A stretch of DNA of 64,000 nt, from positions 1 to 64,000 of the forward strand of contig JAPPBX010000010.1 of assembly GCA_026702755.1 (NCBI GenBank). The letters run 5' to 3'. The stretch comes from Candidatus Poribacteria bacterium (GTDB taxonomy: Bacteria; Poribacteria; WGA-4E; WGA-3G). Within the stretch, counting starts at the first letter, position 1, and every line of letters starts with the position of its first letter. The notes beneath the pieces were generated by a model that did no database searches, was not told the DNA's origin, and was given only the letters and a program-made list of their open reading frames with translations. A program made the translations under genes and the position numbers. Positions 1-64,000 of this stretch are shown piece after piece.

Positions 1-1
1 G

Positions 2-49
2 GACTATCGGGAGATTCAAGCCGAGTTGAAAAAAGAAGGCAAACTTTGA
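2..49 (+). CDS. C-terminal tail of a gene cut by the window edge, probably the antitoxin partner of the next gene
   Basis: An open frame enters at the window edge and ends DYREIQAELKKEGKL followed by TGA. The stop overlaps the TTG start of the RelE-like gene (TTGA at 46-49), an arrangement typical of translationally coupled antitoxin-toxin pairs. Only 15 residues are visible, too few to assign a family; the antitoxin role is inferred from the position and overlap. Confidence 0.4.
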   Translation, partial: DYREIQAELKKEGKL

Positions 50-342
50 ACTCACCGACGCTTTACACCATCCGTTTAGAACGTCAAGCAGAACGAGAAT
101 TACGGAAATTGCCCAGAGACGTTGTCCAACGTATTAATGCTGCCCTTGAGAGATTGATCCATGAACCCCGACCTCAAGGCGTTGTTAAACTAACAGGACA
201 GACAGGTTCAAAGTGGCGAATACGGATCCGGGAAGAGCGAAACAGCAGCCTAACTCGCAACCTTACACTACGCTATATTAGGCATTGTGTAAGACAAAAA
301 GTTTATTTTACAAAAAGGAGCGGGCATTCCTCCTCAACCTAA
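46..342 (+). CDS. RelE/ParE-family toxin with a replaced C-terminus, probably broken
   Basis: The first 60 residues fit the RelE/ParE fold of ribosome-dependent mRNases or gyrase poisons: LERQAERELRKLP in the first helix, a second helix, then GVVKLTGQTGSKWRIRI. Intact relatives continue with G-D-Y-R and I-Y-E-I strands carrying the catalytic basic residues. Here the sequence switches after WRIRI, near nucleotide 228, to an unrelated Ser/Arg-rich tail ending GHSSST. The tail overlaps a hairpin at 321-362, so the 3' end was probably lost to an insertion or rearrangement. The TTG start overlaps the upstream stop. Toxicity is doubtful because the C-terminal strands are missing. Confidence 0.55.
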   Translation: MNSPTLYTIRLERQAERELRKLPRDVVQRINAALERLIHEPRPQGVVKLTGQTGSKWRIRIREERNSSLTRNLTLRYIRHCVRQKVYFTKRSGHSSST

Positions 343-362
343 AGGGTGGGGTCTCCTGCCCG
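321..362 (+). repeat. Imperfect hairpin, possible end of a lost insertion sequence
   Basis: GGGCA and TGCCC bracket a pyrimidine-rich arm (TTCCTCCTCAACC) and a purine-rich arm (GGGTGGGG) around TAAA. It lies exactly where the RelE-like frame has lost its family resemblance. Subterminal hairpins of this kind occur in IS200/IS605 elements, but no transposase is present, so the origin is a guess. Confidence 0.3.
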
Positions 363-369
363 AAGATTG

Positions 370-588
370 ATGAAACCCGAGCAAGTGATAAACCAAGACC
401 CCGAGATTCACGGCGGGACACCCGTATTTACGGGCACCCGTGTTCCGGTAAAAGCACTCATCGATCATCTAAAAGCCGGAGAAAGTCTTGACTATTTTCT
501 TGAAGGATTTCCTTCGGTTTCCCGCGAGCAAGCAATTGCTTTTTTAGAATTCGCTTTGGCCCAAACAATCCGATCATACCCGCGGTAA
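370..588 (+). CDS. DUF433-family antitoxin-like protein, orphan
   Basis: Small DUF433 protein. Typical features are the INQDPEIHGGTPVFTGTRVP strand-turn segment and the helical part LIDHLKAGESLDYFLEGFP. Family members are predicted DNA-binding antitoxins, commonly followed by a DUF5615 PIN-like toxin. None follows here: the next gene is selA. ATG at 370 is preferred because a GTG at 346 would extend into the hairpin sequence and add residues unlike the family. The product is about 72 residues, the usual size. It may be a relic of a toxin-antitoxin cluster together with the two preceding genes. Confidence 0.7.
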   Translation: MKPEQVINQDPEIHGGTPVFTGTRVPVKALIDHLKAGESLDYFLEGFPSVSREQAIAFLEFALAQTIRSYPR

Positions 589-661
589 GAGGGTTTCTAT
601 TGTGTTATAAATCAATGGCACTCAATTAATATATTCAATACTGTAAAACAAAACGCTACCC

Positions 662-2086
662 TTGGAAACCATCTTGACAACCAATAACACAAAAAACCTC
701 CTACAGCAATTGCCTGCCGTCGAAAAACTTCTGAACACCCAGGAGATGCTTGACTTGCAAGCGTCCTACGCTCGCGATCTCGTGATAGAGGCACTGCGCG
801 CTGTTGTCGCTGACATCCGAGCCGATATTCTGAGTGGAAACCAGACACAACTGCCAGAATACACAGAATACGCCGAACGAACGCGTCAGAAAATTGAAGC
901 AAAGATAGGGGCAGGCATGCGTCCCGTCGTCAATGCGACAGGCACGGTTACACATACCAACTTAGGCAGATCGTTGCTAAGCGACGTTGCGTGTGAAGCG
1001 ATCCAGCAAGCCGCGCAGAACTATGTCAACCTTGAATACGACATTACAACAGGTGAGCGCGGACATCGGGATAGAATAACCGAACCGCTCCTACAGCAGC
1101 TAACAGGTTGTGAGGCATCTACGGTCGTTAACAATAATGCCGCAGCGGTTTTGCTCGCGCTGCAAACCATGGCACGCGGTAAAGAGGTGATCGTATCACG
1201 AGGAGAACTCATCGAAATCGGGGGCGCATTCCGAGTTCCTGACGTAATGGCAGCAAGCGGTGCAGTCCTTCGAGAGGTAGGCACAACCAACCGGACCCAT
1301 CTCCGAGATTATGCCGAGGCTATCAATGAAAACACAGGACTACTGCTCAAGGTGCATCCGAGCAATTACAAAATCCTCGGTTTCACGTCAACGCCCTCGA
1401 TGGATGAATTGACGGAACTCGGCGCACAGCACGGTGTCCCTACAATGGAAGATCTTGGCAGCGGTGCACTTGTTGATATGACACTATATGGACTTCCACA
1501 CGAACCCCTCGTCGGAGAACGTATCGCCAGTGGCGTAGATGTTGTCACTTTCAGCGGTGACAAACTGCTCGGTGGACCACAGGCAGGGATCATCGTCGGT
1601 AAAGCGGAATGGATCGAAAAGATGCGTAAAAATCCGATGATGCGCGCACTTCGGGTCGATAAACTCATCATCGCCGGTTTGTCAGCGACGCTCCGACTTT
1701 ACCTCACCGATAGTACCACCATGGTTGAACAGTTTCCAATGCTCAATCGCTATACGCGACCGATAGAGGATCTCCACGCCCTTGCCAAAGAACTCAAGAT
1801 GCAACTGGAAACGCTCTTCGGGGAAAAGATTGACATTCAGGTTTCGGAAACCTACGGACAAATCGGAAGCGGTGCTCTCCCGGTTGAGACATTGCCGAGC
1901 GTCGCTCTCGTCCTTGAACCTTCCGGGATTTCCGCTGAAATGCTCGCTGCACAGTTCCGAAACGCCACAATCCCCGTCATTGGGAGAATCAAGGACGGTC
2001 TTTTTTGGCTGGATCTGCGGACGGTTTATGAGAGAGAACACACGTGGATCGTCGAAACCGCTACACAAGTCGCAGAAAACTTTTAA
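662..2086 (+). CDS. selA: L-seryl-tRNA(Sec) selenium transferase
   Basis: SelA converts Ser-tRNA(Sec) to Sec-tRNA(Sec) in the cytoplasm with PLP and selenophosphate. An N-terminal helical domain (LLQQLPAVEKLLN) precedes the fold-type I aminotransferase core: RPVVNATGTVTHTNLGRS near residue 87, the Asn-rich VVNNNAAAVLLAL segment, and the PLP-lysine motif FSGDKLLGGPQAG near residue 300. The length of 474 is normal. The start is TTG at 662; no better ATG agrees with the conserved N-terminus. Neither selB, selD nor a tRNA-Sec is in the window, so the pathway cannot be confirmed here. Some SelA-like proteins act on other substrates. Confidence 0.9.
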   Translation: METILTTNNTKNLLQQLPAVEKLLNTQEMLDLQASYARDLVIEALRAVVADIRADILSGNQTQLPEYTEYAERTRQKIEAKIGAGMRPVVNATGTVTHTNLGRSLLSDVACEAIQQAAQNYVNLEYDITTGERGHRDRITEPLLQQLTGCEASTVVNNNAAAVLLALQTMARGKEVIVSRGELIEIGGAFRVPDVMAASGAVLREVGTTNRTHLRDYAEAINENTGLLLKVHPSNYKILGFTSTPSMDELTELGAQHGVPTMEDLGSGALVDMTLYGLPHEPLVGERIASGVDVVTFSGDKLLGGPQAGIIVGKAEWIEKMRKNPMMRALRVDKLIIAGLSATLRLYLTDSTTMVEQFPMLNRYTRPIEDLHALAKELKMQLETLFGEKIDIQVSETYGQIGSGALPVETLPSVALVLEPSGISAEMLAAQFRNATIPVIGRIKDGLFWLDLRTVYEREHTWIVETATQVAENF

Positions 2087-2094
2087 GAAATGAA

Positions 2095-3063
2095 ATGGGA
2101 TCACGGATTACGCGGAGTTCACGGAGAACACGATTGTTTTGGCTTCCCAGTGACCGAATTAAATTAGCAACGAAACCTAAGCCTGAAACGAAGTGGAAGG
2201 CGACTCTTGGGCAAAAACAGCTTAATGCCCAGTCCACGTCGTTTCTCCGCAAGGTAAGTTTAAAAATCCTCATTACCATCGTCACTCTTAGTGTTTACGC
2301 GTGCGGACAAAGCGAGGACGGTTCCACCACCGGCATTGAATCAGCCACAGAAATTGTCTCCGAAGTTGATGGTGCGACAATGGTGCTGATTCCTGCGGGG
2401 ACGTTTCAGATGGGTTCCACCATCGGGGATAGCGACGAACAACCCGTGCATACCGTTACCCTTAACGCATTTTATGTGGATATGTATGAGGTAACCAATG
2501 CCCGCTATCAGAAGTTCGTTCAAAGCACAGGCTACCCGCAGCCACCCCTATCGCACGACCCGAAATTCAATGCCCCTGATGCCCCTGTCGTCCATGTGAC
2601 CTGGCGCGATGCCGCTGCGTACGCGGCGTGGGCAAACAAACGTTTACCGACCGAAGCAGAATGGGAATACGCCGCACGTGGAAATCTTACTGGTAAACGA
2701 TACCCGAACAGTGATATAATAACATACAGAGATGCCAATTTTGGGGGTACGGGTGGAACGGACAGATGGAAATGGAGCGCACCCGTCGGCAGCTTCCCAC
2801 CGAACGGCTATAACCTATATGATATGGCAGGAAACGTGTGGGAATGGTGTTTTGATGAATACAACGCTGAATTCTATAGCCTGAGTCCACAGAACAACCC
2901 GCGCTTCGGCAGAGAAATTGCACCAGATGACGAAAACTTTCGTATCTTACGCGGTGGTGGATGGGGCGGGAGTCCTGAAGACCTTCGCGTTGCAGACCGG
3001 TGGTATCACCTCTCATCCGGCAGCACAATCGGCTTCCGCTGCGTAAAAAATTTAGAAGAATAG
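2095..3063 (+). CDS. Formylglycine-generating-enzyme-type (SUMF1/FGE-sulfatase domain) lipoprotein
   Basis: From about residue 75 this is an FGE/SUMF1-fold domain: MVLIPAGTFQMGS, EQPVHTVTLNAFYVDMYEVT, LPTEAEWEYAARG, YDMAGNVWEWC, RGGGW and the terminal GFRCVKN. Family members oxidise sulfatase cysteines or serve as non-catalytic binding domains. A hydrophobic stretch ending LSVYAC looks like a lipobox, so the mature protein is probably an exported lipoprotein. The start is uncertain: the ATG at 2095 would put about 50 basic residues before the signal, encoded by what looks like dispersed non-coding sequence, and there is no good start nearer to it. Poribacterial genomes are reported to be rich in sulfatases, possible clients. 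Confidence 0.75.
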   Translation: MGSRITRSSRRTRLFWLPSDRIKLATKPKPETKWKATLGQKQLNAQSTSFLRKVSLKILITIVTLSVYACGQSEDGSTTGIESATEIVSEVDGATMVLIPAGTFQMGSTIGDSDEQPVHTVTLNAFYVDMYEVTNARYQKFVQSTGYPQPPLSHDPKFNAPDAPVVHVTWRDAAAYAAWANKRLPTEAEWEYAARGNLTGKRYPNSDIITYRDANFGGTGGTDRWKWSAPVGSFPPNGYNLYDMAGNVWEWCFDEYNAEFYSLSPQNNPRFGREIAPDDENFRILRGGGWGGSPEDLRVADRWYHLSSGSTIGFRCVKNLEE

Positions 3064-3066
3064 TCA

Positions 3067-3150
3067 TCGGTTATCAGTGGAGAGACATCAGAAATTCTTG
3101 ATGTGTATCAAAACCTCTTTTAACCGACAACTGACAACCGACAACTAATA
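3067..3150 (+). repeat. Intergenic inverted repeat of the TCAGTTGTCGGT type
   Basis: The left arm ATCGGTTATCAGTGG is partly complementary to the right arm AACCGACAACTGACAACCG. Related copies lie at about 28905, 35412, 38692 and 51145, always between genes. There is no coding potential. Confidence 0.5.
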
Positions 3151-3156
3151 ACCATT

Positions 3157-4236
3157 ATGGCAGTTTCTGTTGAATTAACCCATGTCACAAAAGCCTTCGA
3201 TACAACGCTCGCTGTCAATGACGTGAGTCTGAAAATTGAGACGGGAGAGTTCTTCTTCCTCCTGGGTCCGTCCGGATGCGGCAAATCAACTTTCCTCCGT
3301 ATTGTAGCAGGATTCTACAAACCCGATATCGGCGAATTGCGGTTCGACGATACCGTGATGAACAACGTGCCGCCGCATCAACGCAATACAGGAATGGTGT
3401 TCCAAAATTATGCCCTATGGCCCCACATGTCCGTCGCCGAAAACATTGAATATGGACTGACGCTTCGGAAATTCGACAAGGCAGAACGCAACGAAAAAAT
3501 TATACGAGCGTTAGAGATGGTACAGATGGAAGACTATCACGATCGCGCAGTCAACACGCTCTCCGGTGGACAGCAACAACGCATCGCACTTGCGCGTGCG
3601 CTCGTTATTGAGCCGAGTGTCCTACTCCTCGACGAACCGATCAGTAACCTCGACGCTGCACTCCGACAACAGATGCGCGACGAAATAAAGCAGATTCATG
3701 ACCGGACTAATATTACAATGTTCTATGTCACACACGATCAGGTCGATGCACTCTCTATGGCAGATCGGATGGCGATTATGCAGGATGGCGTTATCATCCA
3801 AGTCGGCACACCGCGTGAAATCTATCAGTTTCCAAAGAACGCTTTTGTCGCGAGTTTTGTTGGGGAAACCAACTTCATTTCGGGCAAGGTCGAGCAGGCA
3901 TCGAACGGCAGTGCTACAATTGACACTCCGATTGGGACACTTCACTCGGAAACCGTCTACCACGACCTAACGCAGGGAACACCCGTGCAGTGTTCAATTC
4001 GACCAGAAGCACTCATTATTGATAGCACTCAGGATAGCAGTAGCCAATCTGAAAACCTTATAACTGCGAAAGTGACAGCAGTCAACTATTTGGGACGGAT
4101 AGAAGAATACCAACTGGTAGCCGCAGACATCCCGCTCAAAGCTGTGCATTACAACCCCGGCACAGAAACGAAAAAGCCGGGAGATACCGTTCAACTCGCA
4201 ATATCAGCAGCGGCAGTTCTTCCACTGCCAGATTAA
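3157..4236 (+). CDS. ABC transporter ATP-binding subunit of the UgpC/PotA/FbpC type
   Basis: Cytoplasmic ATPase of an importer-type ABC system. Walker A LLGPSGCGKST (residues 36-46), Q-loop MVFQNYALWP, signature LSGGQQQRIALARAL, Walker B VLLLDEPISNLDA and the H-loop YVTHDQ are complete. The C-terminal 120 residues (SIRPEAL and following) form a TOBE domain as in sugar, polyamine or iron importers. A cognate permease or binding protein is not adjacent, so the substrate is unknown and the subunit may serve a transporter encoded elsewhere. The stop codon lies inside the hairpin repeat at 4233-4264. Confidence 0.9.
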   Translation: MAVSVELTHVTKAFDTTLAVNDVSLKIETGEFFFLLGPSGCGKSTFLRIVAGFYKPDIGELRFDDTVMNNVPPHQRNTGMVFQNYALWPHMSVAENIEYGLTLRKFDKAERNEKIIRALEMVQMEDYHDRAVNTLSGGQQQRIALARALVIEPSVLLLDEPISNLDAALRQQMRDEIKQIHDRTNITMFYVTHDQVDALSMADRMAIMQDGVIIQVGTPREIYQFPKNAFVASFVGETNFISGKVEQASNGSATIDTPIGTLHSETVYHDLTQGTPVQCSIRPEALIIDSTQDSSSQSENLITAKVTAVNYLGRIEEYQLVAADIPLKAVHYNPGTETKKPGDTVQLAISAAAVLPLPD

Positions 4237-4264
4237 AAGTAGTAGGCACGCTCCGCCGTGCCGT
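4233..4264 (+). repeat. GTAG-led hairpin repeat, copy 1
   Basis: GTAGGCACG and CGTGCC arms flank a CTCCGC loop. A 31/32 identical inverted copy occurs at 26624-26655. It overlaps the stop of the ABC ATPase gene and lies before the helicase gene, where it may act as a transcript-end structure. Confidence 0.7.
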
Positions 4265-4289
4265 CAATCACAACGGACATAGTTAAAAA

Positions 4290-7200
4290 ATGCGATTGAC
4301 ACCGAGCCAACAAGCAGCCCTTAATATAGAAAAACATATCTGTGTAACCGCCGGTGCGGGTTCAGGAAAGACGACTGTATTGGTCGAACGTTACCTTGAA
4401 ATCTTGCGAAGCGAGAAGGCAAACCCGCGAGAAATCGTCGCTATCACCTTCACAGATAAAGCCGCCGCTGAGATGAAGGAACGCGTTATTGAAAAACTTA
4501 ATGCCGAAGAAAGCATTGTTGATCGCGGAACAATCCTTGAACAGATGAACACGGCCCCCATCTCGACCATCCATGCATTCTGTTCACGTATCCTGAGAGA
4601 ATTCCCCTTTCAAGCCGGTGTACCAGCCAATTTTAGCATCTTGCAAGGTATCGATCAGAAACTCCTGCTACAGCAAATCCTTCGAGAAACCCTCAAGGAG
4701 ATTGCCACAAACAAGGAAGATAAACACCGGGGCGAACTGACACGCCTGCTACAACGCTACGGACGACGACAAAACTTGGAAGAACTGTTTTCGAGCATGG
4801 TAAACCAGCGCGATGTCATTGATCATCTCATTAAAGAGGTTTACGGCAGTCAAAATGTTGAACAGCTGCCAGATGTTTGGGAACACGCCATTCGTGCAGA
4901 ATCGATGTCGGAAAATGATGTTATCGAATTCATCCGGTGTCTAAACGCCGCTTTGCATCTTGCGAAGGGCAAAAATGTTACATTGATTATACCTTTAGTC
5001 CAAAAATTGGAAGCGTTGCCTGAGAAAAACCCGGACTCACCTGAAGTGATGCGTCTACTGAAAGAAATCGCAGATCTAATTACAATAAAAAGTGGCGGCA
5101 TCGCGAAAACCGCTTTTCTGGGCAGAGGGGTCAAAACATCGGACATTGAAACCGAAATCAACTTTCTGGTATCGGCCGCGGAAAAGATTCAAAACGCTCC
5201 TATCATTGAGGCGGATGGCGAAACTGATGACGATTTTCTACTCAGCACAACCTATGATCTGCTCACCCTATATACCCGAATCCTTAACAATTACCAAACT
5301 GCCAAACTCTCCCAAGGCACACTCGATTTCAATGACCTGCAACTGAAAACCCGCGATCTGCTTCGCGACAACAAAGAAATCCAGCAAGCATTGGTTGAAC
5401 GCCACACATACTACATGGTGGACGAATATCAGGATACAAATGAACTACAGTACGAATTAGTGATGCTGCTCACAAACGAACTCAAAGAAGCAAATCTCTT
5501 TATCGTAGGTGATCCAAAACAGAGCATTTACGCGTTTCGCGGCGCAGATGTCCGTGTGTTTAAAAAGACAAATCAAAAAATCAAAGACACGGGAGGTGAA
5601 GACATCCCTCTCAAAGAGAATTTCCGCTCTCTACGAGACACCGTCGGGTTTGTCAATCACCTTTTCGATTGTTTGATGGGTGATGGAACTGAAACCGAAT
5701 TTGAGGTGCCGTTTGAATCCCTTATTAAAGCGCGACCTGTTGAAGCAAACGGTGCGATTGATATCATCCTCGGAGAGAAGGGCGACGCGACAGCAAACGA
5801 ATACACGCTGATCGCACAGCACATCAAAAATATGAGCAGGAACGGCGAAACGGTATGGGTGCGCCGCGAGAACAGCGGAGAATCAGAACATCCAATTGAA
5901 TACGGCGACATCGCCATACTCATCCGTAGCAGAACACATCTTCCAGATATTGAGCATGCTTTACTTGAAGCAGGCATCCCCTACCTCACCACCGGTGGCA
6001 TCGGTTTCTATCAACGCCAAGAAATCTACGATATCTGGAACTATCTCCATTTCCTCAATACACCGACAGAACATCACGCTTCCCTTGCTGGCGTTCTTCG
6101 CGGTCCCGCTTTCGGTATCTCTGACACTGAACTCTATGAAATTTCACAGCAAGATGGAACAAGTTTCTGGAACAAAGCGCAGAATTACCAAGCAGGTTCT
6201 CATAACCTCGGACGCGCGATAGACACCTTAAAAAGGCACATCCAGATTGCACATCGCATGTCTGTAAACCAACTCATCGTAACCATCGTTAATGAAACAG
6301 GAATGATTGGAACGCTAAAAACAGGAAAACAGGGGCAGCAGCGGTGGGCAAACTACCAAAAACTCTTGGAACACGCCAGAAGTTTTGACAGTGACGAAAC
6401 CAAGCAAACCCTTACAGATTTTATCGAATTTCTGGATATTTTAATTGAGGAAGAGCGACGCGAAGGGCAGGCACCAGTTGAGGCAAGCAGAGGCGCAATC
6501 CAAATCATGACGATCCATGCCGCCAAGGGACTTCAATTCCCGGTTGTGATACTCCCATGCCTTGACCGAGGCGCGGAGATGGCGAGAGAGCCTTTTATTG
6601 ATGAAACACTTGGGATCGGTTTCAGCCCACTTAATCCGGACAACAATTACAAAAAAACTGAACCGCGCATTGTTGACTATATGAAAAATCGGGCGAGCCA
6701 AAAAGAGTATGCCGAAAAGAAGCGGTTGTTCTATGTCGGTACGACACGCGCCCAGGACCGGCTTATTTTAGCGGGAAGCCTCTCTGGCACCGGTAAACCG
6801 CGGAACATACTTGAATGGCTTTATAAGCATCTCGGCATCGGTGAAGAAGACAATTTACTGAACTTACCCTTTAGACTAAAGGTCTTTCCCGATAGCAGTC
6901 AACAATCTGAAGATACTTTGACTACGGACAAGGATTCTGATGATGAAACAACACCCGTCGATTTTCCGGAGCATCCGTTACCGACTCTGGAGCCAACCGA
7001 GATCTCCGCGTCCTTCTCTGTAGCCGAGCTCGCTAACTATGCGCGCTGTCCGCTGCGGTATCAGTTGGAAAATGTCCTACGAATTCCGACAAACGAACAA
7101 AGAGAATCGGGTTCAGACGAAATCGATATGTCCGCTGCGATCCGCTACACCCTCGCTCGAATAAGACAACTATCAGACGCAGAAAATCTTGATAGGCTGA

Positions 7201-7721
7201 CTGATCAAGCATTTGAGAATTACCCTGAAGCAACGACCGAATCAAAAGCGAGACTTCGCACTTATGTTAGCAATTTTCTCAATTCCGAACTCGGAGAAAC
7301 AGCACGCGTTGCCTCCGAAACCCATGTCAATCAGCAAATCCACGCAGCTATCAACGGACACATCATTGATGGCAGATTGGACAGGATTTTTAAAGATGAA
7401 ACAGGAAATTGGCAGATAATCAATTATAAAACCGACGAGGTTCAGAACTTAGATACATATCGTCCAGAAATGGAACTTTACAGTTTACTTGCACATCGGC
7501 GTTATCCAAATCAATCAACTGTGATAATTAATCTCTTCTTTACCGAAGAAAATCGGTGTGAACAGATACACTTCGACATGACACAATTGCAGGACGTTCA
7601 GGAACAGTGGCAGAAAAGAATATCCGCACTGCAGCGCGGGGTTTACCAGAAAAACCTTGAGCATTGCTGTTCCTGCCCGTATGCAGATCCAGATGGCGCG
7701 TGTATAATCACCGAACCTTAA
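4290..7721 (+). CDS. UvrD/AddA-type ATP-dependent helicase-nuclease
   Basis: A 1143-residue superfamily 1 helicase with a C-terminal nuclease domain, probably in double-strand break end processing. Walker A is VTAGAGSGKTTVL (residues 17-29). Motif Ia/Ib is AITFTDKAAAEMKERV, motif II DEYQDT (near 378) is followed by VGDPKQSIYAFRGA, motif IV/V is MTIHAAKGLQFPVVI, and motif VI VGTTRAQDRL. Residues about 900-1140 are PD-(D/E)XK-like: DGRLDRIF, then INYKTDE. A lone Cys near 919 (ARCPLRY) and three more near 1126-1138 (HCCSCPYADPDGAC) resemble the iron-sulfur staple of AddB-type nucleases. The expected acidic residue before Y-K is Asn here, which may weaken cleavage. No addB or recC partner is adjacent. 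Length is close to AddA (about 1200). Confidence 0.88.
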   Translation: MRLTPSQQAALNIEKHICVTAGAGSGKTTVLVERYLEILRSEKANPREIVAITFTDKAAAEMKERVIEKLNAEESIVDRGTILEQMNTAPISTIHAFCSRILREFPFQAGVPANFSILQGIDQKLLLQQILRETLKEIATNKEDKHRGELTRLLQRYGRRQNLEELFSSMVNQRDVIDHLIKEVYGSQNVEQLPDVWEHAIRAESMSENDVIEFIRCLNAALHLAKGKNVTLIIPLVQKLEALPEKNPDSPEVMRLLKEIADLITIKSGGIAKTAFLGRGVKTSDIETEINFLVSAAEKIQNAPIIEADGETDDDFLLSTTYDLLTLYTRILNNYQTAKLSQGTLDFNDLQLKTRDLLRDNKEIQQALVERHTYYMVDEYQDTNELQYELVMLLTNELKEANLFIVGDPKQSIYAFRGADVRVFKKTNQKIKDTGGEDIPLKENFRSLRDTVGFVNHLFDCLMGDGTETEFEVPFESLIKARPVEANGAIDIILGEKGDATANEYTLIAQHIKNMSRNGETVWVRRENSGESEHPIEYGDIAILIRSRTHLPDIEHALLEAGIPYLTTGGIGFYQRQEIYDIWNYLHFLNTPTEHHASLAGVLRGPAFGISDTELYEISQQDGTSFWNKAQNYQAGSHNLGRAIDTLKRHIQIAHRMSVNQLIVTIVNETGMIGTLKTGKQGQQRWANYQKLLEHARSFDSDETKQTLTDFIEFLDILIEEERREGQAPVEASRGAIQIMTIHAAKGLQFPVVILPCLDRGAEMAREPFIDETLGIGFSPLNPDNNYKKTEPRIVDYMKNRASQKEYAEKKRLFYVGTTRAQDRLILAGSLSGTGKPRNILEWLYKHLGIGEEDNLLNLPFRLKVFPDSSQQSEDTLTTDKDSDDETTPVDFPEHPLPTLEPTEISASFSVAELANYARCPLRYQLENVLRIPTNEQRESGSDEIDMSAAIRYTLARIRQLSDAENLDRLTDQAFENYPEATTESKARLRTYVSNFLNSELGETARVASETHVNQQIHAAINGHIIDGRLDRIFKDETGNWQIINYKTDEVQNLDTYRPEMELYSLLAHRRYPNQSTVIINLFFTEENRCEQIHFDMTQLQDVQEQWQKRISALQRGVYQKNLEHCCSCPYADPDGACIITEP

Positions 7722-7731
7722 GGAGAAAACG

Positions 7732-8433
7732 ATGAAAAAGCTTACATCAATAACCGCAATCATTATGCTCGTCTGCTTTTCATTATGGGCATGGCAATCC
7801 AGTTTCGCTGGCACATGGCGCGACGATTTTGAAGACAAAGACACCCGTGAATGGAAAATTTTTAATCTCGACCGCAAGGTTGAAAAGTGGTGGATTAGTG
7901 ACGGCGAAGCCGTTGGCGAAATCTTTTTACCCGGCTTCATGAGTCTCTGGATTACGGGTGAACTCACATGGAAGAACTACTCGCTCTCGTGTCGCGCGAA
8001 ATTAGTGGAAGACAAGAATGAACCGCCAAGCATCGAGCTAACACTCCACGACAGAGGCGAAGAAGACACCCGTTACCTCTTTTTTATCGACTACGTTTTC
8101 AACACCGTCCGAATTGTCAAAGCACTCCAAGACAGCTGGTTTCCTGTCATTTTTCCATTTGATGCTGAAATCGATACGTGGTATGAACTGACTGCCACGA
8201 TTCATGAAGACGGCACCCTTGAATTCAAGGTTGATGATGAGGTCTTCACTGTCATTGATGACGACCCTTTGAAAGGTGGGCAAGCTGGACTTGTTGTCGC
8301 AGATGGACAGGCTCGCTTTGACAATGTTGAAATTACGGGTCCGAACATTGATAATGGGGGACCGGGAAAAGCATTTCCTGTCGAGCCACGAACCAAACTC
8401 GCAACCACATGGGGAAAACTTAAGAAGAATTAG
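7732..8433 (+). CDS. Secreted lectin-like beta-sandwich protein, tandem paralogue 1, with WGxLK C-terminal tag
   Basis: The signal peptide is residues 1-26 (cleavage near SSFAG). The body resembles concanavalin A-like/DUF1080 folds seen in surface carbohydrate-binding proteins: GTWRDDFEDKD at the start, a Trp-rich middle, and AGLVVADGQARFDNVEITG near the end. The C-terminus is PVEPRTKLATTWGKLKKN, the tag shared by thirteen proteins of this window. AGGAGA lies 6 nt before ATG 7732. It follows the helicase stop by 10 nt, yet is more likely co-regulated with its two downstream paralogues. No catalytic residues are recognised and the ligand is unknown. Confidence 0.8.
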   Translation: MKKLTSITAIIMLVCFSLWAWQSSFAGTWRDDFEDKDTREWKIFNLDRKVEKWWISDGEAVGEIFLPGFMSLWITGELTWKNYSLSCRAKLVEDKNEPPSIELTLHDRGEEDTRYLFFIDYVFNTVRIVKALQDSWFPVIFPFDAEIDTWYELTATIHEDGTLEFKVDDEVFTVIDDDPLKGGQAGLVVADGQARFDNVEITGPNIDNGGPGKAFPVEPRTKLATTWGKLKKN

Positions 8434-8479
8434 ATTAACAATAGAAGTAAGAGAGATTTCCTCGTGTTAAGGTGAAACC

Positions 8480-9187
8480 ATGCTGAAAAAATGTCTCATT
8501 TTCGGACTTATTATTTGCAGCGTTGCTTTGAACCAACTCGCGCTTGCAGGCACTTGGAAAGATAGTTTTGAAGATGACATCACCTCAGAATGGACACTCT
8601 TTAGTGGGAATCATAAGAAAGAAAAGTGGCGGGTTCATGAAGGCGAAGCCATTGGAGAAACTATTAACCATCCTGATTTTCTGAGTTTCTGGATAACGGG
8701 TGATGCTAAATGGCAGAATTATGCTGTGTCTTGCCGCGCACAACTTACTAAAGTCAAGAAGGATTCTGCGAGTTTCGGGCTTTTACTCTACCTCAAGAGA
8801 GACAGACTTTCCCTATATTTGTTCAGGATTCATTACGACTCTGGTTTCGCCAATATCGTAAAAATACTTCCACCTCCACAACGACCTGTTCAATTGGGAA
8901 GTTTGGATATGAATGTGCAAGTTGATAAGTGGTACCGATTGACTGCTGCTGTTTACAAAAATGGCACTCTTGAATTCCAAATTGGTAAAAAACTACTCAA
9001 GGTTGTTGACCACAACCCGATGCTGGAGAGCGGAAAAGCAGGGCTTGTCGTTGATAGCGCACAAGCACGATTTGATGATGTCGAAATCACGGGAGTGAAT
9101 ATCCGCGATGGCGGACCTGGAAAAGGGCGTCCCGTCGAGCCACAAACCAAACTCGCAACTATATGGGGACAACTCAAAAACGATTAA
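8480..9187 (+). CDS. Secreted lectin-like beta-sandwich protein, tandem paralogue 2, with WGxLK tag
   Basis: Paralogue of the genes on either side. The signal peptide (LIFGLIICSVALNQLALA) is almost identical to that of the next gene, while the middle of the protein diverges, suggesting recent duplication or conversion of the 5' part. GTWKDSFEDD opens the mature protein, AGLVVDSAQARFDDVEITG marks the last strands, and the end is PVEPQTKLATIWGQLKND. The gene lies 46 nt after its upstream paralogue. Probably exported to the periplasm or surface; the binding target is unknown. Confidence 0.8.
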   Translation: MLKKCLIFGLIICSVALNQLALAGTWKDSFEDDITSEWTLFSGNHKKEKWRVHEGEAIGETINHPDFLSFWITGDAKWQNYAVSCRAQLTKVKKDSASFGLLLYLKRDRLSLYLFRIHYDSGFANIVKILPPPQRPVQLGSLDMNVQVDKWYRLTAAVYKNGTLEFQIGKKLLKVVDHNPMLESGKAGLVVDSAQARFDDVEITGVNIRDGGPGKGRPVEPQTKLATIWGQLKND

Positions 9188-9235
9188 GTCAACAGTAACA
9201 GCGAGAGACTCGTCTCGCGCACAAAGGAGAAAACT

Positions 9236-9958
9236 ATGCTTAAAAAATGTCTCATTTTCGGACTCGTTATTTGCAGCGTTGCTTTGAACCAATTTGCTTT
9301 TGCAGGCACTTGGAAAGATAGTTTTGAAGACAACGACATGTCCGAATGGAAAATCGTTGATGATTGGGAAAATGGCGCAGGAAAGTGGTGGTCCGATAAA
9401 GGTGAAGCTGTAGCCGAATCATTGGACGAATCAGGTTTTGCTATGTGGCTGACAGGTGAATCCACATGGGAATACTATGCTGTATCCTGTCGAGCAAAAT
9501 TAGTGAAAAGTAAAAAGGAACCCGCGACTTTTGGGATCGTAATGCATGCTAACACTAATGAACTACTTGATGGACTACTTGATGCACATTATTATTTCCG
9601 TATCATTGGGGACTTTGACTTTATCAGTATTAGGAAATTCCGTCCATTTCCAGCCGGACCGGTCACACTCGGAGAATTCGATTTCGAAGTAAAAACGGAC
9701 AGATGGTACCAACTCACTGCTACTATTCATAGAAACGGTGAAATTGAATTCCATATTGATAAGAAGTTGTTCACCGTGTTCGATGCCAACCCTCTGGAAG
9801 CAGGGCAAGCTGGGTTGGGTGTCTCAAATGCAGAAGTCCGCTTCGATGACGTTGAAATCACAGGTCAGAACATTGGCGATGGGGGTCCGGAAAACACACT
9901 CCCCGTCGAGCCACAAGCTAAACTTGCAACTACATGGGGACACCTGAAAAATAATTGA
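9236..9958 (+). CDS. Secreted lectin-like beta-sandwich protein, tandem paralogue 3, with WGxLK tag
   Basis: Third member of the tandem array. AAGGAGAAAACT precedes the ATG. The signal peptide is followed by GTWKDSFEDNDMSEWKI, the same opening as its neighbours; QAGLGVSNAEVRFDDVEITG is the conserved late segment and PVEPQAKLATTWGHLKNN the C-terminus. The three copies differ mostly in central loops, which in this fold would form the ligand face, so they may recognise different glycans or proteins; that is inference. The next gene begins 21 nt downstream, on the same strand. Confidence 0.8.
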   Translation: MLKKCLIFGLVICSVALNQFAFAGTWKDSFEDNDMSEWKIVDDWENGAGKWWSDKGEAVAESLDESGFAMWLTGESTWEYYAVSCRAKLVKSKKEPATFGIVMHANTNELLDGLLDAHYYFRIIGDFDFISIRKFRPFPAGPVTLGEFDFEVKTDRWYQLTATIHRNGEIEFHIDKKLFTVFDANPLEAGQAGLGVSNAEVRFDDVEITGQNIGDGGPENTLPVEPQAKLATTWGHLKNN

Positions 9959-9979
9959 CGAAAGGTACACATACGAGAA

Positions 9980-11143
9980 ATGGAGACCAAACAGACAGTT
10001 GGCATCGGCATTATCGGGATGGGATGGATGGGCATGACGCACGCCCGCGCATACCGCCAAATTAGTGATCGGTTCCACGACAGTCCCCTCCACCCCAGGC
10101 TTGTCATTTGTGCTGATGACGTTGTCGAGCGTACAACCGAGGCGAAAGCACGTTTTGGATTTGAACGCACAACCACCGATTTCCGACACGTCATAGATGA
10201 CGAAGACGTACATGTCGTCAACATCGCCGCGCCGAATAGCATGCACCTTGAGATCGTCGAGGCAGCAGCTGCCGCAGGAAAACACATCTTCTGTGAGAAG
10301 CCTGTCGGGCGGAATCCAGCTGAAACGAAGGCTATCTATGCCGCTGCACAGCGCGCAGGTGTCCTAACCTATGTCGGTTATAACTATAGATGGGCACCCG
10401 TCGTTCAATATGCGCATCAACTGATTTCAGAAGGGAAACTCGGCAAACTCACCCACTACCGCGGTAGGTTTTTCGCTGGTTACGCCAGCCATCCGCAAGC
10501 CGTCCTTTCGTGGCGGTTTCAGAAAGAGATAGCAGGATTAGGAACGCTGGGTGATCTGCTCTCCCACGTCATTGACATGGCGCACTTTATCGTCGGCGGT
10601 ATCGACAGTGTCGTCTCACAACAGGAAACATTTATTTCGGAACGCCCAATAGCGACAGCGGGGACCGGCACACACTTCAGCCTCGGCGGTGATGGCAAAA
10701 CGGAAGCGGTCACGAACGAAGATTACGTCGGGGCATTAGTCCGGTTTGAAAACGGGGTCCGCGGCACCTTGGAGGCTTGCAGAGTCATTACTGGACCGAA
10801 GTGTGAAATGGCGTTTGAAGTGCACGGTACAGACGGAGCCTTGCGTTGGAACTTTGAACAGATGAACGAACTTGAGGTCTACCTACCCACCGAGGACGGT
10901 TTTCCTGATGGGTACACACGTGTCTTAAGCGGTCCCGATCATCCATTCCACAGTTATTTCAATCCCGGTCCCGGTGTTGGATTAGGCTACGATGACCTGA
11001 AGACGATTGAAGCGTACCAGTTTTTACAAGCCATCCACACAGGAAAACAGGGAAATCCCAGTTTCCGAGAAGCCGCCGCTGTCGCCGATGTACAGACTGC
11101 TATCCAAACCTCATGGGAGGAGGATCAGTGGATTTCGGTATAA
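9980..11143 (+). CDS. Gfo/Idh/MocA-family NAD(P)-dependent oxidoreductase
   Basis: A Rossmann domain at the N-terminus has the dinucleotide loop [13 protein letters not shown]. The family hallmark [12 protein letters not shown] includes the catalytic Lys. The C-terminal alpha/beta domain carries [17 protein letters not shown], with the His-Asp pair typical of inositol or sugar dehydrogenases. Enzymes of this type oxidise a sugar or polyol hydroxyl in the cytoplasm. Closest in style to myo-inositol 2-dehydrogenase-like members, but the substrate cannot be read from sequence. One of four Gfo/Idh/MocA genes in the window. Length 387 is usual. Confidence 0.88.
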
Positions 11144-11199
11144 AGCAATCAGTCATCGGCTTTCAGCCATCAGCGATCAGAGGAAATGTGGATAGAAGG

Positions 11200-12933
11200 A
11201 TGGAAGAGAAGATTGGAAGGTTCTTCGATTTGGAGACTCGGGGTCTCATCCTACCCTTCTTCCTACCTTCCATTCCCAAACTAATAGCCAATATAATATT
11301 TTGCTGCCTACTCATTCCTCTCAATGCTGCTGCACAAAACTTGCCGCCCCCTGGTAATATAAAATTTACCAACATCACGCAAGCAGCAGGCATCGACTTC
11401 ATCCATAACACCGGTGCCTTCGGCAAGAAATACCTCCCCGAAACAATGGGTTCAGGATGCGCCTTCATAGATTACGACAACGACGGATGGCAGGACATCC
11501 TACTCGTCAATGGAAAGGATTGGGAGGGCAAGCCAACTCAGAAGCGGCAAACGATGGCACTCTACCGCAACAACCGAGACAGCACCTTCACCGATGTCAC
11601 CGAAACCGCAGGTCTCGCGACACCCCTCTACGGCATGGGTGTCGCTGTCGCCGATTATGATAACGATGGCGATTCGGATATCTATATCAGCACCCTTGAA
11701 ACCGATAGACTCTTCCAAAACCGCGGCGATGGCACTTTTGTTGATGTCACAGAAGCCGCCGGTATCCATAATCCGGGCTTCGGTACAAGTTGCGCATGGT
11801 TCGACTATAATAACGATGGACATCTTGACCTCTACGTCGCGAACTACGTTGAATGGAGCATAGAGAACGACCTGTTCTGTACCCTCGACGGCATCAATAA
11901 ATCCTACTGCACCCCTGAATCCTACACAGGACAGTCCAGTAAACTCTTTAGAAATCGAGGCAACGGCACATTCACCGATGTCTCTCGTATCGCACGTATC
12001 GAGGACAATACGAGTAAATCACTCGGTGTCTGCATCTTCGATTACAATGCCGATGGCTTACTGGATATCTTTGAGGCAAACGACACACAACCCAATAAAC
12101 TCTATCAGAACAATGGCGACGGCACCTTTATTGAAGCCGGAATGCTCACCGGCATCGCTTATAACGAAAGCGGTGTCGCAACCGGGGCAATGGGCATTGA
12201 TGCCGCAGACTATGATCGCACCGGCAAAGAGAGCCTCGTCATCGGCAACTTCTCCAACGAAATGCTCAACCTCTATCACAACGAAGGCGATTTTTTCATT
12301 GATGATGCCCCCGCCGCACATATCGGAAATGCAACCTTATTGACGCTCACCTTCGCATGCTTCTTCTTCGACTTTGATCTTGATGGCAATCTCGACATCT
12401 TCACTGCTAACGGACATGTCGAAAACGACATCAACGCCATCCAGAGCCAAGTCACCTATGCGCAACCGCCGCATCTATTTCATAACGACTCTCACGGCAA
12501 ATTCACCGAGGCAGTCCACAAAGTTGGTGCGGATTTGGCAAAGCCGATGGTCGGGAGAGGTGCAGCTTATGGCGATATCGACAACGACGGCGACTGGGAC
12601 CTACTCGTTACTACCTCCAACGGACCCGCACATCTCTTCCGAAACGACGGTGGGAATCGTAACGCGTGGATTAAGGTACAACTTGTCGGACAAGCAAGCA
12701 ATCGCGACGGAATTGGCGCGCAGATTCGCATTACCTCCGCGGCGGGGACACAGACACACACAGTCAAGAGCGGTTCCAGCTACTGCTCACAGAGTGAACT
12801 CACAGCCATCTTCGGCATAAACGATGATACTATAATCGAAACCATCAAGGTGAAGTGGCCCAGCGGTGCTGTCAGCACACGCAAGAACATCAAACCGAAC
12901 CAACAGATTCGCATTGAGGAAGACACCCAGTAG
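11200..12933 (+). CDS. Secreted FG-GAP/VCBS-repeat protein with ASPIC/UnbV C-terminal domain (CRTAC1-like)
   Basis: Integrin-type beta-propeller. Repeated calcium-loop motifs of the form D-Y-D-N-D-G-x-x-D (CAFIDYDNDGWQD, AVADYDNDGDSD, WFDYNNDGHLD, YGDIDNDGDWD) run through the protein, each paired with LYRN/LFRN-GDGTF segments. The last 110 residues, WIKVQLVGQASNRDGIGAQI to VKWPSGAVS, match the ASPIC/UnbV domain. A hydrophobic segment ending LNAAAQ is the likely signal peptide, supporting ATG 11200 rather than an upstream start. Such proteins are exported and often adhesive or ligand-binding. It lacks the WGxLK tag of its neighbours. Confidence 0.85.
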   Translation: MEEKIGRFFDLETRGLILPFFLPSIPKLIANIIFCCLLIPLNAAAQNLPPPGNIKFTNITQAAGIDFIHNTGAFGKKYLPETMGSGCAFIDYDNDGWQDILLVNGKDWEGKPTQKRQTMALYRNNRDSTFTDVTETAGLATPLYGMGVAVADYDNDGDSDIYISTLETDRLFQNRGDGTFVDVTEAAGIHNPGFGTSCAWFDYNNDGHLDLYVANYVEWSIENDLFCTLDGINKSYCTPESYTGQSSKLFRNRGNGTFTDVSRIARIEDNTSKSLGVCIFDYNADGLLDIFEANDTQPNKLYQNNGDGTFIEAGMLTGIAYNESGVATGAMGIDAADYDRTGKESLVIGNFSNEMLNLYHNEGDFFIDDAPAAHIGNATLLTLTFACFFFDFDLDGNLDIFTANGHVENDINAIQSQVTYAQPPHLFHNDSHGKFTEAVHKVGADLAKPMVGRGAAYGDIDNDGDWDLLVTTSNGPAHLFRNDGGNRNAWIKVQLVGQASNRDGIGAQIRITSAAGTQTHTVKSGSSYCSQSELTAIFGINDDTIIETIKVKWPSGAVSTRKNIKPNQQIRIEEDTQ

Positions 12934-12954
12934 AGACGTTTCCACAAACGGCAT

Positions 12955-13068
12955 TATAGTAAAGCCCGAAAATATGTAGACAGTTAGTGAGCGAACCAAC
13001 CCTCACTACTGCTGGCGAGGATTGTATCCTCGCCTCTCCGCATCCAAATAATTATGGGCTTTACTATA
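12955..13068 (-). mobile_element. MITE family A, TATAGTAAAGCCC ends, complete copy
   Basis: Perfect 13-bp terminal inverted repeats (TATAGTAAAGCCC at 12955-12967, GGGCTTTACTATA at 13056-13068) enclose 88 bp containing the palindrome GGCGAGGAT-TGT-ATCCTCGCC at 13013-13033. Read on the minus strand it aligns along its length with the element at 49547-49664. TATA at both ends fits TA target-site elements of the IS630/Tc1 type. No transposase is encoded. Confidence 0.85.
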
Positions 13069-13073
13069 AAGTT

Positions 13074-14165
13074 ATGGATATGCCAAACTCACGTTATAAT
13101 AGGAGAATTTCAATACAATTTCAAATCTTTGCCTTACTCATGTTTATAACAGCGATGCTTTCAGGGTGTGAGCGAGTTCAACAAATTGTCGCACCACAAA
13201 AGGTATCTGCGATTGAAACTTGCACAGACGGAACCCGCGTCCTGAAGGTCGGCTTTTATGCCTATTTCGCGCCTATTAGTTACAGTGCCGAAGAAGACCC
13301 CGCTTCGACTGCGTTCAATACGCATCTTGGATACGAAGCAGATTTATTGAGTGCCCTTGAAGCGATGAAAGGAACAGGTTTGACGTTTTCTCGCAGGGCT
13401 ATCGCTGAATGGGATGGCATCTGGCTGAAGTCTGCTGAACCGACGTATGATATTATCGGCGGCGGCATCACGATTCTGGAATCTCGGACGCAGGACGTGA
13501 CAGGGACACCGCTTATCACTTTTACGTCCGGACATATCAAGTTTCGGCAAACACTTCTGGTTCGCGCTGCGGATGCGGAACGTCTCTCTTCGCATGCTGC
13601 TCTCAATAGCGGAGTCCGTGTTGGGGCACTTTCTGGCACAACAGGAGAAGAGCGTTTACTTCAACTCACAAAACTTGTGGATGAAGACGGCATCCTTATG
13701 TCCGGAACCCGGATAGAAATGGATGACGGCACTCTGGTGATTTCCGACGGCACAGCAGCTTATACGATTACAGCCGCGAGGTCATCTCCAAATCTGAAAG
13801 GGAGGCGACATCTCTATCCACCTACGGCAAACATGCCGCAAATCATCTATCTTGGCAACGAATTGGGGGAGTCGGAGTTGCTTGATGCACTTGCTGCGGG
13901 CAGTATTGACGCGATCGCGAGAGGTGAGATCGGGAACCAGAACACTGTGCATGCTTCAAATGGAGCGTTTGTTATCACCGCGTTTGATGAGCAGGTAGAA
14001 TATGGAGGATTTACGCTCGCTCTTGAAGATGCTGCTCTTGCCGCCTGTATTGATAAAAAACTTAATTATCTGACAAACAACAAAAGCATTGGTTATGGAG
14101 AATGGTTACAGGATCCGTTGGTATTCATGAAACGCACCGAGCAATGGAATATCGAGACGGAATAG
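13074..14165 (+). CDS. Periplasmic solute-binding lipoprotein, family 3 (SBP_bac_3)
   Basis: After a hydrophobic segment ending AMLSGC (lipobox), the protein has the lobe pattern of family 3 binding proteins: VLKVGFYAYFAPISYS near the start, LGYEADLLSALE, EWDGIWLKSAEPTYDIIGGG and the GVRVGALSGTTGE hinge. These proteins bind amino acids or small organic acids for ABC import, and some are dehydratases of the PheC type. No permease is adjacent. ATG 13074 or 13080 is preferred; starts further upstream lie in the MITE. Five bases separate the element from the start, so its insertion may have replaced the native promoter. Confidence 0.75.
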   Translation: MDMPNSRYNRRISIQFQIFALLMFITAMLSGCERVQQIVAPQKVSAIETCTDGTRVLKVGFYAYFAPISYSAEEDPASTAFNTHLGYEADLLSALEAMKGTGLTFSRRAIAEWDGIWLKSAEPTYDIIGGGITILESRTQDVTGTPLITFTSGHIKFRQTLLVRAADAERLSSHAALNSGVRVGALSGTTGEERLLQLTKLVDEDGILMSGTRIEMDDGTLVISDGTAAYTITAARSSPNLKGRRHLYPPTANMPQIIYLGNELGESELLDALAAGSIDAIARGEIGNQNTVHASNGAFVITAFDEQVEYGGFTLALEDAALAACIDKKLNYLTNNKSIGYGEWLQDPLVFMKRTEQWNIETE

Positions 14166-14206
14166 CCGATTTCAGGTTTCAGAAGACCCCCATGGAGGAA
14201 AACACC

Positions 14207-15181
14207 ATGAAACGCTTATGTTATGTGCTTAGCATATTCCTTATCTTTGCTTCCCTATCGGTTTCTGTTCCAGCAAAAGCCCCGGAAACTGCCAAAATCG
14301 TATTTACATCAAGGCGTGATGGCAATTTTGAGATTTATATCATGAATCTGGATGGTTCTGATCAGAAAAACTTAACCCAGCACCGTGCCAAGGATACCTC
14401 ACCTATCTGGTCGCCGACAGGTGAACAGATTCTTTTTACCTCGGATCGAGGTGGAATAGAGGATCTCTACCTTATGGATCCAGATGGAACGAATGTGCGT
14501 CAGGTCTTCAAAAAATTAATAGGCAGAGAGTTCCCAACGTGGTCCCCTGATGGAAAAGCACTTGCTTATCACCGGTTTCACACATTCTCTATCTATACCG
14601 CTTCAAGTGATGGAAAAGATGAGACAGAAGTTGCGGATGGCTTATGGCCTGCGTGGTCTTCCAACGGTTCTGAGATAGCCTTTATGGCAAGTAAGTTCGT
14701 TTGGGGTGAAAACGGAAATCTCCAACTTCCGAAGGTCAGGGTCCAGATTGTCAATCTACAAACCCGTGTAGAAGAGGAACTTCTTCCGGGGGAGACCTCA
14801 ATGTTTGACCCTGCTTGGGCACCCGATAGTGCTCAGATAGCCTTTTCTTGGAGAGGTAGAGCGGTAGGGGGGAGTATGGGTATCCATGTCGCGAACCGAG
14901 ATGGTAGCGGACTCAGGAAGATTATTGATGCTGGAGAGGGCATGGCAGCGTTTAACCTTTCCTGGTCTCCGGACGGGAATGAACTCGTTTACAACAAGGG
15001 GATCGGCGGTGTCAGAGACCTCTTCAAAGTCGCTGTGGACGGCGGTGCTCCAGAGCGACTCACACACCGGCAGGGAGATAACTTCAAGCCGGATTGGTTC
15101 GATCCAGCGTTTGCTTTGCCGGTCTCGCCTCAGTCATCCCTCTTGACGACAATATGGGGAAAACTCAAAACACAAGACTGA
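14207..15181 (+). CDS. Secreted TolB/PD40-type beta-propeller protein with WGxLK tag
   Basis: GGAGGAAAACACC precedes ATG 14207. A signal peptide (LSIFLIFASLSVSVPAKA) leads into five or more PD40/WD40-like blades: IVFTSRRDGNFEIYIMNLDG, ILFTSDRGGIEDLYLMDPDG and others, each with a SPDG or SPTG turn, as in TolB. Such propellers bind proteins or glycans in the periplasm. The end PVSPQSSLLTTIWGKLKTQD carries the shared C-terminal tag with one extra residue before the Trp. Convergent with the LamG gene 10 bp downstream. No Tol-Pal genes are nearby, so a role as TolB itself is unlikely. Confidence 0.82.
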   Translation: MKRLCYVLSIFLIFASLSVSVPAKAPETAKIVFTSRRDGNFEIYIMNLDGSDQKNLTQHRAKDTSPIWSPTGEQILFTSDRGGIEDLYLMDPDGTNVRQVFKKLIGREFPTWSPDGKALAYHRFHTFSIYTASSDGKDETEVADGLWPAWSSNGSEIAFMASKFVWGENGNLQLPKVRVQIVNLQTRVEEELLPGETSMFDPAWAPDSAQIAFSWRGRAVGGSMGIHVANRDGSGLRKIIDAGEGMAAFNLSWSPDGNELVYNKGIGGVRDLFKVAVDGGAPERLTHRQGDNFKPDWFDPAFALPVSPQSSLLTTIWGKLKTQD

Positions 15182-15191
15182 AGTTTCTTTT

Positions 15192-16043
15192 TCATCGCTT
15201 CAGTCGTCCCCATACCGTCGCAAGTTTTCCTTCTGCCTCAACTGCTGCAAATTCGCCATCGGTTTGCGCGCCATTTTTACCGACCAGATGATAGGCGTTG
15301 CCTGATGTATCTGAGAACTCGCGTGCTCCCCTCGCCTCATCAAAATGCCACAATGCAACCGTTTTTGCGTCATTCTTAAACTTTTTGCGCGGCGTGAAAT
15401 CGCGTCTGGCAATATTGTAACGCGCAACCTTTGAGATGCGGACCTCATCAATATAGCCAGCAAAATGACCCCAAAAATGATCGCCGTGCATATCAGTCTT
15501 AATTTTCTCTCCAAACCCTCCGATTGTAAAATCCTGTGGATGCCCGGTGTGTGAGATATCGTCTGTAAGAGGCGTTCCTCCCCCTAAGATGCGCACGAAA
15601 TCGTTAACGATGAGTGCCCTCTGTCTCCCTTCTGCTTGAAGGGCGATATGATACCATTGATTCGGGGGAACTTTAGTTAGCATGCTGAACGCTACTGTAT
15701 GCCCTACGGCATGATCAAGGTGCACTGCACCCATTAGTCTGAAATCTCCCTGCTGACGAGGGGTCCAGGCATACATCCGCACCTGTTGGCTGAGAATTAT
15801 TGGTATATTCTCGCCAGGCAGCTTGATTGGATATACCCACGCCTCAAAGGTGAATTCATCTGTGCCTTTTGGTATGAGGAAACCGAACGTTTCAAAGTCC
15901 AAAATGGCCTGGTCGTCCACTCCATCAAGGGCTAAATAATTCCCACCCGCGGGCGATGGCGGTGGAACCGCTGCAGCATTCAGCAGAATTAAAACGAACA
16001 GAAAAAGGAAAGCAAAAATTGGCATATTTCGTAGATTTTTCAT
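15192..16043 (-). CDS. Secreted LamG/concanavalin A-like protein with WGxLK tag (copy a)
   Basis: A signal peptide is followed by a single LamG-type jelly roll: NYLALDGVDDQAILDF, FTFEAWVYP, QWYHIALQAEGRQRALIVND, GYIDEVRISKVARY and ALWHFDEARGAREFSDTSG. These blocks are the canonical strands of Laminin_G_3 domains, which bind glycans or proteins. The C-terminus is AVEAEGKLATVWGRLKR. The gene at 17193 is a close paralogue; the two flank a kelch gene, implying duplication around it. Expected to be exported; no enzyme domain is attached. Confidence 0.85.
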   Translation of the reverse strand: MKNLRNMPIFAFLFLFVLILLNAAAVPPPSPAGGNYLALDGVDDQAILDFETFGFLIPKGTDEFTFEAWVYPIKLPGENIPIILSQQVRMYAWTPRQQGDFRLMGAVHLDHAVGHTVAFSMLTKVPPNQWYHIALQAEGRQRALIVNDFVRILGGGTPLTDDISHTGHPQDFTIGGFGEKIKTDMHGDHFWGHFAGYIDEVRISKVARYNIARRDFTPRKKFKNDAKTVALWHFDEARGAREFSDTSGNAYHLVGKNGAQTDGEFAAVEAEGKLATVWGRLKR

Positions 16044-16070
16044 CTTCGTAGGTCTCCTTGATTTTAAAGG

Positions 16071-17147
16071 TTATTTCTTATGTTCTGCTTTGAGTTCACC
16101 CCAGTATGTCAGAAGTTTACCCTTCGCTGTGACGGCACGAAATCCGGTGTCAAACACCTCAACGATTGGCGAAAATCTAAAATCACCTACAATACTCCCT
16201 AAGGTATAGATTTTACCATTAGCAACTGCTGCCATTATCACATTTGGGATCGTTAGAGGTTCTATTTGACGCCATTTGCCGGTTGTTGGATTATAAACGT
16301 CTACAGCGTTAATGTCTCTAATCTCATTATTCGTACCACCCAATGTATAAATCTCATTATCAACGGCAACGGTTAGAAAACCAAATTTGAACATTGGCAT
16401 GTCAGAAAGCTGATGCCACTCGTCGGTTTTCGGATTATACTCTTCAATACGTGTGCCAAAACGTCCGGCAAGGTCGCCGCCAAATCGCACCAGACCACCG
16501 AGAACATAAATCTTACCGTCTACAACGACAGCCTCATTCACACTTCGTGCTGTCGGCATGTCTGCGCGTTTTTCCCATCTATCGGTCAACGGATCGTAGA
16601 CCTCAACCAGACCTGTAATAGCCTTCCCAGCAAATACTCCATTTTTATTAACTTCAATACGTGTTCCACCAATGAGGTATATCTTTCCATCAACAACCGC
16701 CGTGGCAAAAGGCCTCCGGAGTGTTGGCATATCTGGCTTCTTGACCCATGTATCGGTTTGTGTGTCATATACCTCGACAGTTGTGTGGTATCTTTTTGCA
16801 CCCCAGCGACCTTTGTAGTCATACCCCCCAAAGACATAGATTTGGTTGGAAAAGACTGCGGTTCGCGGCGCAATCCGCGGGGTCGGCATCTCTGCGGCTG
16901 CGTGCCATGTGTTCGTCTGTGTGTCGTAGACATCTACTGTTGAGAGTGCGGCACCACGTCCGCCTACATGTTTCTTGTGGTCGAAACCACCGAAGAGATA
17001 AATTTTACCATCCACAGCAGCGGCAGGACCAGCAAGTCTCCATGTCGGTAATGTAGTTATCTGTTCCCAACCCCCCGCAAAACTGCTGGAAGCAACAAGA
17101 AATAAAAAAGTAAAGACCCATTGCAAACATCTATATTTTGCGAGCAT
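16071..17147 (-). CDS. Secreted kelch-repeat beta-propeller protein with WGxLK tag
   Basis: AGGAGGAGAAAGTT precedes ATG 17147. A signal peptide (VFTFLFLVASSSFAG) is followed by about six kelch blades with the pattern DGKIYLFGG...VDVYDTQTNTWHAAAEMPTPR. Each has the double Gly and the Tyr/Trp spacing of the family. The propeller closely resembles the extracytoplasmic half of the sigma-kelch fusion at 20225. The C-terminus AVTAKGKLLTYWGELKAEHKK carries the shared tag with the longest tail in the set. It is likely a surface or periplasmic binding protein. Confidence 0.85.
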   Translation of the reverse strand: MLAKYRCLQWVFTFLFLVASSSFAGGWEQITTLPTWRLAGPAAAVDGKIYLFGGFDHKKHVGGRGAALSTVDVYDTQTNTWHAAAEMPTPRIAPRTAVFSNQIYVFGGYDYKGRWGAKRYHTTVEVYDTQTDTWVKKPDMPTLRRPFATAVVDGKIYLIGGTRIEVNKNGVFAGKAITGLVEVYDPLTDRWEKRADMPTARSVNEAVVVDGKIYVLGGLVRFGGDLAGRFGTRIEEYNPKTDEWHQLSDMPMFKFGFLTVAVDNEIYTLGGTNNEIRDINAVDVYNPTTGKWRQIEPLTIPNVIMAAVANGKIYTLGSIVGDFRFSPIVEVFDTGFRAVTAKGKLLTYWGELKAEHKK

Positions 17148-17192
17148 AACTTTCTCCTCCTCTTTTAACAATTCCAGAGAAACGCCATTCTT

Positions 17193-18074
17193 TCATTGCT
17201 TCAGTCGTCCCCATATCGTTGCAAGTTTTCCTTCTGCCTCAACTGCTGCAAATTCGCCATCGGTCTTTGCGCCATTTCTACCTATTAGATGGTAGGCGTT
17301 GCCTGATGTATCTGAGAACTCGCGTGCTCCCCTCGCTTCATCAAAATGCCACAATGCAACCGTCTTTGCGTCATTCTTGAACTTTGTGCGCGGCGTGAAA
17401 TCGCGTTTGGCGGTATCGTAACGCGCAACCTTTGAGACGCGGACCTCATCAATATAGCCCGAAAAATGACCCCAAAAATTACCGTTCCAAAACTCAATTT
17501 CTTCTCCAAACCCCCCGATTGTAAAAGCCTGTGGATGCCTGGCGGGTGAGATATCAGGTGCGATAGTTATCCCCTGCCGTAAGACACGCACTAACTCGTT
17601 AACGATGAGTGTCGTCTGTTTCTCTTCTGTCTGAAAGACAATGTGATGCCATTGATTCGGCGGAAACTCTACTATCATGCCAAGTGCCCTTATAGGTAAC
17701 ACTATTATAGCGTTTGGAGCGTCCTCTCCGCCAACATCAAAGTACGCTTCACCTGATAGTTTTAAAAATCTATCATGAGGATGGTTCACGATGTTCATCT
17801 TCACCTGTTGGCTGAGAACCACCGCGTGTATATGCTGGTCAGGCGGCGTGGTTGGATATATCCATGCTTCAAAGGTCCATTCATCTGTACCTTTTGGCAA
17901 GAGAAGACCGAACGTTTCAAAGTCCAAGATAGCGTGGTCGTCTACACCATCAAGCACTAAATAGTTACCACCTGCTGGTGATGGCGGCGGAACCGCCTCA
18001 GCACCCAGCGGAATGAAAACCAGCAGAAAAAGAAAAGCAAAAATTGACTGATTTCGTAGATTTTTCATCTTCAT
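17193..18074 (-). CDS. Secreted LamG/concanavalin A-like protein with WGxLK tag (copy b)
   Basis: Close paralogue of the gene at 15192: both share NYL-LDGVDD-AILDFETFG, the GYIDEVR-SKVARY strand and the whole C-terminal quarter through VEAEGKLAT-WGRLK. They differ in the central strands (residues 75-150), which would form the binding face. AAGGAAACTT lies just before the start codon pair ATG AAG ATG, so initiation at 18074 or 18068 cannot be distinguished. It ends AVEAEGKLATIWGRLKQ. Exported; ligand unknown. Confidence 0.85.
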   Translation of the reverse strand: MKMKNLRNQSIFAFLFLLVFIPLGAEAVPPPSPAGGNYLVLDGVDDHAILDFETFGLLLPKGTDEWTFEAWIYPTTPPDQHIHAVVLSQQVKMNIVNHPHDRFLKLSGEAYFDVGGEDAPNAIIVLPIRALGMIVEFPPNQWHHIVFQTEEKQTTLIVNELVRVLRQGITIAPDISPARHPQAFTIGGFGEEIEFWNGNFWGHFSGYIDEVRVSKVARYDTAKRDFTPRTKFKNDAKTVALWHFDEARGAREFSDTSGNAYHLIGRNGAKTDGEFAAVEAEGKLATIWGRLKQ

Positions 18075-18180
18075 AAGTTTCCTTGATTTTATAGTAGATT
18101 CCGTAAAGATAAGGGTGGTTCATAAATCAGCGCAAGTTAGCGTCTGGGTTATCAGTCGTCAATTATCAGTAATCTGTAAG

Positions 18181-18205
18181 CGTCGCGAGCGCAGCTCGCT
18201 CCTAC
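18181..18205 (-). repeat. GTAG-led hairpin repeat with GCGAGC stem
   Basis: On the minus strand GTAGGAGCGAGCTGCGCTCGCGACG: GTAG, then a palindrome with GCGAGC/GCTCGC arms. Its design matches the hairpins at 4233, 26624 and 49711, although the stem sequences differ. Confidence 0.5.
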
Positions 18206-18275
18206 TCCTATATATCGTTGGGACATCCAGAAAGCCAAAGACGCATATTCACGAATTTCTCAATGAACCTCAAAT

Positions 18276-19226
18276 TCAAAACGATTCTGACTTGATTTGC
18301 CCCCATGTCGTCGCTAAAGAAGTGTCCGGACGAATTTCAAGTCCATCCTCTCCTTGACGCACTTCAACTTCACCTTCAGGATTACGATTCAGATTGACAC
18401 CCGTCCCGCCAATCGTAGTAGCACCATTCATACCGACTAACGTGTTCCCATTCCCAGATGTATCCTCAAAGCGATCTGCACCTTCCTTCTCATTAAAATC
18501 CCAGAGTGCCAACGTGTGCGCATCCGTAAAGAAACGATGCGGCGGATCAAACGGCGAGAACCCCGGCTTGCCAGGTAAATCATATCGAGCGATATTTGAA
18601 AACCTTATCGCATCAATTTCGCCATGAAAGTAGGTCTTTCGCACTAATAATTGATCATTCTTGATTATTAACCAATCTTCAGCATAGCCTCCGACGAAGA
18701 AATCTTTAACCGCTGCAGGGAGTGGCAGATCGGCAACCACTGAGTGCATAAATCCGCGCTCTCCTCGAACGATTTGATCGTTGTACACCAAATGAAACGT
18801 AGTATCTTTGAAAATGACCGCCATATAGTTCCATTGATCCGTCTTGATGACAGCATTAATCCCTGTGACACCTCTCGCGCCTCCTGCCTCAAGATATGCT
18901 AAGCCATAGGAACAAACTTCATTTTTTTTACTGATCCTACCCCCACACTTATCATCTGTCTTCAATCCGAAGGCAACTTGCTGACTCAGAATGATATCTG
19001 CCTCTAATAACTTTGGTCGAGATTTCGGATAGAACCACACCTCAGCCGTAAAAGCATTGGTATTCCTTGGGAAAATATAGCCGTGTTCCGCAAGCGGAAG
19101 GATCGCATAGTCATCCTCACCATCCAGCACCAAAACACCACCGGAAGGCTCGAAACAAAAAACAGGCATAACTAAACTCAGCAATAACACCGAACTTAGT
19201 AGGAACTTAAAGTTAATATACATCAA
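18276..19226 (-). CDS. Secreted LamG-domain protein with WGxLK tag
   Basis: A hydrophobic N-terminus (LLSSVLLLSLVMPVFCF) reads as a signal peptide. VLVLDGEDDYAILPL, FTAEVWFYPKSRP, DQWNYMAVIFKDTTFHLVYND, GEIDAIRFSNIARYDLPG and ALWDFNEKEGADRFEDTSG are LamG strands. This is a more divergent member than the genes at 15192 and 17193, with an insertion around residues 95-125. The end EIRPDTSLATTWGQIKSESF has the tag with Ile in place of Leu and a four-residue tail. Same strand and spacing as the rest of the secreted island; no SD is obvious before the ATG at 19226. Confidence 0.82.
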   Translation of the reverse strand: MMYINFKFLLSSVLLLSLVMPVFCFEPSGGVLVLDGEDDYAILPLAEHGYIFPRNTNAFTAEVWFYPKSRPKLLEADIILSQQVAFGLKTDDKCGGRISKKNEVCSYGLAYLEAGGARGVTGINAVIKTDQWNYMAVIFKDTTFHLVYNDQIVRGERGFMHSVVADLPLPAAVKDFFVGGYAEDWLIIKNDQLLVRKTYFHGEIDAIRFSNIARYDLPGKPGFSPFDPPHRFFTDAHTLALWDFNEKEGADRFEDTSGNGNTLVGMNGATTIGGTGVNLNRNPEGEVEVRQGEDGLEIRPDTSLATTWGQIKSESF

Positions 19227-19301
19227 AAATCCTTTTTCTTAGGTTGGGCATTTTCCCACGTTAATAGCCAAAACTCTCTTTCTCCCTGAATGGATCTTTG
19301 T

Positions 19302-20135
19302 TTAGCGATTCCGCTTAATATCTGCCCAAGTTGTTGTCGCCTTTCCGGTAGGATCAACTGGAAGGCCACCAGCAATCTCTCTAAAGAAACCTTTCTGGTC
19401 CTTCGATTTATCAGGATAGATTTTGCAAACCTTGTGCGTGTTATCGTCAAAGTGTAAATTGAGATAGGCAGCACCACCGGTTTCGCCACACCGGTAAAGA
19501 ACGACATTCGTACCTTTTTCCAGTTTGACTTCAATGTTATAATTAACGACCTGCGCACCGCCTGTCCAAGTTGTATTGTTATACCACTTCTCCCCATTAA
19601 TCCAAATTTGGGCATGGTCATCGTGTGCTGGTGACATCACTGCCTTCATATCCTTAGGCGCAGCAACGACACATATAGCGTAGGTATCAATGTGATTAGC
19701 AGGTCCCCCTCGGTTCATATTGTCTTGGCTCGCCGGATCAAGTTCAAAAACTGTCCAATCTCGCGTGCCACCGTGGTCGCCGTCCCATGCCATCTTAGTA
19801 GTTTGGGTTTTCTTTAAGCCTTCAAGGGTTGAGAGTGACAATTGTGTGAGTTTACCTTTGGTTCCTTCCTCAATAAGGTCTCTGCTCCCTGAAATTTGGA
19901 AACCTCCATTGTTTTCATAATTTCCGTCGGGTCCGTACCACTTGGTAATCCAGTTTTTGTTATCAGCGTGGGATTCGTTCAATGCGACTTCGTCGGGATT
20001 TTTGAGCCAATCTGCTTCTTTTAAAGGACCATCGTCAATGTTAACTTCTCCCTGCGCAAATACCAAGCGTGAAGTTCCAATAACCAACGTAAAAACAACG
20101 ACTATCGTAAGTGTCAGTTGGTAAAACCTTTTCAT
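19302..20135 (-). CDS. Secreted beta-sandwich protein of unknown function with WGxLK-like tag
   Basis: AAGGAGGCAAATTTTA precedes ATG 20135, 24 nt inside the longest open frame. A signal peptide ending LVFAQ is followed by an acidic domain with DDHAQIWINGEKWY and a late strand KLEKGTNVVLYRCGETGG. This pattern (a D-x-A-x-W-I-N-G loop, then a K-G-x-N-x-V strand) is typical of NPCBM/PA14-like sandwiches. The end LPVDPTGKATTTWADIKRNR is a variant of the tag keeping Trp and the Lys at +4. Paralogous in architecture to the gene at 22403. It lies 90 nt downstream of the sigma-kelch gene on the same strand. Confidence 0.75.
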   Translation of the reverse strand: MKRFYQLTLTIVVVFTLVIGTSRLVFAQGEVNIDDGPLKEADWLKNPDEVALNESHADNKNWITKWYGPDGNYENNGGFQISGSRDLIEEGTKGKLTQLSLSTLEGLKKTQTTKMAWDGDHGGTRDWTVFELDPASQDNMNRGGPANHIDTYAICVVAAPKDMKAVMSPAHDDHAQIWINGEKWYNNTTWTGGAQVVNYNIEVKLEKGTNVVLYRCGETGGAAYLNLHFDDNTHKVCKIYPDKSKDQKGFFREIAGGLPVDPTGKATTTWADIKRNR

Positions 20136-20224
20136 TAAAATTTGCCTCCTTATGGACAATGAAAAACGCGAAAGCAGCTTTTGGGGATCCGCGTGTTATG
20201 TCAGAAAGTTAAGTAAATCTGAAT

Positions 20225-22174
20225 TCAATGATTACTGTTTTTAGTCGTTTTCCACGTTTGCACAAGTTTCCCCGTTGGGTCGACGCTCTGAGAAACCTCG
20301 CCTATGCCGTATACCTCAATCATTGTAAGTGGTCTAAAAACAGCACTACTGCCTCCAAAGATATAGATATTCTCGTTTATTACCTCAGCCCTATGCCCCC
20401 ATTTGCCAATCGGCATATCTGGTTCTTGTGTCCAACGGTCAGTTTTAGGGTCGTAAACTTCAACTGTTGAGAGATACTTGAACTGATCATCGCCTCGAAA
20501 ACCACCCCCTATTACGTAAATTTTTCCGTCAATGACACTTGCCGTGTGAAATCCTTTTGGGGTAGGCATCTCTGCTACTTCCTTCCAATGATTTGTTTCT
20601 GGATTGAAAACTTCAACACTGGAAAGAAAGGGACCTGGATGATTTGGAATCTGAGGCCATCCCACTCCACCCATCACATAAATCTTTCCATTCACAACAC
20701 TCACTGACGCGCCACCACGAGCATGATTCATACTTTTCGCTTCTGTCCACGTATCAGTGGCTGGATCATAGATGTCCACGTTATCTAAGCGCCACTGTTT
20801 TCTGTTGGCTGCCACGCCACCAATGATATAGATCTTTCCATCCATGATACAGGTACTGTTACTACTCCTCGGCACGGGCATATCCGCTTTCTGGGTCCAT
20901 GTGTCGGTAACTGGATCATACATTTCTATAGTTGGGAGAAGTTTGCCACTGTGCCCCCAACCGCGACGAAGCCGATGTTTCTTCCCCTGTCCTCCACCAA
21001 TGGCATAGATTTTCCCATCCACAACCAAGGTAGACATGCCAGCCCGGGCTGTCGGCATATCAGCCTTTCGTTCCCATGTATCGGTTTTAGGGTCGTACAT
21101 TTCCACTGTTGCAATGGATGTGTCGCCAAACTTGTCAACTTCGCCGCCTATTGCGAATACTTTTCCGTCCACAACACACGTCCCAAATTGAAATCGGGCT
21201 GTTGGCATGTTTGTTCTCGGCATCCACTGTTTGGCAGCATTTTCCTGTGTGACAGATACCGAGGTTACATTAGAAACTTGGGTGCCAGCACGGCTGGTTT
21301 CACTCGGACTGGTATCCCGTCCGACCTGATTTCGCATAGCGGGTTCCGCTGCTATATCAAGGAGAATAGGGGAATCGACAATTTCAATTGTCGGTTCAGA
21401 TTGTGCCTCAAAACTATACGGCTTCTGGAAACGGACAAGGTATTGGTTGCTCGCGCCGAGCATCAAGGCAACCAAAACCGCAACTGTCCCCAAAGCCACC
21501 CATGGGAGAAACGGTTTAGCAGCAGGAGACGGTGTGGGGACCATGTCAGCGACTTGTCGCATGACGTTCTCGCCTAAACTCGCCGGTATTTGCACACCAC
21601 CGAAAACTTCTTGGATCATCAGTTCCTCGTCCTCTTGCAAACGCTTGCGTCCGCGACGAAGTCTACTTTTAATTGTATCCACCGATACCCCTAAAAATTT
21701 CCCAATCTCTCTGGTCGTCATTTCACCGAGATAGTAGAGGGTAACCACCGTGCGTTCACTCTCTGGGAGTTTTGCAAGCAGTTTTTTGACGAGTTCACGG
21801 CGACGCTCGGTGCATTCTGTTTCTCGCGCTTCTGATACGTGATGTGTATAAGAGGTTCTCTCGATTTCTTCCACAGGTGTGTCCTCCAGCGATTGCGTTA
21901 TGAGCCTTCTCTTCCGGCTCCAATCAATGCAAAGCCGATCTGCGATGACATACAGCCATCCAGCAAACTGATTGTGATTCTTGAGCGTTGAGAGTTTTTT
22001 GTATGCTTGAAGGAAGGTATCTTGGGTAATATCTTCAGCAGTGTGAAAATCCCCGATCTTTCGCCATACGAGCGCGTGAACGCTTTTCTGGTGTCTTTGG
22101 AGCAAGATACCAAATGCCGTATCGTCTCCCGATAAGGTTCTCTGAATCAGTTGAACATCGTCTTCTCTCTCCAC
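20225..22174 (-). CDS. ECF sigma factor fused through a membrane segment to an extracytoplasmic kelch propeller, with WGxLK-like tag
   Basis: GTG start at 22174 behind AGGAGG. Residues 1-85 are sigma region 2 (FGILLQRHQKSVHALVW, DITQDTFLQAYKKL, FAGWLYVIADRLCIDW). Residues 125-185 are region 4 (LPESERTVVTLYYLGEMTTR, LGVSVDTIKSRLRRGRKRL). A single membrane span follows at 221-243 (WVALGTVAVLVALMLGA), then a linker and, from about 318, six kelch blades such as VVDGKVFAIGGEVD and IYDPATDTWTEAKSMN. The end SVDPTGKLVQTWKTTKNSNH retains the Trp and +4 Lys. With the sigma domain in the cytoplasm the propeller must be outside, so it may act as a self-contained sensor; release would need proteolysis. 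It sits amid the secreted genes it might control. Confidence 0.88.
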   Translation of the reverse strand: MEREDDVQLIQRTLSGDDTAFGILLQRHQKSVHALVWRKIGDFHTAEDITQDTFLQAYKKLSTLKNHNQFAGWLYVIADRLCIDWSRKRRLITQSLEDTPVEEIERTSYTHHVSEARETECTERRRELVKKLLAKLPESERTVVTLYYLGEMTTREIGKFLGVSVDTIKSRLRRGRKRLQEDEELMIQEVFGGVQIPASLGENVMRQVADMVPTPSPAAKPFLPWVALGTVAVLVALMLGASNQYLVRFQKPYSFEAQSEPTIEIVDSPILLDIAAEPAMRNQVGRDTSPSETSRAGTQVSNVTSVSVTQENAAKQWMPRTNMPTARFQFGTCVVDGKVFAIGGEVDKFGDTSIATVEMYDPKTDTWERKADMPTARAGMSTLVVDGKIYAIGGGQGKKHRLRRGWGHSGKLLPTIEMYDPVTDTWTQKADMPVPRSSNSTCIMDGKIYIIGGVAANRKQWRLDNVDIYDPATDTWTEAKSMNHARGGASVSVVNGKIYVMGGVGWPQIPNHPGPFLSSVEVFNPETNHWKEVAEMPTPKGFHTASVIDGKIYVIGGGFRGDDQFKYLSTVEVYDPKTDRWTQEPDMPIGKWGHRAEVINENIYIFGGSSAVFRPLTMIEVYGIGEVSQSVDPTGKLVQTWKTTKNSNH

Positions 22175-22285
22175 GAGATTCCTCCTGATGAAAAGATGGC
22201 GTTGCGTTCTATTTATTACGGTAAAACCTATAAATTACATCTTCAATGGGTTTCTTTTTATATTGCACATTTCCCCTTCAGTTTA

Positions 22286-22341
22286 CTATAGTTTGGACAA
22301 TTTTCACAGGTTTTCATGACTATAAATTGTCCAAACTTTAG
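22286..22341. mobile_element. MITE family B, 56-bp copy with 9-bp target duplication
   Basis: CTATAGTTTGGACAATTT and AAATTGTCCAAACTTTAG form near-perfect inverted ends around a 20-nt loop. The flanks are identical 9-bp direct repeats, TTCAGTTTA at 22277-22285 and 22342-22350, a clear insertion footprint. It lies between the stop of the gene at 22403 and the sigma-kelch gene, and its stem could also end or attenuate transcription. The larger relative is at 36503-36771. Confidence 0.85.
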
Positions 22342-22402
22342 TTCAGTTTAAAAGATCGTAGAGCATATCATCCGGAAGGGTAATACGGATGAAAACACCA
22401 AC

Positions 22403-23095
22403 TTAGTAAGAACTTTTAACTTCTGCCCACCGCGTCGCCAATTTGCCAGCGGGTTCAACGGGAAGTCCTTTGAACTTCAGGTTGTAGTCCAAATCCGCGT
22501 CAATACCGGCGAACATGCTCCAACCACCGCCGCGCTCACAGACCTTAACCATGAAAACGTTATCGCCTTTTTTCAAGTCCACGTCAAATGTGTCCTGAAA
22601 ATCACCAGCACCGCGGTTGACAGCGTTTTTCCAGACCTCTTTGCCGTTCATCCAGACCTTAACCGAATCATCGCTACCGACCTTGGCTTCAACGCCTTTC
22701 TTCGTAACCTTTGATACAGCGTTGATCACGGCGTAGGAACAGTGGTCATTGACATCGCCACCGGGACCCAACTTAATCTTTACGAGCGTGTCATTGATGT
22801 TGTTGCCCCCGACTGGCGTGATTTCTCCCTCGGTCCATTTGTAATTTTCGGCAAACTTGACCTTCAGGACATTCTTTGTAATGCCTTCTTTGGCAACGTC
22901 TTCCTCGGTCAGTTTACCCTTCGTTGCGTCCTTGATACCGTCGACATCCGTTACGGCGGCACCACCTCCACCGGCGGGACTTTCGGTAATCATCCAATAC
23001 CAAGGACCTTCGATCTTATCTACGGCAGCGGCAAATTGTGCCGTCAGAAGAAATCCGATCGCACATACTGCCAAAAGTACATATCTGCTTTTCAT
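22403..23095 (-). CDS. Secreted beta-sandwich protein of unknown function with WGxLK-like tag
   Basis: AAGGAGGTTAAACGAAAA precedes ATG 23095. After a signal peptide (LLAVCAIGFLLTAQFAAA) the domain holds GSDDSVKVWMNGKEVWKN and DLKKGDNVFMVKVCERGGG, the same loop-and-strand signature as the gene at 19302, suggesting an NPCBM/PA14-like sandwich that binds glycans. The end LPVEPAGKLATRWAEVKSSY is a tag variant with Ala for Gly. It is the first gene of the minus-strand secreted cluster and lies 229 nt upstream of the sigma-kelch gene, with the 56-bp element in between. Confidence 0.78.
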   Translation of the reverse strand: MKSRYVLLAVCAIGFLLTAQFAAAVDKIEGPWYWMITESPAGGGGAAVTDVDGIKDATKGKLTEEDVAKEGITKNVLKVKFAENYKWTEGEITPVGGNNINDTLVKIKLGPGGDVNDHCSYAVINAVSKVTKKGVEAKVGSDDSVKVWMNGKEVWKNAVNRGAGDFQDTFDVDLKKGDNVFMVKVCERGGGWSMFAGIDADLDYNLKFKGLPVEPAGKLATRWAEVKSSY

Positions 23096-23228
23096 TTTTC
23101 GTTTAACCTCCTTATATTCAACCAACCAGATAAAGTTTCAATGAATATTTTAGACATTTCGCCATCCATAGGGACGCAAATGCACCATGCTCACTGGCGC
23201 AGGGACATCCCCACCCGTTACTGGAGAG

Positions 23229-23290
23229 AGGAAACTGGTAACCTCGCTACCTCTCCAATGTACAGTTAATTGTGGACTTTACCACATAAA
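23229..23290 (-). mobile_element. MITE family A, decayed terminal fragment
   Basis: On the minus strand GGTAAAGTCC, ACAATTAACTGTACATTGGAGA and GCGAGGTTAC appear in the same order as in the complete element at 49547. The other end is not recognisable. Apart from this and the promoter at 23583, I see nothing in the 23096-23582 gap. Confidence 0.5.
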
Positions 23291-23582
23291 AGACTGAATC
23301 TAATATCAAGTCTTGTAAAATTAAGCAATGCGATACGCTTTACGCTCTCTATAATTAAAGACGAATTTTGAGGCTGAAAAGGTGCAGCATCGGAAAAAAA
23401 TCGCGAACAATCTCATGAACATTTGTGAACATCTTTAGAAAAGGCACCACTGCTCAGATAAATACGGCAACGAACACACTAATTAACACGGTTCACAGCA
23501 CATCACGACACAAACATAAAAAACTGATTGCTGACGGCTGAAAACCGAATGTGTTACACTGGCAAAACCATTTCAAATCCGT

Positions 23583-23612
23583 TTGACATTTTCCGTCGCT
23601 TTACGGTATAAT
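23583..23612 (+). promoter_or_regulatory. Consensus sigma70-type promoter for the Rpn-type nuclease gene
   Basis: TTGACA at 23583-23588 and TATAAT at 23607-23612, with an 18-bp spacer. Initiation 6-7 nt after the -10 box would fall on or next to the A of ATG 23619, so the transcript would be leaderless. No Shine-Dalgarno sequence lies between the -10 box and the start. Confidence 0.8.
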
Positions 23613-23618
23613 ACAGCC

Positions 23619-24482
23619 ATGGCACAAGATTATGATAACATGGGCAAAAGTTTATGGAGAGACCACGCCGCCGACCTTTCAAAATTCGTACTTGACGAGG
23701 ACGATGTTGAAGTCCTTGAGGACCTTGAGACTGAACAACAGACGGTTATCGCCCGGCAGACCGACATTACAAAGCGCGTCCGTGTCAACAATCAAAAGGT
23801 AATCCTACACGTCGAATTGCAACTCCGAGATAGCACCGATATACCGATGTGGGCACGGAACGCGCAATATCAAGGATACCTCGTCGGCAAATACCAGATG
23901 CCTGTCTATTCCAACGTTATCTATTTCCATCCGAGAGCCGGAAGGAATGATCCAGGGGGTTACGCCTATAGCCAGAACAGTTACGAACACGCCAATCGCT
24001 ATAAGGTCATACGGCTCATTGAAATAGAGGGACAAGCGATTTTAGAAAGGCAGGCACCCGGCCTGCTTCCGTTTACACCGTTGATGCAACCGCCTGCAGG
24101 GATGGACCTTGAACGCTGGGTCCAAGAGTGTGTTAACATGACAATGGCAACATCGGTCAATCAGAAAACCCAGGCAGATCTGCTTTACGGAATCTACCTC
24201 TTCGGCAGTGTAGTCATTGATGCTACGCTGTTTGAACAATTTATACCGGAGGAACTTATGCGAGAATCTGAAGGTTACCAACGCCAACGCGAAAGAATTC
24301 TCAGAGAAAATACCATCGAAAATACTCTGGCTTTGCTTAAAAAGCGCTTCCATACAGAGCAGGTAAGTGCCTTGACACCTGCCCTTCAGAACATTAATGA
24401 TTTGGAACGTCTTCAACAGTTGCTAGTCGCAGTACCCGAGATGCAAAACCTTGAAGACTTCGCGCAAATGCTGCACGAATAG
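23619..24482 (+). CDS. Rpn/PDDEXK-family nuclease (putative transposase-like)
   Basis: The N-terminal 120 residues contain the Rpn-type PD-(D/E)XK core: VLHVELQLRDSTDIPMWARN (first acidic residue plus E-x-Q), then QYQGYLVGKYQMPVYSNVIYF. Family members such as RpnA are DNA endonucleases that promote RecA-independent recombination. The C-terminal half is helical, with an RILRENTIENTLALLKKRF segment like the regulatory tail of many Rpn proteins. ATG 23619 is chosen because the longer frame would begin inside the -35 box. The gene stands alone between long gaps rich in small mobile elements. Confidence 0.75.
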   Translation: MAQDYDNMGKSLWRDHAADLSKFVLDEDDVEVLEDLETEQQTVIARQTDITKRVRVNNQKVILHVELQLRDSTDIPMWARNAQYQGYLVGKYQMPVYSNVIYFHPRAGRNDPGGYAYSQNSYEHANRYKVIRLIEIEGQAILERQAPGLLPFTPLMQPPAGMDLERWVQECVNMTMATSVNQKTQADLLYGIYLFGSVVIDATLFEQFIPEELMRESEGYQRQRERILRENTIENTLALLKKRFHTEQVSALTPALQNINDLERLQQLLVAVPEMQNLEDFAQMLHE

Positions 24483-24774
24483 CAGTTAGGAAGGCGTTAG
24501 AAACAGGGGCCGCGCCTATTAACACCCTAACAGTACAGGAGAACATCATGTTTGAAGAAATGGAGATATTGAACAAAAACCTGCAAAAATGTAGAGTCAG
24601 CAAAAGACGCATTACTCACACATGGACACCCCTCAACCCTGCCCCACTATTGGGCACGCCGTCCGTTCGCTGCCTGCCGCGCCGTTATCTTCGCCAGCAT
24701 GGTGGACAATCCCTCCGAATGCAAAGACGAATTCCCAACCGAATCTAATTGAATAACTTTCATAACTATACGCA
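24483..24774 (+). other. Gap with two short overlapping frames, no confident gene
   Basis: CAGGAGAACATC precedes ATG 24548, opening a frame of 66 codons (MFEEMEILNKNLQKC...). A second frame from ATG 24622 runs 43 codons (DTPQPCPTIGHAVRSLPAAP...). The reading upstream of 24548 in the same frame also lacks stops back to 24484, so this may be the wreck of a longer gene. No family is recognised. Confidence 0.25.
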
Positions 24775-24902
24775 TTAGGACTTACGCATGCTGCTCTTTT
24801 GTAGCATAGGCTGTTGGTTTCCTGTGCCAAGAGAACATCTGCGTTTTTTCCAAGTACCCCACTTAACAGTGTCTGCTAAAATCAAAATTGCGTAAGTCCT
24901 AA
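24775..24902. mobile_element. MITE family C, GGACTTACGCA ends, CGCA target duplication
   Basis: Perfect 14-bp inverted ends TTAGGACTTACGCA (24775-24788) and TGCGTAAGTCCTAA (24889-24902), flanked by CGCA at 24771-24774 and 24903-24906. The 100-bp interior encodes nothing. It contains GTAGCATAGGCTGTTGG, also present in similar form inside the family B element near 36560. Confidence 0.75.
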
Positions 24903-25023
24903 CGCATTATGGAAGTTAACAAATAGTATATCTATAATTCACATCTTCAGATTATTTGCCTTCAGAATTGCTAACACCTTCGACTTCTATCACCTTAAAA
25001 GGACGCTGTTACCTATCGAATTC

Positions 25024-25136
25024 ACCACAGAAATTTGACCGATTTAACGGCCATGAAATTTTTTCAAAATCGCTTTCCAACCCTCTCGCAGCTTAGGTTT
25101 TCGGTCAATTTTGACAGATCCGAAAAATTCTGTGGT
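25024..25136. repeat. Inverted repeat with ACCACAGAAATTT ends
   Basis: ACCACAGAAATTT at 25024-25036 faces AAAATTCTGTGGT at 25124-25136. A further TTTTCTGTGGT follows directly. The interior also has partial GGTCAA/TTGACC complementarity. No target duplication is clear, so it may be an old element or an unusual regulatory hairpin. Confidence 0.4.
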
Positions 25137-25303
25137 TTTCTGTGGTAACTGATGTTTCGTTGTTTTCACCACTACGTTCATAAAGCCGATCAGACGTTTT
25201 CGGTGTGGTGTAAGAAATGTCCTAAATCTTCCTTACCAGTAGACTGCTAAAGACGACCTATTATGAAAACCATCGAAATAGAAATGGTATAAAGATAATT
25301 GCC

Positions 25304-25332
25304 TTGACAGCAAAACCCAAACAGGTTAATAT
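25304..25332 (+). promoter_or_regulatory. Predicted sigma70-type promoter
   Basis: TTGACA at 25304-25309, 17-bp spacer, TAATAT at 25327-25332. It would serve the oxidoreductase gene starting at 25449 with a leader of about 110 nt. Confidence 0.5.
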
Positions 25333-25448
25333 TATCAGAACCAATACGAGATTTTAAAGAAACTTAATTGTTACGAGGACAGTTGAGGTTCATCGTAAAC
25401 AAGCTTTTGACAACAGAAAAAGTCGAGCAGAACCCAACTGTTAAAAAT

Positions 25449-26606
25449 ATGAAGACTTATCGCGTTGCTATATTAGGGTGTCGGAGCCGCGGCACCTCGG
25501 CAGCAAAAGCGTATTACGCGCATCCGCGTACCGAAATCGTGGCACTCTGCGATCTCGTCCAAGAGCGGTTAGAGACGCTCGGTAACATCGTCAACGTCTC
25601 AACACATTTCACCGATTTAGACGAGATGATTCGGCAGACAACTCCCGATATCGTCGCAATTCCCACAGCAACAGAGGCGCACTATCCGCTCTGCATGCGT
25701 GTCCTTGAACACGGCGTGAACATTGAGGTAGAGAAACCGCTCTGTATCGACCTCGCTCAAGCGGACGAGGTGCTGGCGAAAGCGAAAGAGAAAAACGCTC
25801 GCGTCGCCGTACATCATCAACGCCGCACGAGTCCATCAATGCATGCAGTCGCGAAAGCCTTAGATGAAGGAAAAATCGGCGACCTACGCTACATCTACGC
25901 CAGTGGCAAGGGCTACTACGCAGGTTACGGGTTAATGAACATCGGAACGCACGTCGTCAACAACATGCTCCGTTTCGGTGGAAAGTGCCGAAGCGTCGTA
26001 GCACAAGCGACGACAGGTGGACGCGCGCTTATACATGACGACGTACTCCCCTCACCGGCTGGCATGGGCACAGTCGCAGGTGAATACGCCACCGCTACGC
26101 TTCAATTCGACGGAAATGTCACCGGCACACTCATTCAGCACAGATTTCCCAAGGTAGATACCGATGCTTACATGATGGAACTCTACGGCACCGAAGGTAG
26201 ACTCATCTGGTCGGAATTGAAAGGTTCCTGGTGGTTACCTACACCGCATTTCGTTCCCGATGGAATACACGACCAGTGGGAAGCACTCCCATCTATCTAT
26301 CCAGAACATTTTGACCGGGAAAAGGGCGCAGACGCTGACGATTACTGCTTCGTTGACGAATATGTGAACGCACTCGACGAAGACCGAGAACACGAATCTA
26401 ACGGCGAAGAGGGTCGCCATGTCATTGAGATTTTGATGGCAATCTTCGAGTCTGCTGCTTACGGTACACGTGTCGAGCTGCCTCAGAAAAACCGCGAGCA
26501 TCCGTTGCTGCGGTGGCGTACCGAAGCCGGTTTAGGCGAAATCAAGGATATGCCTCGTGATTACGGCAATTGGCTGTCACTGGAAGACGAACGTTTGTAT
26601 GAATAG
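25449..26606 (+). CDS. Gfo/Idh/MocA-family oxidoreductase
   Basis: MKTYRVAILGCRSRGTSAAK is a Rossmann strand-loop. VEVEKPLCIDLAQAD-type sequence (here NIEVEKPLCID) holds the catalytic Lys, and VAVHHQRRTSPSMHAV plus MNIGTHVVNNMLRFGG give the substrate-domain His. The start at 25449 fits the family N-terminus; upstream in-frame codons add 27 unrelated residues. The enzyme would oxidise or reduce a sugar or related polyol in the cytoplasm. Downstream lie a PhyH dioxygenase, a micro-protein and an enolase-superfamily enzyme on the same strand, suggesting a small catabolic cluster. The substrate is unknown. Confidence 0.87.
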   Translation: MKTYRVAILGCRSRGTSAAKAYYAHPRTEIVALCDLVQERLETLGNIVNVSTHFTDLDEMIRQTTPDIVAIPTATEAHYPLCMRVLEHGVNIEVEKPLCIDLAQADEVLAKAKEKNARVAVHHQRRTSPSMHAVAKALDEGKIGDLRYIYASGKGYYAGYGLMNIGTHVVNNMLRFGGKCRSVVAQATTGGRALIHDDVLPSPAGMGTVAGEYATATLQFDGNVTGTLIQHRFPKVDTDAYMMELYGTEGRLIWSELKGSWWLPTPHFVPDGIHDQWEALPSIYPEHFDREKGADADDYCFVDEYVNALDEDREHESNGEEGRHVIEILMAIFESAAYGTRVELPQKNREHPLLRWRTEAGLGEIKDMPRDYGNWLSLEDERLYE

Positions 26607-26623
26607 TTATCGGTCCACTTGTT

Positions 26624-26655
26624 ACGGCACGTCGGAGCGTGCCTACTACTTTTAA
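26624..26655 (-). repeat. GTAG-led hairpin repeat, copy 2
   Basis: Inverted copy of 4233-4264 with one mismatch (31/32). It lies between the oxidoreductase stop and the PhyH gene, ending 10 nt before that gene's ATG. Confidence 0.7.
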
Positions 26656-26665
26656 GGATAAAACT

Positions 26666-27472
26666 ATGCCGAACCCAACGACAAATGCTGACAACCTATC
26701 ACCGATCCCACTCACGGAAGAACAACGTTTTCTTTTTGATACCCGCGGGTGGCTCCTGTTTCCAGGCGTACTCGGCGAAACCGAAGTTAAAGAGATGCGC
26801 GAGTTCTGCTATCAACTCAAACAGGAACCCGAATCAATCTCTGAACATCACCGCTCTTCTATTGGCGGCCCCCTTGAGACACTGACCGATCATCCGGTTG
26901 TGCTTGGATTCATGGACGAATTTCTGACATCGGGCTATGCCAACGAAAACTGCTACGGCTTCCGATTGGAAAGCACGTTCCTAACCATCCGAGCAAACGG
27001 GCACGACAACTTCCAACCGCACGGTGGGCGCGGGATGCTCAACTTCCCCGGCAACTCACATACGTACCATTTGCACCACGACAAAGCACATAGCGGTTTG
27101 ACGCGCGTCGTCTGGGAACTCAATCCGGTCAAGGAAGGTGGCGGGGGAACGATGTTCCTTACCGGTAGCCATAAAGGGGCATTTCCTGCTCCGAAGTCAA
27201 CGGCGGATCGCAATTCGCCGCTGTGGGAGGATTACACCTGTCCTGCTGGCTCCATGCTGGTTTTTACAGAGGCAATCACACACACAGGGGCGAAGTGGAC
27301 AGATGAAGCAGTCGATCGGATTGCGATTTTCCAATGCTACAATACGGTTGGCAACAAGTGGCACAAGTGGGACCCACACCCGAAACACCTTGAAGAGATG
27401 CCGTTCAAACGTCAAACGCTCTTCCGTCCCGTCCACTGTCAGGATAATACGCCAACCTTAGAGGCGGTATAG
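26666..27472 (+). CDS. Phytanoyl-CoA dioxygenase (PhyH) family protein
   Basis: Fe(II)/2-oxoglutarate oxygenase fold. LFDTRGWLLFPGVLGETEV is the usual PhyH N-terminus. The iron triad reads HHD in SHTYHLHHDKAHSG, with the distal His in ITHTGAKWT. GGTMFLTGSHKGAFP is the conserved core strand. ATG 26666 behind AAGGATAAAACT is preferred over an upstream in-frame start. PhyH enzymes hydroxylate varied substrates; the family is expanded in Poribacteria, and five members occur here. The actual substrate is unknown; neighbouring oxidoreductase and enolase-superfamily genes suggest sugar or osmolyte catabolism. Confidence 0.87.
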   Translation: MPNPTTNADNLSPIPLTEEQRFLFDTRGWLLFPGVLGETEVKEMREFCYQLKQEPESISEHHRSSIGGPLETLTDHPVVLGFMDEFLTSGYANENCYGFRLESTFLTIRANGHDNFQPHGGRGMLNFPGNSHTYHLHHDKAHSGLTRVVWELNPVKEGGGGTMFLTGSHKGAFPAPKSTADRNSPLWEDYTCPAGSMLVFTEAITHTGAKWTDEAVDRIAIFQCYNTVGNKWHKWDPHPKHLEEMPFKRQTLFRPVHCQDNTPTLEAV

Positions 27473-27474
27473 TA

Positions 27475-27555
27475 ATGGAATGGTTCGTAGTGAGTGTGTT
27501 TGTGGCGTTTCTCCTTACGCTTGGTATAGTTGCACGAACCGCCACCAAAGATTAA
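27475..27555 (+). CDS. Possible 26-residue single-span membrane micro-protein
   Basis: ATG 27475 begins two bases after the PhyH stop. The frame reads MEWFVVSVFVAFLLTLGIVA and then RTATKD with a TAA stop: one hydrophobic span of about 18 residues and a short charged tail. The tight spacing suggests translational coupling to the PhyH gene. There is no separate SD. Similar one-helix proteins often stabilise membrane complexes, but no partner is evident. It could be a chance frame. Confidence 0.4.
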   Translation: MEWFVVSVFVAFLLTLGIVARTATKD

Positions 27556-27745
27556 ACCTACTGATAAACAGATCGGGAAATTCAGGGTTCACGTAGTTTT
27601 CGCGAACCACTATGCGTAATTTTTCGCCTACAGGCGCAATAGCCCGTGTGATTAACAAAAAAGTTGTGAGGCAGCTTTTCAAACCTGTCCTTTTTACAGA
27701 AAAGAAAAGTGCTGCTCATCAGAAACTACAAATTAAGGATAGAGA

Positions 27746-28882
27746 ATGAAGATTACCAAAGTTAAATCTTTTGCTTCAGCGGACGGCTATTTTTTTGTGA
27801 AAGTCGAAACCGATGCTGGTATCTACGGTGTCGGTGAGGGCGGACTCCGCCGCCGTGCGCTCGCTTTAGCCGAAGTTGTTCGCTCATTTGAACCGTTCCT
27901 CATCGGCGCAGATCCGTTCCGAATTGAATACTTGTGGCAGGTGATGTTTCGTGGCGGCTTTTTCCCCGGAGGAGTCGTTCAATCCGCAGCAGTGAGTGCC
28001 GTAGATATCGCACTCTGGGACATCAAAGGGAAAGCACTGAATGTTCCTGTTTATGAACTTTTAGGCGGACGTACAAGAGACAAAGTCGTTTGTTATCCGC
28101 ATAACGGTGGCGGCTCAATTGATGCAATCGTCGAGAGCTGTCGGCAAACCTACGAAGCCGGTTGGAAGTTCGTTCGATGGAGCGTGGTTGATCATTCTGA
28201 CAGTGGGGGGCGGTTTGAACCCAGACGCGCGGTCCGAAACTGTATTAAACAGGTGGAAGCCGTTCGTCACGCATTAGGCGATGATCTCGAAATACTGATT
28301 GACGTTCATACCCGCCTTGATCCAGCCGATAGCCTTGATTTCTGTAACAAGGTCGCACAATACAATCCATTTTTCATCGAGGACCCACTTCGGGCAGAAA
28401 ACCCCGCCAGTCTCAGACGGCTTCGGCAGCAGACCTCGGTACCTATTGCCGTTGGCGAACAATTCGACAGTAAATGGACATTCCGAGAAGTCATCGAAGA
28501 AGATCTCATGGATTACTGCCGCGTTGATCTCTGTATTGCTGGCGGGTTAACGGAAGCACGTAAAATCGCGGGATGGTGTGAAACGCATTATATCTACATA
28601 GCACCGCACAATCCGTTAGGACCTGTATCCGCTGCCGCGTGCCTGCATCTCTCTTTGTCATCAGCGCTCCTTGGTGTACAGGAACTTCCGCGTGCACCGA
28701 TGTCCTCGCTGACTGATGTTTTCCCGGTGCAGATGCCGTTTGAATCAGGGTATCTCTTACCGCCTGAAGGTCCGGGACTCGGCATCGAATTCAACGAGGA
28801 CGCGCTTGCCGATGTCTCAAACCAAGAATACGGACCGCCTCACGGTTACAAACGCGACGACGGTGCCTACACGAATTGGTAA
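27746..28882 (+). CDS. Mandelate racemase/muconate lactonizing enzyme family protein (ManD/GalD-like)
   Basis: Enolase-superfamily barrel. The N-terminal capping domain contains VETDAGIYGVGEGG and the block AAVSAVDIALWDIKGKA. In the barrel, metal ligands are Asp in LIDVHTRLDP, Glu in FFIEDPLR and Glu in VGEQFDSKW; APHNPLGP carries the general-base His. The D-x-H pattern is that of mannonate or galactonate dehydratase-like members, so acid-sugar dehydration is the best guess. Its context beside Gfo/Idh/MocA and PhyH genes supports sugar catabolism. The 190-bp gap before it has a weak hairpin and no gene. Confidence 0.88.
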   Translation: MKITKVKSFASADGYFFVKVETDAGIYGVGEGGLRRRALALAEVVRSFEPFLIGADPFRIEYLWQVMFRGGFFPGGVVQSAAVSAVDIALWDIKGKALNVPVYELLGGRTRDKVVCYPHNGGGSIDAIVESCRQTYEAGWKFVRWSVVDHSDSGGRFEPRRAVRNCIKQVEAVRHALGDDLEILIDVHTRLDPADSLDFCNKVAQYNPFFIEDPLRAENPASLRRLRQQTSVPIAVGEQFDSKWTFREVIEEDLMDYCRVDLCIAGGLTEARKIAGWCETHYIYIAPHNPLGPVSAAACLHLSLSSALLGVQELPRAPMSSLTDVFPVQMPFESGYLLPPEGPGLGIEFNEDALADVSNQEYGPPHGYKRDDGAYTNW

Positions 28883-28904
28883 TTTTAAAGGTAGTATAAT
28901 GGCT

Positions 28905-29035
28905 ATCGGCTTTCAGGCTTCGGCCGTCAGTAGAGGATATTGTAGCAGTATTGTTTTCGGTTTCTGGCACAAATCCCTGATTACTGATTGCTGACAACTG
29001 ATGGCTTCTTTGCTGACAACTGACAACTCATAAAA
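28905..29035 (+). repeat. Intergenic inverted repeat of the TCAGTTGTCGGT type
   Basis: CTATCGGCTTTCAGGCTTCGGCCGTCAG at the left is partly complementary to the CTGATTGCTGACAACTGATGGC series at the right. It resembles the copies at 3067, 38692 and 51145. It ends just before the SD of argD. Confidence 0.5.
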
Positions 29036-29047
29036 GGAGAAAATTGA

Positions 29048-30238
29048 ATGACAACCGCTGAAATTAAAGCGATGGCGACTGAATACATTATTAATACTTA
29101 CGGGGACAGAAGTCTCGCGTTCGTCAAAGGTGAAGGTCCCTACCTGTGGGATGCCGACGGTAAAAAATACCTCGATTTCCTCGGTGGACTCGCTGTTAAC
29201 GGCTTAGGACATTGCCACCCGAAGGTCGTCGCCGCTATCCGTGAGCAGGCAGGCAAACTCCTGCACACCTCCAACCTCTATTACATCCAACCGCAGGCAG
29301 AACTCGCGAAACTGCTTATCGATAACTCTGACATGGATCAGTGCTTCTTCTGTAATAGCGGTGCTGAAGCAAACGAAGCCGCAATCAAACTGGCGCGAAA
29401 ATACGCTAAAGACAGCGGCAATACGGATGCTTATGAAATCATCACAATGGACAATTCGTTCCACGGACGGACGATGGCAACCATTACTGCCACCGCACAG
29501 ACGAAATACCACGTCGGATTTGAACCGATGCTTGAAGGTTTCAAATACGTGCCGTTCGACGATCTGGAAGCAACTGAAGCTGCCATCGGTGAAAAGACCT
29601 GTGCTATTTTAGTTGAGCCGATTCAGTCCGAGGGTGGCGTTAATATGCCCAGTGATGGCTACCTCCAAGGCTTACGAGAAATGTGTGATAAACACAACTT
29701 ACTGCTTATCTTTGATGAAGTCCAGACCGCAATGGGAAGATTGGGCACCTTTTTCGGTTACCAGAGTTACGGGGTCGTGCCAGATGTAATCACGATGGCG
29801 AAAGCACTTGGTAGCGGTGTACCCATTGGGACGATGTTGGCAAAACGACAGGTCGCGGAGAGTTTTGTCCCCGGCACCCACGCGGCGACATTCGGTGGAA
29901 ATCCCTTAGTCACCGCGGCAGCATCGACAACCGTCAGAACCATTTTGGAAGAGGATCTCGCCGTGAACGCCGTCAAAATGGGAAATTACCTCGCCGGTGG
30001 ACTGATGGAATTGAAAGACAAGTATCCGGTTAAAGAGGTACGTGGAAAAGGTTTGCTCCGCGGCTTGGTCATGGAAATCGATGCGAAACCGATCGCTGCC
30101 CAGTGTATTGAGAACGGATTGGTCACCATCTGCACCAACGATTATGTGCTCCGATTCTTACCACCGCTCAATATCAACGCAGGTCATGTTGAGGAAGCCG
30201 TTAACATCGTTGAAAAATCGATGTCGGAAGTTCTTTAG
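29048..30238 (+). CDS. argD: Acetylornithine/N-succinyldiaminopimelate aminotransferase
   Basis: Class III PLP aminotransferase of arginine (and possibly lysine) biosynthesis. Good SD AAAAGGAGAAAATTGA. Family blocks: GKKYLDFLGGLAVNGLGH, CFFCNSGAEANEAAIKLAR, SFHGRTMAT, LLIFDEVQTAMGRLG and ITMAKALGSGVPIG with the PLP Lys, then HAATFGGNPL. The length of 396 is typical. No other arg gene is near. Ornithine aminotransferases share these motifs, so argD is favoured but not exclusive. Confidence 0.9.
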   Translation: MTTAEIKAMATEYIINTYGDRSLAFVKGEGPYLWDADGKKYLDFLGGLAVNGLGHCHPKVVAAIREQAGKLLHTSNLYYIQPQAELAKLLIDNSDMDQCFFCNSGAEANEAAIKLARKYAKDSGNTDAYEIITMDNSFHGRTMATITATAQTKYHVGFEPMLEGFKYVPFDDLEATEAAIGEKTCAILVEPIQSEGGVNMPSDGYLQGLREMCDKHNLLLIFDEVQTAMGRLGTFFGYQSYGVVPDVITMAKALGSGVPIGTMLAKRQVAESFVPGTHAATFGGNPLVTAAASTTVRTILEEDLAVNAVKMGNYLAGGLMELKDKYPVKEVRGKGLLRGLVMEIDAKPIAAQCIENGLVTICTNDYVLRFLPPLNINAGHVEEAVNIVEKSMSEVL

Positions 30239-30307
30239 ATGCGATATACAACCCCTTCAATTTCGGCAGGTAGAAGTGTGGCTCATTCACAACGTCACCT
30301 CCGGTTG

Positions 30308-31204
30308 ATGAACCTCAGTTATATTCAGAAGCCAAATTTTGCTGCGTGGGCAAAAAGCTACGTGTTTTGCCTCCTTTTTGTAGTTATCGCTGGGTGTATC
30401 AGTAGCACGACCACGACTGTTCAATTGTCTCCCGAGGTTCGTGCGGAAGTAGATGGCATCCTCAACACACTGCAAGTGAGATATGAACTCACTGGCTCGT
30501 TAAAGATTACCCGGATGGTGGTGACGATTGAGGAAGGCGACCGGAGCGAGGAACTCCGAGAATTGCTGTGGTATAAAAAATCGGAGAACGGCGGGGAATT
30601 GCTGCACATCCAAGCACTCGGACCGATGAATGAGACGCGCGGTATCGCAATTGCCAACCAAGATAAAAACCAGTTCGTCCTCCTTCTTGTGAATGAGCAG
30701 AAAGCGTACCCCGGTCCATTGTCCGATGGTGTTTTGCAGGAGATTTTCGGCATAGATCTACGCGTGTCAGATGTCTTGAGTGCGATCTTCGCCAACCCAT
30801 TCCTTGATGGGCGCACTGACGAATTGAGACCTATTACAAGTTTTCACCCGTCATCAAGTGGGGCACCCACAAAATTTGTCATGACTCGCCCAGGGATCCA
30901 AAAGGGGCACGTCGAAAGGATCACGATTTTGATCCGAGAAGACGAACCGCGAGTTATGGACTGGCTCATCCATGACGAAAACGGCACGCTTCAACAACGC
31001 GCCGCTTTCTCCGACTACCGTCCGGTGAGCGGTATCCTCCGACCCCATAAAGTTGAAATCGAACGTCCACTTGAACAGACGCGGGTCACTGTGAAGATCG
31101 CTAAAGTAGACTTGAATGTCGAGATTAAAGACAGCAAGTTTGACCCCGAACGGTTTCTAACGGAGGATATCGAAATTGTTCCGTTGTCGGAATTAGGGGA
31201 ATAG
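30308..31204 (+). CDS. LolB/LolA-like outer-membrane lipoprotein candidate
   Basis: After MNLSYIQKPNF a hydrophobic segment ends FVVIAGC, a lipobox. The mature part is a single all-beta domain with LTGSLKITRMVVTIEEG, GELLHIQALGPMNETRG and SDYRPVSGILRPHKVEIERP, reminiscent of LolA/LolB or DUF4292 barrels that carry lipids or lipoproteins through the periplasm. The frame extends to an ATG at 30239 immediately after argD, but ATG 30308 gives a normal lipoprotein signal. ispE begins 12 nt downstream, so co-transcription is likely. Function is not established. Confidence 0.6.
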   Translation: MNLSYIQKPNFAAWAKSYVFCLLFVVIAGCISSTTTTVQLSPEVRAEVDGILNTLQVRYELTGSLKITRMVVTIEEGDRSEELRELLWYKKSENGGELLHIQALGPMNETRGIAIANQDKNQFVLLLVNEQKAYPGPLSDGVLQEIFGIDLRVSDVLSAIFANPFLDGRTDELRPITSFHPSSSGAPTKFVMTRPGIQKGHVERITILIREDEPRVMDWLIHDENGTLQQRAAFSDYRPVSGILRPHKVEIERPLEQTRVTVKIAKVDLNVEIKDSKFDPERFLTEDIEIVPLSELGE

Positions 31205-31216
31205 TGCATAAAAATC

Positions 31217-32095
31217 GTGCAAAAAATACGGGTTCGTGCCCACGCGAAGATTAACCTCTATTTGGATGTCGTAAGCAAACGCGAGGACGGCTATCACAAC
31301 CTCAAAACGATCTTCCACTCAATCGGGCTGCACGACGATGTCATCATCTCTAAAAAACAAACGAAGGACATAACAGTTCACTGCGAACATCCAAAGGTCC
31401 CGTGCGATTCGCGGAATCTGGCATACCGAGCGGCGCAGCTTCTCAGGGATACAGTAGGTGGTATCGGTGGGATTGCGATTGACATCCATAAGCGGATCCC
31501 AGTCGCTGCTGGATTGGCAGGTGGGAGTGCAAACGCTGCCGCTGTTCTTCACGGTGTGAACGAACTTTTCGGGTTGGGTTTCACTCAGGAAACCCTGATA
31601 CGTTTTGGGACACAATTGGGGGCAGATGTCCCGTTTTGCCTGCACGGTGGTGCAGCGTTAGGGCTTGGCATCGGCGACCAATTAACGCGTCTTTCCGCAC
31701 TCTCTGATGTACCGCTTCTCCTGCTAAATCCCGGCATTGAAATTTCGACAGCAGCTGTTTTTAAGAAATTGAACTTTTCCTTGACAACACGTGAAAAAGA
31801 AGGTATAATTATAAAAACCTACATAAAGAAGGGTGATGTCGTCGGCATCGGGAAAAACCTTTACAACCTGCTTGAAGTGCCAGTTTTTTCCGAATATCCT
31901 GAAATCGCCGCGCTAAAAACCGAGTTGTCTATGCAGACTGGATGTTATGGCGCGCTGATGTCTGGGAGTGGTGCCACGTTATTCGCGGTGATGCGCGATA
32001 GTGACGCAGCACATAAAAGCGAATCACACTTCAAAAACAGAGTTCGTTTTTGCACAACGGCGGTAACCAGTCCTGTCGGTGTATCTGTATATTGA
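31217..32095 (+). CDS. ispE: 4-(cytidine 5'-diphospho)-2-C-methyl-D-erythritol kinase
   Basis: GHMP kinase of the MEP isoprenoid pathway. RVRAHAKINLYLDVVSKRED is the classic N-terminus, PVAAGLAGGSANAAAVLHGV the ATP-binding glycine-rich loop, LGADVPFCLHGG and MSGSGATLFAV the remaining family motifs. GTG start at 31217. IspE is commonly followed by prs, rplY and pth; here a tRNA-Gln and rplY follow and prs is absent, a partly kept gene order. The length of 292 is normal. Confidence 0.92.
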   Translation: MQKIRVRAHAKINLYLDVVSKREDGYHNLKTIFHSIGLHDDVIISKKQTKDITVHCEHPKVPCDSRNLAYRAAQLLRDTVGGIGGIAIDIHKRIPVAAGLAGGSANAAAVLHGVNELFGLGFTQETLIRFGTQLGADVPFCLHGGAALGLGIGDQLTRLSALSDVPLLLLNPGIEISTAAVFKKLNFSLTTREKEGIIIKTYIKKGDVVGIGKNLYNLLEVPVFSEYPEIAALKTELSMQTGCYGALMSGSGATLFAVMRDSDAAHKSESHFKNRVRFCTTAVTSPVGVSVY

Positions 32096-32102
32096 CAATT
32101 GA

Positions 32103-32174
32103 AGGGCGGTGGCCAAGCGGTAAGGCACAGGTCTTTGGAATCTGTATGCGTAGGTTCGAATCCTACCCGCCCTG
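32103..32174 (+). tRNA. tRNA-Gln (anticodon TTG)
   Basis: Complete cloverleaf: acceptor AGGGCGG/CCGCCCT with discriminator G, D-arm GCC AAGCGGTAA GGC, anticodon arm CAGGT-CTTTGGA-ATCTG with anticodon TTG, and T-arm GTAGG-TTCGAAT-CCTAC. The 3' CCA is not encoded. It sits between ispE and rplY, starting 8 nt after the ispE stop. Confidence 0.97.
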
Positions 32175-32229
32175 TCTTCTTTTTGATACAGTGCTTAAAT
32201 CTACGAAGAAAAAAGGTTAGAATTTTAAA

Positions 32230-32919
32230 ATGCTACAAGCAAAATTAGAGGTTCAACAACGCAATACTTTCGGGAAGCAGAGCGCGCGTGATCTCCGCAA
32301 AGAAGGGGGCGTTCCCGCAATTCTATACGGTCGTGCACAAGACACCGTGTCAATCCAAATTGACGCTCGAACCTTCAGAAGATTCCTACGAACGTATGGT
32401 GAAAACGTTATCATTAACATGGAAATCGGCAACGGCAACACCGAGACTGTGATTATCAAAGAGATTCAACGCCATCCGGTAGAAAAGCATACACTAATGC
32501 ACGCCGATTTCATTCGAATTTCTTTAGACGAACCCGTAACATCAGCGGTGCCAGTGGTTCTGGAAGGCACCCCACAGGGTATTCAGGAGGGCGGTGTTCT
32601 TGAATTCCCGCTCCGCCATATAACGATTCACTGTCTGCCAATGCAGATGCCGACTGACATCTCCGTTGATGTCAGTGAATTGGACATCGGTGACTCCATC
32701 CATATAAGCGATTTAAGCTTGGACGAAGACCTTGAGATTTTAGACGACTTGGAACGAACGATTGCGACGGTGAGCCAGCCGCGCGTCCAACTTGAAGAAG
32801 AAACAACAGAGGCTGAAGATGGCGAAGGAGAAGAAACCGAAACAGACGCTGAAGAACAACCTACGGAACCAGAAATTATTTCCCGTAGGCGCGACGATGA
32901 CGATGAAGACGACGAATAA
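32230..32919 (+). CDS. rplY: 50S ribosomal protein L25, CTC/TL5 form
   Basis: Binds 5S rRNA. The L25 domain covers residues 1-95 (EVQQRNTFGKQSARDLRKEG, VPAILYGRAQDTVSI, HPVEKHTLMHADFIRIS). The CTC-type beta domain follows to about 185 (LEGTPQGIQEGGVLEFPLR, TDISVDVSELDIGDSIHI). The last 40 residues are almost wholly Asp/Glu (ending RRRDDDDEDDE), a common but here pronounced acidic tail. Its final codons overlap the start of the amidase gene. Confidence 0.93.
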   Translation: MLQAKLEVQQRNTFGKQSARDLRKEGGVPAILYGRAQDTVSIQIDARTFRRFLRTYGENVIINMEIGNGNTETVIIKEIQRHPVEKHTLMHADFIRISLDEPVTSAVPVVLEGTPQGIQEGGVLEFPLRHITIHCLPMQMPTDISVDVSELDIGDSIHISDLSLDEDLEILDDLERTIATVSQPRVQLEEETTEAEDGEGEETETDAEEQPTEPEIISRRRDDDDEDDE

Positions 32920-34108
32920 CGTTGTCTATACGGAAAAGCCACAGGAAGCGCGCACCAACAAGTACTTTGTCGTACGTGTTACGGTTCGCGCGTTTTTCTT
33001 AGGTATTCTCGCGTGGACTGTCGCACTCAATGGCATCGCGCAGGAAACTTTTGTCCGCTTTATTGACGTTGATGGAGAACTCATTGCGGAGGTCCCAGCC
33101 CAACGTCAAGGAGAACAGATTTACCTCCCCGTTGATGCTGTGAAAGAGGTTTTTGATCCGGATATGACGGACCAATACAACCATCCGCGAAAACGACTCA
33201 CCCTGAAAACCAAAGGCAAGCAAATCCGCGTACAAATTGGCAACACAGTCGTCAGCATCGATCCCGGTGGGCAGACACACACCCTTCCGACACCGCCAAT
33301 AATTATCGCGCAGCAACCAGTGTTACCTATCACTTTCTTCACGCAAGTCCTGCCAGAGCTTAATAACCTTGAAGCCATCTATAACCCAAGTTTGCAAAGA
33401 GTACAGCTGAGACCTAAAGGCACATGGACACCCACGATAACGGATGATTCCACCGGTTGGGCAATCATCGTTGATCCTGGGCATGGTGGTCCGGACGATC
33501 GCGGATGCGAAAGCAATACGGGGCTCCTTGAGAAAGATATTGTACTCACACTCGCGAAACAACTCCAACGGATTAGTAAACGGCAGGGCATGCAGATCTA
33601 CCTCACACGTCAGACAGATGCGAAAAAGACGCACCTTGAACGTATTCAGGTGGCAAAACGGAACCAAGGACAACTCTTCCTCAGTCTACACTGCAACGCC
33701 TCTTTCTCACCACACGAAAAAGGTATCAAGATTTACCTCAACAACCCGAAGGGACAACTTCGATTTCCAAGTAATGTCCAATCAGAACCTACAGGACAAC
33801 GGTTAAATATCCTCGCCCAAGCCAATTTTTTAAAGCAGAGCCGAGACTTCTCACATGCGCTGCAAACGGAACTGAATTTCCTCACAGAAACACCAATTCA
33901 GATCGCTGAACTACCGCTCATAGCGTTATCTGAAGTCTATATGCCAGCTATCGTTTTAGAACTCGGCTACCTCTCTAACGTAGAGGACTTGAAGAAACTG
34001 GCTAACGCTGAGTATATGACAAGTGTTGCCCAAGCAATCGCCCGCGCTTTCCAGCGATACATTTCTTCTACTAACCCATCTGTCCGCGCAACAGGAACAG
34101 AACAGTAA
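32897..34108 (+). CDS. N-acetylmuramoyl-L-alanine amidase (Amidase_3, AmiC type)
   Basis: Cell-wall hydrolase. A hydrophobic N-terminal segment (AFFLGILAWTVALNGIAQ) exports it. A copper-amine-oxidase-like N-terminal domain is suggested by IYLPVDAVKEVF. The zinc amidase follows: IIVDPGHGGPDDRG (His), GLLEKDIVLTLA (Glu), FLSLHCNAS (His) and VLELGYLSN (catalytic Glu). ATG 32897 (or 32903) overlaps the last 23 bases of rplY in another frame, suggesting coupled translation. The longest frame would begin inside rplY and is not favoured. Confidence 0.88.
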   Translation: MTMKTTNNVVYTEKPQEARTNKYFVVRVTVRAFFLGILAWTVALNGIAQETFVRFIDVDGELIAEVPAQRQGEQIYLPVDAVKEVFDPDMTDQYNHPRKRLTLKTKGKQIRVQIGNTVVSIDPGGQTHTLPTPPIIIAQQPVLPITFFTQVLPELNNLEAIYNPSLQRVQLRPKGTWTPTITDDSTGWAIIVDPGHGGPDDRGCESNTGLLEKDIVLTLAKQLQRISKRQGMQIYLTRQTDAKKTHLERIQVAKRNQGQLFLSLHCNASFSPHEKGIKIYLNNPKGQLRFPSNVQSEPTGQRLNILAQANFLKQSRDFSHALQTELNFLTETPIQIAELPLIALSEVYMPAIVLELGYLSNVEDLKKLANAEYMTSVAQAIARAFQRYISSTNPSVRATGTEQ

Positions 34109-34145
34109 CACCTCAAGTAGTCAATCGAGGCATAGAAACCTCAGT

Positions 34146-34763
34146 ATGGAAGACAGGAAGAAAAAGGTGAAACATAACAGGAATGCTGGGTTTTCAAGAC
34201 TCTTAGTGATATGGGGAACAACCTTGGTGGTTGTCGCCATTGGTCTCACTGTGACGCTATTTCTGATTGAGCGGTCAAAACAATCGGTAATCCCAACTGC
34301 ACCACCCCCGCTGCCTACTGCCGCCAATCCCTCAGATACACCACCACCACCACAAGAGATCAATCTATTTCTTCTTGACCCGACTTCATTAACACTTGTT
34401 CCAGTTAAAACTGAACGACGCCTTCATAGAACAGAACTCACCAAACGCTTAAGCCAGGTCGTCACTGCACTTATCCAAGAGACACCGCCTAACTTTAGAA
34501 ACACAATTCCGCGTGGAACACTCCTGAACGAATCTTACATCGATACCCAACAGACTGCTTACTTAGACTTTTCAAACCATCTCTCGGACGGGCATATTGG
34601 TGGTACAACGGCGGAACTTTTGACGATTACGGCAATCCTCAAAACCGTCTTTGACGCGTTTCCTGATGACATTAAACAGGTTCAGATTTTAATTGATGGC
34701 GAGGAAGTAAAAACGCTCGCGGGGCATCTTAACCTCTCGCAGCCTCTACATTTGTTCCAATAG
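34146..34763 (+). CDS. GerMN-domain membrane-anchored protein
   Basis: One membrane span near the N-terminus (LLVIWGTTLVVVAIGLTVTLFL), a Pro-rich linker (PPPLPTAANPSDTPPPP), then a GerMN fold: INLFLLDPTSLTLVPVKTER, TELTKRLSQVVTALIQ, PRGTLLNESYIDTQQTAYLDFS and QVQILIDGEEVKTLAGHLNL. GerMN proteins of non-sporulating bacteria are cell-wall associated and often neighbour amidase genes, as here. ATG 34146 lies 38 nt after the amidase stop. Probably works with the amidase in envelope remodelling; that is inference. Confidence 0.82.
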   Translation: MEDRKKKVKHNRNAGFSRLLVIWGTTLVVVAIGLTVTLFLIERSKQSVIPTAPPPLPTAANPSDTPPPPQEINLFLLDPTSLTLVPVKTERRLHRTELTKRLSQVVTALIQETPPNFRNTIPRGTLLNESYIDTQQTAYLDFSNHLSDGHIGGTTAELLTITAILKTVFDAFPDDIKQVQILIDGEEVKTLAGHLNLSQPLHLFQ

Positions 34764-34820
34764 AATCTCGCTTTACTGATGAGGTTTGAAATCGCACCTC
34801 CATCTATATAACACAACATA

Positions 34821-35411
34821 ATGCACAGACAAGAAAGTAAACTCATCATTGGACTCGGCAACCCAGGAATGCGCTACGAACACACCAAACACAATGTCGG
34901 CTTCCGCGTGGTTGACACGCTCTACGAAGAATTTTGTCAGCGAGACTCCGAACCGCGTCCCACGCACACATCAATTTGCAATTCACTCGTTATCCAGACG
35001 ACATGGCACGACACACCTATTATTCTCGCCAAACCGATGACATACATGAACAATAGCGGTGCTGCTGTCGCCCCACTCGTCAGACGATTTGAGATTCCAC
35101 TCCCAGACCTCTGTATCGTTTACGACGATATTCACTTAGATGTCGGTGTGCTTCGGATGCGGCAGAAGGGAAGCGATGGGGGTCAGAAGGGAATGAAGTC
35201 AATTATCCATCACTTAGGCACCACAGAATTTCCGCGCTTACGCATCGGTATCGGCGAACCTGTCGGTGATTTAACCGATTATGTCCTCACCGAATTTTCC
35301 GAGGACGAAGAAATCGAGATAGCACATACTATTGATCGCGCTGTTGATGCCATTGAAACTTTCGTCAAAGATAATATTCTTACGGCAATGAATCAATTCA
35401 ATAGACGCTGA
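34821..35411 (+). CDS. pth: Peptidyl-tRNA hydrolase
   Basis: Releases peptides from peptidyl-tRNA. LIIGLGNPGMRYEHTKHNVGF contains the catalytic His (within KHNVGF) and the conserved Asn. LAKPMTYMNNSG, IVYDDIHLDVG and KGSDGGQKGMKSIIHHLGT are family signatures. Length 196 is typical. Keeps the widespread rplY-pth linkage, with amidase and GerMN genes inserted between. Confidence 0.95.
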   Translation: MHRQESKLIIGLGNPGMRYEHTKHNVGFRVVDTLYEEFCQRDSEPRPTHTSICNSLVIQTTWHDTPIILAKPMTYMNNSGAAVAPLVRRFEIPLPDLCIVYDDIHLDVGVLRMRQKGSDGGQKGMKSIIHHLGTTEFPRLRIGIGEPVGDLTDYVLTEFSEDEEIEIAHTIDRAVDAIETFVKDNILTAMNQFNRR

Positions 35412-35492
35412 AATAGCAGTCAGCAGTTAGCCTTCGGCTGCCAGCGGGCTCCTTATCAGTTTTTGTAAACTTTCAAACCAAACAGGAAACTA

Positions 35493-36506
35493 ATGTCAAA
35501 TCAAAAATCTTCTTTGCTGATGGCTGAAGGTCTCCGACAGCCGAAAACTAAACTACAAACCGCCATTGACGCTGTGCTAAAAGCGATGCGACTCTGCGAA
35601 GAGGTACAAGCTGAGATGGTGTCAACAGATGCAATCCAAAAGACAGACCGAAGCCCTGTGACCGTTGCAGATTTCGGGTCACAGGCACTGATATGCAAGG
35701 CAGTCGGTGACGCTTTCCCTGACGACCCTATTGTCGCTGAAGAGAGCGCGCAGGCACTGAAAGAGAACGCCTCACTTTTGGAACGCGTCACAGCTTATGT
35801 CAACCGATTTTGTGAAGATGCATCCGCCTCGACAGAAAATGTCTGCGAATGGATTGATCGGGGGAGTGGTGAGGTCGGACAGAGTTTCTGGACGCTTGAC
35901 CCAATTGACGGTACGAAAGGTTTTCTGCGCTGCGATCAGTACGCTGTCGCTTTGGCTTATATTGTCAATGGCACTGTTCAACTCGGCGTTTTGGGGTGTC
36001 CGAATTTACCACACCGATTGAACGATGGCGATGCGCAACGTGGATGCCTTTTCGTTGCCACCCGTGGTGAAGGCACGCGGCTCTACACAAAAACAGGAGA
36101 TTTTATAGAGCAGGTACACGTATCAGGAGCAGTACATCGCTTTGCAGAGAGTGTCGAGTCCACACACGGTGACAGCGACGCACACGGCAACATTGCAAAT
36201 GCACTCGGTATTACAGAATCACCTGTCCGCATGGACAGCCAAGCGAAGTACGGTATCGTTTCCCGTGGGGAAGCATCCCTTTATATTCGCCTCCCGAATC
36301 CGGCATTTCCAGATTACCGCGAATGCATTTGGGATCACGCCGCGGGGCTTATTGTAGTCGAAGAAGCAGGTGGCACAGTTACAGATGCAAACGGCACACC
36401 CCTCAACTTTTTGACTGGAAAACGGATGCTTGAGAATCGCGGGATCGTCGCAACCAACGGAAAACTCCATCAACACGTCTTGAAAGCGTTATCCAATTTA
36501 TACTAA
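35493..36506 (+). CDS. 3'(2'),5'-bisphosphate nucleotidase (HAL2/CysQ-like, inositol monophosphatase family)
   Basis: Lithium-sensitive phosphatase fold that typically hydrolyses PAP from sulfate metabolism. Metal sites: IVAEES (Glu) and WTLDPIDGTKGFLR (the D-P-I-D-G-T core); the late motif ECIWDHAAGLIVVEEAGG supplies the third Asp. The HAL2-type insertion at residues 90-130 is present. The final Tyr codon and the stop are formed by the inverted repeat of the family B element at 36503; without it the frame would stop one codon earlier. A PAP phosphatase fits an organism with much sulfate-ester metabolism, but that link is inference. Confidence 0.88.
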   Translation: MSNQKSSLLMAEGLRQPKTKLQTAIDAVLKAMRLCEEVQAEMVSTDAIQKTDRSPVTVADFGSQALICKAVGDAFPDDPIVAEESAQALKENASLLERVTAYVNRFCEDASASTENVCEWIDRGSGEVGQSFWTLDPIDGTKGFLRCDQYAVALAYIVNGTVQLGVLGCPNLPHRLNDGDAQRGCLFVATRGEGTRLYTKTGDFIEQVHVSGAVHRFAESVESTHGDSDAHGNIANALGITESPVRMDSQAKYGIVSRGEASLYIRLPNPAFPDYRECIWDHAAGLIVVEEAGGTVTDANGTPLNFLTGKRMLENRGIVATNGKLHQHVLKALSNLY

Positions 36507-36771
36507 AGTTTGGACAATTTTAAAAATCGACAAAGGGTTCCGATGCGAGACCTTCTTTGGTAGCATAGACTGTTAGTCTGTGCCACCCTACCATAAAAGG
36601 TTTATAGATTTCGGGGGTTGGCTGTCTCAACCGCGGCTGACACCAAAGCACCCTTTGTGTGAATTATCCGTTATATTTTTTTCGAGTTTGCGCTTGGCAA
36701 GGGCCTCACAGAAAAATACCAAGAAACTTCAAATCACAACTTGAAACACAAACGAATTGTCCAAAGTTTAG
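36503..36771. mobile_element. MITE family B, 269-bp copy on the stop codon of the CysQ-like gene
   Basis: CTAAAGTTTGGACAATT (36503-36519) and AATTGTCCAAAGTTTAG (36755-36771) are inverted with one mismatch. Perfect 9-bp target duplications CAATTTATA lie at 36494-36502 and 36772-36780. The interior is non-coding and includes a GTAGCATAGACTGTTAG module related to one in the family C element. The left end supplies the TAA that ends the preceding gene. Confidence 0.88.
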
Positions 36772-36851
36772 CAATTTATAACCAAGTATTAGGTAAAGCG
36801 AATAGTCACTAAACGCCCAATAACAGTTAGAATTATTTTAAGAGGTTTTAA

Positions 36852-37370
36852 GTGAATAGACAGCGGTTATTTAAAACTTTAGAGAACCAGGAAGGTAGAA
36901 GATATGAGCCTTATCCTGACAGCCGTGGAATTCCGACAGTTGGTATCGGTCTCAACCTCAGAGATGTCGGCTACAAAGGGAAAAAATATGCATCTGTTGA
37001 GGCATTCAAGGCAGACTACCCTGACGGTTTGACGGATGCTGAAATAGAAGCGGCATTTAATGAGGAATTAGAGCGTATCATCGGCAATGTAATTGAATTC
37101 TGTGAAGACAAAGGTGTAGATTACAACGAACTCAGCGACCTACGTCAAGAGATCATCGTCAATATGATCTTCAATATGGGGTTTGGCGGGATCGACAAAT
37201 TTTCGTTGATGTGGCAACATCTTGCGGCAGGCAATTATATCGGCGCAGCGTTAGAGATGTTGCATAGCAGCCGTGGTAAGCTTTCGTCTTATGTACGTCA
37301 AGTCCAGATGCGCGCCGTCCGTTTGGCTATTGCGATGGCGACGGATGACGAAGCCGCACTGGAGTTGTGA
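36852..37370 (+). CDS. T4-type lysozyme (GH24) family protein, no signal peptide
   Basis: Muramidase fold. The active-site triad matches T4 lysozyme spacing exactly: Glu14 in LENQEGRRYEPYPD, Asp23, and Thr29 in GIPTVGIG. The helical lobe contains RQEIIVNMIFNMGFGGIDKF, equivalent to the N-x-x-F-N-x-G segment of GH24. GTG start at 36852. It has no export signal and no holin or phage gene beside it, so it may be a domesticated endolysin, or an effector delivered by another route. A frame of 44 codons overlaps its stop. Confidence 0.82.
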   Translation: MNRQRLFKTLENQEGRRYEPYPDSRGIPTVGIGLNLRDVGYKGKKYASVEAFKADYPDGLTDAEIEAAFNEELERIIGNVIEFCEDKGVDYNELSDLRQEIIVNMIFNMGFGGIDKFSLMWQHLAAGNYIGAALEMLHSSRGKLSSYVRQVQMRAVRLAIAMATDDEAALEL

Positions 37371-37504
37371 TGAAGGTTTATCTCCATCTCACAATCGCTA
37401 CTGTTCAACGTCCGATGGACATGAGAAACGGAGAATCCTCTCATTTATTCGATATGTTAAACGAAGTACTGCTCGTAGATTCGCTAACACCTTTCTACGG
37501 GTGA
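37370..37504 (+). CDS. Doubtful 44-residue ORF overlapping the lysozyme stop
   Basis: ATG 37370 overlaps the TGA of the lysozyme gene (TGATG), an arrangement seen in coupled genes. The frame begins MKVYLHLTIATVQRP. No transmembrane helix or family is recognised. The rest of the gap to 37726 contains a GTGG-GATAG hairpin near 37539-37562 and nothing else that I can identify. Confidence 0.25.
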   Translation: MKVYLHLTIATVQRPMDMRNGESSHLFDMLNEVLLVDSLTPFYG

Positions 37505-37726
37505 GGACAGGACCCAACGCTGGATGCGTGGGGATAGAAATCCTATCCACGAGTTTGAGGGGCGTTTGTAGTCCTGCGATTTATCGCACGTCGTGCTAAA
37601 AAGTACCCTGGTATTTTTCTACTTCACTATAAGAAACCTGTACTCTGACGCGATAAAGTACAAGTTTCATCACAAAACTATGATCTGCCCATCGGTCAGA
37701 TCGTAGCAAGAGGTCATAAATAAAAA

Positions 37727-38692
37727 ATGAAAGTTGGGCAAATTGTTGCACCCCGTCAGATTGAAATTGTTGACATAGAACAACCAAATCTCGCCGATCA
37801 TCCGGACGGAACGGTGATGATAAAAACGCTCCACAGTGCCATCTGTGGAACCGATATGCCATCGTTCGTCCTTGAACATCCAGCCGAAAGTTATCCGCTC
37901 GGACCGGGACTCTCGATCCACGAGGCAATTGGTGTTGTAACGGACAGTAAATCAGACAAGTTCAGAGTAGGGAACGAGGTTCTCGCCCTGCCACGCCACG
38001 TCGGTGGACTTTCAGAATACTTTTTATCGGATGAAAACGCCACATTGCTGTTGACGGATTATCCACGGAAGGACTGTATCCTGATGTCCCAACCGCTTGG
38101 AACCGTCGTTTGGGCGTGTCGGAAGCTGCCGAACCTACTTAACCTCGATACTGTTGTTGTCGGACAGGGACCGATGGGACTTCTCTTTACGCATATATTG
38201 AGCAATCTTGGCGCGCGGACGGTGATTACGACCGATTTAGTCGATTTCCGACTCTCAGTTTCCAAGAAGATGCATGCCACCCATACGATTAACGCTGCGG
38301 AGGAAGACCCTGTCGCTATCGTTGAGGAAATTACAGAAGGCAGAATGGCAGATCTGGTCATTGAGGTTGTTGGACACCAAACAGAAACCATCAATCAGTG
38401 TCTCGAACTGCTAAAACGCGAAGGGACGCTCCTCGCCTTTGGCGTACCGGACGACCAGATTTACGATTTCCACTTCGCAGATTTTTTCCGTAAAAATATT
38501 AAATTCATCGGCTCGGTTGGACCGGATGTTCCGAACGATTTCCCTCTGGCAATGGATATGATTTCCCAAGGACGTATTGACGTGTCTCCGATTATTACAC
38601 ATCATCTGCCTTTTACAGAGGCACAACTCGGATTTGAAATGGCACTAAACAAGAAAGATGAAGCGATTAAGATAGTCTTTGACTATGAGTAG
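37727..38692 (+). CDS. Zinc-type medium-chain alcohol/polyol dehydrogenase
   Basis: MDR fold. Catalytic zinc ligands are seen as SAICGTDMPSF (Cys) and GLSIHEAIGVV (the GHE equivalent, His-Glu). The nucleotide domain has VVVGQGPMGLLFTHIL, followed by the NAD-selecting ITTDLVDFRL. The four-Cys structural zinc lobe is absent and the protein is short (321 residues), so it belongs to a compact subgroup. Probably oxidises a sugar alcohol or similar substrate in the cytoplasm. It stands alone, with repeats on its 3' side. Confidence 0.82.
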   Translation: MKVGQIVAPRQIEIVDIEQPNLADHPDGTVMIKTLHSAICGTDMPSFVLEHPAESYPLGPGLSIHEAIGVVTDSKSDKFRVGNEVLALPRHVGGLSEYFLSDENATLLLTDYPRKDCILMSQPLGTVVWACRKLPNLLNLDTVVVGQGPMGLLFTHILSNLGARTVITTDLVDFRLSVSKKMHATHTINAAEEDPVAIVEEITEGRMADLVIEVVGHQTETINQCLELLKREGTLLAFGVPDDQIYDFHFADFFRKNIKFIGSVGPDVPNDFPLAMDMISQGRIDVSPIITHHLPFTEAQLGFEMALNKKDEAIKIVFDYE

Positions 38693-38820
38693 TTGTCAGT
38701 TGTCAGTTGTCGGTAAGATCAGTTTGCAACAATCCTTCCCAACTTGGAGTATTCCAGAGAGTGGTGAATTGTTACAGATAGACTCTTAACCGAGAGCAGA
38801 TAACCGAAGACCGATAACCA
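38692..38820 (+). repeat. Intergenic inverted repeat of the TCAGTTGTCGGT type
   Basis: TCAGTTGTCAGTTGTCGGTAAG at the left and CTTAACCGAGAGCAGATAACCGAAGACCGATAACC at the right are inverted versions of the same short units. The element fills the space between two convergent genes and could form a bidirectional transcript end. Confidence 0.55.
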
Positions 38821-38821
38821 T

Positions 38822-39871
38822 CTACAATGGCAATTCAACCGGACGACCTTCACGACTTGATTGGTAGATGGCAAGAATAATCTCAACGGCTTTGCGCCCC
38901 TCACGTCCATCGACGAGATGCGAAGCATCTTTTTCAAGTCCGTTGATCAGGTTTTCCATCTGCCGTCTGTGATTTGCATGGTTAATCGCACGCGGGTCAG
39001 ATGCGCCGCCACCGGTATCTGTCTTTTGGGCGAATTTCTCTCGGATTTCCGCATCTTCAGGAAGTTCAGGATCGAATTCCCATGTAACGATGTCTTCTTC
39101 GGCTAAGACAACAGTCCCGTGTGTACCGGAGATTTCGGTTTTCTTAAGCATGCCGGGGTAAGCAGCGGTTGTGCCCTCAATTACACCCAGTGCACCGTTT
39201 TCAAATCGGAGCGCGGCGACAGCGGCATCCTCAACCTCTATCCGCTCGTGCGCTAAAGTATCGGTAAACGCTTGCACAGATTTGACAGGTCCCATAAAAT
39301 ACTGCAGTAGATCGATGGCATGGATAGATTGGTTCATGAGTGCGCCACCGCCGTCAAGATCCCATGTACCTCGCCAGCCGCCACTGTCGTAATACTCTTG
39401 AGAACGGTACCATTTGATATAGGCATCGCCTAAAGTTAGTTTGCCGAATCGTCCGCTCTCAATCGTGGATTTAACGAGTTGTGTACTTTCGGTGAAACGG
39501 GAATTGAAGATAGCACAGAGTCGAACAGCGGCTGCATCACACGCTTCAATAATCTGATCGCACCGTTGTAGCGTAATCTCCAACGGTTTTTCAACGATGA
39601 CGTGCTTACCGGCTTGTGCTGCGGCGACGGCGGGTTCCAAGTGTGCACCGCTCGGCGTACAGACGCACACGATATCAAGGTCGTCTCGTTTGAGCATCTC
39701 CATATAATCGGGGTAGCTGTCAACGTTGTATCGATCAGTGAGCCGTTTGGCGTTCTCAGCGTTTCGTGAACTGACTGCGACCAATTGCCCGTGTTCTAAT
39801 TCAGAAATTGCGGCGGAGTGGAAATCGGAAATCATTCCGCACCCAATAATACCAAATCCGTAAGTTTTCAT
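38822..39871 (-). CDS. Gfo/Idh/MocA-family oxidoreductase
   Basis: MKTYGFGIIGCGMISDFHSA is the dinucleotide-binding start. HVIVEKPLEITLQRCD has the catalytic Lys and GGGALMNQSIHAIDLLQYFMG the substrate-domain His. The open frame continues upstream for 71 more codons over the divergent TPR gene, but those are not family-like, so ATG 39871 is used. Product 349 residues, a usual size. Cytoplasmic sugar or polyol dehydrogenase; specificity unknown. Divergent from the TPR gene across a 51-bp gap that must hold both promoters. Confidence 0.88.
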   Translation of the reverse strand: MKTYGFGIIGCGMISDFHSAAISELEHGQLVAVSSRNAENAKRLTDRYNVDSYPDYMEMLKRDDLDIVCVCTPSGAHLEPAVAAAQAGKHVIVEKPLEITLQRCDQIIEACDAAAVRLCAIFNSRFTESTQLVKSTIESGRFGKLTLGDAYIKWYRSQEYYDSGGWRGTWDLDGGGALMNQSIHAIDLLQYFMGPVKSVQAFTDTLAHERIEVEDAAVAALRFENGALGVIEGTTAAYPGMLKKTEISGTHGTVVLAEEDIVTWEFDPELPEDAEIREKFAQKTDTGGGASDPRAINHANHRRQMENLINGLEKDASHLVDGREGRKAVEIILAIYQSSREGRPVELPL

Positions 39872-39922
39872 ATTTCGTGTATTCCTTTTGTGAAAACGAA
39901 AATTTGTGAGTTTAAAAAAATT

Positions 39923-40558
39923 ATGATTTCTAACGAGAATCCAATTACAGAAAATCCAACTACAGAGGAAGAGGAACAGACGCTTGGCAATAAGGTTTTT
40001 AGAATTGTCTGTATGACCTTCTGCCTTGCAGTAACGGTACTGTTTCTTTGGGTCTGGCATCACCGAACCCAGTTCAACGACCACTACCGGAAGGGAAATT
40101 TTCTATTGATGGGCAGCGGCGAAGCAAAGCAAGCCATTGACGCGTATCAGAAGGCGATCAAAAATAAAAAGCGCACAATTTTCTTTACGAAAGAACCCTC
40201 GGTTTACAATAATCTTGGACAAGCATATTTATATGCTGGAGAATATGCCCCCGCCGTTGAGAACTTTAAAAAAGCGATTGAGATGGCACCAGATGTAGCA
40301 AGAGGATATGTGCATCTGACAATCGCCTATCTCCGGCAAAACTTAGCTGCAGAAGCGCGTGAGGCGTGCCTACATGCCCTGCAAACCTTCCCAAAGACTG
40401 CCCGACTCCACTATAACCTCGCGTGCGCTTACGCGTTAGAGGATAAATCTCAAAAAGCGATAGACTCGCTCACACAAGCAGTAAGTCTCAACCCAGAACT
40501 CAAAACGCTTGCACAACAAGAGGAGGTACTTAAAGGAATTGTGCCTGAATTGCCCTGA
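39923..40558 (+). CDS. Membrane-anchored tetratricopeptide-repeat protein
   Basis: An N-terminal acidic stretch (NPTTEEEEQTLGNK), one membrane span (VCMTFCLAVTVLFLWVW), then about three to four TPR units: AIDAYQKAIKNKKR, SVYNNLGQAYLYAGEYAPAVENFKKAIEMAP, ARLHYNLACAYALEDKSQKAIDSLTQAV. These repeats mediate protein-protein contact. ATG 39923 avoids the overlap with the divergent gene. Convergent with the nuclease-like gene 12 bp downstream. No specific partner can be named. Confidence 0.75.
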   Translation: MISNENPITENPTTEEEEQTLGNKVFRIVCMTFCLAVTVLFLWVWHHRTQFNDHYRKGNFLLMGSGEAKQAIDAYQKAIKNKKRTIFFTKEPSVYNNLGQAYLYAGEYAPAVENFKKAIEMAPDVARGYVHLTIAYLRQNLAAEAREACLHALQTFPKTARLHYNLACAYALEDKSQKAIDSLTQAVSLNPELKTLAQQEEVLKGIVPELP

Positions 40559-40570
40559 ATTCCAAGTACT

Positions 40571-41056
40571 TTACAATACATCTGCCAACTTTCTACCACA
40601 GCGCGCCGTCTTAATTTCAAATGATTTCCCACCGAAAGGTACTTGTGACTGAGGCTTTTTGAGTCGTTCAACTTCCGCTGTACTAATACTCCTACAAAAT
40701 AGGATTGGGCGGCAGATGTTTTTAACACCCCTCGGTGTGTAATCAATAGCAAAAGCAGCACCACTTTTTAATTGTCTTGCTGCTTGTGACGCGTCAACAT
40801 TACTGCCTCCTTTGAGTTCCATCGGAATAACTACAAAGTTTCCTACGTCGTCGAAGTAGAAGAGAACACACTCACATTGATTTTCCCCTTCTTGTCCACT
40901 CGGAAATACTTTGTCTAAATCCACCACAACTCGATTGCTTTCTGATACACCAGTTAAGTTTACGCTGCATCGACCCCGTCTAAACGAGTTTCCGCTAAAA
41001 AGATTTTCTTTACCTATCCGATCTCGGATACCTTCAAGAATTTCACTCCTGTTCAA
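40571..41056 (-). CDS. Small restriction-endonuclease-like (PD-(D/E)XK candidate) protein paired with the ATPase gene
   Basis: Begins at a TTG 8 nt after AGGAGG; the ATPase stop falls inside the first 14 bases, so translation is coupled. The core reads NRVVVDLDKVF, CVLFYFDDVG and VIPMELKGGSNVDASQAARQL. An acidic strand followed by E-L-K is what a PD-(D/E)XK nuclease site looks like, with the following Gln-rich helix. About 161 residues, soluble. With the upstream OLD-like ATPase it forms a two-gene unit like ATPase-nuclease defence pairs such as Septu. The family is not recognised and the nuclease call rests on the motif pattern alone. Confidence 0.5.
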   Translation of the reverse strand: MNRSEILEGIRDRIGKENLFSGNSFRRGRCSVNLTGVSESNRVVVDLDKVFPSGQEGENQCECVLFYFDDVGNFVVIPMELKGGSNVDASQAARQLKSGAAFAIDYTPRGVKNICRPILFCRSISTAEVERLKKPQSQVPFGGKSFEIKTARCGRKLADVL

Positions 41057-42509
41057 CCTCGGTGCCTCCTGCTGTCTCCGCAAGTTGACCTCGGAGGTCT
41101 ACCGAACGATTGTAGAGTTCCTCAGCTACTTCTCCATACTCCTCTGGCTCTATCCCTGCGATATGCTCGAACGAGATCTCCTCTACTGGTTTGTCTGTAC
41201 GGAACCACCACGCGCCAACCTCTTCTTTTGTCAACCAAGTCTCCGATTCAGTCTGATTTTCCTCTATTTTCATTACTTCACCTTCGCGAACCAAATTGCT
41301 AATTTGCTCAAGGAGCCAGTTGCTATGTGTTGTTATAATCACGCGAACACCAGCGCGCACTAAGCGGGCGAGGGTCAGAGCAACCTTAGTTTGGGCAGCG
41401 GGATGCAGATGGGCTTCAGGCTCTTCAATGATGAGCGTATCACCCACTTGAACAACACCGTGTAGGAACAACACGAGCGGCGCGAGCTCAGATACCATTG
41501 ATGAAGATCGGTTCATACGTAGCGTCTGTTCCGATTTTTGTGGGCGATAGCGAAATTCCGGATATCCTGTCGCAGGTCGTCTAACTTCTATCTCTCCACG
41601 TAGGACCTCGTCTTCCAGAACTTTGACAATTCCACTCATCTCATCTGAAAACCAGCGACGTTCATCGTAATTAATGATTTGCTTCAGAAAATCCGCTATC
41701 ATCCCCGAAAATACAGGAATTTCAGAGAACTGTTCCAACCCGACACGGGTAGCACGGTCTACAAGTGAACTGGCAATCATACCGTGGCTTTGCATGATAC
41801 CGCTCCGGGCAGCAGGAAGGTAATAAGATTTTGTAGGCGCAATCCAACTAAAACCGCGCACGGGTTCTTGCCTCCAATCTCTAGTGTCAAGTGCCTCTCG
41901 CAACGCGGTCCTATCGTCGGGACGCAGGACTGTATCTTCACTTATAGAACCATCTGTAGTAACTTCGGTGCCAGAGTTATAGATGCCAAATGACCAGAGG
42001 ATCTGGTTTTCCTCGCGAACTTCCAATAAGATCTTCATTGCATCATGCCGACTGTCCGTAAATCTTATGAGTTCTGAAGCGGACTCAAGATCGAAACACC
42101 GTCTAAGTTCATCTTTAAACCTTTCAGAATTCACCAAATCTGATTGCAACCGGTCTCGTAACCACTGCGGTGAATCAGAAAATTTGAATGGCTGTCCAGA
42201 CACATTTAATTTTTCAAGCACCTCTCGCGTTTCTGTTGATAATGCTTGAGTCGAGCCGATGGGATGTCGCGAGTAGTGAACACTAGCTAATTCGAGAATA
42301 CGATGAGGCGACCAAGGAACGCGTGAGATTCCATAAAAAGTACGGTGTAATGCATAAATGAGCGCGGAGAGATAGGTCTTACCGGTGTTACTCTCACCAA
42401 CAAACACAGTTAGCGGACGCAAATCTATCTCCGCTTTCTCTATGGGTCCAAAATTTTCAACAGCAATTTGGACATCTGGATGCTTTGATAAACTCTTGGT
42501 ATCAGGCAT
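41043..42509 (-). CDS. OLD/AAA_15-type ATPase of a probable two-gene defence unit
   Basis: ABC-type ATPase head. VENFGPIEKAEIDLRPLTVF leads into Walker A GESNTGKT (38-45). The signature-like region is LAPLVLFLHGVVQ, Walker B is DTLIIEEPEAHLHP and the His switch VIITTHSNWLLEQ. A helical insertion of about 280 residues separates the two halves, in place of the long coiled coil of SMC proteins. No TOPRIM domain is fused, unlike OLD nucleases. The partner nuclease-like gene overlaps its stop. Such pairs commonly sense phage or invading DNA; that is inferred from architecture. The pair shares no strand-continuous operon with its neighbours. Confidence 0.8.
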   Translation of the reverse strand: MPDTKSLSKHPDVQIAVENFGPIEKAEIDLRPLTVFVGESNTGKTYLSALIYALHRTFYGISRVPWSPHRILELASVHYSRHPIGSTQALSTETREVLEKLNVSGQPFKFSDSPQWLRDRLQSDLVNSERFKDELRRCFDLESASELIRFTDSRHDAMKILLEVREENQILWSFGIYNSGTEVTTDGSISEDTVLRPDDRTALREALDTRDWRQEPVRGFSWIAPTKSYYLPAARSGIMQSHGMIASSLVDRATRVGLEQFSEIPVFSGMIADFLKQIINYDERRWFSDEMSGIVKVLEDEVLRGEIEVRRPATGYPEFRYRPQKSEQTLRMNRSSSMVSELAPLVLFLHGVVQVGDTLIIEEPEAHLHPAAQTKVALTLARLVRAGVRVIITTHSNWLLEQISNLVREGEVMKIEENQTESETWLTKEEVGAWWFRTDKPVEEISFEHIAGIEPEEYGEVAEELYNRSVDLRGQLAETAGGTEVEQE

Positions 42510-42571
42510 TACGTTTTCCTATTAGCAAAGGTTTTAAATCAATTATACGCCTATTCCTGCCTATTTGCAAC

Positions 42572-42600
42572 AAAAATGGGCGAGAATAAATCCCGCCCAT
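42572..42600 (-). terminator. Rho-independent terminator of the LamG gene at 42621
   Basis: On the minus strand ATGGGCGGGA-TTTAT-TCTCGCCCAT followed by TTTTG, 20 nt after the LamG stop. It also lies before the ATPase gene start, separating the two units. Confidence 0.8.
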
Positions 42601-42620
42601 CTCCGTTCAAACAGGCAGCA

Positions 42621-43409
42621 CTATCTCTTCAAATTGCCCCAGATTGTCGCCAATTTACCGCGGGCAGAAACATCAAGGGTGTCCTTGACGATCTGCTGGA
42701 GTTCAACTTCAGAAAGCGCATAGTTAGCTAACATCAATTCATCAATACGTCCCTGAAAGAAACGCGGACAGCATCCGTTATTCTCACCGCCGAACCGTAA
42801 AGGTTTATCCACTCTGCTTAGCCCAGGTCCCTTCTGTGCGATAGCAGTGCCATCAGATTCGCCATTGATATAGAAACCGGCTTCTTTTCCATCCCACACA
42901 ACGGCAACATGGCTCCACTCTTTCGCCTTTATCTTACCATCAGAGATATGGTAACCCGGACTACTCGTCTCGTAGAAATAGTAAGCAAGTTTCCCTTCAC
43001 CGGGTTCAATTTGCAGATAATAGGTGTTCTTGTAAAAGATGGTGAATTTGTTTGCCTGATCACCCGCTGGTAGTTCATCAGGATAAACCCACGCCATCAT
43101 CGTAATCGCTTCGTCTATATCAATCTCATCGGAGTGCTTGACTTCTATAAAATCGGCTTTCCCAACTTTGCCAGCCATCTGCACGGCTTTGCCGAGGATA
43201 CCCTCGGTCCACTTAATATTCCCAGTAAATTCTCCGACTAAACCAGCAGTATCCTCTTTACTCTGTTTCCCATTACCTTCGTCGAAATGCCAGACATACA
43301 GTTGTTTACCGAGTTGTTTCACGTTCCCTTTTCCGCCTGCAGCGTAACCTACAAAGCAGAGAAATAGATTTAGAAAAACGCATAGCATCACAAGCATTCG
43401 GATTCTCAT
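42621..43409 (-). CDS. Secreted LamG-domain protein with WGxLK tag
   Basis: AGGAGGAATCACAG precedes ATG 43409; the longer frame begins in the terminator of the neighbouring gene and is rejected. The signal peptide spans MLCVFLNLFLCFVGYAAG. A LamG jelly roll follows: YVWHFDEGNGKQSKEDTAG, ITMMAWVYPDELP, EWSHVAVVWDGKEAGFYING and GRIDELMLANYALSEVELQ. The end DVSARGKLATIWGNLKR has the shared tag. It is flanked by its own terminator and by that of the upstream LamG gene, so it is probably monocistronic. It forms a second locus for the tag, 19 kb from the main island. Confidence 0.87.
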   Translation of the reverse strand: MRIRMLVMLCVFLNLFLCFVGYAAGGKGNVKQLGKQLYVWHFDEGNGKQSKEDTAGLVGEFTGNIKWTEGILGKAVQMAGKVGKADFIEVKHSDEIDIDEAITMMAWVYPDELPAGDQANKFTIFYKNTYYLQIEPGEGKLAYYFYETSSPGYHISDGKIKAKEWSHVAVVWDGKEAGFYINGESDGTAIAQKGPGLSRVDKPLRFGGENNGCCPRFFQGRIDELMLANYALSEVELQQIVKDTLDVSARGKLATIWGNLKR

Positions 43410-43430
43410 CTGTGATTCCTCCTCATAGAA

Positions 43431-43463
43431 TGAAAAGAAGGGCGGGTGCAAAACCCGCCCTTC
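43431..43463 (-). terminator. Rho-independent terminator of the LamG gene at 43530
   Basis: On the minus strand GAAGGGCGGGT-TTTGC-ACCCGCCCTTC followed by TTTTCA, an 11-bp perfect stem about 70 nt after the stop. Confidence 0.82.
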
Positions 43464-43529
43464 GGTAGAAAACTTAGAAACAGGCAGGCGTTGTGGCACT
43501 GCTGCTACAATAGAGAAAAGTTATCTATT

Positions 43530-44300
43530 TTACCTCTTTAACTTACCCCACGTCGTGGCAAGTTTGTCTTTCGGAGACACAGCAAAGTAAACGCCGTTTT
43601 CCATATCTTGGTTAATTTCCTCAACTGTGAGTGCACGGTCATAGATGGCTACCTCATCAACTAAGCCGATCATACCGTTCAGTCCCGTTTGCGCTTTACC
43701 GATACGAAAAACAACTTCAATGCTGTTAATTTTACCCTTTGGTGGTGCGAATTCTACATCCAATTTGCCATCAATATATTGGCGAATCATATCACCATCG
43801 TAGGTAGAAGAGACATGGTGCCACTCCTCTAAATCGGGCTTAATGGTCTGTTTATTTCGGGAACCTTGCCACCCACCGATGTTAATCCATGTCTCAATCT
43901 GTGGGGCACCGGTAAACTGCGCGCTCCATTGGAGACAATAGCCGCCAACATTCGCCCCGCTCCTACGTCCCATCAAGTTAGAGTCACCTTGGGATTCTTC
44001 AGGGAAAAACCAAGCTTGAATCGTGAGTTCATCGGTGATGTCGAGTTCGGGGACTGCGTCAACTTCTACAAATTTTTGGGAGTCTTCAAGGTAGACAGCA
44101 CCTCCGAATTTGCCATCTTTCGACCAGACTGCCCCTTCAAAAGTGCCTTCAATGCTATTCCCGCTCACGTCTGTAACTTTGCCACCCTCGTCTTCGTCAA
44201 AGGTGAAGTACAACATAAGCGCATCGTCATCGTTTAACGCCCACGCACTCACACTAAAACTTAAGGCAATGATGGAAAAAACCGTGATAATCGGTTTCAT
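43530..44300 (-). CDS. Secreted LamG-domain protein with WGxLK tag
   Basis: Signal peptide TVFSIIALSFSVSAWA. LamG strands: LMLYFTFDEDEGGKVTDVSG, AVYLEDSQKFVEV, LTIQAWFFPEESQ, EEWHHVSSTYDGDMIRQYID and GLVDEVAIYDRALTVEEI. The tail VSPKDKLATTWGKLKR carries the tag. GGAGCTCACTGTT precedes the ATG. Typical ligand-binding or anchoring domain of the Laminin_G_3 type; no fused enzyme. The 271-bp gap upstream holds a short repeat of the CAGTTGTCGG type and presumably the promoter. Confidence 0.87.
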   Translation of the reverse strand: MKPIITVFSIIALSFSVSAWALNDDDALMLYFTFDEDEGGKVTDVSGNSIEGTFEGAVWSKDGKFGGAVYLEDSQKFVEVDAVPELDITDELTIQAWFFPEESQGDSNLMGRRSGANVGGYCLQWSAQFTGAPQIETWINIGGWQGSRNKQTIKPDLEEWHHVSSTYDGDMIRQYIDGKLDVEFAPPKGKINSIEVVFRIGKAQTGLNGMIGLVDEVAIYDRALTVEEINQDMENGVYFAVSPKDKLATTWGKLKR

Positions 44301-44572
44301 AACAGTGAGCTCCTTTCCGATAGTTCTCGGTTGTTAGTACGATTTGCTCCGCAAATCTTTCAGTTGTCGGTCATACGTGTGGCAGTCACATAAGTTGTGT
44401 CCACCACAATCAGCCCTTAACTGATTATTTAGTCAAACCTATACGAAGAAAGTTCGCTTTTTCGCTAAAATCCTTGCTGAGATGTAGGCAAAATTTGTAA
44501 AGTGGTCCAATAGTTAGGTTTATAAGATTTCAACCCTCGTCAGCAAAGGAAGCTGCGTAAGCCGTAAACTAT

Positions 44573-46207
44573 TTAGAAGGAAGAAATCTGAATTTCCTTC
44601 GCTGTGATAAACTCAAGAAGCGCAGGAGTGCCTTCCTGCGTTTTCTGGATGCCGCGTTGAATAGCCGGAATAATCTGATCAGGTGTTTCAACACGCTCTC
44701 CATAACCACCGAACGCCTTCGCCATGTCAGCGTAGTGTCCAGAGATGTCTGTACTACGGAATTTTTCGGTAGACACGGGCATAATCGGAATCTCAATTGC
44801 CATAGAAAAATTATTGAATAACACAGAGAGAATCGGTATCCTCTCACGCACAGCGGTCTCAAAGTCCATACCGGTAAAGCCGATGGCGGCATCACCCCAA
44901 ACGTTAACACAGAGTGCATCCGGTCTGGCGAGTTTGGCACCCATTGCGAGACCGAGACCGTAACCAAGCTGCGTCGTTTTGCCCCAACCGATATAGGTAA
45001 GCGGTGCGACAGACTGCCAGAATGGGGACATTTGGTCGCGTGGACTCCCCGCATCGTGCGTGATAATCGTATTTTTGACATCAACAGTATGGAGCAGATC
45101 CCAGATAACACGATACGGTGTCATCGGCACCTCATCAGAAGTGAGTTTCGGTTTCCATTCTTCGAGCCATTCCGATTTAACAGCACTAACTTCTCCAGTG
45201 ACAGCAGCTGTACGATCTTCGGAGGCACCATCGGAACGGTCGCGGACCGCTTCCACCAAGCCATCTAAAATTAAACCTGCATCGCCAACGAGGGCAGTTT
45301 CAACCGGAACGTCCTTGTTGATGTCAGCAGGATCTAACGTCGCGTGAATAACGCGTTTTCCGTCGGGAATCTTAACACCGAAGCCTGTTCGCGTGAAGCT
45401 GCACCCGATACCGAAAATCAGGTCAGCTTTCTGGAGATAATGATGCACCGGTTTCGGGATCGCACGCCCACCAGAACCGAGTGCTAACGGATGATCTTCT
45501 GGAAAAGCACTCTTACCACCCAAACTCGTTGTTACAGGTGCAGCGAGCAGCTCCGCCAATTCTTTCAAAGAATCCCACGCTTGGGCGTAATGTACACCTT
45601 GTCCTGCATAGATAATAGGACACTCAGCATCAAGTAGTGCCGCTGCAGCGGCTTCAATCGATGCACTATCAGGTCCATAGCGCACGGTGGGGACAGGTGT
45701 CGGATCAAAGTCGTCGGAAATCTCCTCATTAAACAGATCCGACGGGAACTCAACGAGTGCAGGGCGCGGTCTACCGTTCCGGACTTGCGTAAAGGCGCGC
45801 CGCATCGCTTCCGGGACAGCTTCAGGCATTGTAACCTGCTCACACGACTTTGTTACGTGCCGATAGTTCAAAGCAGAATTGAAGTTCGGTTGGATTTGCG
45901 TTATGTTTCGGGAATAGCCACCTGGCAAAACCACAATCGGTGCGGAATCCCCATACGCTTGGGCGACACCACCGAAGGCGTTTTCGGAACCGGGACCGCT
46001 CTGCATACAGAACACACCGATCTTTTCTCCAGAGGTAATTCGGCTCATCGCATCCGCCATGTGAAGTCCAATCCGCTCCTGTCTGACGATAATCGGACGG
46101 ATGTCTAATTTCGCCGCTGCCTCAATTATATGGTTAACGGGATACGCAAATAGGTATTCGACGCCTTCCGCTTTAAGGACTTTTGCAATTGCATCAACAA
46201 CTTTCAT
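44573..46207 (-). CDS. Thiamine pyrophosphate-dependent enzyme of the acetolactate synthase family
   Basis: Three-domain TPP enzyme of 544 residues. The PYR domain has IIVRQERIGLHMADAMSR with the cofactor-activating Glu. The central domain carries PIIYAGQGVHYAQAW. The PP domain has the TPP motif NVWGDAAIGFTG...LFNN (G-D-A in place of G-D-G, also common). Acetolactate synthase, glyoxylate carboligase, oxalyl-CoA decarboxylase and sulfoacetaldehyde acetyltransferase share this layout, and residues here do not decide among them. No small regulatory subunit is adjacent, arguing against a standard IlvB. It neighbours two PhyH genes on the same strand. Confidence 0.82.
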   Translation of the reverse strand: MKVVDAIAKVLKAEGVEYLFAYPVNHIIEAAAKLDIRPIIVRQERIGLHMADAMSRITSGEKIGVFCMQSGPGSENAFGGVAQAYGDSAPIVVLPGGYSRNITQIQPNFNSALNYRHVTKSCEQVTMPEAVPEAMRRAFTQVRNGRPRPALVEFPSDLFNEEISDDFDPTPVPTVRYGPDSASIEAAAAALLDAECPIIYAGQGVHYAQAWDSLKELAELLAAPVTTSLGGKSAFPEDHPLALGSGGRAIPKPVHHYLQKADLIFGIGCSFTRTGFGVKIPDGKRVIHATLDPADINKDVPVETALVGDAGLILDGLVEAVRDRSDGASEDRTAAVTGEVSAVKSEWLEEWKPKLTSDEVPMTPYRVIWDLLHTVDVKNTIITHDAGSPRDQMSPFWQSVAPLTYIGWGKTTQLGYGLGLAMGAKLARPDALCVNVWGDAAIGFTGMDFETAVRERIPILSVLFNNFSMAIEIPIMPVSTEKFRSTDISGHYADMAKAFGGYGERVETPDQIIPAIQRGIQKTQEGTPALLEFITAKEIQISSF

Positions 46208-46327
46208 ATTTTTAATTTTCCTTGCGGTTCGGTGAGGCGGGTTAGTATTTTCAAGTGCCTCTCCGTATATCCGTCCTCCATTACATTACGGACTATGTCT
46301 TTGGTTTTTGCATCTAATAAAAAACAC

Positions 46328-47140
46328 TTATACACTGGGATTCGTTGGTTTCCCAGCATCCATCACAAGCGGAAAGCTATCGCCTTCCAATTTATCGCCA
46401 TCATTGACAGTGACGAAGGGTTTCATAACATGGTTTCCGCTGGCATCGTAAAGGGTTTTGCTTGTCATGTAATGCACCGCAATCGCACGCCGAGGACCTT
46501 CACTGGCGTTATCATGCGACCCATGCCACGTTAAGGAGTGATGGTAATGGACATGTCCTTTCGGAACAGGACAAAACTCCACCTCCAATTCATACTCCTC
46601 AAAGCGATCCGGCATAGAATGAATGTCCTTAATAGAATGCAAGAATGGGATCTGATTGCCCCAATGATGAGAACCGCGGACCATACGCATACATCCATTA
46701 CTCTCATCAACATCATCCAACGCAACCCACGCACTTACCTGACTCGTTTTTGGCGTAAGAATGGGCCAATAGGGTGAATCCTGATGCCACATGTTGACAC
46801 CACCCACTTGTGGCGGTTTATACTGAATCTGGTCGTGCCAGACGCGCAACTCCGTCGCTGACATCAGTTGTCCAATCTCTTCTACAATAATCGGGTTGTA
46901 AACGAGTCGGTGGTAGGCAGAACTTGCCTCCCAAATATTAACGACTTGCCAGACGGGACTCTCCTCTCTGCCACCGAGGTTGGCGATATGCACTGGCTGT
47001 GCAACATCGGCTTTCTCGTAGTCATCAATAACGCGTGCCAATTCCGAACGCAATTCCTCAACCTGTTCATCACTTAAAACACGGTTTCCGAGGAGAAAAC
47101 CTTTCTCACGAAATGTGTCAACCTGGGTTTGGTTGAGCAT
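46328..47140 (-). CDS. Phytanoyl-CoA dioxygenase (PhyH) family protein, tandem copy
   Basis: TFREKGFLLGNRVLSDEQVEEL is the PhyH start. The iron site has HQD in MWHQDSPYWPIL and the distal His in LTWHGSHDNASEGPRRA with the 2-oxoglutarate Arg. GCMRMVRGSHHWGNQ is the conserved core. Good SD CAGGAGACAGAT. It is nearly the same protein as the gene at 47167, with differences spread evenly, so the duplication is not very recent. Fe(II)/2-oxoglutarate oxygenase with unknown substrate. Confidence 0.88.
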   Translation of the reverse strand: MLNQTQVDTFREKGFLLGNRVLSDEQVEELRSELARVIDDYEKADVAQPVHIANLGGREESPVWQVVNIWEASSAYHRLVYNPIIVEEIGQLMSATELRVWHDQIQYKPPQVGGVNMWHQDSPYWPILTPKTSQVSAWVALDDVDESNGCMRMVRGSHHWGNQIPFLHSIKDIHSMPDRFEEYELEVEFCPVPKGHVHYHHSLTWHGSHDNASEGPRRAIAVHYMTSKTLYDASGNHVMKPFVTVNDGDKLEGDSFPLVMDAGKPTNPSV

Positions 47141-47166
47141 ATCTGTCTCCTGTAGACTAAAAAGAT

Positions 47167-47979
47167 TTATATATTTGCTTTTGTCGGTTTCCCTTCATCC
47201 ATCACAAGCGGGAAATGGTGACCTGCCAATTTATTACCGCCATTGACGGTAACAAAACGTTTCATGATGTGGTTCCCACTCTCATCATAGATAGTTTCGC
47301 TTGTCATATAATGCACCGCAATCGCACGACGCGGACCTTCACTGGTATTGTCATGCGACCCGTGCCATGTCAAGGCGTGATGGTAATGGACATGACCTTT
47401 CGGAACAGGGCAGAGTTCCACCTCTAATTCGTTATCTTCAAAGCGATCCGGCATTGTATGGATGTCCGGGATATCGCGCAGAAACGGCATCTGGCTGCCC
47501 CAATGATAGGAGCCGCGAACCATGCGCATACACCCGTTGCTTTCATCAACGTCGTCCAACGCAACCCAGGCACTTACCTGACTCGTTTTCGGCATGAGAA
47601 TCCCCCACAACGGCGAATCCTGATGCCAGCGATTGACACCACCGACTTTGGGTGGTTTGTATTGGATCTGGTCGTGCCAGACCCGCAACTCTGTTGCCGA
47701 CATAAGCTGTCCAATCTCTTCTACAATGACCGGATTGTGAACGAGTCGATGGTAGGCAGAACTCGCTTCCCAAATATTAACGATCTGCCACACCGGACTT
47801 TCCTCTTTACCACCGAGGTTGGCGATACGCACCGGCTGCGGAACCTCAGGTTTTTCGTAATTATCAATGACGCGTGCCAATTCTGACCGCAATTCGTCAA
47901 CCTGTTCATCGCTGAGAACCCGGTTTCCGAGGAGAAAGCCTTTTTCGCGAAAGGTGTCAACCTGTGTTTGGCTGAGCAT
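47167..47979 (-). CDS. Phytanoyl-CoA dioxygenase (PhyH) family protein, tandem copy
   Basis: Upstream partner of the gene at 46328, 26 bp apart and co-directional. Same iron triad (RWHQDSPLWG, LTWHGSHDN) and the same length, 270 residues. SD AGGAGGCAATAGGC. Both copies keep every expected ligand, so both should be active; retention of two suggests dosage or split specificity. The Gfo/Idh/MocA gene upstream is on the same strand with a 32-bp gap, making a likely three-gene transcript. Confidence 0.88.
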   Translation of the reverse strand: MLSQTQVDTFREKGFLLGNRVLSDEQVDELRSELARVIDNYEKPEVPQPVRIANLGGKEESPVWQIVNIWEASSAYHRLVHNPVIVEEIGQLMSATELRVWHDQIQYKPPKVGGVNRWHQDSPLWGILMPKTSQVSAWVALDDVDESNGCMRMVRGSYHWGSQMPFLRDIPDIHTMPDRFEDNELEVELCPVPKGHVHYHHALTWHGSHDNTSEGPRRAIAVHYMTSETIYDESGNHIMKRFVTVNGGNKLAGHHFPLVMDEGKPTKANI

Positions 47980-48011
47980 GCCTATTGCCTCCTATAACAT
48001 CAATTATCTCT

Positions 48012-49046
48012 TTAACCGCCAGTTATCCTATTTTTGAGTTCCACCCACTCCTCATCGCTGAGTTTCGGGGGCCACGCAATCCGCTCGCCAATAAGCGCAG
48101 AACGATACGCCGCCATAATCAGATCAAAACCGAGTAGCGCGTATTCTAACCTGTTCCGATGTGGTTGATTCTCGTCATCCAACCATGTAGCAATCGCTTG
48201 CGTAAAGTCGCGCTGTCCGAATCTATCATCTTCGCCGAAGTGCGTTTTCTCAACAAAATGCTCTGCCATACCGTCAAACTGATAGCCCCATGAACCGTTT
48301 TCTCGCCACCACATTCTGCCTTTCGTCCCCCAAAAATCGAGGTTGCATCGCGGGTTACTGCCGGGGAAATCAATGGTACCGAACGCTGTCCGAGCGGACT
48401 CAAAAAAGACACGTGCGCCGTTCTCGAAGGTATAAATCGCCATCAAATCTTCGGGGCATTGTCGGTGCGGAACGTCATAGATTTCAGCACCCTGAACGGC
48501 ACCCCACACGTGTGTAATCGGAATGTCTTTAAGAGCAAATAACACGACATCCATCAGGTGGGTATCCATATCGGTAATGTCGCCTTCGGTGCAGGCACGA
48601 ATGAAGTGTATATCACCGAGACTATCGTCGGCAAAGAACTTCAGAAGCTTCTCAGCGAAGGGCAGATAACGCCGTTGATGATTGACGATAATTTTCAGTC
48701 CAGTTTTCTCGTATGCAGCGGCGAGTGCCTCTGCTTCGCTGGGTCTGAGCGCAAGTGGTTTCTCTATCACCAATGCCTTAACACCCGCTTCAGCGGCAGG
48801 TTCTACCCAGATATGTCGTGGTACTGTCGGTTCTGTGACAGCATGAACAATATCAGGTTTCTCCTTTTCTAACATCTCGACGTAATCTGTGTACCCCGGG
48901 ATGTTCAGTTCTTCCACCGCTGCTTTTAGGCGTTCCTCGTCGATTTCGCAGATGGCAATTACCTTCATATTTTCGATGCCTTCATAACGTCGGGCATGGT
49001 GTACACCTCGCCTTCCGCCAACGATCCCAGTTCGATACATCCCCAT
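48012..49046 (-). CDS. Gfo/Idh/MocA-family oxidoreductase
   Basis: CGAGGAGGCACATT precedes ATG 49046. The dinucleotide loop GIVGGRRGVHHARRY is followed by ALVIEKPLALRPSEAE with the catalytic Lys and a His in MDTHLMDVVLFALKD. The Gly-rich loop has RR after GG, a variation from the usual G-x-G-x-x-G. The C-terminal domain includes NPRCNLDFWGTKGRMWW. 344 residues. Likely a cytoplasmic sugar dehydrogenase that feeds the same pathway as the two downstream PhyH genes; inferred from spacing. Confidence 0.87.
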   Translation of the reverse strand: MGMYRTGIVGGRRGVHHARRYEGIENMKVIAICEIDEERLKAAVEELNIPGYTDYVEMLEKEKPDIVHAVTEPTVPRHIWVEPAAEAGVKALVIEKPLALRPSEAEALAAAYEKTGLKIIVNHQRRYLPFAEKLLKFFADDSLGDIHFIRACTEGDITDMDTHLMDVVLFALKDIPITHVWGAVQGAEIYDVPHRQCPEDLMAIYTFENGARVFFESARTAFGTIDFPGSNPRCNLDFWGTKGRMWWRENGSWGYQFDGMAEHFVEKTHFGEDDRFGQRDFTQAIATWLDDENQPHRNRLEYALLGFDLIMAAYRSALIGERIAWPPKLSDEEWVELKNRITGG

Positions 49047-49200
49047 AATGTGCCTCCTCGTTGAAGCGTGGAGCTTGCAGGTTTCCGAAATTTGCCATTA
49101 TATTAGCATGCCGATAAATTTGTGTCAACCCATTGAATTATAATAGAGTATGTAAATATTTTGGCAGCGATTCGTCCGTTGATGGGGCTTATGAAATATA

Positions 49201-49476
49201 TCAAAGCATCTCGGATCGGGAGAAGAATTTTCTGCTCTGGCAAAAACCTTTACGATCGCGCTCGGACCTCATGGCGACTGATTTGTCGTCAATTTTGAGA
49301 TAATCGAAAATTCTTCTCCTTTCTGCTCCTAAATCGTTGTTTCTGTGCCGAGTTGATTGATAAAAAGGATCGTCAAGGCAGATAGAGATATTGCCTGTGA
49401 AGCCTTTTATGAGCGTCTCGCCGCGGGGTTGCGCGAACCCTTCTTTGTCGTTTTTTGAAGTTTTCAGCGTTTTCAT
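49201..49476 (-). other. Gap with a 91-codon frame and a long-spaced inverted repeat
   Basis: The 49047-50014 gap is 968 bp. A minus-strand frame from ATG 49476 (MKTLKTSKNDKEGFAQPRGE...) has no convincing SD and no recognisable family. Inside it GGAGAAGAATTTTC (49219-49232) is perfectly inverted at 49306-49319 with 73 bp between, which argues for a structural or mobile origin. Family A MITE, a GTAG hairpin and a promoter fill the rest of the gap. Confidence 0.3.
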
Positions 49477-49546
49477 TTTTTATCTCTTTAGATGTTTTGA
49501 AGCGTTGGGCATAACGGCTATAGAAGTTTATACCAAATCTGAGAAA

Positions 49547-49664
49547 TATAGTAAAACCTACAATTAATTAGACATTGGAGAAGGGCGAGGTTACAAACCT
49601 CGCCAGCGGTGGTGAGGTGTTTTGTGTTTTCCAAAGTGCCCTCTTATTTTCGGGTTTTACTATA
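49547..49664 (+). mobile_element. MITE family A, TATAGTAAAACCT ends, complete copy
   Basis: TATAGTAAAACCT (49547-49559) and GGGTTTTACTATA (49652-49664) are inverted, 12 of 13 matching. The centre holds GGCGAGGTT-ACA-AACCTCGCC (49584-49604). It aligns with the reverse complement of 12955-13068 along the whole length. Confidence 0.85.
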
Positions 49665-49710
49665 AATTTACATTTCAGTGGTTTTGAAAGGGATTAAAAG
49701 TTTCTGCGTG

Positions 49711-49736
49711 TAAGTGCGCAATGAATTGCGCGACTA
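49711..49736 (-). repeat. GTAG-led hairpin repeat with GCGCAAT stem
   Basis: On the minus strand GTAGTCGCGCAATTCATTGCGC: GTAG followed by a palindrome GCGCAA/TTGCGC, the same plan as the repeats at 4233, 18181 and 26624. Confidence 0.5.
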
Positions 49737-49943
49737 CGAACCGACATTTCGTTAATGAGAAGCGTTTATTCAGAAATGGTATATATTATAGCCTATACAT
49801 TGACGTTTGTAAAGTTAAAATAAATTTAGTTATTAAGTTGGGTTTTACTGATTTTTGATTGGTTTCAATGCGTTTTCTGGTTTCATAGGTGTTTTTTTAT
49901 TCCGTTCACCCTAATCTGAATGTCAAAATATTTACACACCTTG

Positions 49944-49972
49944 TTGTTAAATTCCCGCGCTTGTGATACAAT
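49944..49972 (+). promoter_or_regulatory. Predicted sigma70-type promoter of the enolase-superfamily gene
   Basis: TTGTTA at 49944-49949, 17-bp spacer, TACAAT at 49967-49972. It gives a leader of about 35 nt that contains the AGGAGG ribosome site before ATG 50015. Confidence 0.55.
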
Positions 49973-50014
49973 ACAACGCATCCAGATAAAATAACCTTCT
50001 ATAGGAGGGGTTAC

Positions 50015-51142
50015 ATGAAGATTGATAAGATCGAGTCATTTTTCATTCGGAACGGCTACGTGATTCGGATTCATACGGACACAGGTATCAGCGGTGTGGG
50101 ACAAACCGCCTGCTGGGGCTACCCAGAAGCCGTTGATAGCATCATCAACACATTTAAGAAACATCTCATTGGTCAAAATCCGTTGCGGATTGAGCATCAC
50201 TGGCAATACCTCTACCGCATGGGTCCGTTTCGTGGGACTGCGTTGAGCGGTGCAATCAGTGCGATAGACATTGCGTTGTGGGACATCAAAGGTAAACATT
50301 TCGGCGTACCGATCTGGGAACTGTTAGGTGGGAACTGCCGTGATAAAATCCGATTGCACCTCCTCGGCGGCGGAAGCACTCCAGAAACGATGTATGAAGC
50401 GGCGAAAGCCGCTGTCGAAGAAGGTTTCACAGCACTCAAGTTCGACCCGGTGGTCGGAAACTTCCAAGACATGGCAGTCGATCGACTTGTCAAGACCGCC
50501 CGTGATATTGTCGCAGCGGCGCGAGAAGGCGGTGGGCCGGACCTTGATCTGATTGTTGAGGTGCACCGTAAACTGACACCCATGAACAGTATTGTGCTGG
50601 AATCCGCTTTAGCACCGTTTAATCTCTATTTCATTGAAGACCCGATCCAGATAGATACCATCACAACGCAGGGGGAATTAGCGAAGCGGATGACAACCCC
50701 TCTCGCTATCGGTGAACGCAATGTAAGCATCTGGGAATTCCGTGAAATCCTTGAAGCAGGCGGACCGCAATACGTGCGCCCGGACGTTGGTCTCGCCGGT
50801 GGTATAACACACTGCAAGAAAATCGCGGCACTTGCTGAGGCGTATCACAGCGCGGTTGTCACACATAACTTCCTTGGACCGCTCATTACTGCCGCATCGC
50901 TCCACTTAGACACGAGTATTCCGAACTTCATTACACAAGAGTATACGAAAGGCGATGAATCCGAAGACTTTGCCGTATACAAAGTCGCGTATCAACGAGA
51001 GGGCGGATACATCCCGATCCCCGATGCTCCGGGTTTGGGTATTGAACTGGACGATAGTTTAATCGAGCAGAACCCTTTTCAACCGATGAACACTGGTACG
51101 ACACCGCTGCGTGAAGACGGCTCCGTCGCTTACGCGGTATAA
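50015..51142 (+). CDS. Mandelate racemase/muconate lactonizing enzyme family protein
   Basis: Strong SD TAGGAGGGGTTAC. Enolase-superfamily fold: capping-domain HTDTGISGVGQTACWG and GAISAIDIALWDIKGKHFGVP, barrel ligands Glu in FIEDPIQID and Glu in AIGERNVSIWEF, with VTHNFLGPL supplying His. The first ligand position, Asp in most relatives, is Glu (IVEVHRKL), whereas the paralogue at 27746 keeps Asp. Close in layout to ManD/RspA-type acid-sugar dehydratases. It leads a block with two PhyH genes and a cytochrome on the same strand; substrate unknown. Confidence 0.87.
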   Translation: MKIDKIESFFIRNGYVIRIHTDTGISGVGQTACWGYPEAVDSIINTFKKHLIGQNPLRIEHHWQYLYRMGPFRGTALSGAISAIDIALWDIKGKHFGVPIWELLGGNCRDKIRLHLLGGGSTPETMYEAAKAAVEEGFTALKFDPVVGNFQDMAVDRLVKTARDIVAAAREGGGPDLDLIVEVHRKLTPMNSIVLESALAPFNLYFIEDPIQIDTITTQGELAKRMTTPLAIGERNVSIWEFREILEAGGPQYVRPDVGLAGGITHCKKIAALAEAYHSAVVTHNFLGPLITAASLHLDTSIPNFITQEYTKGDESEDFAVYKVAYQREGGYIPIPDAPGLGIELDDSLIEQNPFQPMNTGTTPLREDGSVAYAV

Positions 51143-51144
51143 CA

Positions 51145-51245
51145 GCAGTCATCCATCAGCAGTCGGCTATCAGACAAGAGGTTTTTGGTGAAGTGAGATA
51201 CCCTTTTTGACCGCTGACCTCTGAAGGCCGATAGTCAATAAAGGG
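51145..51245 (+). repeat. Intergenic inverted repeat of the TCAGTTGTCGGT type
   Basis: AGTCATCCATCAGCAGTCGGCTATCAG at the left faces TGACCGCTGACCTCTGAAGGCCGATAGTC at the right. It shares the plan of the copies at 3067 and 38692. Confidence 0.45.
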
Positions 51246-51261
51246 GTGGAGGACATCGAAC

Positions 51262-52062
51262 ATGAATGCTGACGAAAAGTATCTATTTGATCTGAACGGT
51301 TACCTCGTTGTCAAGAACGTGCTAACACCGGAAGAGGTGGCAATAGCGAATGAAGCGATTGATAAACATAGTGATCACGGACGCATCCGTCCACGCGAAC
51401 AGGCACTCGATGGCGGCTCCCCGGACTTAAAAGGGGACCAGGGGAGAGGGGAACTCGGCGGTATGCTCAGCTGGGAAGAACCGTGGTGTAACCCGTTCCG
51501 GCACATGCTCGCCCATCCGACGCTTGTTCCATATCTCAACGAGATACTCGGAAAAGGCTTCCGAATGGATCATCAGATGTTCCTACTTTCAATGGACAAG
51601 GGGGCAGAGGGGCATACGTTCCATGGCTCCTCCGGTCCTGGCTTCGATCCGAACCAATACTATATTTTCCGTGACGGACGCATGCACAACGGCTTGACTG
51701 TCGTCGCATTCCAATTGACGGATGTGCCACCCGGAGTCGGTGGGTTAATCGTTATTCCGGGAAGCCATAAGAGCAACTACCCGTGCCCGAAGAAGATGCG
51801 GCTCTACCAGGAACACCAAGAGCATATCCGACAGGTCGTCTGCAACGCTGGCGATGTGGCAATCTTCACGGAGGCGGTGACGCACGGAACACTTCCGTGG
51901 ACAGCAGACCATCCGAGACGCTCCATTCTAACCCGTTATACCGCAGGCAACATGGCGTATGTCCCAGCTTATGAAATACCGGAATGGGCGAATGAGCGCC
52001 AGCGTGCTGTCATGGAACCACCTTATCATTCTCGATTAAATCGTCCCACCTTGGAAACGTAG
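51262..52062 (+). CDS. PhyH-family protein lacking the first iron-ligand His, tandem copy 1
   Basis: YLFDLNGYLVVKNVLTPEEV is the PhyH N-terminus, GGLIVIPGSHKSNYPCP the core strand, and VTHGTLPW with DHPRRSILTRY supply the distal His and the 2-oxoglutarate Arg. At the H-x-D position the sequence is YYIFRDGRMHNG, so Phe replaces the first His while the Asp is kept. The paralogue at 26666 has HHD at the aligned site. Either another residue, such as the nearby His of RMHNG, completes the metal site or the catalysis is altered. 266 residues; SD is weak. Confidence 0.83.
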   Translation: MNADEKYLFDLNGYLVVKNVLTPEEVAIANEAIDKHSDHGRIRPREQALDGGSPDLKGDQGRGELGGMLSWEEPWCNPFRHMLAHPTLVPYLNEILGKGFRMDHQMFLLSMDKGAEGHTFHGSSGPGFDPNQYYIFRDGRMHNGLTVVAFQLTDVPPGVGGLIVIPGSHKSNYPCPKKMRLYQEHQEHIRQVVCNAGDVAIFTEAVTHGTLPWTADHPRRSILTRYTAGNMAYVPAYEIPEWANERQRAVMEPPYHSRLNRPTLET

Positions 52063-52125
52063 GGATGTGAGAAAGGCACGTGAAAGCCCAATCTCACGGT
52101 GTTTAACCGTAAGGAAAGTTAAAAA

Positions 52126-52926
52126 ATGAATGCTGACGAAAAATATCTATTCGATCTCAACGGTTACCTTATTATCAAAAATGTGCTAACACCTGAAGAG
52201 GTAGCCCTCGCGAACGAAGCAATTGACAAACATGATGATCAGGCACGTCTACGTCCGCGTGAGCAGTCCCTTGATGGAGGTTCTGAAGAGCTGAGAGGTG
52301 AACAGGGAAGAGGCGAACTCGGCGGTATGCTTGGCTGGGAAGAACCGTGGTGTAATCCCTTCCGACACATGCTCGCGCATCCGACACTTGTCCCATACCT
52401 CAACGAGATACTCGGCAAGGGCTTCCGCATGGATCACCACATGTTCCTGCTTTCAATGGACAAGGGCGCGGAAGGCTTTATCTTTCATGGATCTTCTGGT
52501 CCCAGCTTCGATCCGAACCAGTATTATATCTTCCGTGATGGACGCATGCACAACGGTTTGACTGTTGTCACCTTCCAGTTGACGGATGTCCCCGAAGGCG
52601 CGGGTGGGTTAATCGTTATCCCGGGAAGCCATAAAAGCAACTACCCGTGTCCGCAAGAGATGCGACTTTACCAGAAACACCAAGAGCACATCCGGCCGCT
52701 CGTCTGTAATGCGGGGGATGTGATAATTTTCACGGAGGCGGTGACGCACGGCACCCTCCCATGGACAGCAGACCATCCGCGCCGTTCCATCTTAACGCGC
52801 TATACCGCAGGCAATATGGCGTATGTTCCAGCGTATGACATACCGGAATGGGCAAATGAACGTCAGCGTGCTGTTATGGAGCCTCCCTATCACTCTCGAT
52901 TAAATCGTCCCGTATTGGAGACGTAG
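52126..52926 (+). CDS. PhyH-family protein lacking the first iron-ligand His, tandem copy 2
   Basis: Paralogue of the gene 63 bp upstream, with most residues identical and the same YYIFRDGRMHNG site without the first His. Both copies conserve it, so the change predates the duplication and is under constraint. VTHGTLPW and RRSILTRY are intact. The ending SRLNRPVLET is almost the same as SRLNRPTLET in copy 1. The next gene, a membrane cytochrome, begins 15 bp downstream, so the two are probably co-transcribed. Confidence 0.83.
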   Translation: MNADEKYLFDLNGYLIIKNVLTPEEVALANEAIDKHDDQARLRPREQSLDGGSEELRGEQGRGELGGMLGWEEPWCNPFRHMLAHPTLVPYLNEILGKGFRMDHHMFLLSMDKGAEGFIFHGSSGPSFDPNQYYIFRDGRMHNGLTVVTFQLTDVPEGAGGLIVIPGSHKSNYPCPQEMRLYQKHQEHIRPLVCNAGDVIIFTEAVTHGTLPWTADHPRRSILTRYTAGNMAYVPAYDIPEWANERQRAVMEPPYHSRLNRPVLET

Positions 52927-52941
52927 GAAGAAATAGTTAAC

Positions 52942-54024
52942 ATGTCTACTTCAACGAGCGCGATTCTTGGGTTAATTTTCTTGGGCCTCGCGAACGCCTC
53001 TGTTTTCTTGATGTTTAAGTTATGGGGATACCCATTTGACAAAGAAACACATAAGAGTGAAGCACCGCCTTCTTTGATGCTGCTCCATCGGTTCATCGGT
53101 TATGCGTATGCGATCCTCTATGTCTTCATGATGTGGCACATGGTGCCGCGCCTGTGGAACTACCAAGTCGAGTTGCCACCGCGCACCGTAGCACATCTAA
53201 TGCTCGGGATTACTATCGGTGTGTTGATTCTTGTCAAGATCGCCATCCTTCGATTTTTTCGACATTTTGAGGAAGCAATGCCGTATATTGGTACAACACT
53301 GCTAATTTGTACCTACCTGTTGATCGGGTTGTCGGTGCCGTTCACATTCCGCGAAGCGGCGTTGCGAACACAGACAATGGCATTCAGCGAGGAGGGGATC
53401 ACCCGAACACGCAGGTTACTTGAAAACGCTGGATTCCCAGAGGAAGCACCGCTTGATCAACTCGCGTCGAAGCGAAAATTGCGAGAGGGACAGCACGTTT
53501 TACAGCGTAAGTGCGTCGTCTGCCACGATTTACGCACCATTCTCGTGAAGCCGCGCACCCCGACTGACTGGGTACGTCTTGTCAATCGGATGGCGATAAA
53601 GCCTATGATCGGTGAACCGATCCACCAAGAAGAAGAGTGGAGCGTCTCAGCGTATCTCATCGCGATTACCCCTGACATTCAAACCTCAGTTCGGCAGCAA
53701 CGGCAAGCACAGATGCGCGCGGATGAAGCGAAGGCGGCTGCCCAAATCGTAACTTTCGTTATGGAAGCAGAAATGGAAGCAGAAGTAGAAACTGACACAA
53801 CAACGGAAACCGATACCTATGATGAAGTAGAAGCGAAAGCACTCTTTGAGGATAAATGCTCGCAATGTCATCCGCTCACCGATGTTGAAGACTATCCCCC
53901 TCGCTCTAAAGAGGAGACAACCGAGGTCATTGCCCGGATGATAGAAACAGGGCTTTATCTCGAAGAAAAAGAGATTGGGATAATTACGCGCTATATTAAC
54001 GAAAACTACCTGGACAGTGAATAG
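52942..54024 (+). CDS. Membrane cytochrome with four-helix N-terminus and two c-type heme sites
   Basis: Four membrane spans within residues 5-140 (LGLIFLGLANASVFLMF, MLLHRFIGYAYAILYVFMMW, HLMLGITIGVLILVKIAIL, TTLLICTYLLIGLSV) carry His residues in LLHRF, MWHMV, VAHLM and FRHFE that could ligate b-type hemes, as in cytochrome b561-like proteins. The soluble part has CVVCH near 193 and CSQCH near 308, each a c-type heme motif. An acidic helix of alternating Glu/Ala/Thr separates them. It probably transfers electrons between the quinone pool and a periplasmic partner. Its place after PhyH genes is unusual. Confidence 0.8.
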   Translation: MSTSTSAILGLIFLGLANASVFLMFKLWGYPFDKETHKSEAPPSLMLLHRFIGYAYAILYVFMMWHMVPRLWNYQVELPPRTVAHLMLGITIGVLILVKIAILRFFRHFEEAMPYIGTTLLICTYLLIGLSVPFTFREAALRTQTMAFSEEGITRTRRLLENAGFPEEAPLDQLASKRKLREGQHVLQRKCVVCHDLRTILVKPRTPTDWVRLVNRMAIKPMIGEPIHQEEEWSVSAYLIAITPDIQTSVRQQRQAQMRADEAKAAAQIVTFVMEAEMEAEVETDTTTETDTYDEVEAKALFEDKCSQCHPLTDVEDYPPRSKEETTEVIARMIETGLYLEEKEIGIITRYINENYLDSE

Positions 54025-54052
54025 GAGTGTTTCCTAAGAGTCTTCAAATTAC

Positions 54053-55420
54053 TCACACATCATAGCGGGTGAAGGCGAGGAACGCCCCCATAAAGAAGAC
54101 CATATTGAATAAGAACAGCAGTAGGATGTCCAAACTCGCTTCGGTAAATGTGGTGGAGAAATCGGACGGAGTATCATCGAATTTGGGAATCTTATCCAAA
54201 CTTATTTGCGTCTCTCGTAATTGCTGCCTGTCCGCATCTTCGAGAAAGAAGTTGGGATTGAACGGGTATTCCTCGTAAGTGAACTGCAGGAGACTACGCC
54301 GATATTCGATCGCCTTCTTGAAAAACCGCTCGTAGTGTTTGATGCCGGTGCCGACCAACGCCTCACAGCCGATCTGATAGATCGCCGTTGGGGAGATACG
54401 GGATATATTCTGGGCGAGTTTCGCCTGATAGAGTTGTTGTTGGCGGTATTCATTGTAGATCGCTTGCTGGGCATCGCCGATTTTGGCGGCACGGGTCAGC
54501 GGTTCGCCCGGCGACCAGTGTGCGCTAAATCTATCCCTGCCGTATCGATTAAGGATATCGCGCGTCGCATCGTTTGCCTGTCTGGTGACCGTTTTCTCAT
54601 CGGGGAGTTCCCCCAATCGACTTGCGAGCAATCCACCTGTCCGCGGGATAAACACCACAAAACACACCCACACCAGAAGGAGTAGGACGAGGCTGACGGA
54701 TGAGGTTCTCGTGAGGCAGGAGATGAACAGCCCAAGCGTCGCGAACACAGAGATATAGAGGACTGAAAACAGAACGACCCCGCCAATCTGTAGCCAATAA
54801 GTCGGTTCAAAAGGCAGCACGCCGAAAAGCGAGATGATGAGGGTGTTCATGCAAATCCCGATGATCAACGGAATCGAGAGGCTGATGATTGTGCCGATGT
54901 ATTTCCCGAAAAGCAGGGTTGCGCGCGGGAGCGCATTCGAGAGACAGAGGCGGAGCGTGCCAGTTTCTGCCTCGCCTGAGATGCTGTCATAGGTCATCGC
55001 GAACGCTGCGAAACTCAGGATAACGCCGACGGTAAACACCCAATCCAATGCGTCAAACCGCTGGAGCGTGTAGTTCCTGCGCAGGATCGTTTGGGGACCG
55101 ACCAGTTCAAACGCGTCCACTGAAAAGGCATTCGGCAGGTCTTTTTCATGCCCTTCAGCGATGAATCCCAATGGACTCGGTGCACGATATATCAACTGGT
55201 AGCGACTGACCACACTGTGTAAGCCTCTCTTCGTTTTGTCTTCCAGAAGTCGCAAGTTTTCGCTGACATTTTCACGGTAATCCGCGACCTGTTGGCGGTA
55301 GTCGTGGATATATAGCACGCTTCCGGTCAACATTAAGACGATGACCAGCAGCAACGTCAGGGCGAAACGGAGACTCTGTAGATGATCTAAAAGTTCTCGC
55401 CAGATAATTTCACGTAGCAT
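54053..55420 (-). CDS. ABC-2 type permease subunit
   Basis: Membrane protein of 455 residues: LRFALTLLLVIVLMLTGSVL at the N-terminus, then a long extracytoplasmic loop, then five or so spans (WVFTVGVILSFAAFAMTYDS, IISLSIPLIIGICMNTLIIS, SVSLVLLLLVWVCFVVF and the final LLLFLFNMVFFMGAFLAF). The motif YDSISGEAETGTLRLCLSNALPR is the conserved ABC-2 amphipathic segment before the transport helices. It lies four bases after the paralogous permease and would form a heterodimer with it. No ATPase is next to them. Confidence 0.83.
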   Translation of the reverse strand: MLREIIWRELLDHLQSLRFALTLLLVIVLMLTGSVLYIHDYRQQVADYRENVSENLRLLEDKTKRGLHSVVSRYQLIYRAPSPLGFIAEGHEKDLPNAFSVDAFELVGPQTILRRNYTLQRFDALDWVFTVGVILSFAAFAMTYDSISGEAETGTLRLCLSNALPRATLLFGKYIGTIISLSIPLIIGICMNTLIISLFGVLPFEPTYWLQIGGVVLFSVLYISVFATLGLFISCLTRTSSVSLVLLLLVWVCFVVFIPRTGGLLASRLGELPDEKTVTRQANDATRDILNRYGRDRFSAHWSPGEPLTRAAKIGDAQQAIYNEYRQQQLYQAKLAQNISRISPTAIYQIGCEALVGTGIKHYERFFKKAIEYRRSLLQFTYEEYPFNPNFFLEDADRQQLRETQISLDKIPKFDDTPSDFSTTFTEASLDILLLFLFNMVFFMGAFLAFTRYDV

Positions 55421-55424
55421 TTTT

Positions 55425-56963
55425 TCACCTTACCTCGCTTTTTAGGAACATCGCGCCGGTGATCAGAAACAGCAGAATGTTTAGGATCATCAGGTAGACT
55501 AAACCCGGAAGAACACCGCCAAGCACAACGTTTCCCCACACCGGTCCACTGCTAAAGGCAGGCATACCGCTTAAGTCAAGCCGTTCCACGTCATCCCAAC
55601 TTTTCGGTGTGACGTTTTCAAAAAACGTTTCTTCGTCTGATTCCGTGAGTCCGGCTTGTGAGGGCATATCGTTGAGATTGACGGACGTGAACCAGCTGAT
55701 ACTTGAGAAAGCCCCCTGTTCCTGCATGTATGCCATCAATGTCTCTCGGTAACCCTGTGCTTGCTGGATGAACCGCTCATGCCGCCGCAAATCCGTGCCG
55801 GATAGACCCGCGGAGATATTGTAGTAGACCCATGCCGGCGAAAGTCTGGAAAGGTTTTCAGCCAAAGCGGTCTGTCTTTTCAGCGAACGGTAGTATCCCC
55901 GATGGAGGTTTCCTATCTGCTCTGCGTATTCAATGCGGTGTGGGATGTAAAATTGGGCACCGTCGAGATACCAGAGCATCGCTTCTCTGGATCCTGTTAG
56001 CACGTGGAAGGCAAATGGATAATGACCACTGATCACACTGCGTCCCGATGTAAAGTAGGAGCTGCTTTGATGCTTTCTGCCGTAATCTCTGATTTTCTCC
56101 TTAAACGCTGTCTCTATCGCCGCGCGCTCTGTGTTGACCACCGATTTGGAAGGTATCGGTCGCACCTGCTTTGCGATATACACCGCCCCGTTTGGGACGA
56201 TGAACACAATCACAATCCAGAGGAATAGCAACCAGACGAGTGCCCGCGCCGACCGCCGGGTGATGGCTGAAACCAGCATCGAAAGCAGGAAAAAGACGGA
56301 GAGGTATAACGCCAAAGCCGCGAAGAGTCCGGCGAACCGACTCCATTCAGCGGTATGGAATTCTATCATTGGGTGGACGTTTATCAATAGTGCCGCGGCT
56401 ATCCAGCCGATGGCGAGTGGCATAAGGAGACTTGCCATGCCGCCGAGGTATTTCCCGATCAGGATGTGGTATTTCGAGACCGGGTTTGATGCAATAAGTG
56501 CAAGTGTTCCGCTTTCACGCTCGCCGCAGATGACATTGTAAGCGATGGAAATCACGAACAGGCTGAACGCTATCTGCACCATGAGTACCGCGTCAACGGC
56601 AGAAAAGACGTTCAGGAGTGGATTGCCGCCGCCGAGGATTTTCGCTTCTGTGGGGACATCTTCGTAGGAAACCTTTACCGTGCTACCGAGCTGCCGCTCC
56701 ATCCCTAAGCAGATAACACTTAAGGGTTCAGGCGGTTTTGCGATGTCTACCCTCAGGTCCGAATACACCTTCACCGCCTCAAGGGTGTTCCGGTGTTCGA
56801 TTTCTGCGGCATTGTGGACACTGAGTCGTTTCTCGTAGTCCTCCATCAGGACATACGTGCTGGCGACGAAAAGCGCGAGGCAGACGACTAACCCAATGAG
56901 TAGACGGAGGGAGAGGATGTTCTCTGTGAATTCTCTTTTCGCAATTATCCAGATGGGGGACAT
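55425..56963 (-). CDS. ABC-2 type permease subunit, DUF3526-like
   Basis: WIIAKREFTENILSLRLLIG followed by LVVCLALFVASTYVLMEDYE is the usual first helix. YNVICGERESGTLALIASNPVSK is the conserved coupling segment. A loop of about 180 residues separates the helices, and the final span is VYLMILNILLFLITGAMFL. 512 residues. It is translated 38 nt downstream of the sigma-redoxin gene and 4 nt upstream of the second permease. The three may be one transcript. The substrate and ATPase are unknown. Confidence 0.83.
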   Translation of the reverse strand: MSPIWIIAKREFTENILSLRLLIGLVVCLALFVASTYVLMEDYEKRLSVHNAAEIEHRNTLEAVKVYSDLRVDIAKPPEPLSVICLGMERQLGSTVKVSYEDVPTEAKILGGGNPLLNVFSAVDAVLMVQIAFSLFVISIAYNVICGERESGTLALIASNPVSKYHILIGKYLGGMASLLMPLAIGWIAAALLINVHPMIEFHTAEWSRFAGLFAALALYLSVFFLLSMLVSAITRRSARALVWLLFLWIVIVFIVPNGAVYIAKQVRPIPSKSVVNTERAAIETAFKEKIRDYGRKHQSSSYFTSGRSVISGHYPFAFHVLTGSREAMLWYLDGAQFYIPHRIEYAEQIGNLHRGYYRSLKRQTALAENLSRLSPAWVYYNISAGLSGTDLRRHERFIQQAQGYRETLMAYMQEQGAFSSISWFTSVNLNDMPSQAGLTESDEETFFENVTPKSWDDVERLDLSGMPAFSSGPVWGNVVLGGVLPGLVYLMILNILLFLITGAMFLKSEVR

Positions 56964-57001
56964 TTAAAAGTCTCCGGTTGGTGGTGAGGAAAGCAAGCGG
57001 C

Positions 57002-58903
57002 TTAGTTTTGGGAGTGTGCCTTTACTGCTTCTGCAACGAGCATCTCTAAATTTTCCGCTTTCGCTTTGTGTGTAATCAACCTGCCTTCCCTATCAATGAG
57101 CCACAGTTCGGGAGTACCAGCAACATCATACTGTTGTAAAAGTGAATATGCTGCCGCGTCGAAAATTTGTCGCCACTGAATACCATTTACTTTAATGTAG
57201 TTACGCAAACCAGACATTATCGCTGCTTCGCTATCAAGGCAGACCCCGATAATATCGAATCCCGCATCTTTATAAGTATCGTAAACTTTCTTGATATCTG
57301 ACGTTTCCGCCGTGCCAAAATCCCTCCAGACCATCCAAAAGTGAAGCAAGACGACTTTCCCACGATACTCCCGAAGCGAAATCGGATTCCCATCAAGGTC
57401 GATCACAGAAAAGTCAGGGACAGGTTTTCCAACCAATTCGTATCTCGGATTAGACTTGCGCTCATACACCTCAGCGAGTTCAGTATTGCCTAACTGCCTA
57501 TGAATATCGGCAAGCTTATAGAAGATGAATTTATCGTCTGGATACTGCTGCTCAGCTACCTGAAAAAACGCAAGAAGATCCTCGTATCGCTCTACCGTCT
57601 TGAATATGTCAAATAGCACCTGATACCCTTGCAGGTCTTGTATCATGCCCGACTTGAGACGTTCAATAAGGGCAGCCGCGGATTGTTCGTTTCCTAATAG
57701 GGTATAAAGTCTGACAAGCTGCGGATAGAGATCAAAGAAACGCTTACCATCAGGGTAACGCTTATCATCAGGCGGGCGCGCAAGTATTTCTTCAATAGCA
57801 GTGAGAGCCGCTTCGTGGCTACCGTACATATCCTCCGGCGTGTGTTCCCAAATCTTGGAAGACCTGTAAATCTGAGAAGAGAAGCTTAAGTTCAAAACCT
57901 CAGAATCTCCATTCACGTGATGCCAACAACGGACAAGTGGTATGACATCACCGAATACTAAACGTTGTTCAATTTTCTTAGCTCGATATTCCGGAGCAAG
58001 CTCATACCCATAACTCACGGGCATTCTCGGCTCTATGTCCCGGAGAAAACCTATTCTTCCAATTATCTTGCCGATTGCAACCAAATCTATGTTCGGAAGA
58101 AAACCTGCCTTCCCATCTTCGTCATCCGCGGGACAGATGAAGACCGATGCCTCTGGCAAGTATTTCGGATGAAGGTCTGAGAGTCGTTCAGGAAAATCAT
58201 CGTGTTCCTTCTGATAGGTCTGAATTGCCTTACCGATTGTAAGTAAATTTTGTGTGCAAAGTTCTATGTTTCTCTCGTGCATCTCGGAATTCTTTCCTGT
58301 AGTAGATGTCAAAAACGTTTCAGACACGCCGCCGAGAACTTCTTGAACTAAGGACGCTTTTCCCTGTAAACGTTCTCGCGCTCGGTGCAGACGCGTGTTA
58401 AGCGTGCTGACAGAGACACCTAAGAATTTACTAATCTCCTTGACCTTCATTTCGCCGAGATAATAGAGCGTCACGACGGTGCGTTCACTCTCTGGAAGTT
58501 GTGCCAAAAGTTTTTTAACAGTCTCACGGCGACGCTCGGAGGCTTCTGCTTGTCGTTGTTCCGACATGTAACGTGTGTAAGCGGATTTCTCGATTTCTGC
58601 CGTAGGTGTGTCTTCTATGGATTGCACCACAAATTTTTTCTTCCGCCTCCAATCGATGCAAAACCGGTTTGCGATAACGTACAACCATCCAGTAAATTGA
58701 CGGGGATCCTTGAGCGTCGGGAGTTTTTTGTGGACTTGTAGGAAGATGTCCTGTGTAATTTCTTCGGCATGATGAAAATCACCGATCTTCCGCCACACGA
58801 GCGCGTGGACGCTCTTTTGGTATTTTTGGACTAAGACGCTGAATGCCGTCTCGTCGCCGGATAAAATATCGTAAATGAGTTGAACATCGTCTTCTCTTTC
58901 CAC
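57002..58903 (-). CDS. ECF sigma factor fused to pilin-like, TPR and degenerate redoxin domains
   Basis: GTG 58903 behind GGGGGATCCTT is used because the product then begins VEREDDVQLI, like the sigma-kelch fusion (a longer frame to 58948 exists). Residues 1-185 are sigma regions 2 and 4 (EITQDIFLQVHKKLPTL, LPESERTVVTLYYLGEMKVK). About 215-330 resemble a prepilin-type soluble domain (CTQNLLTIGKAIQTYQKEHD, then a FICPADDEDG loop). Residues 345-480 are TPR-like. The last 140 are TlpA/AhpC-type redoxin (PDFSVIDLDGNPISLREYRG), but the C-x-x-C is replaced by WMVWRDFG, so no thiol catalysis. No membrane span is seen. It may regulate the downstream permeases. Confidence 0.85.
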   Translation of the reverse strand: MEREDDVQLIYDILSGDETAFSVLVQKYQKSVHALVWRKIGDFHHAEEITQDIFLQVHKKLPTLKDPRQFTGWLYVIANRFCIDWRRKKKFVVQSIEDTPTAEIEKSAYTRYMSEQRQAEASERRRETVKKLLAQLPESERTVVTLYYLGEMKVKEISKFLGVSVSTLNTRLHRARERLQGKASLVQEVLGGVSETFLTSTTGKNSEMHERNIELCTQNLLTIGKAIQTYQKEHDDFPERLSDLHPKYLPEASVFICPADDEDGKAGFLPNIDLVAIGKIIGRIGFLRDIEPRMPVSYGYELAPEYRAKKIEQRLVFGDVIPLVRCWHHVNGDSEVLNLSFSSQIYRSSKIWEHTPEDMYGSHEAALTAIEEILARPPDDKRYPDGKRFFDLYPQLVRLYTLLGNEQSAAALIERLKSGMIQDLQGYQVLFDIFKTVERYEDLLAFFQVAEQQYPDDKFIFYKLADIHRQLGNTELAEVYERKSNPRYELVGKPVPDFSVIDLDGNPISLREYRGKVVLLHFWMVWRDFGTAETSDIKKVYDTYKDAGFDIIGVCLDSEAAIMSGLRNYIKVNGIQWRQIFDAAAYSLLQQYDVAGTPELWLIDREGRLITHKAKAENLEMLVAEAVKAHSQN

Positions 58904-59172
58904 AAGGATCCCCCAATGAATAAATTTGGTTGTGTTTACGTCTGTCAAATGGCTGCCTCAAATGTGGAGGCTTATCCCTCTGTACATTAAAGACGAATTT
59001 ATGTACGGGAATCTTACATAATTTGAAGAAAATGGAAAGAATATGGGATTTTTTAGCCGTTGTTATGCGGATATCGGGTTTCGTAGGGGACGATGCTCGG
59101 TGCGGTGTCTTGCTTGGGTGTTTCTTCAATTTCCTCAAGAAAACCGCACCTATCGCATGAAGGGAGGTGAAA

Positions 59173-60000
59173 TTACAACCGAATTTTCTTGAATTCCTCA
59201 ATCTGTGCCGTAATCGCGCGTTCCGTCGGGAGACGTTCTGCACTTGATGCCCCGTAGAAACCGACAACGCCTTCGGTATTTTCCAGAACGTACGTTGCGT
59301 CTTCGGGTTCGGCGATAGGACCGCCGTGACAAATAACAAGAATTTCTGGATTAACCCCTTTCGCAGCGTCATGGATGGCTTGTACGCGTTTGGCGGCATC
59401 TTCAAGTGTGAAAGCAGTTTGCGCGCCGATAGAGCCTTTCGTTGTCAATCCCATGTGTGCAACGAGGATATCCGCACCTGCATCTGCCATCTGTTCTGCT
59501 TCGGTTTCGTTGAACGCATACGGCGTGGTAAGCATGCCCATCTGATGTGCTGTCCGAATCATCTCCACCTCAGGTCCGTACCCCATATCGGTCTCTTCAA
59601 GCAGCTGACGGAATGTGCCATCAATCAGTCCCACCGTCGGGAAGTTCTGCACACCGGAAAACCCGATTGCATCTATTTGGTTCAAGAAGACATCCATCAA
59701 CCGAAATGGATCGGTGCCGCAGACTCCTGCAAGAACAGGCGTATCTGGAACTACTGGTAGCACTTCACTCGCCATCTCAACGACGATCTGGTTCGCATCG
59801 CCGTAGGGCATCATCCCAGCGAGTGAACCTCTACCTGCCATTCTGAATCTTCCAGAGTTGTAGATAATAATCAGGTCAATACCGCCAGCCGCTTCACATT
59901 TGGCGGAGATACCCGTGCCAGCACCTGCGCCGATGATGGGTTTACCTGCGTCAATATTGCTGCGTAACTGGGCTAAGATTTCTTCACGTTTGAATTTCAT
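59173..60000 (-). CDS. TIM-barrel protein of the phosphoenolpyruvate hydrolase-like family
   Basis: AAAGGATACAAAAA precedes ATG 60000. [74 protein letters not shown] and [12 protein letters not shown] are the conserved strand ends of this family, which resembles isocitrate lyase/PEP mutase-type barrels. Members have been called signal-transduction or PEP hydrolase proteins, and their reaction is uncertain. The product is 275 residues. It stands alone, convergent with nothing, and the 262-bp gap before it holds the protease promoter region on the opposite strand. Confidence 0.78.
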
Positions 60001-60148
60001 TTTTTGTATCCTTTGGAAGGTAGTCGGCATGCTTCGTCAAGCCGTAACAAAATGAGAAAATAATACGGTATAACCGAATCATATCAAAAATCAGACTTCG
60101 TGTCATCTAATTTTTTGTGTATCAAGTCCTATTTACCGTAGTGTGAGG

Positions 60149-60310
60149 CACCTGTGCCTCGCTTCGTTCTTTTCGGCAGCTCCAACCGTATGAGAGAAGT
60201 TTGTAAATCCGAATTATTTGACATCGCCTCAACACTTTGGTATACTGCCTACAGATGAAACCGGAGGTAGACTCTAAATCAAGAAGGAAAAGGTGTTGTA
60301 TAAAAAACTT
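60149..60310 (+). repeat. Duplicated protease promoter region, copy 1
   Basis: GAGGCACCTGTGCCTCGCTTCG palindrome, a CGGCAG-CTCCAACC segment, GAGAGAAGTTTGTAAATCCG, the promoter and the leader repeat almost exactly at 62097-62265. The duplicated unit covers promoter, leader and signal-peptide start of the protease genes. Confidence 0.8.
60218..60246 (+). promoter_or_regulatory. Consensus sigma70-type promoter of protease gene 1
   Basis: TTGACA (60218-60223), 17-bp spacer, TATACT (60241-60246). About 45 nt of leader with AAGAAGGAAAAGG before the TTG/GTG start. Confidence 0.8.
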
Positions 60311-62086
60311 TTTTATATCTTCGTTTTTGTGACGACGATACTCACTTTAACACAGTTCACATCAGCGGATTATCGTATTACCAATGACAATGCGACAGAA
60401 GCTGCCTGGGTAGTATATTCGATATGGAAACCCGCTGACAACGATTGGCCAGAAGGTTGGCGCACACAAGGTTGGTATAAAATCGAACCCAATGCTACCA
60501 TCAATCTGCCGGTTCCCCAGTCTAATACGTGGGTGTATATTCGCCTGATAGGTCATGATGGGAAAGAAATCAGACCGCCGGACTATGCAATAAGAGACAG
60601 CTTTCCATTTTGGATACATTCTTCAGAGATATTTACGGCTGTAGAGACGAATGCGGGTGATCTTTTAAAGAGTAATTTCGATAGTGGGAGTTTAAAACAG
60701 GAGACGCTTTATGAATATCGTAATGGCGGTTCACACACGATTGCTGGTGAAACGCGTCTTCCATACCAGTTAGCACAGGAAATCTACGATGAGGCAATTG
60801 ATTCTGTAGTTTGGATAGAGACCAATCATGGGAATGGAGTCGGAAGTAAAGGAAGCGGCATCTTGATTGACAAAGAACGCTTCCTCGTCGTTACAAATGA
60901 ACATGTGATACGCAATGCCAAGCAGATAGTTGTGTTCTTTCCATGGCGAGATGAGAACGGATACCTCAATAAAGATACCAACTTTTATGTGACAAATAGG
61001 GGATGGCTTGAGAGACAAGGCTATGCTAATATGGGGCGCGTCATTGGGCAAAATGTTAGAGACGATCTTGCAATCATTCAACTCGCTTCAATTCCAACGA
61101 CTGCCCGCGAGATTAAGCACGACTTTAGTAAAAATATTGAAGATAGCATGAGGGAAGGCGATAAGGTTCACATCTTGGGGAATCCAGGGAACCAAATCTG
61201 GAACTGGACAGACGGAACTTTTCTAACACCGCGGGAAATTTGTTTGCCGAGCGATGAAGCTTGCTTACTGATAAGGGGTGATGCGGAGGGAGGCAATAGC
61301 GGTGGTCCTGTACTCAACGATCAGGGGATGCTTATCGGGATTCTTACCGCCGAGACAGATGAAAATCTGGCAGTAGTCGTTCCTGCGAGAAACGTAAAGG
61401 CATTGCTGGATACTGTTCCCTTTAATTTGGTTGCCCCACGGACCTACCCTAAACAGGTATTCAAAATTAGAAACAACACCGGCATTACTGTCCCTTACCA
61501 AATCAGGTGGTCGAATAGCCACGATTGGCAACCCTATTTGCTTCAGACAGGTTTGGTCAGCACTCACTCGTCGAATGGACAGAATGTTCCATCAAGTTAT
61601 CCGAGGATCCGATTTGATTACATCGCCGACGATCAATTGGTGACTTACCGCTCTCATACCCTGGAAACTGCGCAATTTGGCGAGAATAACGACGATGCTC
61701 CCACTTATTTTTTTCAGTATAATCAACAGGAGAATAGACTAAGTCTGTTCCAGAATGCCCCCGCAGCACCTGCCTTCTCAAAAGCGATTCCGAAGGAAAC
61801 AGTCTTGTTATCCAACTACCCGAATCCGTTTAATCCAGAGACTTGGATACCGTATAAATTGTCCAAACCCGCGGAGGTTACAGTGAGTATCTATGCAGCG
61901 GACGGTCGCTTAATTCGGAAGTTATCATTAGGACATCAACCCGCCGGAGTGTATCAGAGTAAAAGTCGAGCGGCGTATTGGGATGGCAGAAATACGCAAG
62001 GTGAACCCGTCGCAAGTGGTGTCTATTTCTATACGCTCAAAACCGATGATTTTACTGCCACGCGCAAAATGTTGATAAGGAAGTAG
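60296..62086 (+). CDS. Secreted trypsin-like serine protease with DUF1036-like modules and Por/T9SS-like C-terminal domain
   Basis: TTG 60296 matches the paralogue (GTG 60293 is also possible). After a signal peptide, a DUF1036-like domain (GWRTQGWYKIEPNATINLP) covers residues 25-110. The protease follows: His in LVVTNEHVIRNAK, Asp in VRDDLAIIQL, Ser in GGNSGGPVLNDQG, all three present. A second module begins FKIRNNTGITVPYQIRWS. The last 85 residues, NYPNPFNPETWIPYKL to GVYFYTLKTDDFTATRKMLI, form a FlgD-Ig/T9SS type A-like sorting domain. Probably exported to the surface and cleaved there. It lacks the WGxLK tag, showing two C-terminal systems in one genome. Confidence 0.87.
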   Translation: MYKKLFYIFVFVTTILTLTQFTSADYRITNDNATEAAWVVYSIWKPADNDWPEGWRTQGWYKIEPNATINLPVPQSNTWVYIRLIGHDGKEIRPPDYAIRDSFPFWIHSSEIFTAVETNAGDLLKSNFDSGSLKQETLYEYRNGGSHTIAGETRLPYQLAQEIYDEAIDSVVWIETNHGNGVGSKGSGILIDKERFLVVTNEHVIRNAKQIVVFFPWRDENGYLNKDTNFYVTNRGWLERQGYANMGRVIGQNVRDDLAIIQLASIPTTAREIKHDFSKNIEDSMREGDKVHILGNPGNQIWNWTDGTFLTPREICLPSDEACLLIRGDAEGGNSGGPVLNDQGMLIGILTAETDENLAVVVPARNVKALLDTVPFNLVAPRTYPKQVFKIRNNTGITVPYQIRWSNSHDWQPYLLQTGLVSTHSSNGQNVPSSYPRIRFDYIADDQLVTYRSHTLETAQFGENNDDAPTYFFQYNQQENRLSLFQNAPAAPAFSKAIPKETVLLSNYPNPFNPETWIPYKLSKPAEVTVSIYAADGRLIRKLSLGHQPAGVYQSKSRAAYWDGRNTQGEPVASGVYFYTLKTDDFTATRKMLIRK

Positions 62087-62096
62087 GTAGTCTGAA

Positions 62097-62265
62097 ATGT
62101 GAGGCACCTGTGCCTCGCTTCGTTTTCTCGGCAGTTCTAACCCTATGAGAGAAGTTTGTAAATCCGAATTATTTGCCATCGCTTCAACACTTTGGTATAC
62201 TGCCTACAGACAAAATCGGACGTAGAATCTAAATCAGAAAGGAAAAGATATTGTATAAGAGACTT
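62097..62265 (+). repeat. Duplicated protease promoter region, copy 2
   Basis: Second copy of 60149-60310, diverged at scattered bases: the -35 box is TTGCCA here instead of TTGACA. Confidence 0.8.
62173..62201 (+). promoter_or_regulatory. Predicted sigma70-type promoter of protease gene 2
   Basis: TTGCCA (62173-62178), 17-bp spacer, TATACT (62196-62201). The A to C change in the -35 box should make it weaker than its twin. Confidence 0.7.
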
Positions 62266-64000
62266 TTTTTGATATTCGTTTTTGTAACGACGACCCTTAC
62301 TACTACTAATGTTTTAGGGCAGGAAGTCTCTCTCGCCCAGCAGGTTCTTAGAAAACACAGCAAAACGTTTCAACGTTGGGATGTTAGAGAACTTCTGCCG
62401 AGCGTTTTGACAGGACTTAAAAATTCAGATATTGAAGATATCCCAGGTGCTATTCGTTTGGTTATCACTTTGATTAATGCTGGGCAAGCCGAAACTGTCA
62501 AGGCACTGGCACAAAGATTAGCAGATGTTACGCTAACTGATGACCACATAACGCTTCTTAAAGATCCTGCTATCCAAGCGTTACTCAACGATGAAGATGT
62601 TAAGAAATTGCTTAACGATCCAGCAGCGATTGACGAGCTCGCAAGACTATTGGGTGTTAGTGAACCTGAACCGGGAGTTACACCCGAACTGGACCTTCCA
62701 GCACAACAAATCTATGATCAGGCAATTGATTCTGTAGTGTGGATACAGACCACTCAAGGGAATAGATTTGAAAGTAAAGGAAGTGGAGTCTTGATTGACA
62801 AAGAACGCCTCCTCGTCGTTACAAATGAACATGTGATACGCAATGCCGAGCAGATAACTGTGTACTTCCCATGGCGAGACGATAACAGAAAAGTGAATAA
62901 GAACGAGGACTTCTATTTTCAAAATTGGAAATGGCTTAAGGACGGAGGCTATGTTACCACCAACGTGCGCGTCATTAGACAAAATGTTAGAAACGACTTG
63001 GCAATAATCCAACTTGATAGACTTTCTCCGATAGCCCGCGAGATTAAGCACAACTTCAGCAGGAACGTTGACGACAGTATGGAGAAAGGCGATAAAGTTC
63101 ACATCTTGGGGAATCCAGGGAACCGGTTGTGGAACTTGACGCAGGGAACTTTCCTCAGACCGTGGCAAGTTTGTACCATAGAAGACGGTGAATTAGTCGG
63201 GTGTTTAGAAATGGAAGGTGATATACACGGCGGTAATAGTGGCGGTCCTGTCCTCAACGGTCAAGGGATGCTTATCGGTATCCTTACTGCGGGAACGGAT
63301 GAGACTGTGGCACTCGCCTCTCCCGCGAGAAACGTGAAGGCGTTGCTGGATACTGTTCCAACTAATTTGCCTCCTATACCGCCTCAACGGACATATCCTA
63401 AACGAACCTTCAAAATTATAAACAGAACTGGGGTTACTGTTCATTATGAAATTCGATGGTCACAGAGCGATTCGTGGAAATCCAATTCCGTTCAGACAGG
63501 TTTTATCAAGCTCCACACGTCAGGCGGACAGAATATTCCATCAGGTTACCCCAGGATCCGATTTGATTATATCGCTGGTGATAAGACAGTCACTTATCGG
63601 CAATACACCTTGGAAACTGTGGAATCTCACCAGAACAACAACAATGCCCCGACGTATCGTTTTGAGTATAATCAATGGGGAGATGAGTTAGATCTCTTGA
63701 AGGGGGCAGCCCCTACCGTCTACCCCAAAAGGAAGTTCAAGATTAGAAACCACACTGGGGTTACTGTGCCTTACCAAATTAGGTGGTCGAATAGCAACAA
63801 TTGGCAATCCGAATCTGTTGAGACCGGTTATATCATAACTCATCAGTCGAGCGGACAGAATATTCCGCCAGGTTACCCTAAAATCCGATTTGATTACATC
63901 GCCGGCGATGGAAAGGTTACCTATCTTGTCTACAATTTGGCAAGTGCGAACGCTAACGCTAACGTTGCCCCTGCTTACCTTTTTGAGTTTAACGAATGGG
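62251..64000 (+). CDS. Second secreted trypsin-like protease, 3' end beyond the window
   Basis: Open from TTG 62251 to the window edge (583 codons). A signal peptide (FVFVTTTLTTTNVLGQ) is followed by a helical domain not in the paralogue (LLPSVLTGLKNSDIEDIPGA, then a LLKDPAIQALLNDEDVKKLL series), then the protease: LVVTNEHVIRNAE (His), VRNDLAIIQL (Asp), GGNSGGPVLNGQG (Ser). Two copies of the FKI-N-TGVTV-Y-IRWS module follow, starting near 63409 and 63733, where the first protease has one. The C-terminus is unseen; a Por-like domain is expected by analogy. Swapped N-terminal domain with conserved catalytic core suggests modular evolution. Confidence 0.85.
   Translation, partial: MYKRLFLIFVFVTTTLTTTNVLGQEVSLAQQVLRKHSKTFQRWDVRELLPSVLTGLKNSDIEDIPGAIRLVITLINAGQAETVKALAQRLADVTLTDDHITLLKDPAIQALLNDEDVKKLLNDPAAIDELARLLGVSEPEPGVTPELDLPAQQIYDQAIDSVVWIQTTQGNRFESKGSGVLIDKERLLVVTNEHVIRNAEQITVYFPWRDDNRKVNKNEDFYFQNWKWLKDGGYVTTNVRVIRQNVRNDLAIIQLDRLSPIAREIKHNFSRNVDDSMEKGDKVHILGNPGNRLWNLTQGTFLRPWQVCTIEDGELVGCLEMEGDIHGGNSGGPVLNGQGMLIGILTAGTDETVALASPARNVKALLDTVPTNLPPIPPQRTYPKRTFKIINRTGVTVHYEIRWSQSDSWKSNSVQTGFIKLHTSGGQNIPSGYPRIRFDYIAGDKTVTYRQYTLETVESHQNNNNAPTYRFEYNQWGDELDLLKGAAPTVYPKRKFKIRNHTGVTVPYQIRWSNSNNWQSESVETGYIITHQSSGQNIPPGYPKIRFDYIAGDGKVTYLVYNLASANANANVAPAYLFEFNEW

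Follow-up and report, generated by a model that had tools for sequence, protein, structure and literature searches.

The window analysed here is a stretch of 64,000 nucleotides from the genome of a sponge-associated Candidatus Poribacteria bacterium, and the locus of interest consists of two overlapping genes on its reverse strand, as the initial annotation had reported. The upstream gene (41043..42509) starts with ATG and encodes an OLD/PtuA-like ABC ATPase of 488 residues. The downstream gene (40571..41056) starts with TTG at 41056, overlaps the end of the ATPase gene by 14 nt and encodes a small PD-(D/E)xK-like protein of 161 residues, designated type A; in frame with an upstream TTG the product would contain 170 residues. 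The pair lies in a hotspot flanked on the left by the gene of a TPR protein (39818..40558, forward strand) and on the right by two genes of LamG-like proteins (42621..44300, reverse strand), all of which are conserved in the genus and lie outside the cassette. The LamG gene ends in what resembles an intrinsic terminator, a hairpin ATGGGCGGGATTTATTCTCGCCCAT with a T run after it (42576..42600, reverse strand), and this is the right edge of the hotspot. Directly after the terminator comes a sigma70-like promoter, TTGCAA-N17-TATAAT (42542..42570, reverse strand), the putative driver of the cassette.

The small protein was present in 59 of the 98 related genomes searched, with one to seven matches per genome, and the carriers came almost all from one and the same order. 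The ATPase gene adjoins the small gene in nearly all loci inspected, and purifying selection acts on both genes (dN/dS 0.10-0.24 for the small gene and 0.11-0.18 for the ATPase gene). This occurrence, together with the adjacency and the selection, indicates that the pair is not due to chance. When GTDB contigs were searched with a narrower alignment of the small protein, the named relatives were all Poribacteria, and no match to the small protein was obtained by tblastn in plasmids or phages.

The ATPase and its small partner

The ATPase contains a Walker A motif, GESNTGKT, at residues 38-45, a Walker B motif, LIIEEPEAHLHP, at residues 359-370 and an H-switch at His395. No TOPRIM domain was detected in this protein or in its partner by Pfam, PADLOC and NCBIfam searches, and the motif assignments made initially are thus confirmed; membership in OLD, Gabija or PARIS was rejected because TOPRIM is absent from both proteins. 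Pfam assigned the ATPase to AAA_15 (4.5e-24) and also to AAA_21, the top PADLOC families were PD-T4-4_A (2.6e-37) and PDC-M47A (4e-32), and the NCBIfam PtuA score was 27.8 against a cut-off of 500. When its AlphaFold model (pLDDT 72) was compared with the PDB by Foldseek, PtuA ATPases, from Septu and from Septu-type retrons, ranked first (E 7e-10). Heads of SMC and RecN proteins were also among the structure matches.

The small protein gave no useful direct family match in Pfam, PADLOC (none at E<=1) or NCBIfam, in agreement with the earlier remark that it belongs to no recognised family, and a PDB sequence search gave no match; a match to rplB (E 0.13) was regarded as noise. Of the three motifs named in the initial annotation, all of which are present, DLD (46-48) and ELK (80-82) fall at conserved positions, whereas FDD is not conserved among homologues and for this reason is probably not catalytic. 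In the alignment of 25 homologues D46, E80 and K82 were invariant and position 62 was D, or E in the clade of the window; the conserved set comprises the acidic positions 46/48, 62 (D/E) and E80 together with K82 and Q95. The type-A clade has Glu at position 62, where PD-(D/E)xK enzymes usually have Asp, a point against the assignment. In several proteins of a second type (type B, see below) D46 is replaced by Asn and D48 is retained, so that the two positions are treated together.

The model of the small protein (pLDDT 93.4) resembled PD-(D/E)xK nucleases. Its top PDB matches, which were individually weak (best E 0.012), were nearly all nucleases of the restriction fold (BspD6I, EcoO109I, NucS, Cap4, HamA and Card1), and Foldseek against viral models gave only weak, mixed matches. 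Stronger evidence for the nuclease identity was provided by profile comparison. Relatives of the ATPase occur on plasmids (E. coli, Serratia, Enterococcus, Annamia and Bernardetia) and in a Vibrio P2-like phage, beside CI and a recombinase. Each is directly followed by a small gene, and the products of these genes match PD-T4-4_B or PDC-M47B in PADLOC. The profile of the window nuclease aligned with these partner proteins (profile-profile, 94.6%, E 6.9e-8), D, D/E62, ExK and Q falling in the same columns, and with a single PDC-M47B protein, the best single member, at 95.1% (E 3.2e-8). The probability for a single PD-T4-4_B protein was 3.9% (hhalign), and a control, an HSDR_N-like PD-(D/E)xK-like protein, scored 0.1%. 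These profiles and the predicted fold make a nuclease of the PD-(D/E)xK type the very probable identity of the small protein, as suggested initially. The ExK motif and the lack of an HNH family match likewise bear out the earlier statement that the partner is not an HNH nuclease.

Chromosomal sites of the cassette

The content of the site between the TPR and LamG genes (site 1) was read in 38 Poribacteria genomes of one genus. A type-A nuclease, as in the window, was found in 12 of them (7 apparently intact, 4 broken and 1 split between contigs) and a type-B nuclease in 8 (6 apparently intact and 2 broken), some of the broken alleles being possible assembly errors; the site was empty in 15. 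In one further genome (G021, L054) the ATPase has a type-B tail and the nuclease gene is absent, which makes it an apparent orphan sensor; another (G020) retains a short remnant, and G012 was left unclassified. Type-B nucleases are 32-41% (about 35%) identical to type A at this one site, compared with 76-94% for the flanks. In G030 and G014 the nuclease gene is open next to a broken ATPase gene, again with assembly errors possible. The G024 assembly contains the type-A and type-B versions of the site on different contigs (L059 and L069), possibly as a strain mixture (6% contamination).

No target-site duplication, integrase or transposase was visible at site 1. Nearly every filled site has kept the promoter-like sequence directly after the LamG terminator, as have 12 of the 15 empty ones (L039-L053), where no gene lies downstream of it. 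Its retention suggests that many of the empty sites arose through loss; in such sites the sequence may be either a scar of that loss or a landing promoter.

A second site for the cassette family is located between an oxidoreductase gene and the gene of a 456-aa protein. It behaves like site 1: as judged by the flank gap, it was filled in roughly 23 genomes and empty in others, including the genome of the window itself (G000:C90:129128-129184; compare L116/L117). The flanking genes of a filled (G031) and an empty (G037) version were 99-100% identical. In some genomes this site also contains a pair composed of an AAA_21 ATPase and a DUF4276 protein (L077:5757-7689, L084:10431-12300 and L085:5782-7739), apparently a different ATPase-effector cassette in the same place.

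Several other copies of the cassette have nearby genes for DNA methylases (the window's own genome and G038), for a ThsB TIR protein of Thoeris (G058), for an NTPase of the NACHT/STAND kind (G011) or for an ATPase-DUF4276 pair (G007, G009 and G045). The additional copy in the window's genome (L076, G000:C69:10000-22000) is divergent, its nuclease being about 31% identical; beside it lie two genes of N6/N4 DNA methylases and one whose product weakly matches HSDR_N_2. The initial annotation had held that homologues found consistently in housekeeping contexts would speak against a defence role. The flanking genes at both main sites are indeed mostly housekeeping; the pair, however, is either inserted between them or missing, which is the pattern expected of hotspot cargo.

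Separate exchange of the insert and of the tail with the nuclease

The Walker regions of the ATPase are 80-97% identical between alleles, whereas identity falls to as little as 35% at residues about 61-280 (41670..42329, reverse strand), the most variable part being 61-240. This hypervariable insert, the proposed sensor region, is under purifying selection (w 0.25-0.31). The insert class of the window, shared with G005, G001, G029, G024 and G016, was found with both nuclease types, and insert identity was equal within and between types (e.g., 0.59 and 0.59 at residues 121-140). The opposite behaviour was shown by the C-terminal tail, residues 441-480 (41070..41189, reverse strand), the proposed docking segment for the nuclease, whose identity was 0.84-0.86 within a nuclease type and 0.46-0.58 between types. 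Residues 421-440 carry no signal of the nuclease type, so that the association stops sharply at residue 440; it is partly confounded by the physical adjacency of the tail and the nuclease gene.

Mantel tests gave rho 0.78 (p 0.001) for tail and nuclease, as against 0.02 for insert and nuclease, -0.03 for flank and insert and -0.08 for flank and nuclease, and in AU tests the flank, insert and nuclease trees were each rejected on one another's data. In three pairs of genomes with closely similar flanks (G023/G016, G036/G018 and G005/G017; flank identity 90-91%) the alleles were different, in both inserts and nuclease types. The insert and the tail together with the nuclease are separately exchanged modules with independent histories. 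The synonymous divergence of the shared insert class (0.18-0.46) was well below that of the core (0.58-1.16), so that the transfer of the insert between species is more recent than the divergence of the core. In type I restriction, the specificity region of hsdS is swapped by recombination inside a conserved scaffold. The present exchange resembles this by analogy only, a putative specificity region likewise being swapped in a conserved scaffold; in the cassette the ATPase insert is exchanged and so, independently of it, is the effector nuclease, and no methylase takes part.

Relation to known systems and proposed function

The closest characterised analogue of the pair, by architecture and description and not by sequence, is WonAB from the WASA-1 prophage of V. 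cholerae, which is composed of an OLD-ABC ATPase and a 16-kDa PD-(D/E)xK nuclease (PMC12137116). WonAB aborts phage infection, and point mutants of either WonA or WonB lose protection; WonB is toxic only alongside active WonA, is predicted to bind the C-terminal extensions of WonA, and acts by translation arrest without DNA degradation, tRNA or rRNA being the suspected target (PMC12137116). WonAB resides in a prophage, whereas the Poribacteria pair occupies fixed chromosomal sites, its inserts are swapped, and both nuclease types occur at a single site. The in silico class that Krishnan et al. 2020 named 'OLD-ABC ATPase + Novel REase', and that includes WonAB according to PMC12137116, has the same architecture as the window pair, the likeness again being one of description. 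As for PD-T4-4 of E. coli (PMC9519451) and the PADLOC candidate PDC-M47, the ATPase matches the A family of each, as given above; the B-family HMMs of both miss the nuclease, the profile of which aligns with the two B families pooled. The structures that the ATPase model matches best come from Septu and Septu-type retrons, and to this extent the Septu-like layout suggested initially stands; PtuB, however, is an HNH nuclease and the window partner is PD-(D/E)xK-like with an ExK motif, so membership in Septu was rejected. The pair belongs nearest to the already described group of WonAB, PD-T4-4 and 'OLD-ABC ATPase + Novel REase', and the earlier interpretation as a two-gene defence system is broadly borne out.

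Most probably, judging from sequence, models and analogy, the pair is a WonAB/PD-T4-4-like anti-phage cassette of abortive outcome, with modules exchanged by recombination at fixed sites. The OLD-type ATPase would dimerise upon ATP and hold the small nuclease via its C-terminal tails until a phage-induced cue, read by the variable insert, leads to release or activation of the nuclease. The active nuclease would then shut the infected cell down, and the phage would die along with it. Recombination between the conserved flanks may account for the gain, loss and re-assortment of the cassette, the insert and the tail-plus-nuclease being exchanged as separate modules. It is tempting to go further and to regard the locus, tentatively, as a combinatorial immune site in which the insert sets the phage cue, the tail and nuclease set the effector, and recombination between species mixes the two behind one conserved promoter, with no mobile element; the chances of this wider reading are perhaps a little short of even.

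Fixed insertion points, the polymorphism of filled and empty sites, and boundaries set by homologous flanks, with transposase and target-site duplication absent, would also suit a selfish homing-like element, whose nuclease cuts its own empty allele so that homologous repair copies the cassette in, the ATPase regulating cleavage with no benefit to the host. This is very unlikely, since the family is common to two unrelated chromosomal sites, hypervariable inserts under purifying selection and a tail matched to the nuclease are not expected of such an element, the plasmid and phage relatives fall in the PD-T4-4/PDC-M47 defence families, and WonB does not degrade chromosomal DNA (PMC12137116). 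Equally improbable is a toxin-antitoxin pair whose ATPase just neutralises the nuclease, the locus being kept by addiction. The overlapping operon, the effector-sized nuclease and the patchy distribution agree with it, but the frequent loss seen in the empty sites would be costly were the ATPase an antitoxin, as would the open nuclease genes beside broken ATPase genes (with the possible assembly errors mentioned), and WonB is toxic only in the presence of WonA (PMC12137116). A housekeeping or DNA-repair pair, made up of a RecF/RecN-like ATPase and a NucS-like nuclease, is by a narrow margin the least probable: the structure matches to SMC/RecN heads and NucS and the housekeeping neighbours fit it, yet the pair is missing or broken in many congeneric genomes, and the divergence of the nuclease alleles at one site relative to the flanks is unlike that of housekeeping genes.

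If the pair is the anti-phage cassette proposed here, its natural swaps offer a direct handle on infection sensing by WonAB, PD-T4-4 and related ATPases, through the independent variation of an insert of ~180-220 residues and the joint variation of a 40-residue tail with the nuclease. Because the nuclease subfamily goes undetected by PADLOC, Pfam and NCBIfam, such Poribacteria systems are currently missed. A phage-lysozyme-like gene (GH24-like by eye; 36852-37370, forward strand) is also present in the window, a few kb from the cassette.
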